A DNA stretch of 37,061 nt, taken from Thermodesulfobacteriota bacterium (GTDB lineage Bacteria > Desulfobacterota > BSN033 > WVXP01 > G020346125). Under the pieces are notes generated by a model that had not been told where the DNA came from, ran no database searches, and saw only the letters and a list, made by a program, of their open reading frames with translations. A program made the position numbers and the translations under genes. Below, one piece after another: positions 1-37,061 of this stretch. The number at the start of each line of letters is the position of its first letter. Positions within the stretch are counted from its first letter, which is position 1. The stretch covers positions 1 to 37,061 of the forward strand of contig JAQYWG010000007.1 in assembly GCA_030145085.1 (NCBI GenBank), in the 5' to 3' direction.

Positions 1-792
1 GTAACTATCCCGGATATAGGCCAGATCACGAAGATAAACCGGCTTGCCGTTATTGACGAAAGCGACGATGGAGAAGATCTCCGATGGGTGTTTGAAATCC
101 TCGGGTACACGGACTAGATACTTGGCCGGACCGATATCCATGCTGCCGCTGGGCATGTTGACGTTCCCGCGTTCAACCGCGGTGATGAGCCTGGAGAAAG
201 GGACGTTGTAAGCCGCAACTCGATCCAGGTCAAACTCGACATGAATCTCTCGCTCCAGACCGCCGGTAATCCTGGCCTCGAGGACACCCTGGACGGATTC
301 GATGCGGTCCTGGAGTTCATCCGCGAAGGTCTTGAGGCGGCGCAGGCTGAACGGCCCGGAAAGGACAACCCGGATGACGGGAAGGTCTGAGAAATTAACC
401 TCCTTGATGACCGGGTCATCGGGGAGATCAGCAGGCAGGTCGGCCTCGGCCTGGTCGACCTTGTCCCTGACCTTCTGGAGCGCATCATCGATATCTACCG
501 TGGGCAGGAATTTGACGGCCACGGTGGAGAGGCCTTCTGCCGAGGTGGAACGGATCTCCTCAACGTCCGAGAGACCTTTGAGCTTTCGTTCGATGGGAAT
601 CGTAATTAACTTCTCCATGTCCGCGGGGGCGACGCCCTCGTAGGTCGTGGTTACAAAGACGTAGGGAATGGTGATGTCCGGATATGATTCCCGTGGCAAG
701 GTTACGTAGCAGTAGAGCCCGGCGAGGACGATAAAGATCATGAGCGCCAGAACCGCGGATTGACGTTTGAGAGCGATTTGATTGACGATCAT
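1..792 (-). CDS. RND efflux transporter permease, N-terminal part (truncated by window edge)
   Basis: Translated by hand on the minus strand from the ATG at 792: MIVNQIALKRQSAVLALMIFIVLAGLYCYVTLPRESYPDITIPYVFVTTTYEGVAPADMEKLITIPIERKLKGLSDVEEIRSTSAEGLSTV..., open to the edge. Typical RND N-terminal TM1 plus 'PRESYPDI' and 'GVAPADMEKLITIPIE' motifs. Overlaps the stop of the upstream MFP gene (ATGA). Missing from the ORF track because it has no stop in the window. Confidence 0.93.
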   Translation of the reverse strand, partial: MIVNQIALKRQSAVLALMIFIVLAGLYCYVTLPRESYPDITIPYVFVTTTYEGVAPADMEKLITIPIERKLKGLSDVEEIRSTSAEGLSTVAVKFLPTVDIDDALQKVRDKVDQAEADLPADLPDDPVIKEVNFSDLPVIRVVLSGPFSLRRLKTFADELQDRIESVQGVLEARITGGLEREIHVEFDLDRVAAYNVPFSRLITAVERGNVNMPSGSMDIGPAKYLVRVPEDFKHPSEIFSIVAFVNNGKPVYLRDLAYIRDSY

Positions 793-1844
793 TGAACCTG
801 GACCTGCATCCCTTCCTCGACTTCTGCCTGACCGCTCACGATGACGTGGTCACCGACCTCCAACCCCTCAGTGATCTGGATCCGGTCTCCCTCAATGATA
901 CCGATCGAGACGGTTCGGGCGTAGGCGATGCCATCTTTTTCCACGAAGATTATGCGCTCGCCGCCCTTATCCACCAGGGCAAACAGGGGGACAACCAAGG
1001 CGTCGGAGATAACCCTGCGAAGAAAGGCAACCCGTGCGATCATGCCCGGCCGAATTTGGCGGTCCGGGTTTTGGATTAAAACCCTGACTTGAAAGGTCTT
1101 GGTAGCTGGGTCGGCCTTGTAGGCCACGAAGTCAATACTCCCGGACAGCCGGCGGCCCGGGAAGGCGTCGACCGAAACCATGGTTTTTTGCCCGACGCGC
1201 AGGTACCGCACATCGAGCTCGGGAACGTTTACGTTAATCTTAATCTTGTCCACGTTGACCAGGTCCGCAACGGGATTGCCCCTGTCCACGAACTCACCCA
1301 CATCAACATGGAGGTGGTTGACCAAGCCGTTGATGGGCGAGTGGAGGAATCCCCGTTCGTACTCGACTTTGGCTCTGCGCAGATTGCTGAGGGCGAGGGT
1401 CCGTTCGTTCAGACTGCGGTCTAACTCCTCCTTCGCGATGACGTTGCGTTCGGAGAGGAGTTTGCGACGCTGATAGAGCTTATTCGCCAAGTCGAAGGAA
1501 GCCTGAGCATGGTCTAAAGCCGCTTTGAGGACTGAGACGTCAATCTGTGCGATGAGCTTTCCCTCAATCACCCATTGGCCTTCCTTGGGATCTATCCATT
1601 CGACGACTCCGTCTGTTTCCGAAGCCAAACGGACGTCCTGCCAGGCCTCGGTCTCGCCTGGAAGGAGAAGCGCGTCCTTGATAGGAGTCGGCTTAATCGT
1701 AATCACGGACACTTGAACGGGCTTGACTCGGGACTGGTCGTTCTTCGTCTCGACCTTACCCTCCGAGGGGCCACAGCCGGCTACGGAGACCAGGGTGAGA
1801 AGAACCGCCAACAGAGCGGATGAACTGTGCAGATTGGGTTTCAT
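789..1844 (-). CDS. RND efflux periplasmic adaptor (membrane fusion protein, lipoprotein signal)
   Basis: 351 aa; lipobox-like 'LVSVAGCG'; HlyD/MFP features (LASETDGVVEWIDPKEGQWVIEGKLIAQID..., LHSPINGLVNHLHVDVGEFVDRGNPVADLVNVD). Adjacent to the RND permease. Confidence 0.92.
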   Translation of the reverse strand: MKPNLHSSSALLAVLLTLVSVAGCGPSEGKVETKNDQSRVKPVQVSVITIKPTPIKDALLLPGETEAWQDVRLASETDGVVEWIDPKEGQWVIEGKLIAQIDVSVLKAALDHAQASFDLANKLYQRRKLLSERNVIAKEELDRSLNERTLALSNLRRAKVEYERGFLHSPINGLVNHLHVDVGEFVDRGNPVADLVNVDKIKINVNVPELDVRYLRVGQKTMVSVDAFPGRRLSGSIDFVAYKADPATKTFQVRVLIQNPDRQIRPGMIARVAFLRRVISDALVVPLFALVDKGGERIIFVEKDGIAYARTVSIGIIEGDRIQITEGLEVGDHVIVSGQAEVEEGMQVQVQ

Positions 1845-1919
1845 CTGTTCCTTTCCTCTTCGTGCATCCGATTCAAAAGGTTAGTCTGAAGGAGGGGATT
1901 ACCTCCTGTACGATCCCCC

Positions 1920-2546
1920 CTAATTTTTTAGCCCGCCCAAGAAGATCCTCACGAGGGTCTCCACAACTTCCTCAGCCGAGAACGAAAGCGGTGGTCCGCT
2001 TATGGATGCTTCTTGGTCAGCAAGATACATATTTGCCGTCTCAATGAAGAGTTGAGCAGCAATCTGGGCGTTGACCTTCTTAAACGCCCCATCTTCCATC
2101 CTCTGCTGTATATAGGGGGCCAAGAGCTGAGGCAGTGGTGGCCCCGCCTCTCCCCCGTGGTGGAATATCTCACCGAAGCGGGGACCCTCAAGGGCGCTGA
2201 AAATACCAAGCCGGACGATCCTGCGATCTTGCAGACCATGCCTTATGACATGGAAGGCAAACGTTCTGAAGACCCCAACATCATCTTTTTCCGCCATCTT
2301 CTCCTCGACCTCCGGCGGTACCGGGTACTGGCTGAAGAGCTCCGTTAACGCTGCGCGGTAGAGGTCCTCCTTGGTCTTGAAGTGCTGGAAGATAAGGGTT
2401 TCGCTCACGTCAGCCAGTTCAGCGATCTCCCTGGTTCTGGTACCACTGAACCCCTTTTCGGCAAAGAGGGTGAGGGCGGCATTTATTATCTGTTTCCGCC
2501 TTTCTTCCCCACTCAGGCGCTCGTTTTTCTTGGTCGCTTTTCCCAT
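1920..2546 (-). CDS. TetR/AcrR family transcriptional regulator
   Basis: 208 aa; N-terminal HTH 'RRKQIINAALTLFAEKGFSGTRTREIAELADVSETLIFQHFKTKEDLYRAAL' is diagnostic for TetR_N. Confidence 0.95.
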   Translation of the reverse strand: MGKATKKNERLSGEERRKQIINAALTLFAEKGFSGTRTREIAELADVSETLIFQHFKTKEDLYRAALTELFSQYPVPPEVEEKMAEKDDVGVFRTFAFHVIRHGLQDRRIVRLGIFSALEGPRFGEIFHHGGEAGPPLPQLLAPYIQQRMEDGAFKKVNAQIAAQLFIETANMYLADQEASISGPPLSFSAEEVVETLVRIFLGGLKN

Positions 2547-2563
2547 GCCGTTTATTCAACTTA

Positions 2564-2579
2564 GTAAGTGATTACTTAC
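2564..2579. promoter_or_regulatory. Putative TetR operator palindrome GTAAGT-GATT-ACTTAC
   Basis: Perfect 6-bp inverted arms, immediately upstream of the tetR start and just downstream of its -10 box. Confidence 0.65.
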
Positions 2580-2608
2580 ATTATAATAATCATCTTCTCT
2601 TTTTTCAA
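2580..2608 (-). promoter_or_regulatory. Putative sigma70 promoter for the tetR-MFP-RND operon
   Basis: Minus strand: TTGAAA (2608-2603), 17-nt spacer, TATAAT (2585-2580); start site would fall in the operator palindrome. Confidence 0.6.
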
Positions 2609-2699
2609 GGGACTAAGAAACTCAAAATCCACCGTCTCATTTAGGTATTAACACTGGAATCAGCAGGTTATGGAATATTCCTGATCACCAGCAAGGTAT

Positions 2700-2925
2700 T
2701 AGATGCAAGGCGTCGAGGAGCGACGACTGAGGCGTATGGAGCAATACGCCGCAAGCCTGTCGAGAGCCTCAAGGTCGAACGAGAGGAGCGATCGAAGGCA
2801 ACGCCGCCTTTCGGCTTTGCTCAAGGCCGTGAGCCCTTCGGCATTGCTCAGGGCCGTGAGTCCTTCGACCTTGCTCAGGACCGTGAGCTTGTCGAACGGC
2901 CTGTCGAACGGCAGATGATGCCTTG
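2700..2925. repeat. Composite intergenic repeat (palindromic dispersed-repeat type with internal ~27-bp tandem units)
   Basis: Starts 'AGATGCAAGGCGTCGAGGAGCGACGACTGAGGCGTATGGAGCAATACGCCGCA' (stem GGCGTA/TACGCC) and ends 'GGCAGATGATGCC'. Internal units TTTGCTCAAGGCCGTGAGCCCTTCGGC / ATTGCTCAGGGCCGTGAGTCCTTCGAC / CTTGCTCAGGACCGTGAGCTTGTCGAA. Confidence 0.6.
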
Positions 2926-2951
2926 ATGGTGGATCAGGGAGGGCTTTTCCC

Positions 2952-2981
2952 TTGACTGGCTGGGAGGAAGAGTGATATTTT
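2952..2981 (+). promoter_or_regulatory. Candidate sigma70 promoter upstream of lysS
   Basis: TTGACT (2952-2957), 18-nt spacer, TATTTT (2976-2981). Pattern only. Confidence 0.3.
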
Positions 2982-2996
2982 ATTGTGATTTAAGGA

Positions 2997-3104
2997 ACTA
3001 AGTCCTTCGGTTCATAAGTTCGGTTACGAACATATTTAGACTTCGGCTGAGCGACTCGACATGAGCTCGTCGACATGTCTCAGTCGAAGCCCTCAGGACT
3101 TAGT
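2997..3104. repeat. Nested inverted repeat in the lysS leader
   Basis: Outer perfect 10-bp arms ACTAAGTCCT (2997-3006)/AGGACTTAGT (3095-3104); inner arms CTTCGGCTGAG (3041-3051)/CTCAGTCGAAG (3079-3089, one mismatch); core GACATG (3058-3063)/CATGTC (3074-3079). Confidence 0.6.
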
Positions 3105-3216
3105 GCTGCCCTGGGCCATGAGTTCGGGCCGAATGGAGTGAGCATTTGCTCAGATCCTGCTCCAGAAAATACGTCCTTGTATTTGCGAATCGAAGCACTA
3201 AGGGAAAGGGGGATCT

Positions 3217-4701
3217 ATGGATGAACTCCAACCCCTGATGGTTCAGAGGCTTCGCAAGGTTAATGAACTAAAGAAAGAGGGAACAAACCTGTTTCCCAAC
3301 GACTTCCGAGTGGAAAAAACGTGCGAGGATCTTGTGAACCGATTTGGCCAGGCAACCCCTGATGAGTTGAAAATGGTGAAGGAATCCTTTTCACTGGCCG
3401 GTCGGATCATGGCCATGAGGGACTTTGGTAAGGCGGCCTTCATACACATCCAGGACAGGAGGGGTAAGATTCAGGTCTATGTTCGAAGCGACAGGGTCGG
3501 AAAGAAATCTTTTGGTCTCTTTAAGAAAATGGATATCGGAGATTTCATGGGAATTACCGGGACCCTCTTTCGAACCAAAACAGATGAGTTGACCCTCGAT
3601 GCCGAAAGTATCCGGCTCTTGACAAAATCCATGAGACCCCTACCGGAGAAATGGCACGGGCTGAGGGATGTGGAAACCCGCTATCGGCAGCGATATCTGG
3701 ATCTCCTCGTGAATCCAAAGGTGAAGGAGATCTTCACCAAACGGACCAGGATTATCCAGCTGATCAGGCAGTTCCTTGACGCAAGGGACTTTCTCGAGGT
3801 CGAAACCCCCATGATGCAACCCATCCCGGGGGGAGCAACGGCCCGGCCCTTCAAGACTCATCACAATGCCCTGGATATGGACCTTTACCTCAGGGTGGCC
3901 CCTGAGCTTTATCTAAAACGCTTGGTTATCGGGGGGTTCGAACGGGTTTACGAGGTCAATCGGAACTTCAGGAACGAGGGGATCTCCACCCAGCACAATC
4001 CGGAATTTACCATGTTGGAACTCTACCAGAGCTATGCTACTTTCGAAGATCTGATGGCCCTTACCGAAGAGATGGTCTGCTTTATTGCTCAGAATGTCCT
4101 TGGCGGCCTGGCCCTCGAATATCAGGGGGGAAAAATAGACCTTTCTCCCCCCTGGAAGCGACTGACCGTCAAAGAAGCTATCCTTCAGTGGGGAAGGATC
4201 GATTCCAAAACCCTCCAGGACTACGACAAGGCGTTGAAATACGCCCAAGGGTTGGGGATTCCGCTGGAAAAAGGGATTCCCCCTGGGAAAATCATCACCG
4301 AGCTATTGGACGAAATCGTGGAACCGCACCTTATCCAACCCACGTTCGTCACCCATTATCCGACCGATGTCTCTCCCCTCTCTCGGAGAAATCAGGATCA
4401 TCCGGATCTGGTCGATCGCTTCGAACTTTATATAGCAGGAAAAGAGGTCGCCAACGGATTCTCCGAATTGAATGACCCCGTGGACCAGAGGGAACGGTTT
4501 ATCAAACAGTTGGAGCAGGGCAACGTTGGGGAAATGGAAGGTCACCGTTTAGACGAAGATTTCCTCCATGCCCTGGAATCTGGAATGCCACCCACTGCGG
4601 GCGAGGGGATAGGAATCGATCGCTTGGTGATGCTGTTGACCGATTCCCCTTCCATCCGGGAGGTAATTCTATTTCCCCTTTTGAAGCCTCAAAGGGAATA
4701 G
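3217..4701 (+). CDS. lysS: Lysyl-tRNA synthetase, class II
   Basis: 494 aa; OB-fold anticodon domain and class II motifs (RYRQRYLDLLVNP, FRNEGISTQHNPEFTMLELYQSYA, GEGIGIDRLVMLLTDSPSIREVILFPLLKP). Confidence 0.97.
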   Translation: MDELQPLMVQRLRKVNELKKEGTNLFPNDFRVEKTCEDLVNRFGQATPDELKMVKESFSLAGRIMAMRDFGKAAFIHIQDRRGKIQVYVRSDRVGKKSFGLFKKMDIGDFMGITGTLFRTKTDELTLDAESIRLLTKSMRPLPEKWHGLRDVETRYRQRYLDLLVNPKVKEIFTKRTRIIQLIRQFLDARDFLEVETPMMQPIPGGATARPFKTHHNALDMDLYLRVAPELYLKRLVIGGFERVYEVNRNFRNEGISTQHNPEFTMLELYQSYATFEDLMALTEEMVCFIAQNVLGGLALEYQGGKIDLSPPWKRLTVKEAILQWGRIDSKTLQDYDKALKYAQGLGIPLEKGIPPGKIITELLDEIVEPHLIQPTFVTHYPTDVSPLSRRNQDHPDLVDRFELYIAGKEVANGFSELNDPVDQRERFIKQLEQGNVGEMEGHRLDEDFLHALESGMPPTAGEGIGIDRLVMLLTDSPSIREVILFPLLKPQRE

Positions 4702-4743
4702 ATTCTCTCCGGTCAACGGAATAGCCGGGAGGAAACGCCCTCC

Positions 4744-6009
4744 ATGCCGATGCCATACGAACTATTCATTGGCCTGAAATATTTGATGGCCAAGAGAAAA
4801 CAGTTCTTCATCTCGATTAATAGCATCATTTCTATTCTCGGGGTCGCTCTCGGAGTGACGGCCCTTATTATCGTACTGGCCGTAATGAACGGGTTTGAAA
4901 AGGATATCAAGGAGAAAATATTGGGCACCTATTCCCATGTCATCCTAATGAAACACGGGGACGAGGGAATTGCAAAGTATTCCGCTTTAATTGAACAGGT
5001 GAAGGGGTATGAGCGGGTCGTTTCGGCCTCCCCGTTCGTTTACAATCAGGTGATGCTCACATCGAAGGCCAACGTCTCTGGCGTCGTCATCAGGGGGATT
5101 GATCCCGATTCCGCGGTTGAGGTAACCAATATCGGCCGTGCCATCAAGGAGGGGTCCCTCAGTAAATTGAAGGCGCAAGGGGGAGCTGGAACCATCGCTG
5201 GGATCATCATCGGAAGGGAGTTGGCCAGACATCTGGGTACATTCCTCAATGAGCCCATCACCGTGATTTCACCTATGGGTACCATAACGCCCATGGGGAT
5301 GGTTCCCCGAATGAAGCAGTTTAAGGTCGTGGGAATCTTCAACGTGGGAATGTACGAATACGATTCCTCCCTGGCGTATATCTCCCTCAAGGAGGCACAA
5401 CGGTTCTTCGACATGGGAAATGCCGTTACGGGGATAGAGATAAAAGTGGACGACGTCTATAAAGCTAGGAAAGTGGCCAGGGTTATCCAAGAAAATCTCG
5501 GTTTTCCCTATTGGACCAAGGACTGGATGGAGATGAACAAGAATCTCTTTTCTGCATTGAGGCTGGAAAAGGTGATTATGTTTATCATCTTATTCCTCAT
5601 TGTCTTTGTGGCGGCCTTCAACATCGTGAGTACGCTGATCATGGTGGTAATGGAGAAGAACAGGGACATCGCCATCTTGAAATCCATGGGGGCGACGGCT
5701 CGGAGCATTATGAAGATCTTTATCATCGAAGGACTCATTATCGGTGCCGTCGGAACCATTCTGGGAGCCCTAACGGGCCTGCTGGTCGCCATCAATATGG
5801 AGACGATCGCTGGATATGTTGAAAAGATCCTGGGCTTCGAAGTCTTTCCCAGAGATGTCTATTACCTCGAGCGTTTTCCATCCGAGCTGAATCCGGCTGA
5901 CGTGGTAATAATTGTTATCGTTGCGGTGATGTTATGTTTTTTGGCAACCCTCTATCCTTCTTGGAAGGCTTCGAGGCTGGACCCCGCGGAGGCCTTGCGC
6001 TATGAGTAA
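4744..6009 (+). CDS. lolC: Lipoprotein-releasing ABC transporter permease (LolC/LolE family)
   Basis: 421 aa; N-term 'ELFIGLKYLMAKRKQFFISINSIISILGVALGVTALIIVLAVMNGFEKDIKEKILG' and C-terminal FtsX-like permease; close to a LolD ATPase gene. Confidence 0.92.
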   Translation: MPMPYELFIGLKYLMAKRKQFFISINSIISILGVALGVTALIIVLAVMNGFEKDIKEKILGTYSHVILMKHGDEGIAKYSALIEQVKGYERVVSASPFVYNQVMLTSKANVSGVVIRGIDPDSAVEVTNIGRAIKEGSLSKLKAQGGAGTIAGIIIGRELARHLGTFLNEPITVISPMGTITPMGMVPRMKQFKVVGIFNVGMYEYDSSLAYISLKEAQRFFDMGNAVTGIEIKVDDVYKARKVARVIQENLGFPYWTKDWMEMNKNLFSALRLEKVIMFIILFLIVFVAAFNIVSTLIMVVMEKNRDIAILKSMGATARSIMKIFIIEGLIIGAVGTILGALTGLLVAINMETIAGYVEKILGFEVFPRDVYYLERFPSELNPADVVIIVIVAVMLCFLATLYPSWKASRLDPAEALRYE

Positions 6010-7222
6010 AAGTCCTATGGCTTCCGAGAAGGCCCTCATAAAAAGCCGAGCACAGAAATATCTCTCCAAGAGAAATTACAAAAAGGCCTTGGGGGAATTT
6101 CAAAGAATTACCAAACTGGACCCGATGGACCTCAGGTCCCGTCTGAGAGTAGGTGACCTGCTACAAAAGCTGGGAAGGGCCGGTGAGGCCGTTGCCCAAT
6201 ACAAGCAACTCACCCGTCACTATGCCAAGGAGGGTTTCCTCATCCAGGCAATCTCCTTAAACAAGATTATCCTCCGCATTGATCCTTCTCAAGAGGAAAT
6301 AGGTAAGGAGTTAGCCGATCTCTATGCCCAGATTGGTATCTCTTCCCAGATACCGGCCAAGGGACAAAAGGCCGAAAAGAAGCTTCCCGAAATCCCCCTC
6401 TTCTCCGAATTGAATCGGGATGAACTCCACCAAGTGGTAAGCCACCTCAAGGCTCAGCACGTGGCCAGGGGAAGTCTCGTCTGTAAAGAGGGGGATCCCG
6501 GGGATTCCATCTATATCATCAGCTCCGGGAAAGTGGGAGTCCTTAAATATTCCAAGAGTAAACAAGGGGACATCCTTTTGGCCACCCTACGGGAGGGGGA
6601 TTTTTTCGATGAGTTCGGTTTCTTTTCCGATCAGAAGAGGCATGCCACCGTCAAGGCCCTGGCCGATTTGGAGGTTCTGGAAATTTCAAGAAACGATTTC
6701 GACGAAATTGCTAAAGTTCATCCTCGGATGAGGAGTATCCTGCTTAACTTTTATAAGAAACGCATTATCGATACGCTCCTGGCCTTCGCTCCCCTCTTTA
6801 GGCATCTTCAACCGCAGGAGCGTGCCCAACTGGTTAGTCATTTCAAACCGAGGAGGGTTGGGGAAAACAGGTTAATATTCAATCAGGGCTCCCCACCCAC
6901 ATCCTTTTTCGTCATCAAAAGCGGGGAGGTAGAAGTCTTTGCCTCGAAAGGGGCCGAGCAGAGGGTTATTTTGGGCTGTCTCAGGGGAGGTGATTTCTTC
7001 GGGGAAATTTCGCTGATCTTCAACCGACCTCGAATGGCCAGCGTGAGGACCACCAAAACAACCGAACTGCTGGAATTGGAGAAGGCGGATTTCGATCATG
7101 TCGTGGCAGCATATCCCTCCATCAAGGGAACACTGGAGGTCTTTTCAAGGAAGAGATTGGAAGTAACGAGCCACATCATCTCCTCCTCCTGGACCAAGAA
7201 GGCAACGGCAACAATGGTTTAA
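6002..7222 (+). CDS. TPR-like N-terminal domain plus two tandem cyclic-nucleotide-binding (cNMP) domains
   Basis: 406 aa; TPR-like repeats (YLSKRNYKKALGEFQRITKLDPMDLRSRLRVGDLLQKLGRAGEAVAQYKQL); cNMP domain 1 (CKEGDPGDSIYIISSGKVGVL...EGDFFDEFGFFSDQKRHATV); cNMP domain 2 (FNQGSPPTSFFVIKSGEVEVF...GGDFFGEISLIFNRPRMASV). Start overlaps the lolC stop. Confidence 0.88.
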   Translation: MSKSPMASEKALIKSRAQKYLSKRNYKKALGEFQRITKLDPMDLRSRLRVGDLLQKLGRAGEAVAQYKQLTRHYAKEGFLIQAISLNKIILRIDPSQEEIGKELADLYAQIGISSQIPAKGQKAEKKLPEIPLFSELNRDELHQVVSHLKAQHVARGSLVCKEGDPGDSIYIISSGKVGVLKYSKSKQGDILLATLREGDFFDEFGFFSDQKRHATVKALADLEVLEISRNDFDEIAKVHPRMRSILLNFYKKRIIDTLLAFAPLFRHLQPQERAQLVSHFKPRRVGENRLIFNQGSPPTSFFVIKSGEVEVFASKGAEQRVILGCLRGGDFFGEISLIFNRPRMASVRTTKTTELLELEKADFDHVVAAYPSIKGTLEVFSRKRLEVTSHIISSSWTKKATATMV

Positions 7223-7234
7223 GGTGAAAACCCC

Positions 7235-7945
7235 ATGTGGAAAGAGGAAGAACCCTTGGAGGCGACTCATCCCTTAATCCTCGTAGAAAACCTCTTTAAA
7301 TCCTTTGGCCGTGCGCCAAAGAAGGTTGATGTCCTCAAGGATATCACGCTCACTTTTTCCACAGGTGAGGCGGTGGCCATCTATGGCTCATCAGGAGTGG
7401 GAAAGACTACCTTTATGCATATCCTCGGCACCCTCGATAGGCCCACGTCGGGGAGGATCATCTACCGCGGCCAAGACCTCTTTTCCATGGAAGAGAAGGC
7501 CCTTGCCGCATTTCGAAATCGAGAGGTGGGCTTCGTCTTTCAGCTCTATTATCTCCTGCCCGAATTCAACGCCCTGGAGAACACCATGATGCCCGCCTTA
7601 ATTCAGGGAATGCAGAGGAGGCAAGCCGCCGTGAAGGCCGAGGAAGTCCTCGTGGGGGTTGGCCTAAAGGACCGACTCACCCATAAACCTGGTGAACTCT
7701 CCGGAGGCGAACAACAGCGGGTAGCTGTGGCCCGCTCCCTCATACTGCAACCCACCCTGCTACTCGCCGATGAGCCCACGGGAAATTTAGACACCGCAAC
7801 GGGGCATGCCATTCACGATCTCCTCATGAGGTTGAATACCGAGAAGGGGGTGACCTTGATCGTGGTCACCCACAATCGTGAGATTGCCAGCCGAATGCGC
7901 AGAAGTCTTCAGATGATGGACGGAAAGGTCTTTGAGGAGGTTTAA
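7235..7945 (+). CDS. lolD: Lipoprotein-releasing ABC transporter ATP-binding protein
   Basis: 236 aa; Walker [10 protein letters not shown], signature [15 protein letters not shown], Walker [13 protein letters not shown], LolD-like '[14 protein letters not shown]'. Confidence 0.92.
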
Positions 7946-8064
7946 TGGAGACAACCTCGATTTTCCCTATTTACAAAGGATCATTTATTTGTTATGAAAG
8001 ACTACCCAAAACCGCTGCAGATTTAGATCTTGACGAGAACCTCTTTCCCAAGGAATCCATATGA
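7945..8064 (+). CDS. Small 39-aa ORF between lolD and bamA ([39 protein letters not shown])
   Basis: Hand translation. Start overlaps the lolD stop (TAATG), preceded by GAGGAGG; stop overlaps the bamA start (ATGA). Fills the whole lolD-bamA gap. Confidence 0.5.
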   Translation: METTSIFPIYKGSFICYERLPKTAADLDLDENLFPKESI

Positions 8065-10319
8065 CCCCGGCACTCAAGTTCGGTGGGAGAATAGTGGTTT
8101 ATATCCTGCTCTATCTCCTCCTATCCGGCCGGTGCTTTGGAGAAGACGAAAAGATCGTAAAAATCACCATACTAGGTAACGAGAAGGTCGCCGAGGACGT
8201 GATCAGAAACAACATTAAAAGCAAGGAAAACGAACCCCTCTCGATCCCGCAGGTCAGAAAGGATCTTAACTCCATCTATGAGATGGACTATTTTACCGAT
8301 GTCATCATCGATCTGAGGGATGTGGAAGGGGGCAAAGAGGTTATATTCATCGTTGTGGAAAAACCCTCCATCCGAAATATACTGATCTCGGGAAATGTGA
8401 AGATCGAAGCCTCCAAAATAAGGGAGAGGATCGATATTACCACCGGTGCCATTTTAAATATGGAGAAGCTCAAACAAGCCTCTGATAACATCAAAAAACT
8501 TTACTCTTCCAAGGCTTACTACCGGGCAGAGGTCGACTATCACCCGAACTACCTGGATGAAAACCAAGTCGATATCGAATTCATCATCAAAGAGGGGAAA
8601 AAAGGCTACATTAAGAAGGTCCGATTCCAGGGTAACGAGCATTTTTCGACGAGGAAACTCCGAAAATACATGAGGACAAAAAAGAAGGGATGGGTTGGGT
8701 GGTTAATGAAAAGGGGGATGCTGGATGAAGATATCCTCAATGCCGATATTCAAAGCCTCCAGGGTTTTTACTTCGATCACGGACACATCCAGGTTAAAAT
8801 CGACAAGCCCGAGATTACCATAACCAAGGATGGGAAATGGATTTACATCGACATCAAAATCCAAGAGGGGGAACGGTTTAGAGTGGGGGAGATCGACTTC
8901 AAGGGCGACATTCTAACCACACGGGAAGACCTGTTCAAAAAGTTACGCCTTAAAAAGGGCAAAGTCTATCGCAGCTCCGTAGTCCAGAAGGACATCCAGA
9001 GGATCACCAATTTCTATACGGACAGGGGATACGCCTACGCCGAAATTGTCCCCCTCACCTCCGTGGATTCGGAAATGAGGCTCGCCCACATCACCTTCGA
9101 TATCCACAAGGGGAAGAAAGTCTATTTCGAGCGAATCACCATTTCCGGAAATACAAAGACCCGGGATAAGGTAATCAGGAGGGAGCTCAAAGCGGGAGAA
9201 GGTGATCTGTACAGCTCAACAGCCATAAGAAAAGGTCGACGAAAGCTCAAGACCACCGGGTATTTTAAGGAGGCCGAATTTACCACCAGTAAGGGAACCC
9301 GTGATGACAAGATCAACTTGGATATTAGGGTAGAAGAAGCCCCAACAGGAGCCGTTAGCTTTGGGGCGGGATTTAGCACATTGGAAGGATTGTTGGGAAC
9401 GGTCACTATCTCCGAGCGAAACCTCTTTGGGTTCGGCTATAAAACCCATCTATCCGGTACGATGGGAGGCGAGAGTCAGCGATTTAAATTCGGTTTTACC
9501 GAGCCCTGGCTCCTGGGAACACCCACGAGCGCTGGGTTTGATGTCTATAAAGAGGAGTCGGAAATCTTCGATACATACAGCTCCGATGTTCTCGGAGCGG
9601 ACGTCCACCTGGGCAGAAACCTGACGGACTATATATCAGCCTCTCTTGTAGGCCGAGCCGAGAGGGTGAAGATCTTCGACGTCTCCCCTGATGCCTCCGA
9701 TCTCGTGAAGCAAGAGGAGGGAACCAAGGATACCCACAGCCTCACCCTGGTGTTGGCGAGGGATACGAGGAATGACTTTTACAACCCTACCAAGGGATCC
9801 AAACACACCTTCAGCCTGGAGAATGCGGGAGGGATTTTAGGGGGTGACAACACCTTCTACAAGGTTGTCGGCGATACCAATTGGTACTTCCCCCTGCCCT
9901 GGAACACGGTGCTCCATCTGCGGGGGAGAGCTGGCATCGTCGAGGGATACGATGAGAAAGTCGTTCCCATTTACGAACGATTTTACGTCGGCGGCATCAA
10001 TACGATACGGGGCTTCGAATATGGGGAGGCGGGACCCAAGGACGAAACCGGGGAGGTAATTGGGGGCGAGAAAATGGTTATCTTCAATTCGGAATTCATC
10101 TTTCCCTTGAGCAGGGCGCTCGGCTTGAGGGGCGCTATCTTCTACGATGGGGGGGGAGGCTGGGATGAAAAATTTGAAAGGTGGAGACACGCCGTGGGGG
10201 TAGGGATCCGCTGGTTCTCGCCTGTGGGTCCCATTCGAATCGACTGGGGATATAACCTCGACCCCCACGAGGGCGAGAGGCAGGGTGTTTGGGACTTCAC
10301 CGCAGGGGCTCAATTTTGA
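8061..10319 (+). CDS. bamA: Outer membrane protein assembly factor BamA
   Basis: 752 aa; signal peptide, repeated POTRA-like segments, C-terminal surface-antigen barrel (FYVGGINTIRGFEYGEAGP, GVGIRWFSPVGPIRIDWGYNLDP, final residue F). Confidence 0.96.
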   Translation: MTPALKFGGRIVVYILLYLLLSGRCFGEDEKIVKITILGNEKVAEDVIRNNIKSKENEPLSIPQVRKDLNSIYEMDYFTDVIIDLRDVEGGKEVIFIVVEKPSIRNILISGNVKIEASKIRERIDITTGAILNMEKLKQASDNIKKLYSSKAYYRAEVDYHPNYLDENQVDIEFIIKEGKKGYIKKVRFQGNEHFSTRKLRKYMRTKKKGWVGWLMKRGMLDEDILNADIQSLQGFYFDHGHIQVKIDKPEITITKDGKWIYIDIKIQEGERFRVGEIDFKGDILTTREDLFKKLRLKKGKVYRSSVVQKDIQRITNFYTDRGYAYAEIVPLTSVDSEMRLAHITFDIHKGKKVYFERITISGNTKTRDKVIRRELKAGEGDLYSSTAIRKGRRKLKTTGYFKEAEFTTSKGTRDDKINLDIRVEEAPTGAVSFGAGFSTLEGLLGTVTISERNLFGFGYKTHLSGTMGGESQRFKFGFTEPWLLGTPTSAGFDVYKEESEIFDTYSSDVLGADVHLGRNLTDYISASLVGRAERVKIFDVSPDASDLVKQEEGTKDTHSLTLVLARDTRNDFYNPTKGSKHTFSLENAGGILGGDNTFYKVVGDTNWYFPLPWNTVLHLRGRAGIVEGYDEKVVPIYERFYVGGINTIRGFEYGEAGPKDETGEVIGGEKMVIFNSEFIFPLSRALGLRGAIFYDGGGGWDEKFERWRHAVGVGIRWFSPVGPIRIDWGYNLDPHEGERQGVWDFTAGAQF

Positions 10320-10344
10320 AGACGACCTTTTGGAGGGAGGGGAA

Positions 10345-10878
10345 ATGTTTAAGGACACAACGAAGGGAAAGATGATCATTCTTTGTGGGGTCTTGATCTT
10401 TTTCACCTTCGGCGCCGTGGCTCGCGCAGCAGAGATAAAGATCGGGTATGTGGACTTACAGAAGGCTCTGAATGAATCCGAGGCCGGCAAGGAAGCAAAG
10501 GTGGTAATGGAAACCGAATACAAAAATATCCAAACCGAAATTGCCCAAAGGGAGAAAGAACTTCAGGCCTTACAGGAAACCCTTCAGAGACAGGGAATGA
10601 TGCTCAGCGAGAAGGGGAGGAAGGAAAAGGAGCGGGAGTTCCAGAATAAGATGAAGGAATATAAGCGGTGGAGAGAGGACAGGCTAAATGAATTCAAGCA
10701 GAAGGAGAGAGACTTCACCAAAGCCGCGTTGAAGGATTTAGGGGCGGTGGTCAAAAAGCTGGGAGAAGACGAGAATTTCACCGTCATCCTGGAAAAGGGG
10801 CAGGCTATTTACATCTCGGGGAAAATAGACCTCACGGATCGTGTCATTCAGATCTTCAACTCCACCAGCAAGAAATAG
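10345..10878 (+). CDS. skp: OmpH/Skp family periplasmic chaperone
   Basis: Internal ATG at 10345 (after GGAGGGGAA) chosen over the ORF-track start at 10285, which overlaps bamA. MFKDTTKGKMIILCGVLIFFTFGAVARAAEIKIGYVDLQKALNESEAGKEAK..., coiled-coil middle. Confidence 0.9.
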   Translation: MFKDTTKGKMIILCGVLIFFTFGAVARAAEIKIGYVDLQKALNESEAGKEAKVVMETEYKNIQTEIAQREKELQALQETLQRQGMMLSEKGRKEKEREFQNKMKEYKRWREDRLNEFKQKERDFTKAALKDLGAVVKKLGEDENFTVILEKGQAIYISGKIDLTDRVIQIFNSTSKK

Positions 10879-10895
10879 AAGGGGAGAACCCACCC

Positions 10896-11978
10896 ATGGA
10901 AAAAACGCTGAAGGAACTGGCCCAATTGGTGGGCGGGGAGGTTATCGGCGACGGAAAAGTTAAGATCTTCGGCGTAGCCCCTATCGAAGAAGCCCAAAAA
11001 GGTGAGATTACCTTCGTTGCCCACCCGAGATTCTTGCCAAAATTGAAACAGACCGAGGCTTCGGCTGTCATCGTTTCCCCGAAGGTCCGCGAGGCTGATA
11101 AACCCCTCCTTAGGGTAGCAAACCCCTACCTGGCCTTTGCCAAGATCTTGGAGGTTTACGTCCATCGACCTTACGAATCAAGGGGAGTTGACCAACGGGC
11201 CTGGGTTAGCCCGACGGCCAAGCTGGGGGAAAAGGTCAGCATTTACCCCTTCGTATATGTCGGTAATCATGCCGAGATCGGCAATCGAGTCACCCTCTTC
11301 CCCGGGGTTTTCGTCGGCGATAACGCTTTCATCGGGGACGATACCCTCGTCTATCCCAATGTCTGCATATACGGGGGAAGCAGAATTGGCAAAAGGGTAA
11401 CCCTCCACGGCGGGGTTATCGTCGGGAGCGATGGCTTCGGTTTCGCTAAGGACGGCAGACGAAATGTCAAAATACCGCAGATAGGTATCGTGGAGATCGG
11501 AGACGATGTCGAGATAGGGGCCAATACCACGGTGGACAGGGCCGCGATGGGAAAGACCGTCATAAAAAAGGGGGTAATAATCGACAATCTCGTTCAAGTG
11601 GCCCACAGCGTCATCATTGGCGAGGATAGCATCATCGTCGCCCAGGTGGGAATCGCCGGAAGCACTAAGATCGGAGCCAATGTGATCCTGGCGGGCCAGG
11701 TGGGCGTGGTCGATCACATTGAGATCGGGGATAATGTCATGGTGGGGCCCCAGTCGGGAGTGGTCAAGGACATTCCTCCTAACCAGGTAGTCACCGGCAC
11801 CCCTCCCCTACCCCACAAAGAACAACTGAGAGCAGTCCTGACCTTTCCCAAGCTTCCGGAGATGTGGAGGAAGATTGGTCAATTGGAGGCCAAGGTAAGG
11901 ACCCTGGAGGCGGGACAAAACGTAAGACGAAAAACATTTCATCAATCTTTGGAGGACACCCATGATCCAGATCAATGA
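10896..11978 (+). CDS. lpxD: UDP-3-O-(3-hydroxyacyl)glucosamine N-acyltransferase
   Basis: 360 aa; LpxD N-terminal domain plus hexapeptide repeats, '[53 protein letters not shown]'. Confidence 0.96.
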
Positions 11979-12399
11979 AATTATGGGGCTGTTGCCCCAT
12001 GGATACCCATTCCTCCTCGTCGATCGCATCGTGGAGTTGGAAATAGGGAAGCGAATCGTCGGCATAAAGAATGTCACCATCAATGAACCCTTTTTCCAGG
12101 GCCACTTTCCAGGCCAACCCATCATGCCTGGGGTATTAATAGTCGAGGCCATGGCCCAGACCGCCGGTGTCCTTGCCTTCAAATCAATGCCTGAAGAGCT
12201 TAAGAAGAAGGTGGTTTACTTCATGGCCATCGACAAGGTCCGATTCCGAAGGCCGGTTCAGCCGGGAGATCAGATTAGGATGGAGATGGTTGTTTCAAAA
12301 CAGCGCAAATCCATATGGGGCTTTACGGGGAAAGCCTATGTAGAGGACCAATTGGCTGCCGAAGCGGAATTAATGGCCATGGTAAGCGACAAGGTATAA
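11962..12399 (+). CDS. fabZ: 3-hydroxyacyl-ACP dehydratase FabZ
   Basis: 145 aa; '[13 protein letters not shown]', '[23 protein letters not shown]'. Confidence 0.97.
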
Positions 12400-12419
12400 G
12401 GAAGTCGGAGGCGCTCTTT

Positions 12420-13193
12420 ATGATACACGAAAAGGCTGTTGTTCACCCTCGGGCAAGGATCGCCGAAGGCGTTGAAATTGGCCCTTTTTCAGTCGTCGGC
12501 GAAAACGTAACCATCGGCAAGGACACCTGGATCGGACCCCACGTGGTAATTACCGGATGGACAACGATCGGAAAAAATTGTAAGATATTTCAATTTTCCT
12601 CCATCGGAGAAGTCCCTCAATATCTCAGATTTACGGGTGAGGAATCTCATGTCCTTATCGGCGATAACAACGTTATCAGGGAGTTCGTCACCATCAATCG
12701 GGCGACGACCCAAGGGGGAGGGAAGACTGTCTTGGGCAATGAGAACTTCTTGATGGCCTATGCCCATGTGGCCCACGATTGCCTCATCGGGAACCAAGTG
12801 ATTATGTCCAACGCCGCTACTCTAGCGGGACATATCGAGATCGAGGATGGTGCTATCATCGGTGGGTTATCGGCCGTGCACCAGTTCGTCCGAATCGGCG
12901 CATACTCCTTTATCAGCGGACTAACCGGTGTCCCTCAGGATATCCCCCCCTATATCCTTGTTGCGGGCGGTCGGTGTAAACCCTATGGATTAAACTTGGT
13001 CGGCCTCAAAAGACACGGTTTCCCGGAGAAGACCATCAAGGGGCTCAAAAAGGCTTACAAGATCATCTTCAGGTCCGGATTGACCCTCGAAAATGCCATA
13101 AAGAACATCCAGGCGGATGAAATAAGCAATATTCCCGAAGTGTTTCACCTCATTCAATTCATTCAAGGATCAAAGAGGGGGATCTGCAGGTGA
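12420..13193 (+). CDS. lpxA: Acyl-ACP--UDP-N-acetylglucosamine O-acyltransferase
   Basis: Start reset from 12315 to ATG 12420 (MIHEKAVVHPRARIAEGVEIGPFSVVGENVTIG...); LpxA hexapeptide repeats and 'REFVTINRATTQGGGKTVLGNENFLMAYAHVAHDC'. Confidence 0.95.
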   Translation: MIHEKAVVHPRARIAEGVEIGPFSVVGENVTIGKDTWIGPHVVITGWTTIGKNCKIFQFSSIGEVPQYLRFTGEESHVLIGDNNVIREFVTINRATTQGGGKTVLGNENFLMAYAHVAHDCLIGNQVIMSNAATLAGHIEIEDGAIIGGLSAVHQFVRIGAYSFISGLTGVPQDIPPYILVAGGRCKPYGLNLVGLKRHGFPEKTIKGLKKAYKIIFRSGLTLENAIKNIQADEISNIPEVFHLIQFIQGSKRGICR

Positions 13194-14167
13194 CGAGGAA
13201 ATTAAGGCTCGGTGTGGTCGGCGTGGGATACTTCGGGCAATTTCACGCCGAGAAATACCAACAAATGCCTGAAGTGGAGTTGGTGGGGTTGGTGGATATT
13301 GATCGCTCCCGTTCACAGGAAATAGCGAGGCGTTTCAATACCAATGCCTTTTACCATTATGAGGATCTATACGATAAGGTAGATGCCGTCAGCATCGCCG
13401 TCCCAACGCCCATTCACTACCAAGTAACCAAGGACTTCTTCCACAGGGGGATCGATGTCCTTTTGGAAAAACCCATAACCGCTACTCTCCGAGAGGCGGA
13501 TGAATTGATCGATATGGCGGAAAAGAAACAACTGGTCTTTCAGGTTGGTCACCAGGAGAGGTTTAATGCCGCCTTAATGGCTTTGGAGGGGAGCCTTGCC
13601 GATCCCATGTTCATCGAATCCCACCGGCTGAGCCCTTTTCTGCAAAGGGCGGCAGGTGTCGATGTGGTCCTTGACCTGATGATCCATGATATTCAGATTA
13701 TTCTCAGCATGGTGGATTCCCCAATCCAGTCCATTCAAGCCGTAGGCATCCCAATCGTATCCCCTTATTTGGATATTGCCAATGCTCGGATCGAATTCAA
13801 CAACGGTTGCATCGCAAACGTAACGGCCAGCCGTGTCTCCCGGGAGAAGATGCGGAAGATCCGAATCTTCCAACCCACCGCTTACTTCTCCATCGACTAC
13901 GTCTCCCAAAGGATTACCGTCCTCAGCAAGGATGGCAAGGGGCGTAAGCCCATTTTCCCCGGCCTCTTCGCCGAGGATATCAAAATCGCCAAAAACGACC
14001 CCCTGGAGTCGGAAATAAACTCCTTCGTCGAGAGGATCAAGGACAGAAAGAAACCCCTGATCTCGGGATTGGACGGGAAGAAGGCTCTCGAGGTCGCTTT
14101 GAGGATTACCGACCAGATCCAAAGGAATATCGAAAGAAGGAAAACATCGGGTGGCCTTATGGCATGA
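13190..14167 (+). CDS. Gfo/Idh/MocA family oxidoreductase located between lpxA and lpxB
   Basis: 325 aa; GTG start overlapping the lpxA stop; Rossmann motif 'LGVVGVGYFGQFHAEKY', 'VLLEKPITATLREADELI', 'QVGHQERFN'. Confidence 0.9.
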   Translation: MTRKLRLGVVGVGYFGQFHAEKYQQMPEVELVGLVDIDRSRSQEIARRFNTNAFYHYEDLYDKVDAVSIAVPTPIHYQVTKDFFHRGIDVLLEKPITATLREADELIDMAEKKQLVFQVGHQERFNAALMALEGSLADPMFIESHRLSPFLQRAAGVDVVLDLMIHDIQIILSMVDSPIQSIQAVGIPIVSPYLDIANARIEFNNGCIANVTASRVSREKMRKIRIFQPTAYFSIDYVSQRITVLSKDGKGRKPIFPGLFAEDIKIAKNDPLESEINSFVERIKDRKKPLISGLDGKKALEVALRITDQIQRNIERRKTSGGLMA

Positions 14168-15318
14168 AGCGCACTGGAGAAAGGAAAATTTTGATTGTCG
14201 CGGGAGAGACCTCGGGAGATCTCCATGGGGCCCACTTGGTGAAGGCAGCTCTCTCCTTGGATCCCAAGCTCCATTTCTACGGCGTAGGAGGAGAACATCT
14301 AAGAAGCATGGGGATCGAGGTTGTTTTCGACAACTCGAACGTAGCCGTTGTCGGCATCGTAGAGGTCCTCTCCAAGCTGAGGTCTATCTATCGGATTTTC
14401 CGATGGCTCAAGGGGTCCCTCGATCGGGATAAACCCGACCTCGCCATACTCATCGATTTTCCCGACTTCAACCTCAGATTAGCCAAGGAAGCGAATAAGA
14501 GAGGAATCCCCGTCTTTTACTACATCAGCCCCCAAGTATGGGCATGGAGGAGGGGAAGGGTCAAGAAGATTGCAAAATTGGTCCATAAGCTGGTGGTAAT
14601 CCTCCCCTTTGAGGTTCCCTTCTATCGGGAAAGGGGTATCGATTGTGAATTCGTAGGCCATCCCTTGATCGACATCGTCAAACCCCATCTCGCCAAGGAG
14701 AAAGCCTTCGATATATTCCGCTTGGACAAGGATAAGAGGACTATTGGACTGTTGCCCGGAAGTCGCCGGGACGAGGTCCAAAACCTCCTTCCCGTCCTCC
14801 TCAAGAGCGCCCATCTTCTTTTGCGGGATTTTCCGAACCTCCAATTCGTCATCCCCATAGCGCCGGCCATCAACCGCTTTGAGGTCGAACAATATATTGC
14901 GGACTCCAATGTGGATATCAGGGTGGTTGGGGAGCATACCTACGATGTACTCAACGTCTGCGACCTTATTATCACCGCCTCCGGGACGGCCACGCTGGAA
15001 GCGGCCATTATGAGCACCCCCATGATCATCATCTACAAAGTGTCGTTCCTCTCCTATCTGGTAGGGCGGCTTCTCGTGAAGGTCAAGGACATCGGTTTAG
15101 TCAACCTCATCGCCGAAAAGAGGGTTGTGCCCGAGCTCATCCAAGGGCAGGCCTCCCCCGCCAATATTTTCAATGAGGCCTCCAAGATGCTGAAAAACCC
15201 CCATCTCCTATCCGTGATCAGAGGCGAACTGGAAAAGGTCAGGGAGAAATTGGGAAACCCGGGAACATCTCAAAGGGCGGCGCAAATCCTGTATCGCGTC
15301 ATTCACCAAGGGGCATAG
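14164..15318 (+). CDS. lpxB: Lipid-A-disaccharide synthase
   Basis: 384 aa; 'ILIVAGETSGDLHGAHLVKAAL', 'YYISPQVWAWRRGRVKKI', 'FVGHPLID', 'LLPGSRRDEV', 'ASGTATLEAAIMSTPMIIIYKVS'. Confidence 0.96.
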   Translation: MKRTGERKILIVAGETSGDLHGAHLVKAALSLDPKLHFYGVGGEHLRSMGIEVVFDNSNVAVVGIVEVLSKLRSIYRIFRWLKGSLDRDKPDLAILIDFPDFNLRLAKEANKRGIPVFYYISPQVWAWRRGRVKKIAKLVHKLVVILPFEVPFYRERGIDCEFVGHPLIDIVKPHLAKEKAFDIFRLDKDKRTIGLLPGSRRDEVQNLLPVLLKSAHLLLRDFPNLQFVIPIAPAINRFEVEQYIADSNVDIRVVGEHTYDVLNVCDLIITASGTATLEAAIMSTPMIIIYKVSFLSYLVGRLLVKVKDIGLVNLIAEKRVVPELIQGQASPANIFNEASKMLKNPHLLSVIRGELEKVREKLGNPGTSQRAAQILYRVIHQGA

Positions 15319-15338
15319 ACCTCTTCCCCTATCTCGAC

Positions 15339-17108
15339 ATGACCGTGCAATTGTACAAAAGGCTGCTGCAATACGTTAAACCCTACCGGATGAAACTCAT
15401 CTTGGCCATGATCTGTATGGTCTTTTTCGGTCTCTGTCAGGGCGGAACCGCCTGGCTCGCCCAGCCCGCCGTGGACAACGTTTTGCTTGACAAAGATGTG
15501 AGGCTGTTATTCCTCATACCAGCGGTTATCATCGCGCTCTTTCTCATTAGGGGAGTATTCGACTACGGCCAATCCTACCTCATGAGCTACGTCGGTCAGC
15601 GTATCGTGGCCGATTTGCGGGAACAACTCTACAATCATCTCCAATACTTCTCCCTCTCATTCTTTACCAAAACGCCAACGGGCGTCCTCATATCGAGGCT
15701 CACCAATGACATCGCCCTCATCCAGGGGGCTGTTTCCAACGCCATAACCACCGTCATCAAAGAATCCTTTACCATCATCATCCTCACCGGGGTGGTCTTC
15801 TATCAGAATTGGAAGCTGGCGTCTATCGCCTTCTTCGTCCTCCCCCTTGCCGCTATTCCCATCGTCAAATTCGGCCAGAAACTCCGTAAGTTTAGCATCA
15901 GGGGCCAGATCCGGATGGGATCCATAACCTCCTTGCTCCAAGAGACCATCTCGGGGAATCGCATCGTAAAGGCCTTTACCATGGAGGATTATGAATCCCG
16001 CCGTTTTTCCGCCGAAAACGACCGATTCTTCAAGGTCGTCATGAAGAGGCAGAAAATCAGGGCCCTCTCCTCCCCCGTCGTCGAGGTATTGGGGGGATTG
16101 GGTGTCGCCGCCATCGTGTTGATTGGGGGGTATAGCGTGATTACAGGACATTCTACCCCGGGAAGTCTCAGCGCCTTCCTGGTAGCCCTCGGCCTCCTGT
16201 ATAAACCCATCAAATCCCTCACCAGGATCAACGACGTCGTTCAAGGGGGGTTGGCGGCGGGCTCGAGGGTCTTTGAACTGCTGGACCAAACACCCGAAAT
16301 CAGGGATACCGATGGGGCAGTACCGCTAACCCGCATTTCGGATTGTATCAAATTCGAACACATGTCCTTCAAGTACGAGCACAAGAAGGTCTTGAAGGAT
16401 ATCACTATAGAGGTAACGGTGGGGGAGGTATTGGCGCTGGTCGGAATGAGTGGAGCGGGAAAGACAACCCTGGTGAATTTGATCCCCCGATTCTACGATG
16501 TAGACGAGGGCCACATCACCATCGATGGGAGGGATATCAGGACCTTCACCATAAAGTCCCTCAGGGAACATATCGCAATCGTGACCCAGCAGACCATCCT
16601 CTTCAACGATACCGTAAGGAATAACATCGCCTATGGGGATATCACCAGATCCGAGGAGGAGATCATCGAGGCCGCCAAAGCGGCCAATGCCCATGGGTTC
16701 ATCGAGAAGTTGCCCTCGGGCTATGACACGGTAATCGGGGAACGGGGGGTAAGGCTCTCCGGTGGGGAACGGCAGCGGATCTCCATAGCCAGGGCGCTGC
16801 TCAAGGACGCCCCCATCCTCATTCTGGACGAGGCCACCTCGTCCCTTGACTCCGAATCGGAACTCCAGGTTCAGATCGCACTGGAAAGATTGATGGCAAA
16901 TCGGACCGTCTTCCTCATCGCCCACCGTCTCTCCACCATAAGGAACGCCCATCGCATCTTGGTCATCGATGATGGGAGAGCCGTCGAAGAAGGGACCCAT
17001 GATGAGCTCATGGCCCTGAATCGGATCTACAAAAGGCTCCACGATATGCAGTTCAGGGACGACGGTGAAACCGTTTTGCGGAAGGCCAAGGTGAGGCAGA
17101 TTTATTAG
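15339..17108 (+). CDS. msbA: Lipid A export ABC transporter (permease/ATPase fusion)
   Basis: 589 aa; ABC exporter TM domain plus NBD (GMSGAGKTTLVNLIPRFYDVDEG, LSGGERQRISIARALLKDAPILILDEATSSLD); between lpxB and waaA. Confidence 0.92.
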   Translation: MTVQLYKRLLQYVKPYRMKLILAMICMVFFGLCQGGTAWLAQPAVDNVLLDKDVRLLFLIPAVIIALFLIRGVFDYGQSYLMSYVGQRIVADLREQLYNHLQYFSLSFFTKTPTGVLISRLTNDIALIQGAVSNAITTVIKESFTIIILTGVVFYQNWKLASIAFFVLPLAAIPIVKFGQKLRKFSIRGQIRMGSITSLLQETISGNRIVKAFTMEDYESRRFSAENDRFFKVVMKRQKIRALSSPVVEVLGGLGVAAIVLIGGYSVITGHSTPGSLSAFLVALGLLYKPIKSLTRINDVVQGGLAAGSRVFELLDQTPEIRDTDGAVPLTRISDCIKFEHMSFKYEHKKVLKDITIEVTVGEVLALVGMSGAGKTTLVNLIPRFYDVDEGHITIDGRDIRTFTIKSLREHIAIVTQQTILFNDTVRNNIAYGDITRSEEEIIEAAKAANAHGFIEKLPSGYDTVIGERGVRLSGGERQRISIARALLKDAPILILDEATSSLDSESELQVQIALERLMANRTVFLIAHRLSTIRNAHRILVIDDGRAVEEGTHDELMALNRIYKRLHDMQFRDDGETVLRKAKVRQIY

Positions 17109-17205
17109 GCCGTTGATCCCACGGGGGCGGATTGATCCGGGTGGTAATCCCATGCTCGAGGGCCGCTGAGTTATCGGGCATTAAACGTGCCGAAGGAACC
17201 TTCCA

Positions 17206-17880
17206 TTGAAGAGGTTAATTAACAGGCTGATACTAGCCTTAGTACCTCCGCTCGCCTATTGTGTAATTAAGCTCCTCTCGTGGACCATGCGAGTAGAGAT
17301 GATCAACGGCCACATACACGATGACTGTCTGAGAAAAGGGAAGCCTCTCATCCTTACCTTCTGGCATGGCAGGCTCTTGATGATGTCGGCCGGGTATAGG
17401 GGGAAAGGGGTGGCCATTCCCATCAGCCTCCACCAAGATGGGGAACTCATCAGCAGAACCGTGAAGTACTTTGGCATCAGGTCCATCCGGGGATCTACTA
17501 CCAGGGGAGGATTTTCGGCCATGCGGGAGATGCTGAAGGCCTCTGAGGAAGGATATGATATCGCCATCACCCCCGATGGCCCACGGGGGCCTCGATATAG
17601 AGTCCAAAACGGAATAATAGAGCTTGCCAGGCGGACGGGAATGACCATCATTCCCGTCACCTTCAACGCTTCGAGAAAAAAGGTATTTCGAAGCTGGGAT
17701 CGCTTTCTGTTCCCCTATCCCTTCTCAAGGGGGGTATTTATTTTTGGGAAACCCTTACTCGTTCCACAACAAATAAGTAAAGGCGTTTTCGAGCAGACGA
17801 GGCTTCTGCTTGAGAGGAGATTGAGGGAGATAACGGATCGAGCAGACCGGCACTTCGAGAAGGGGGCCGGGGATAGATGA
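17206..17880 (+). CDS. DUF374 / LPLAT-type acyltransferase
   Basis: 224 aa; TTG start likely; 'LTFWHGRLLMM', 'SLHQDGELISRTVKYFGIRSIRGSTTRGG', 'ITPDGPRGPRYRVQNGIIELARRTGMTIIPV'. Confidence 0.9.
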   Translation: MKRLINRLILALVPPLAYCVIKLLSWTMRVEMINGHIHDDCLRKGKPLILTFWHGRLLMMSAGYRGKGVAIPISLHQDGELISRTVKYFGIRSIRGSTTRGGFSAMREMLKASEEGYDIAITPDGPRGPRYRVQNGIIELARRTGMTIIPVTFNASRKKVFRSWDRFLFPYPFSRGVFIFGKPLLVPQQISKGVFEQTRLLLERRLREITDRADRHFEKGAGDR

Positions 17881-19166
17881 TCAACTCCCTCTATAATACC
17901 CTGTTGACCCTTGCCCTTATCCTGTCGAGCCCTTTCTTTGCCTTCAAAATCATCACAACCTCCTATTATAGAAGGGGGTTGAGCCAGAGACTGGGCATCG
18001 GCCACAAAGATGTTCGTAAAAAGGTGGGGGATGAAAAACCCCTCTGGATCCATGCCGCATCGGTGGGTGAAGTCCTGGGATCATTACCCATAATCGAGGG
18101 GATAAGGCGAACCAACCCTGAACTCCCCATCCTCCTTTCAACCATGACGGCGACAGGCAATGACATGGCCAAGAAGAGGGCCTCGGATGTAAAGGCGATC
18201 ACCTTTTTCCCCCTGGATCACCCATGGATGGTGAGGAGGGCTATCTCCCGGGTTAACCCGAGGGCCTTTCTCATGGCGGAGACGGAAATCTGGCCAAATT
18301 TTCTCATGGAACTGGGTAGAAGGGGAATTCCCGCTATGCTCTTCAACGGCCGCATTTCGACCCGCTCCTTCCAATGGTACAAGCGGTTTCGTTGTTTCCT
18401 TACCTCCCCTCTGGCCATAATCTCCGCCTTCTGCATGCAGTCAAGCTTAGATGCCCAAAGGATCGTAGAGATGGGGGCAAATCCCGAAAGGGTTACCGTC
18501 AGCGGAAACGTCAAATTCGACCAACTGCCTCCCGAAATAACTCAAAAAGAGAAAGAAGCCCTCCTTCAGACCTTAGGCCTCCATGCAGGACAACCGATAC
18601 TCATCGCGGGCTCCACCCATAGGGGAGAGGAGGAATTTATGCTGAAGGTCCTTCAGCGGCTTTCCCCCGAATACCCCGATCTGGTCCTCATACTGGCCCC
18701 CAGATATCTCGAAAGGGTAAGAGAGGTTGAGATTCTCCTTGAAAGGGAAAAAATCCCATGGAAACGAAAATCCCAACTCAAAGCAAAAGGGGGCAGGGAA
18801 GGGGCTGTCGTTATCCTTTTGGACACCTTGGGGGAGCTCTCCAAACTCTATAGCCTCGGAAGCCTCATCTTCGTGGGGGGAAGCCTGGTAAAGGTAGGTG
18901 GTCATAATATTCTTGAACCCCTGTTCTTCAAAAAACCGGTCTTCTTCGGCCCCTACATGGATCACTTCCGGGAAATATCCAACGAAGTTCTCACAAGGGG
19001 CGCGGGATTTCAGATTAGGGAAGTGGAGGAGATGGTCTTTCACGCCAAAAACCTCTTGGAGGACGCATCCCTCATGTCGACCATGGGGAAATGCGGCTTC
19101 GAAATCATCCGGGACAACAGGGGAGCGACCAGCAAAACCCTGGAAACCATATCTCGGTTCCTTTAA
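17877..19166 (+). CDS. waaA: 3-deoxy-D-manno-octulosonic acid (Kdo) transferase
   Basis: 429 aa; 'SQRLGIG', 'LWIHAASVGEVLGSLPIIEGIR', 'PRAFLMAETEIWPNFLMELGRRGIPAMLFNGRIS', 'FVGGSLVKVGGHNILEPLFFKKPVFFGPYMDHF'. Confidence 0.95.
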   Translation: MINSLYNTLLTLALILSSPFFAFKIITTSYYRRGLSQRLGIGHKDVRKKVGDEKPLWIHAASVGEVLGSLPIIEGIRRTNPELPILLSTMTATGNDMAKKRASDVKAITFFPLDHPWMVRRAISRVNPRAFLMAETEIWPNFLMELGRRGIPAMLFNGRISTRSFQWYKRFRCFLTSPLAIISAFCMQSSLDAQRIVEMGANPERVTVSGNVKFDQLPPEITQKEKEALLQTLGLHAGQPILIAGSTHRGEEEFMLKVLQRLSPEYPDLVLILAPRYLERVREVEILLEREKIPWKRKSQLKAKGGREGAVVILLDTLGELSKLYSLGSLIFVGGSLVKVGGHNILEPLFFKKPVFFGPYMDHFREISNEVLTRGAGFQIREVEEMVFHAKNLLEDASLMSTMGKCGFEIIRDNRGATSKTLETISRFL

Positions 19167-19179
19167 GGAAAGGACCGCG

Positions 19180-20274
19180 ATGCGTCGGGCAAGATCTCTT
19201 GAACGGATCATATTCGGGAAAAATGGGCCTTCATGCCTAAGGGCTTATCGCTTCCCCCTCCATGTGATCTCCTCCATTTACGGATTGGGAGTTCGGGCTC
19301 GCCTTTTTCTCTACGGTACCGGTTTCCTTAGGGGAAGCCAACTACCCTGTAAAGTAATCAGCGTAGGCAATATTACCCTTGGGGGAACCGGGAAAACCCC
19401 CACCGTGGAACACATCGCCAAGCTGCTCAAGGAAGAAGGCATGGATGTAGTCGTCTTGAGTAGGGGATATGGCGGAAGGAGGCGGGGTAAGTTCAGGGTG
19501 GTCAGCGACGGCAATCGCCTCCTCCTCCCATTCAGGGAGGCCGGCGATGAACCCTACATGCTGGCTCAACGGCTCGAAGGCATTCCCATTCTCGTCGGCC
19601 GTCGCCGCGATCTCTCCGGGCGATACGCCTCTACCCAGTTTCACCCCCATGTGGCCGTCTTGGACGACGGGTTTCAACACCTGGGGGTCAAACGAGATGT
19701 AAATATCCTCCTGGTAGATTCCCAAACCGGATTCGGGAACGGCTACCTATTCCCCAGGGGCCCGTTGAGGGAACCTCTCGATCAATTAAGCCGGGCCGAT
19801 CTCTTTATCATTACCAAAGTGGAAGAACTCGATACGTGTGGGGAACTGGAGGAGAGGATAAAATCCCATAAAAAGAATGCTATCATTTTCCACAGCAACT
19901 ACAGCCCCGATCACCTCACCGACCTGAATGGGGGGAAACGATTGCCCCTGGGATATGTAAAGGAAAGGCGAATCGCTGCCCTGTCTGGAATCGCCACCCC
20001 CGCTTACTTTCGGCACCTCTTAGAACGGGCCGGGGCCAAAGTGGTGGAGGAGATCATCTTCCCCGACCACCATGTCTATTCGAGGAGAGATATCCCCATC
20101 ATTCAAAGGGGTATGCACAAGGCAGAATGCATTGTGACAACCGAGAAGGATGCGGCCAAACTCAGTGGTGTGATAAAAGGGGATTTTCCCACCATGAGTA
20201 TGGGAATCAGCCTCAAGGTCATCGAAGGAGATCATTTCAAACGACTCCTCCTCAATCTGGTTGTGGAACCCTAG
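19180..20274 (+). CDS. lpxK: Tetraacyldisaccharide 4'-kinase
   Basis: Start reset to ATG 19180 (ORF track 18898 overlaps waaA); 'VISVGNITLGGTGKTPTVEHIAKLL', 'VVVLSRGYGGRRRG', 'VAVLDDGFQHLGVKRDVNILLVDSQTGFGNGYLFPRGPLREPL'. Confidence 0.95.
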   Translation: MRRARSLERIIFGKNGPSCLRAYRFPLHVISSIYGLGVRARLFLYGTGFLRGSQLPCKVISVGNITLGGTGKTPTVEHIAKLLKEEGMDVVVLSRGYGGRRRGKFRVVSDGNRLLLPFREAGDEPYMLAQRLEGIPILVGRRRDLSGRYASTQFHPHVAVLDDGFQHLGVKRDVNILLVDSQTGFGNGYLFPRGPLREPLDQLSRADLFIITKVEELDTCGELEERIKSHKKNAIIFHSNYSPDHLTDLNGGKRLPLGYVKERRIAALSGIATPAYFRHLLERAGAKVVEEIIFPDHHVYSRRDIPIIQRGMHKAECIVTTEKDAAKLSGVIKGDFPTMSMGISLKVIEGDHFKRLLLNLVVEP

Positions 20275-20472
20275 AAATGAATCACATAGGATGTCGGGAA
20301 ACCTTTTAGGAGAGTCTCTCTTTGCTGCCCCTTTCTCCACGTTTTTCGGTGCTGCGGTTGTATGGTGCTGCAGTGCTGCACGTAAATTTATTTGGTAAAC
20401 GCTACTCAAACTACGGGGTAGTTAGCTCTAAGATCTATTTTCCATGGTTTATCACAGAATTCCCTAGGGGTA

Positions 20473-20501
20473 TTGACAATCATTCAAAATTCCATTAATT
20501 A
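20473..20501 (+). promoter_or_regulatory. Candidate sigma70 promoter upstream of asd
   Basis: TTGACA (20473-20478), 17-nt spacer, TAATTA (20496-20501). Confidence 0.4.
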
Positions 20502-20529
20502 ATTAGTTGATACTTCGATGCATTCTGAT

Positions 20530-20552
20530 GAGGGTGTCCGGCGGGCACCCTC
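20530..20552 (+). promoter_or_regulatory. GC-rich hairpin in the asd leader (attenuator-like)
   Basis: GAGGGTGTC-CGGCG-GGCACCCTC: 9-bp stem (one G-U), then TTGTTG; lies between the putative promoter and the asd start. Confidence 0.4.
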
Positions 20553-20583
20553 TTGTTGCAAACATAATTCGTGAGGGATCGCC

Positions 20584-21606
20584 ATGGAAAGGGATGGTTA
20601 TCGCGTCTGTATCGTTGGTGCAACCGGGGTGGTTGGCCAGGAGATGATGAGTGTATTGGAAAAGCGGGACTTCCCCGTAAAAGACCTCAAGCTTCTTGCC
20701 TCGGAGAGGACGGCGGGTACAACCCTGGCATTCAAAGGGGAAAACCTGAAGGTCCAGGAGCTTCAGGAAGATTCCTTTAAAGGTATGGACATTGGCCTTT
20801 TTTCCGCTGGTGGGGCCGTAAGCCAGAAGTACGCGCCCATCGCCTCCGAGGAAGGCTGTGTGGTAATCGATAATACCAGTGCCTTCAGGATGGACCCGGA
20901 GGTCCCCCTGGTCGTTCCCGAGGTCAATCCCCATGCTATAGCCGACTACAACCATAAGGGGATCATAGCCAATCCCAACTGTTCAACCATTCAGATGGTA
21001 GTGGTCCTCAAACCAATCCACGATGTAGCTACAATAAGAAGGGTGGTCGTTTCCACCTATCAATCCGTCTCGGGAACGGGCAAGGAAGCCATCCGCGAAT
21101 TGGAGAAACAGACCCTGGCCATATTCAACCAAGGGGAGGTCAAAAGCGAGGTCTACCCCCATCAGATCGCCTTCAACTGCCTTCCCCATATCGACGTCTT
21201 CTCGGAGAATGGCTACACAAAAGAGGAAATAAAGATGATCAACGAGACCAAGAAGATCATGGAGGATGAATCGATAGGGATTACGGCCACCACCGTAAGA
21301 GTCCCCGTATTCTACAGCCACTCGGAATCGGTGAATATCGAGACTATGAAGAAGATCACCCCAGACGAGGTGAGGGACATCCTCTCTCGCGCCCCGGGCA
21401 TCATCGTCGTCGATGATCCAAAGAAGAATGAATATCCCTTGGCCGTCTATGCAGCCGGCAAGGATGAAACTTTCGTGGGAAGAGTCAGGGAGGATGAATC
21501 CATTGAAAAGGGGATCAATATGTGGATCGTCTCCGACAATATTCGCAAGGGGGCAGCCCTCAATGCGGTTCAAATCGCGGAGGTCTTGCTGAAACAATAT
21601 TGGTAG
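20584..21606 (+). CDS. asd: Aspartate-semialdehyde dehydrogenase
   Basis: 340 aa; 'VCIVGATGVVGQEMMSVLEKRDFPV', 'NPNCSTIQMVVVLKP', 'VVSTYQSVSGTGKEAIREL', 'TTVRVPVFYSHSESVNIE'. Confidence 0.96.
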   Translation: MERDGYRVCIVGATGVVGQEMMSVLEKRDFPVKDLKLLASERTAGTTLAFKGENLKVQELQEDSFKGMDIGLFSAGGAVSQKYAPIASEEGCVVIDNTSAFRMDPEVPLVVPEVNPHAIADYNHKGIIANPNCSTIQMVVVLKPIHDVATIRRVVVSTYQSVSGTGKEAIRELEKQTLAIFNQGEVKSEVYPHQIAFNCLPHIDVFSENGYTKEEIKMINETKKIMEDESIGITATTVRVPVFYSHSESVNIETMKKITPDEVRDILSRAPGIIVVDDPKKNEYPLAVYAAGKDETFVGRVREDESIEKGINMWIVSDNIRKGAALNAVQIAEVLLKQYW

Positions 21607-21623
21607 AAAAGCATGAAATCCCC

Positions 21624-22352
21624 ATGTTTGAAGCAAGAGCATACCGCAATCTCGTCAAAACCGATGACCTCACCCCATTCCGGGTAACCATAAGGGAAAC
21701 GGATCTATTCCTGTTGGCGCAACGAACGTTGGAATCGGAGACCAGGGAAGCCGTAATCAGGTATCGCTGGCAGATCGAGCAATATATCCGGCACCACCCG
21801 GAATTCCGTACAAGCCTAGCGCCGGTGAAGAGTGACCCCTATGCACCGAAAATTGTGAAGGAAATGCTTAATGCCTCCCGGCTGGCAACCGTGGGCCCCA
21901 TGGCCAGCGTTGCTGGGGCTATCGCGGAATTCGTGGGCAAGGACCTCATTCCTCTCTCCCCAGAGGTCATCTGTGAAAATGGGGGAGACATCTTTATGGC
22001 CTCCTCTAAGGAAAGGGTTGTTGGGATCTTTGCTGGAAAATCCCCCTTGAGCTTCAAGGTTGGTCTGAGGATCAAGCCCGGGGATACCCCGTTGGGGGTA
22101 TGTTCTTCCTCCGGCACGGTAGGCCATTCGATGAGCTTCGGAAGGGCCGATGCCGTTTGTGTCCTCTCTAGATCAGCCTCATTGGCCGATGCCGCGGCCA
22201 CTTCCATCGGAAATCTCATTGAGGGAAGGGGAGACATCGAAAGAGGTTTGAAGTACGGGTGCCAGATCAGGGGCATCATCGGAGTTCTGATCATCGTGGG
22301 AGAAGCCATGGGAATGAGGGGAAACCTGGAATTGGCCAATCTGGGCTCTTAA
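21624..22352 (+). CDS. UPF0280 family protein
   Basis: Start reset to ATG 21624 after the asd stop. MFEARAYRNLVKTDDLTPFRVTIRETDLFLLAQ...; 'GPMASVAGAIAEFVG', 'ENGGDIFM', 'GVCSSSGTVGHSMSFGRADAVCVLS'. Confidence 0.85.
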   Translation: MFEARAYRNLVKTDDLTPFRVTIRETDLFLLAQRTLESETREAVIRYRWQIEQYIRHHPEFRTSLAPVKSDPYAPKIVKEMLNASRLATVGPMASVAGAIAEFVGKDLIPLSPEVICENGGDIFMASSKERVVGIFAGKSPLSFKVGLRIKPGDTPLGVCSSSGTVGHSMSFGRADAVCVLSRSASLADAAATSIGNLIEGRGDIERGLKYGCQIRGIIGVLIIVGEAMGMRGNLELANLGS

Positions 22353-22365
22353 GGGTGAGCCATCG

Positions 22366-23682
22366 ATGACTGAAACCATAGCTATCACCACCCTGGGATG
22401 TAAGGCAAACCAATTCGATTCCGAGATGATACGGGCGTCCCTTGAGAGGGGCGGATTTGAGATCATTCCCTTTTCCCAACGGGCCGATATCTATATTGTC
22501 AACACGTGCACCGTTACCCATAGAGCGGACTACCAATCCCGGCAATTGATCAGAAGGGCCCACCGCCTCAACCCATCCTCCCTGATTGTGGTCACGGGTT
22601 GCTATGCCCAGGCATATCCCGAGGAAGTCCAAGGGGTAGAAGGGGTAGGGGTGGTTCTGGGAAACGGGGAAAAGGCCTCTATTGCCGATATCCTCGGGAA
22701 TTCCCCCATGTGTTCTTGCCCGATGGTCAATGTAGGCGATATCAAGAAAGAGACGAAGATCGGAGAAGCCGACATCGACCGGTTTTACCGCCACACCCGG
22801 GCCCTACTCAAGATTCAAGATGGGTGTAATGCCTCGTGTTCTTATTGCATCATTCCCCGGGCAAGGGGGAGGAGTCGAAGCCTCGATCCCCTTCGGGTGA
22901 CTTATCACCTTCAAAGGCTGAAGAAAGGGGGATTTAGAGAGGTGGTGATGACGGGAATCCATCTGGGCATCTATGGAGCCGATCTCTCCCCACCTACATC
23001 ACTGGCAGAGCTCTGCAAGAAAATGGAGGGAATCCCGGCACCCCAAAGGATCAGGTTGAGCTCCATCGAGCCCGACGATTTTTCTCCGGAGTTGATCCAA
23101 TCCATCGCCACCTCACCAAAAGTGTGCCACCATCTCCACATCCCCATGCAAAGCGGCGAGGATGATATCCTTCGGCGAATGCACCGCAACTACGATGGGA
23201 TCTTCTTCGCCGACCTCGTCCAAACCCTGATCCACCGTATCCCGGACCTCAATATCGGGGTAGATGTCATCGTCGGTTTCCCCGGAGAAGGGGAAAAACA
23301 GTTCCGGCAAACCTATGAGCTCTTGGAGAAATCGGACATCGGTTACCTCCACGTCTTTCCCTTCTCCAAGCGAAGGGGCACTGAGGCCCATGAATTCCCC
23401 TATCAAGTCGATCCTCGAATAAAAAAACGGCGATGTGAGGCATTGCGGGCCCTGGGAAGGCGAAAAAAGGCGGCTTTTCAGGGACGATTTCTCGGGCGGG
23501 AGCTAGAGGTCCTCGTTGAGGGAAAACGAGACAAACTCACCCGAAGGCTCAAGGGATATTCGAGGAATTATATCCCCGTCCTCATTGAAGGGGAAGATGA
23601 ATTGGTGAACCGAGAGGTCAGGATATCGGTGACGGACCTTGATGATGGGAGAATGTTGGGGCGTGTAGTGGGAGATACCTGA
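22366..23682 (+). CDS. mtaB: tRNA methylthiotransferase, MtaB-type radical SAM protein
   Basis: 438 aa; 'TLGCKANQFDSEMIRASLE', 'NTCTVTHRADYQSRQLIRRA', 'IQDGCNASCSYCIIPRARGRSRS', C-terminal TRAM-like region. Confidence 0.9.
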   Translation: MTETIAITTLGCKANQFDSEMIRASLERGGFEIIPFSQRADIYIVNTCTVTHRADYQSRQLIRRAHRLNPSSLIVVTGCYAQAYPEEVQGVEGVGVVLGNGEKASIADILGNSPMCSCPMVNVGDIKKETKIGEADIDRFYRHTRALLKIQDGCNASCSYCIIPRARGRSRSLDPLRVTYHLQRLKKGGFREVVMTGIHLGIYGADLSPPTSLAELCKKMEGIPAPQRIRLSSIEPDDFSPELIQSIATSPKVCHHLHIPMQSGEDDILRRMHRNYDGIFFADLVQTLIHRIPDLNIGVDVIVGFPGEGEKQFRQTYELLEKSDIGYLHVFPFSKRRGTEAHEFPYQVDPRIKKRRCEALRALGRRKKAAFQGRFLGRELEVLVEGKRDKLTRRLKGYSRNYIPVLIEGEDELVNREVRISVTDLDDGRMLGRVVGDT

Positions 23683-23696
23683 GGGCGGTAGCCGAA

Positions 23697-24425
23697 ATGA
23701 TCGCAATAAATGGGAAAATGGAGAGGGATAGAGTGGAAGCGTTATCCGCACTGCAAAGGGAGATCTCCTACCAGTTCAATAACCCAGATCTGTTAGAGCT
23801 GGCATTGACCCACAGGTCTTACGCCAACGAAATGTCCGGGGGGACGTTTCGGGACAATGAAAGGCTTGAATTTCTGGGGGATTCCGTGCTCAATATTATC
23901 GTCAGCCACCTCCTCATGGAAAGGTTTCCCCATTGCCATGAGGGGGAGTTGACGAGGTTGCGGGCCTCCCTGGTCAATGAAAAATCCCTGGCCAGGATAT
24001 CGAAAAATATCGGCATCAACCAGTGCATACTCTTGGGAAAAGGGGAATCCCTCAGGGGGGGAAGGGAGAAAAGCTCCTTAATCTCCGATGCCTATGAAGC
24101 CCTTATCGGTGCCGTCTATCTCGACGGCGGTTTCGAGAAGGCCTTCGGAGTCGTTGAGAAGCAGTTTACCCCCCTGCTCGATCAAGGATTGACCGATGAC
24201 GGTGATTTTAAGACCAAGGTTCAGCAGATCTGTCAGAACCGGTTTGGATGCGCCCCTCGATATCGATCATCCGACGTGAAGGGGCCGGAGCACGATAAGA
24301 CCTTTGGGGCGGAGATCTACATCGACGGCCGACTCTATGGCTATGGTGTTGGCAAAAATAAGAAGGAAGCTCAGCAGAATGCGGCTCAGGAAGCCTTGAA
24401 GAGGATCTCCGGAGAACAACCATGA
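23697..24425 (+). CDS. rnc: Ribonuclease III
   Basis: 242 aa; 'NERLEFLGDSVLN', 'SDAYEALIGAVYLDGGFE', C-terminal dsRBD 'GVGKNKKEAQQNAAQEALKRI'. Confidence 0.96.
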   Translation: MIAINGKMERDRVEALSALQREISYQFNNPDLLELALTHRSYANEMSGGTFRDNERLEFLGDSVLNIIVSHLLMERFPHCHEGELTRLRASLVNEKSLARISKNIGINQCILLGKGESLRGGREKSSLISDAYEALIGAVYLDGGFEKAFGVVEKQFTPLLDQGLTDDGDFKTKVQQICQNRFGCAPRYRSSDVKGPEHDKTFGAEIYIDGRLYGYGVGKNKKEAQQNAAQEALKRISGEQP

Positions 24426-25501
24426 CAAAGGGTGGCAAGCCCTCTCAAAGGCCATTCATCATTCCTATCTTCGTTCCCCATATGGGGTGCCCACACCAAT
24501 GTGTGTTCTGCAACCAGACCTCTATAACCGGATCCAACGCCAATATGTCCCCAGGCTCCATCACCGAAAGGATCCATGATCAATTGAGCGCCCAGCGGGG
24601 AAAACCCATCCGGAGAGAAGTTGCCTTCTACGGGGGAAGCTTTACCGGAATCGAGAAAAAGGTGCAGATGCAACTCCTTTCGGCGGTCCAACCTTTTATC
24701 CGAAAGGGATTCATCCATACGGTGAGGGTATCTACCCGCCCGGATTACATCGACCCCCAGACCCTGGAACTCCTGAAGGGGTACGGGGTTAAAACCGTGG
24801 AGCTGGGTGTCCAATCGATGGTGGAAGAGGTCCTCCGATGCTCAAAGAGGGGTCATACAGCGGATGATGTCCTGAAGGCGGCGGAATTGCTCCATGATGG
24901 CGGTTTTGAGGTGGGAATCCAAATCATGGTCGGCCTTCCCTGGGATGATGCCCACCGATATGCCCACACAGTAGATCGAGTAATCGGACTAGACCCCCAT
25001 TTCGTGAGAATCTATCCCACGTTGGTCCTCAAGGGGACGCTTTTGGAAAAATGGTATCGTTCCGGTGGGTATACACCTCTCTCCGTGAAAGAGGCTGTTG
25101 ACCTCTGTAAGGGGGCCTTTCTGAAATTCTACAGGGCGGGGATTCCCGTTATTCGCCTTGGATTGCAATCCAGCCCGGAACTGGAAACGCAGGATTGTGT
25201 TGTTGCGGGCCCATACCATCCCGCCTTCGGCCATTTGGTGGAGTCCTCCCTCTTTTATGACATGGCCTCTTTTCTCATTGGGAGAAGCGGGCAATACCGA
25301 ATCCTTCGCGCCAGGATCTCGCCCTCCGATCTTTCCAACATCCGCGGCCAAAGAAACCGAAACCTTGATCAACTGAAGAGGAGGTTTGGCCTCAGGGACA
25401 TTCAAATCGAGGTCGATGAGAAACAGCCCAAGGGGAGCCTCATCCTCATAAACGGGACAAAGCTGGATGGGATGTCATACCGGACCCTCCCATTTTCATA
25501 G
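24422..25501 (+). CDS. Radical SAM protein (Elp3-like)
   Basis: 359 aa; CX3CX2C cluster 'HMGCPHQCVFCNQTSITG', 'YGGSFTGIEKKVQMQLL', 'STRPDYIDPQTLELLKGYGVKTVELGVQSM'. Confidence 0.87.
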   Translation: MTKGGKPSQRPFIIPIFVPHMGCPHQCVFCNQTSITGSNANMSPGSITERIHDQLSAQRGKPIRREVAFYGGSFTGIEKKVQMQLLSAVQPFIRKGFIHTVRVSTRPDYIDPQTLELLKGYGVKTVELGVQSMVEEVLRCSKRGHTADDVLKAAELLHDGGFEVGIQIMVGLPWDDAHRYAHTVDRVIGLDPHFVRIYPTLVLKGTLLEKWYRSGGYTPLSVKEAVDLCKGAFLKFYRAGIPVIRLGLQSSPELETQDCVVAGPYHPAFGHLVESSLFYDMASFLIGRSGQYRILRARISPSDLSNIRGQRNRNLDQLKRRFGLRDIQIEVDEKQPKGSLILINGTKLDGMSYRTLPFS

Positions 25502-25510
25502 GTCAACGGG

Positions 25511-26185
25511 ATGAAGTGGTTAAAAATCCATCGATACCTTCTGTTCACCACATGCGGGCTCCTTCTGATCTCCTCGTGCACCCTTAAAAGGGCCGAAATC
25601 CGCTACGAGGACCGAAGCGGCGTGGGAATGGTCCAACACGGAGTCGCCTCATGGTACGGGAAAAAATTCCATGGTAACCCCACGGCAAGCGGTGAAATCT
25701 ACGATATGTATCAATTGACCGCTGCCCATAAGACATTACCCCTGGGGACCTATGCCATGGTGACCAACTTGGAGAACAACAGATCCATCGAGGTTAAGAT
25801 AAACGACCGGGGCCCTTTCGTTAAGGGGAGGATTATCGACCTGTCCTATGCCGCGGCCAGGAGCATCGACATGGTGGAAAAGGGAACGGCCAGGGTGAAG
25901 GTAGTGGTCTTGAAACGAAGGTCCCTTATCGTGAAAAATGAGAGAGAGGGTTTCGGTAGGGGTTTTACGATTCAGGTAGGAGCTTTCTCCGATAAGGGCA
26001 ATGCGGTGAAAATGACCAAGGCCCTGGGCAAGGAAATCCGCGATGTCTACATATCCGTGTTCGAAACCCAGGAGACCCGCTATTACCGGGTGAGAGTTGG
26101 CCGCTTCAGCACCAGGGAGAGGGCCTACCGTCTGGCAGCAAAACTGGCCGACATGGGATATTCTGTCGTGATCGCCCCTCGGTAG
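25511..26185 (+). CDS. rlpA: RlpA-like septal ring lytic transglycosylase with C-terminal SPOR domain (lipoprotein)
   Basis: 224 aa; lipobox 'LLLISSC'; 'GVASWYGKKFHGNPTASGEIYDMYQLTAAHKTLPLGTYAMVTNLENNRSIEVKINDRGPFVKGRIIDLSYAAA'; C-terminal 'FTIQVGAFSDKGNAVKMTKAL...YYRVRVGRFSTRERA'. Confidence 0.93.
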   Translation: MKWLKIHRYLLFTTCGLLLISSCTLKRAEIRYEDRSGVGMVQHGVASWYGKKFHGNPTASGEIYDMYQLTAAHKTLPLGTYAMVTNLENNRSIEVKINDRGPFVKGRIIDLSYAAARSIDMVEKGTARVKVVVLKRRSLIVKNEREGFGRGFTIQVGAFSDKGNAVKMTKALGKEIRDVYISVFETQETRYYRVRVGRFSTRERAYRLAAKLADMGYSVVIAPR

Positions 26186-26203
26186 AGAAAAGAGGACCAT
26201 ACC

Positions 26204-28324
26204 ATGCGTAGGATACTGATAGCTGTTCCAACGCTCTTCATCCTGTTTCTCCTGCAGTCCTATTTGTGGGTGCCGAGCTATGAGGAGCAGGGAGAGAACC
26301 CCGAGCGTCTGAACGAATTCATCGAGGGCTCTATCGGGGATGCCCAGATACTGAACCCGGTTCTCTCGGCTGACAGTGCCAGCAGTGGCATTGAGTCAAA
26401 GGTCTTCGAGGGCCTCATCGACCGGGACGAGGACTTACGTTTCAGGGGACGGCTGGCAACCCACTGGGAGATCTTCGAGGAGGCCTATTTCTACGTCAAT
26501 GATGAGGCCTGGATTCCCAAGGTGGGAAAAAAAGATGCCCAAGGAGTGGTAAAACTCCTCCGGGACGCCATCAAAGCCCGAATAAGAGAGAATGCCCCGC
26601 TTTTTAGATCACTGGGCAAAATCCAGAGGGTTGAGGCCCTTCCGGCGAGATCTTTTGAATTTTCGAAAAAGGATAAAAACGCCGAGGGTAAAAAGATTGC
26701 TGTGACGATTCGCGTGGCAGCCCCCCCAAGGATTCGTCTTATCCTCAAGGAGGTGGACCAGGAGCTTTTCGATCACCTCTCGGGACTCTTGGGAAGGGAA
26801 TACTTCTCCTCTTTTGATGGGGCGCGGTTCATTGACATCCTTCCTGAGACTTTCTCCTCTAAAAGATCTGCATACGCGCGGGAACTGCTTCCAGCCACAG
26901 AAAATAATCCCGTCATTGTGTTCCATTTGAGGCCCAACGTCCGATTCCACGATGGACATGTCTTTGACGCGGAAGATGTCAGGTTTACATACCAAGCCAT
27001 TATGAATCCCAAAAACCTCTCCCCTCGGATTGCGGATTACGAACCCGTCAAGGCGGTGGAGGTTCTCGATCCCCTGACAGTACGCGTTGTGTACAAGCGG
27101 CTTTATTCACCCGCTCTGGGTACCTGGGGCATGGGTATTCTGCCCGTTCATCTGCTGAATTCCAAAGCTCTCCGGCAAGAAGCAATGCATCGCGGCCTCG
27201 ATCCAGATAAATTCACCCTTCGGCAGAGTGAGTTCAACCGCCGCCCTCTCGGATGTGGCCCCTTCCTTTTTCGGGAGTGGAAGGCCGATCAGTACATCGT
27301 TCTTGAACGCTTTGAGGATTACTGGGAGGGTTCTCCCAACTATAAACGGTATACTTTTCGCATTGTCCCTGACCTCCTGACACAGGAGATGGAATTTTAT
27401 GCCGGGACAGTGGACGGTTATGGTGTTCAGCCCCATCAGGTTGAACGACTGAGTAAGGATCCTGCTTACCAGAGTTTTTCCGGTCTCTCCTTTGGGTACA
27501 CGTACATCGGCTATAACATGCGAAGGGAACCCTTTAAGGATCGTCGAGTCAGGAAAGCCTTGGGGATGGCCATCGATGTGGACAAGATTATTAAGTATGT
27601 GCTTTACGAGCAAGGGGAAAAAATCACCGGGCCTTTTGTCAAACAGACTGACTTCTACAATCACGCCATTGAGCCGCTTCCATATGATCCCGAGGGAGCC
27701 CTCAGGCTGTTGGCAGACGCTGGATGGAAAAAGGGGCCGAAGGGTTGGCTCCAGAAGAATGGGAAACGTCTCCAATTTACCCTGATCACCAACCAGGGCA
27801 ATAACCTTCGAAAGGCGATTTTATCCATTGCCCAGAACTCATGGAAACATATCGGTATCGACGTTCGGACCGACGTCCTGGAATGGGCGGTCTTCATCCA
27901 GGAGCGGGTAAATAAACTCGATTTTGATGCACTAATACTTGGGTGGTCCATGGGCATCGACCCGGACCTCTATCAGATCTGGCACTCGAGCCAGACCGGA
28001 CCCAATCAACTCAATTTTGTGGCCTTCCGGAATGAGGAGGCGGATGATCTCATCACCAAAATCCGTCAGGAATACGACCATGAACGGCAGGTGCAATACT
28101 GCCGTCGCCTCCATGAGATCATTGCCCAAGAACAGCCATACAGCTTCCTGTACGTCGGAAAATGGACTGCGATTCTGGATAAACGCATTGTCATTAAAGA
28201 GGTCGATCCCGAGGGGAAGCCACGATACAGCCGCATCCAGCCGACAAAGACGGGGAACTATACGTTCTATTTCAACAAGTGGATCAAACTCCCCGAGGTT
28301 CCCAGATTTGAGATGGAGGGATGA
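26204..28324 (+). CDS. Peptide/nickel-type ABC transporter substrate-binding protein (SBP family 5) with an internal insertion
   Basis: 706 aa; 'LNPVLSADSASSGIESKVFEGLIDRDEDLRFRGRLATHWE', 'FHLRPNVRFHDGHVFDAEDVRFTYQAI', 'YIGYNMRREPFKDRRVRKALGMAIDVDKII'. Confidence 0.93.
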   Translation: MRRILIAVPTLFILFLLQSYLWVPSYEEQGENPERLNEFIEGSIGDAQILNPVLSADSASSGIESKVFEGLIDRDEDLRFRGRLATHWEIFEEAYFYVNDEAWIPKVGKKDAQGVVKLLRDAIKARIRENAPLFRSLGKIQRVEALPARSFEFSKKDKNAEGKKIAVTIRVAAPPRIRLILKEVDQELFDHLSGLLGREYFSSFDGARFIDILPETFSSKRSAYARELLPATENNPVIVFHLRPNVRFHDGHVFDAEDVRFTYQAIMNPKNLSPRIADYEPVKAVEVLDPLTVRVVYKRLYSPALGTWGMGILPVHLLNSKALRQEAMHRGLDPDKFTLRQSEFNRRPLGCGPFLFREWKADQYIVLERFEDYWEGSPNYKRYTFRIVPDLLTQEMEFYAGTVDGYGVQPHQVERLSKDPAYQSFSGLSFGYTYIGYNMRREPFKDRRVRKALGMAIDVDKIIKYVLYEQGEKITGPFVKQTDFYNHAIEPLPYDPEGALRLLADAGWKKGPKGWLQKNGKRLQFTLITNQGNNLRKAILSIAQNSWKHIGIDVRTDVLEWAVFIQERVNKLDFDALILGWSMGIDPDLYQIWHSSQTGPNQLNFVAFRNEEADDLITKIRQEYDHERQVQYCRRLHEIIAQEQPYSFLYVGKWTAILDKRIVIKEVDPEGKPRYSRIQPTKTGNYTFYFNKWIKLPEVPRFEMEG

Positions 28325-28327
28325 GGA

Positions 28328-29284
28328 ATGTTGGCCTTTATCGGGAGAAGCGCCATCCAGAAAATCATTACCCTCTTTTTCGTCTCCATAATCTCCTTTC
28401 TCATTGTTCACCTGGCCCCTGGGGAGCCGAGCCAGATCGACCCCCTTAACCCAAAGTTCACCCAAGAGGTTTTGGAGCGGTTCCGCAAGGAATTCCACCT
28501 GGATAAACCCCTTCATATTCAATACCTCTATTATTACCGGGATCTCTTAACCGGTAAAAGCGTTTCCTGGAAAGACAACAGGCCTGTTCTGAAGAAGATC
28601 TACGAGCGGTTTAAAAACAGCCTTTGGCTTTTCATACTTGGAACGCTCATCACCTGGACGCTATCCTTTCCCGTAGGGATTCATGCCGCCATCAGACGGG
28701 GGGGTCTCTATGACCGGAGCACCACCTTTCTGGCTTACCTCCTCATATCCATTCCCGGGTTCTTCTTCGCATACATGCTGATCATCTTTGTGGTGACCCA
28801 CTTTCACGTGCCGGTCATCGGGATGGAGACCTTCGGCATCTCTTCGACGGGATGGCACTGGTTCATGGACCGGATGTGGCATCTGCTTCTTCCCTCGATT
28901 CTCGGTGCAGCTGGTGGCATTGCCGTCCTCTCCCGCTATGTGCGCAATCAGATGCTCGAGGTGGAGAGCCAGGACTATGTCCGAACAGCGAAGGCAAAGG
29001 GGCTCTCACCCGACAAGGTTCACTACAAGCATGCCCTCAGGAATGCCCTATTGCCCTTCGTAACCATGTTCGGTCTCATTCTTCCCGGACTCATCGGGGG
29101 ATCCGTTATTATTGAGTCAATTTTCTCCTGGCCAGGAATGGGGCGAATGGCTTATGAGGCCATTCTGGCCCGCAACTATCCCGTGATTCTCGCGGTTAAC
29201 TTCATATCGGCCATACTTGTATTGGTTGGGACGTTTATTTCGGATCTTCTCTACATGGTTGTCGATCCGAGGATTCGGTTATGA
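28328..29284 (+). CDS. Peptide-type ABC transporter permease (DppB-like)
   Basis: 318 aa; 'FLIVHLAPGEP', 'RYVRNQMLEVESQDYVRTAKAKGLSPDKVHYKHALRNALLPFVTMFGL', 'VIIESIFSWPGMGRMAYEAI'. Confidence 0.94.
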   Translation: MLAFIGRSAIQKIITLFFVSIISFLIVHLAPGEPSQIDPLNPKFTQEVLERFRKEFHLDKPLHIQYLYYYRDLLTGKSVSWKDNRPVLKKIYERFKNSLWLFILGTLITWTLSFPVGIHAAIRRGGLYDRSTTFLAYLLISIPGFFFAYMLIIFVVTHFHVPVIGMETFGISSTGWHWFMDRMWHLLLPSILGAAGGIAVLSRYVRNQMLEVESQDYVRTAKAKGLSPDKVHYKHALRNALLPFVTMFGLILPGLIGGSVIIESIFSWPGMGRMAYEAILARNYPVILAVNFISAILVLVGTFISDLLYMVVDPRIRL

Positions 29285-30453
29285 TTGTTATGAATCAGAA
29301 TAGCAAGCCTTCCCCTGCAGAAGGCGGAGTCTTAGAGGCACCAAAAAGAACGTTATTTCAAGAGAACTGGAACCTCTTCAGGAAGAATCGCCTAGCCATG
29401 GCGGGGTTGGTGGTTTTTGTCATCTTTTTTATCATTGCAGTGGGAGGATTCTTCTTGACCTACGGAAGAAGTCCCGTCTTTGATCCAGCGCTGGTAAGAC
29501 TTCAGGAAAAACTCCGCCCACCCTTGTCCAAACCCAACCTGGAGACCCTCAAGCCTGAGGAATTGCCGAGGCTCGGGATCTATCTCTTCGGCACCGACGA
29601 CCTGGGAAGGGATGTCTTTTCCCGGATGCTTCAAGGGGCATGGGTTTCCCTGACCGTGGGATTTGTTGCCGTTGGGATTGCTGTGATTATCGGGATAATT
29701 CTCGGGGGAATCGCGGGATATTACGGCAGTGGCCAGATTAGTCTCGGCCACCTTCTCGCCTCCGTCCTTGTGGGCGGGGGAATCATCGGGATTCTCCTGG
29801 GAGAAACAGCAGTTGGGGTCCTTTTGGTTCTTCTCGGTGCCGCGGTTGCTGCCGTCCTCATCCGAATGGGGAATTCAAAGGGGAAGGGACCAATTCCCAT
29901 GGGTTTTTCGGTGCTCTTTTTTAACCTTTTTTCGGTTGATGTCCTCATCACTGGCTTGATTGATATCATGCTCTGTTTTCCCGTCTTCTTTCTGATCCTC
30001 ACGGTAGTGGCCCTGATTCCATCCAAAATACACTACATCATGATCGTCATCGGACTTACGAGCTGGATGGGATCAGCACGATTCATAAGGGCGGAGTTTC
30101 TCTCCCTGCGGGAGCTGGACTTTGTAACCGCAGCCAAGGCCCTTGGCGTGTCCGACTGGAGGATTATCTTCAGACACATGGTTCCCAATGCCATGTCTCC
30201 AGTTCTGGTCTCGGCGACCATCGGCATTGCAAGTGCTATTCTGATAGAGGCGGGGTTGAGTTTCCTGGGGTTTGGCGACGCCTCCTATGCCACGTGGGGA
30301 AATATCCTTTCAAGCGGAAAGGATTTTCTCTTCGACGCCCCCTGGTTGACCTTTGTGCCGGGATTCGCCGTTCTCACTGTGGTGCTGGCGTTTAACCTCT
30401 TTGGCGAGGGATTGCGGGATGTCCTCAACCCAAAACTGAAAGAACGGCACTAA
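29281..30453 (+). CDS. Peptide-type ABC transporter permease (DppC-like) with an internal insertion
   Basis: 390 aa; 'NWNLFRKNRLAMAGLVVFVIFF', 'FGTDDLGRDVFSRMLQGAWVSLTVG', 'ELDFVTAAKALGVSDWRIIFRHMVPNAMSPVLV', 'GLSFLGFGDASYATWGNIL'. Confidence 0.93.
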   Translation: MIVMNQNSKPSPAEGGVLEAPKRTLFQENWNLFRKNRLAMAGLVVFVIFFIIAVGGFFLTYGRSPVFDPALVRLQEKLRPPLSKPNLETLKPEELPRLGIYLFGTDDLGRDVFSRMLQGAWVSLTVGFVAVGIAVIIGIILGGIAGYYGSGQISLGHLLASVLVGGGIIGILLGETAVGVLLVLLGAAVAAVLIRMGNSKGKGPIPMGFSVLFFNLFSVDVLITGLIDIMLCFPVFFLILTVVALIPSKIHYIMIVIGLTSWMGSARFIRAEFLSLRELDFVTAAKALGVSDWRIIFRHMVPNAMSPVLVSATIGIASAILIEAGLSFLGFGDASYATWGNILSSGKDFLFDAPWLTFVPGFAVLTVVLAFNLFGEGLRDVLNPKLKERH

Positions 30454-30483
30454 ACTCACGACGTCGGAGTCTAGGACGCTTTC

Positions 30484-31461
30484 ATGCTGCTCTCTGTTGA
30501 GAATCTAAAGGTCTTTTTCCACAGCGATGGGGCGGTCTCCAGAGCCGTAGACGGCGTGAGCTACGAGATCAGGAAGGGGGAGACGGTTTGCTTGGTCGGG
30601 GAGTCCGGTTGTGGCAAGACCGTATCAGTCCTCGCAATCCTCGGGCTGATTCCACAACCTCCCGGAGAGATCTCGGGGGGGAAGATCTTTTTCAAGGGAA
30701 AAAACCTCCTGGACCTCGATGAAGAAGAGTTCCAAAAGATTCGGGGAAAAGAGATCTCCATGATCTTTCAGGAACCCATGACCTCCCTTAACCCGGTCTT
30801 CACCATCGGAGATCAGATCGAGGAGGCGATCACCACCCATGATACCGTGGAGGGTGCCGAGGCACACCGGAGGACAATTGAACTCCTGGCCGATGTGGGA
30901 ATCGCGTCTCCAGAGGAACGTACGAAGGACTATCCTCATAACCTCAGCGGGGGACAGCGACAGCGCGTCATGATTGCCATGGCCCTCGCCTGCAAGCCTG
31001 ACCTCGTTATTGCCGATGAACCCACGACGGCCCTTGATGTCACCATTCAAGACCAAATACTCCATCTCTTCAGAGAGCTCAAGGAAAAGAGGCATATGGC
31101 CCTTCTGTATATCACTCACAACCTGGGCGTGGTAGCCGAAATTGCGGACCGGATCTATGTCATGTATGCCGGTATTATTGCAGAAGTCGGCAGTGTGGAG
31201 CAGATCTTCCGAAATCCCCACCATCCCTACACCATGGGACTACTGGCTTCCCTTCCGAGCCGGGCGAAGAAAGGGCAATCCCTTTATTCCATACCGGGGG
31301 CCGTTCCAGACCCCGCCTATAAACCCCAGGGGTGTCCCTTCAATCCCCGTTGTCCTCATGTACAGGAGAGCTGTCGGAGGACGTTTCCTGAGATGTGTGA
31401 TTTTGAAGATCACCATTTTGCGCGGTGTCCGATTATCTTTCAACAGAGGAAAGGAAGTTGA
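30484..31461 (+). CDS. Peptide-type ABC transporter ATP-binding protein (DppD-like)
   Basis: 325 aa; Walker [25 protein letters not shown], '[21 protein letters not shown]', C-terminal oligopeptide-type Cys motif '[14 protein letters not shown]'. Confidence 0.95.
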
Positions 31462-31496
31462 CAGATCAAGGTAAGGTTGTAGATAAGAGCAAGGTA

Positions 31497-32486
31497 ATGG
31501 CTGATCAAGGGACTGATCATAGCGTGCTTTTGGTGAAGGGTTTGAAGAAATATTTCCCCGTGCGGAGGGGGTTTCTCCAGAAGGTCATCGGCTGGATCAA
31601 GGCCGTGGATGGGGTGGACCTGGAAATCGGTCAGGGAAAGACCCTGGGGCTTGTGGGCGAGAGCGGCTGCGGGAAGACGACCGTTGGGCAGCTGATACTG
31701 AGGCTTATCGAGGCCGATGCAGGACAAATTGTGTTTCGGGACCAGGACATTACCGCATTCCCTCCGGAGGAGATGAAACCCCTGAGAAAGGAGATGCAGA
31801 TTATCTTTCAGGACCCTTTTGGTTCCCTCAATCCCAGGATGACGGTCGGCCAGTCCATCGAGGAAGGGCTGCGAACTCTTGACGAAGGAGGCAGGCCCTG
31901 GCGAAGAAAACGGATCAGGGAGCTTTTGGAAATGGTTGGGATGCCGCCGAATGTGGATGACCGGTATCCGCACGAATTTAGCGGGGGGCAGCGGCAGCGA
32001 ATCGGAATCGCCCGGGCCCTGAGTGTTGAGCCATCCCTCATCATCTGTGACGAACCTGTTTCGGCCCTGGATGTCTCCATCCAGGCCCAAATCATCAACC
32101 TTCTAGAAGACTTACAGGCCAAATTGGGACTCAGTTACCTCTTCATCGCCCATGACCTTAACGTCGTCGAATATATCAGCGATGCGGTGGCCGTCATGTA
32201 TTTGGGCCAGCTCATGGCGTATGGGCCTGCGGAACTCATATACGACCAACCCCTCCATCCCTACACCCGGGCTCTCCTTTCAGCCGTTCCCGTTCCCGAG
32301 CCTGGAAGGTCCCGGGAATGGGAGCCGCTTGGAGGTGATGTTCCCAGCCCCTTCAATCCCCCTCCCGGCTGCAAGTTCCAGGGTCGCTGTCCCCTGGTGG
32401 AAGATCGTTGCCGGAGAGAGGAGATACAGTTCTATCCCGTCGAAGACGGCCGAAGAGTTCGCTGTTGGAAGGTCCTGGGGAAGTAA
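31497..32486 (+). CDS. Peptide-type ABC transporter ATP-binding protein (DppF-like)
   Basis: Start uncertain: ATG 31497 or TTG near 31458; the ORF track uses 31425. '[17 protein letters not shown]', 'FSGGQRQRIGIARALSVEPSLIICDEPVSALDVSIQAQI', 'CKFQGRCPLVEDRCR'. Confidence 0.93.
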   Translation: MADQGTDHSVLLVKGLKKYFPVRRGFLQKVIGWIKAVDGVDLEIGQGKTLGLVGESGCGKTTVGQLILRLIEADAGQIVFRDQDITAFPPEEMKPLRKEMQIIFQDPFGSLNPRMTVGQSIEEGLRTLDEGGRPWRRKRIRELLEMVGMPPNVDDRYPHEFSGGQRQRIGIARALSVEPSLIICDEPVSALDVSIQAQIINLLEDLQAKLGLSYLFIAHDLNVVEYISDAVAVMYLGQLMAYGPAELIYDQPLHPYTRALLSAVPVPEPGRSREWEPLGGDVPSPFNPPPGCKFQGRCPLVEDRCRREEIQFYPVEDGRRVRCWKVLGK

Positions 32487-32706
32487 AGGTCTTGTCAAGT
32501 TCAGTGGCAACGTGACATCAAGGCCTACGGTTATAAGGTGAACCTCGGTTGCCCCCTTTCAAAGAAATTGATCAGAAATGATCCAAACAAAATTCTTGAC
32601 GATCCCATTAATCGACAATACGCTTTAATCAAGTGTTACTAAGGGGAGCATAATATTGTTTGCATTTTACGTTTAGAATGTCTGCTAGTTGAGCCACCTA
32701 GCGCCA

Positions 32707-32934
32707 CTATCTAATGTAAACTATTTGATGCTCTCCGTAGTAACTGTATTGTACTGGAATTTCATCGATCAATAATCGATATTTGTGACCGGTTGTCTCT
32801 TTATGATCTTTATGAGAGAACCACAAGCACGCCTTAGCTAAACTGACCGGACCAGCCATCACTGGATTATCTTCAACATCCCTCAGTACGGCTAATAAAT
32901 CACTGTCTTCTGGGATAATAAACAAAGCCATCAA
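32707..32934 (-). CDS. Small hypothetical ORF (75 aa) in an AT-richer intergenic region
   Basis: Plausible composition (MMALFIIPEDSDLLAVLRDVEDNPVMAGPVSLAKACLWFSHKDHKETTGHKYRLLIDEIPVQYSYYGEHQIVYIR) and no competing gene on either strand. No family recognised. Confidence 0.3.
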   Translation of the reverse strand: MMALFIIPEDSDLLAVLRDVEDNPVMAGPVSLAKACLWFSHKDHKETTGHKYRLLIDEIPVQYSYYGEHQIVYIR

Positions 32935-33113
32935 CTAAACCTCGTCCAACCTTCGGCATCTTTCAAACCTCCAATAAAGTAGCCTGCCCCCTTTTCCCTG
33001 CTCCCTATTGACTTTCTCGCCTGAAAAGTCGTAATTGTTTAAACAGTTAAGCGCTGGCCAGTACAAGAACTGGACTCTTGCTTCGCGATTCCATCACGGA
33101 AGGAGGTACAAGT

Positions 33114-35003
33114 ATGACACTGGGATACAACGGGAAGATATTGAGGGTGGATCTGTCCACAAACACCATCGCCGAGGAAACTCCTGCGGAGCTCGTCTAC
33201 CGGACATACATGGGTGGTTCTGCACTCTCCCTCTACTTTTTGCTGAAAGAACAGAAGGCCGGTGTGGATCCCTTGGGGCCGGAGAATAAGCTCGTTTTCA
33301 TGTCCAGTGTAATCTCCGGAGCACCCCTTCCCGGGTTGACGCGGTACACGGCGGCTTCTCGCTCGCCCTTAACCGGAGCTTTCGGGGAAGCGGAAGCCGG
33401 CGGCTTCTGGGGCCCGGAGTTGAAAATGGCTGGCATTGACGGGATCATCGTGGAAGGCCGTTCTCCGAAACCCGTTTACCTTTGGATTAAGGATGGGAAA
33501 GGAGAGATTCGGGATGCCGCCCAGCTCTGGGGGAAAGAAACAGGGGAAGTGGAACGGCTGATCCGGGAAGAACTGGGGGATGTCCGAATCCGGGTTGCCC
33601 AGTGCGGGCCGGCCGGCGAGAAATTGGTACGCTACGCATGCGTGGTCAATGAATTGAAGCATGCCAACGGCCGGACGGGCATGGGCGCGGTCATGGGATC
33701 GAAGAACCTGCGGGCCATTGCTGTCCGGGGGACGAAAAGGCTGCCCCTGGCCAATCCGGAAAAGGTTCGGGAGATCGGAAAGGAAGTGGTGAAGCGAATC
33801 AAGCAGTCGCCTCTGGCCCAGAACTTGAGGAAATTTGGGACTCCATTTTTCGTGATGCCCCTTCATAATTCTGGCATCCTGCCCACCAGAAACTTCCAGG
33901 TGGGACAGTTCGAAGGAGCTGAGGCCATCTCTGGGGAGACAATGACGGATACTATTCTTCAGAAATCGGAGGGCTGCTATGCCTGCGCAGTTCAGTGCAA
34001 GCGGTCGGTAAAGGTTGATGGGAAATATACTGCCAGGCCTGAATACGGCGGGCCCGAATACGAGACCGTTGCTTCCTTGGGTTCCTTCTGCTCCATTGAC
34101 AACCTGGCTGCGATAGCCCAGGGCAATGAGATGTGCAACCGCTGGGGATTGGACACCATCTCGACTGGTGTTTGCATCGCCTTTGCCATGGAATGTACCG
34201 AAAGGGGAATCCTAACGTCGAAGGAAACCGACGGGATCGACCTGCGGTTCGGCAACGTGGATGGGATGTTGGAGATGATTCGCAAGATCGCCTTCCGAGA
34301 GGGGTTCGGCAATATCCTGGCCGACGGCGTCAGACGGGCAGCCGAAAAGATCGGAAAGGGATCTGAGAACTATGCCCATCACATTAAAGGACAAGAACTC
34401 CCGATGCATGACCCCCGCGGCAAGCAGGGACTGACCCTGGCCTATGCAACCTCCCCCACAGGGGCAGACCATATTGAAGCCCCCCATGATACTTCCTTCC
34501 TTACCGATGGCCCTATGCTGAAGGCGGTTAACCCCGCAGGAGTTCTGGAGCCAATGTCGGCGCAAGAGATGGGACCGAGGAAGATCCGTCAGTTCGTCCA
34601 TACCCAGCAGATCTGGAATTTTTTCAACTCTCTAGGGGTTTGCAACTTTGCGGCCGCTCCATACACCGCTTTTCCTCTGGTCATGTTGGCAGAGGCGGTG
34701 GAGGCGGTGACCGGCTGGGATACTAGCCTTTTTGAGCTGATGGAGCTGGGTGAACGGACCATCACCATGGGCCGGATGTTCAACATGCGGGAAGGGTTGT
34801 CGAGCGAGGACGACAATCTGCCTGATAGATTGTATGAACCCCTGGAGGAGGGAACGCCTCGCGAGAAGCAATTCACCCGGGAGGATTTCAACAAGGCCCT
34901 CCAGCTCTATTACCAAGCCATGGGATGGGATCCCCAAACCGGCGTACCAACAGGGGGGAGACTGAGCTATTTGGGTCTAGATTGGCTGATCGATAAGGAA
35001 TAG
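33114..35003 (+). CDS. Aldehyde:ferredoxin oxidoreductase family (tungsten/molybdopterin) protein
   Basis: Start at ATG 33114 preceded by AGGAGG. 'GYNGKILRVDLSTNTIAEE', 'YMGGSALSLYFL', 'RTGMGAVMGSKNLRAIAVRGTKR', 'CYACAVQCKRSVKV' (CX2CX3C), 'GADHIEAPHDTSF'. Confidence 0.95.
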   Translation: MTLGYNGKILRVDLSTNTIAEETPAELVYRTYMGGSALSLYFLLKEQKAGVDPLGPENKLVFMSSVISGAPLPGLTRYTAASRSPLTGAFGEAEAGGFWGPELKMAGIDGIIVEGRSPKPVYLWIKDGKGEIRDAAQLWGKETGEVERLIREELGDVRIRVAQCGPAGEKLVRYACVVNELKHANGRTGMGAVMGSKNLRAIAVRGTKRLPLANPEKVREIGKEVVKRIKQSPLAQNLRKFGTPFFVMPLHNSGILPTRNFQVGQFEGAEAISGETMTDTILQKSEGCYACAVQCKRSVKVDGKYTARPEYGGPEYETVASLGSFCSIDNLAAIAQGNEMCNRWGLDTISTGVCIAFAMECTERGILTSKETDGIDLRFGNVDGMLEMIRKIAFREGFGNILADGVRRAAEKIGKGSENYAHHIKGQELPMHDPRGKQGLTLAYATSPTGADHIEAPHDTSFLTDGPMLKAVNPAGVLEPMSAQEMGPRKIRQFVHTQQIWNFFNSLGVCNFAAAPYTAFPLVMLAEAVEAVTGWDTSLFELMELGERTITMGRMFNMREGLSSEDDNLPDRLYEPLEEGTPREKQFTREDFNKALQLYYQAMGWDPQTGVPTGGRLSYLGLDWLIDKE

Positions 35004-35047
35004 GACCGGGAGGATAACGCGGAATTCAGGCCCCAAAGACCCCGATT

Positions 35048-35094
35048 ATCCGATTGAGATTTATGCACCCTGATTCTTAAACTGTCAATCGGAT
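35048..35094. repeat. Inverted repeat ATCCGATTGA/TCAATCGGAT downstream of the AOR gene
   Basis: Perfect 10-bp arms at 35048-35057 and 35085-35094, 27-nt loop. Confidence 0.45.
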
Positions 35095-35249
35095 TCGGTT
35101 GGAGGCGTTTTCCCTGATTGAGCCAAGATACTCGCGACTCCAAAGCATTTCAGCCGCCGCGAAGCCCCGCCTCCCCTGCCCTCGCATCCCTCACAATCCC
35201 CCGCGCAACCGGATAACTCAAGACCCCCATATAATGTGACTTATTTTTC

Positions 35250-35278
35250 TTGACACACAACCCCATTACTCCTATACT
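35250..35278 (+). promoter_or_regulatory. Strong-looking sigma70 promoter
   Basis: TTGACA (35250-35255), 17-nt spacer, TATACT (35273-35278). Confidence 0.55.
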
Positions 35279-35507
35279 TCCCCTATCAAAAAGCGAGTTC
35301 TTATCATTCTTTTAACACTTCCTTCTTGTTCTCTGTCATCTTCTTCAGTCAATCAATACCATGGTCGTTGCATCTTGTGGCTTCTTCGGGTAATTTAAAA
35401 AAACGCTGGTTCCTTTTGAGGATTCTTCATTTCACGATACGAATGGGGCGGTTCATCATTCTTAATACCACAGCTCCACGTTGTATCTTTATGCGCTCGT
35501 ATCACCC

Positions 35508-35545
35508 CGTGGGAGCGGCTTTTAGCCGCGATAACCTATCGCAGA
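35508..35545. repeat. REP-like palindromic element GTGGGAGCGGCTTTTAGCCGCGATAACC
   Basis: Perfect stem GCGGCT (35515-35520)/AGCCGC (35524-35529) with TTT loop and the GGGAGCGGC...GCCGCGA context typical of RAYT-type REP elements. Confidence 0.6.
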
Positions 35546-35629
35546 GAGATGCTTGCAGGGGGACAGGCAGGAACTTTTGCTTTCGCATTGAGAATCTGGA
35601 TAAAACGAAGATCTTTCGGAGGACAAAGG

Positions 35630-36529
35630 ATGAACAGGCCGTTTGAACGAATCACCGTGATTGGAACCGGGACCCTGGGCGCCCAAATCGCCATGCTCTC
35701 CGCAAACGCGGGGTACCAGGTCAAGACCTTCGATTCCCGGGAGGGAGCCTTTTCCGAGACAATGGACAAACTTGGATCAGACCTTCGAAGCAGGGTGGAT
35801 CAACCTTTCATCCCCTGGGGTCGCTGGGAGGATTGTGCATCGAAAATCAGCCACTTGACGCAATTGAGCGAGGCCATAGGCGACGCGGACCTTGTGGTGG
35901 AAGCCGTGCCCGAGGATATGGAGTTGAAGCGTCAGGTATTTCGACAAATCAGCCAACATGCCTCTCCAGGTGCGGTAATCGCCACCAACAGCTCCTCCAT
36001 CCCGGTCTCTCGCCTGGAAGAGAGCAGCGGACGCCCCGAACGATGTCTCAATATTCACTTCTATATGCCCCTTCAAGGAATGAACATCGCGGATGTGATG
36101 GGCGGAACCAAAACCCAGCCCGAGGTTCTGCAGGCCGGCATCTCGTGGGTTCGGACCCTGGGCTGCGTTCCCTTGACCGTCAATAAGGAGCTTTTGGGCT
36201 TCTGTTTTAACCGGGTCTGGCGTGCCATCAAAAAAGAGACACTGTCCATGTGGGCCAATGGTTTTGTGGATTTTCGGGATGTGGATCGGGCATGGATGAT
36301 CTTCTCGAATATGAACATGGGTCCTTTTGGGCTGATGGACGCGATCGGGCTCGATGTGGTCTATGACATAGAAATGGTCTACTTTGGGGACTCGGGTGAT
36401 CCAAGTGATCAACCGCCGCAGGCCTTAAAGGATAAATTGCAACGCGGCGAACTGGGAGTCAAGGCTGGCAAGGGGTTTTATACTTATCCCGATCCCGAGT
36501 ACCTCAATCCAGAATTCCTGACCCCGTGA
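35630..36529 (+). CDS. 3-hydroxyacyl-CoA dehydrogenase, NAD-binding
   Basis: Start at ATG 35630 preceded by GGAGGACAA. 'RITVIGTGTLGAQIAMLSANAGYQVKTFDS', 'DADLVVEAVPEDMELKRQVFRQI', 'IATNSSSIPVSRLEE', 'NIHFYMPLQ', 'GLMDAIGLDVVYDI'. Confidence 0.93.
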   Translation: MNRPFERITVIGTGTLGAQIAMLSANAGYQVKTFDSREGAFSETMDKLGSDLRSRVDQPFIPWGRWEDCASKISHLTQLSEAIGDADLVVEAVPEDMELKRQVFRQISQHASPGAVIATNSSSIPVSRLEESSGRPERCLNIHFYMPLQGMNIADVMGGTKTQPEVLQAGISWVRTLGCVPLTVNKELLGFCFNRVWRAIKKETLSMWANGFVDFRDVDRAWMIFSNMNMGPFGLMDAIGLDVVYDIEMVYFGDSGDPSDQPPQALKDKLQRGELGVKAGKGFYTYPDPEYLNPEFLTP

Positions 36530-36573
36530 GGTGCTGTACCGGGCTTTTTTTATTTAAAAAAAGGAGAACGGTT

Positions 36574-36708
36574 ATGAAGAGAGGCGAATGGCTGATTTCC
36601 ATTGCTTTTTTAGCTCTGATTATGGTTGCTTTTTCACCGCCATTTCATCTTCAGCATACCCAAAATCCTCCGCAGATATTTCCTCTACGACCGCAGCCTC
36701 CTTTCTGA
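36574..36708 (+). pseudogene. N-terminal fragment of a small membrane-protein gene, interrupted by a transposase remnant
   Basis: RBS AAGGAG upstream; MKRGEWLISIAFLALIMVAF is a plausible N-terminal TM segment, then reads out of frame through transposase sequence (SPPFHLQHTQNPPQIFPLRPQPPF). Confidence 0.5.
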
Positions 36709-37061
36709 ATTAAGGAGATGTGCATGGGAGACATTGAAGGGTTTTTTCAAGAGACTGTGCCGGAGGAGGATGCAGTGCCGGGAGCTGTTATCGCTATACA
36801 GAGCTTTGGGGATTTCTTGGGGTTTAATCCCCACGTGCACATTCTATGTACAGATGGTTGTTTCTATGGCAACGGTATGTTCAGAGTAGCTCCTCCTTTT
36901 GGCACAGAAGATCTGGAGAAGATCTTTCAGCATAAGCTCCTTAAGATGCTGCTGTCCAAAGGTAAAATCACTCAAAAGCTCATCAACATGCTTTTATCCT
37001 GGCGCCATTCGGGCTTCAATGTTTTTTGTGGGCCAAGAATCCATCCCAGAGAGGAGGATGC
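36626..37061 (+). pseudogene. IS91/IS801-type transposase remnant (Y2 transposase family), 5'-truncated, frameshifted, runs off the window
   Basis: Frame 1: FHRHFIFSIPKILRRYFLYDRSLLSELRRCAWETLKGFF. After a -1 shift near 36748: QETVPEEDAVPGAVIAIQSFGDFLGFNPHVHILCTDGCFYGNGMFRVAPPF...INMLLSWRHSGFNVFCGPRIHPRE. Both parts match the recalled IS91 transposase pattern. Confidence 0.8.

Follow-up and report, generated by a model that had tools for sequence, protein, structure and literature searches.

TPRcN, a probable cyclic-nucleotide sensor with an N-terminal TPR domain and two CNBDs, is encoded in many bacteria of one phylum between the genes for the lipoprotein-release pump, a location which suggests that a second messenger may help to control the building of the outer membrane. 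The gene was analyzed in the window, the whole 37,061-nucleotide stretch of DNA under study, and in genomes of the same phylum. Our tentative preference is for TPRcN being a cytoplasmic cyclic-nucleotide adaptor, similar in layout to the PKA regulatory subunits, that is tied to lipoprotein release, most likely at the inner membrane.

The TPRcN gene and its product

The gene, its neighbors and the domains of the encoded protein are located as follows.

4744 to 6009, + strand: lolC/E, the sole LolCE-type permease gene in the operon (TIGR02212 above cut-off)
6002 to 7222, + strand: TPRcN, the TPR-CNBD-CNBD gene (ORF from ATG to TAA, 406 amino acids; Pfam)
6017 to 6019, + strand: alternative TPRcN ATG (Met6), an ATG conserved in 4/4 genomes of the genus
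6017 to 6334, + strand: TPR domain, residues 6 to 111, three helix pairs (AlphaFold2, SgmX N terminus, weak Pfam TPR)
6386 to 6742, + strand: CNBD 1, about residues 129 to 247 (Pfam PF00027)
6779 to 7135, + strand: CNBD 2, about residues 260 to 378 (Pfam PF00027, second stretch)
7235 to 7945, + strand: lolD (best match TIGR02211, below the curated cut-off)

The preliminary description had the gene starting inside the lolC/E stop and ending 12 nt before lolD, and recomputation of the ORF and its junctions gave the same result: the first 8 nt of TPRcN overlap the end of lolC/E (ATGAGTAA), and a gap of 12 nt precedes the lolD ATG (7235). The codon at the overlapping position is ACG in two of the four genomes of the window's genus (L001 and L002), both of which keep the 6017 ATG. 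As the latter is present in all four, translation may start at 6017 rather than 6002. The overlapping ATG is present in 17/17 genomes of family f3, where it fits as a start, and the adjacency of lolC/E and TPRcN holds with either start codon. An ATGARTAR overlap was found at many lolC junctions, with or without TPRcN, and often arises from an Arg-Tyr-Glu-stop C terminus of LolC; hence, the 8-nt overlap alone is weak evidence.

Two stretches of TPRcN were matched by Pfam PF00027 (cNMP_binding; E 3.2e-43, 146.1 bits versus a gathering cut-off of 27.5 bits), and no further Pfam domain above cut-off was detected in the protein. Pfam TPR matches were weak and under the Pfam cut-offs. Residues 12 to 117 align with the TPR N terminus of SgmX (E 3.1e-14, about 105 residues), and AlphaFold2 placed three helix pairs at residues 5 to 110 with a pLDDT of mostly 70 to 90. 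The AlphaFold2 input was a three-sequence alignment, with which the CNBD models are unreliable, and the mean pLDDT of 43.9 reflects a model that is confident in the TPR part only. Pfam, the SgmX match and AlphaFold2 agree with the initial assignment of TPR-like repeats and two cNMP-type domains with no output domain. The top 19-residue hydropathy of 1.37 indicates that no membrane span is to be expected.

A CRP/FNR-type regulator was rejected, there being no HTH family in TPRcN and a CRP model score of 107 versus a cut-off of 266 bits. SgmX is a type IV pilus regulator of Myxococcus xanthus with 14 TPRs and no reported CNBD (PMC11580455); identity with this protein was rejected because TPRcN matches the N terminus alone (52.2 versus a cut-off of 1800 bits). 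A separate TPR protein of 300 to 350 amino acids (L013:155-1108, G000:C111) has the same N-terminal TPR domain as TPRcN; counterparts of this protein recur in many relatives.

Linkage to the lol genes in Desulfobacterota

Two further genes belong to the conserved block, whose order in the window is lysS, lolC/E, TPRcN, lolD and bamA.

3217 to 4701, + strand: lysS, upstream in the block (Pfam and NCBIfam; order conserved)
8061 to 10319, + strand: bamA, downstream in the block (TIGR03303; order conserved)

LolC/E scored 460.7 with NCBIfam TIGR02212 (cut-off, 362.45), while LolD scored 270.7 with TIGR02211, which is under the cut-off of 307.75. Downstream of bamA are skp/ompH, lpxD, fabZ, lpxA, a UDP-GlcNAc 3-dehydrogenase-like gene, lpxB, msbA, kdtA and lpxK, and upstream of lysS are TetR, HlyD and RND genes. 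The dehydrogenase-like gene between lpxA and lpxB (window:13190-14167) suggests a diamino-type lipid A.

Homologues were sought in relatives and, at a threshold of E 1e-40, in the phylum, of which 296 genomes were covered; a match at this level or better was present in 49 of the 296. Defining the phylum by a Desulfobulbaceae genome gave identical genome coordinates, which points to Desulfobacterota. A scan of genome contigs detected three full relatives, all from the window's genus. Positions were compared with those of lolC, and flanks were inspected, in the 57 phylum genomes having both a homologue and a readable junction. TPRcN was located directly after lolC in 52 of these, spread over 17 families: f1 and f3 contribute 21 genomes, with no exception among them, and another 31 come from the remaining families. 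lolD followed TPRcN directly in 49/49 loci not ending at a contig edge, the contig ending after TPRcN in three of the 52 genomes. The locus of G065 is split by contig ends and is consistent with lol placement, while TPRcN was found outside lol in five genomes (families f13, f25 and f33). Most phylum homologues are, therefore, lol-linked, the opposite of the mostly unlinked homologues that would have counted against the preliminary proposal, and the gene order in the window alone could not reveal how strong this linkage is. As the linkage recurs across the phylum survey, chance adjacency in one MAG was rejected. One genome, G072 (L105:3582-7796), has three tandem TPR-CNBD-CNBD genes before lolD and two lolC/E genes upstream.

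Outside the phylum, homologues were detected in 16/189 Myxococcota genomes at 1e-60, with no lolC or lolD beside them in flanks of about 1.5 kb, and in 1/199 Acidobacteriota genomes.

The main rival to a role in Lol function is operon rigidity, as simple vertical descent of an operon that rarely changes could also account for the linkage. lolC and lolD adjoin in 15 genomes without TPRcN, and the order lysS-lolC-lolD-bamA is kept also where TPRcN is absent, so that an inserted gene might persist there even if it had no functional connection. TPRcN would then be a genuine cyclic-nucleotide adaptor with its target elsewhere (e.g., polarity, surface appendages or kinase signaling), carried in an operon that is steadily expressed and rarely rearranged. 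We regard this as quite possible: the gene order of the block stays fixed whether or not TPRcN is there, the non-lol copies stand with signaling genes, the Myxococcota homologues found do not adjoin lol genes, and the TPR domain resembles that of the pilus regulator SgmX (PMC11580455). Occupation of the same slot in 17 families argues against it, as does the history of the gene. Presence of TPRcN requires nine changes on a tree of LolC plus LolD, in which weak branches are numerous. In the TPRcN tree with a Myxococcota outgroup, which has moderate support and two outgroup rows falling inside, the non-lol copies lie among the lol-linked ones. This nesting makes it probable that the lol slot is the ancestral one in the phylum and that some copies left it later; a mere passenger should have left more frequently.

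Within the genus, dN/dS values versus congeners were 0.23 to 0.24 for TPRcN, 0.17 to 0.24 for lolC and 0.20 to 0.25 for lolD; purifying selection on TPRcN is as strong as on its two neighbors. TPRcN is more divergent in sequence than LolC or LolD. A correlation between TPRcN and LolC distances (0.89) was rejected as evidence of interaction because it is mainly due to shared ancestry. The orthologue in G003, of the same genus (L003:6001-7147), is near-identical and is broken in CNBD 1 by an insertion of 1 nt and a deletion of 75 nt; unless this is a MAG error, the break argues against TPRcN being essential in that genome.

Phosphate-binding cassettes and the candidate ligand

Each CNBD contains a phosphate-binding cassette.

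6602 to 6652, + strand: cassette 1, FFDEFGFFSDQKRHATV (Glu204 and Arg213 kept; D203 at 6608-6610)
6995 to 7045, + strand: cassette 2, FFGEISLIFNRPRMASV (census of family sequences)

Both cassettes are present as originally quoted, and the window has the Glu and Arg of each (E204 and R213; E335 and R344). The description of cassette 1 as degenerate did not survive, as it comes down to a single residue, G203D, which is confined to the window (1/58 sequences). In a census of 58 sequences, cassette 1 had the Gly in 57, the Glu in 58 and the Arg in 57. For cassette 2, the corresponding figures were 57/57, 56/57 and 49/57, with the Arg replaced by His in family f12 and by Ala in family f10. This census led to rejection of domain-1 degeneracy as a family feature. 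The proposed division into one ligand-binding and one structural domain was likewise contradicted, since Gly, Glu and Arg are conserved across the family in both cassettes, and more strictly in domain 1. If either domain is the weaker, the residue counts suggest that it would be domain 2.

The copies outside lol offered a hint about the ligand. In two genomes (G032, L140:2810-9757; G070, L143:1495-8693), TPRcN lies directly behind a CHASE2-class III cyclase gene in an apparent cyclic-nucleotide cassette, which continues with genes for GAF-GAF-HD, CNBD and class II cNMP phosphodiesterase proteins. TPRcN is in one run with PP2C, FHA and CHASE2-cyclase genes in G044 and precedes a GAF-HD gene in G060 and G052. 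Of the three families with non-lol TPRcN, two have it together with a CHASE2-class III cyclase gene. The association of relocated copies with class III cyclases points to cAMP or cGMP, and this genomic context supports a cyclic nucleotide as the putative ligand of the TPRcN family. Three class III cyclases are encoded in the window's genome, including a CHASE2 cyclase whose gene adjoins a CNBD gene. Across genomes, co-occurrence of TPRcN with class III cyclases was not significant (35/38 versus 11/15; p 0.09, a comparison that is not tree-independent). Genome G005, of the same order as the window, gave 35 class III cyclase matches, and no TPRcN was found between its lolC and lolD.

Family f12 has TPRcN and GGDEF proteins, and no class I or class III cyclase was found in it. 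Together with the Arg-to-His replacement in cassette 2 of this family, the Ala in f10 and G203D in the window, this would fit CNBDs that no longer bind cyclic mononucleotides and instead mediate protein-protein contacts or recognize a different ligand, e.g., a cyclic dinucleotide. Retention of the cassette-1 Glu (58/58) and Arg (57/58) and of the cassette-2 Glu (56/57), and the placement of relocated copies alongside genes for class III cyclases and for a class II phosphodiesterase, make such a loss improbable.

Proposed role and comparison with known systems

In the adaptor model that we prefer, the N-terminal TPR domain would be a docking domain that holds a partner, and binding of cAMP or cGMP by the CNBDs would change what this domain holds. 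TPRcN, made from the lol operon, would act at the inner membrane on LolC/E-LolD or on a cooperating factor, and outer-membrane assembly would be tuned to the cyclic-nucleotide level via lipoprotein release. Lol is the first candidate for the partner because the gene sits between lolC and lolD; we only infer that it is the partner, and likewise the direction of control. A narrower version, in which TPRcN is a cyclic-nucleotide-gated accessory subunit of LolC/E-LolD that places lipoprotein traffic under direct second-messenger control in much of Desulfobacterota, appears doubtful.

In the literature searched, which covered few subscription journals, no cyclic-nucleotide-binding protein in a lol operon was described and no second-messenger control of LolCDE was found; we know of no such control. 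A receptor-like protein in the lol operon of 17 families makes second-messenger control of Lol directly testable. If the adaptor model is true, the PKA-R-like layout would serve envelope building in bacteria. Should the target not be Lol, TPRcN still represents a widespread and apparently undescribed family of putative cyclic-nucleotide effectors with defined genomic contexts.

NCBIfam TIGR03896 is the model for a CNBD protein that accompanies bacteriocin-type ABC exporters, and the CNBDs of TPRcN match it (E 9.5e-15). The score of 54.7 is far under the curated cut-off of 161.05, and identity was rejected on this basis; furthermore, the transporter is of another type and there is no TPR match. 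In Escherichia coli, lolC and lolD adjoin with the same 8-nt overlap as that between lolC/E and TPRcN, but no gene lies between them and there is a separate lolE.

As cited in PMC11139211, M. xanthus CbpB has been called a homologue of the PKA regulatory subunit that interacts with the kinase SpkA (Kimura 2009). The likeness to TPRcN, that of a bacterial PKA-R-like protein, is a functional parallel set by description and not by sequence. To our knowledge, CbpB has neither a lol link nor a TPR. By analogy with this precedent, TPRcN might hold a Ser/Thr kinase in check as long as no ligand is bound. In G003 (L172:174-5867), CHASE2-Ser/Thr kinase, PP2C and FHA genes, accompanied by TPR genes, are found upstream of lysS at a distance of up to about 9 kb, and the run in G044 combines TPRcN with PP2C, FHA and CHASE2-cyclase genes. 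In G001 (L173:2041-3738), a CHASE2 protein without a kinase domain is encoded a few kb upstream of lysS. We consider kinase restraint very unlikely, as the conserved block contains no kinase and the window has TetR, HlyD and RND genes upstream of lysS, with none of the CHASE2, kinase, PP2C or FHA genes of G003 and G001. Moreover, no RRx[AS]-like inhibitor or pseudosubstrate motif was seen, on reading the sequence, in the linker between the TPR domain and CNBD 1 (residues 112 to 128, GISSQIPAKGQKAEKKL).

The adaptor model draws a close parallel from the eukaryotic PKA regulatory subunits (5kbf and 3of1), to which TPRcN gave one continuous alignment over both CNBDs. Tandem CNBDs with Glu/Arg cassettes and no catalytic or DNA-binding output are common to both. 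The regulatory subunits have an N-terminal dimerization/docking domain where TPRcN has its TPR domain, and they are eukaryotic, whereas TPRcN is bacterial and is encoded in the lol operon.
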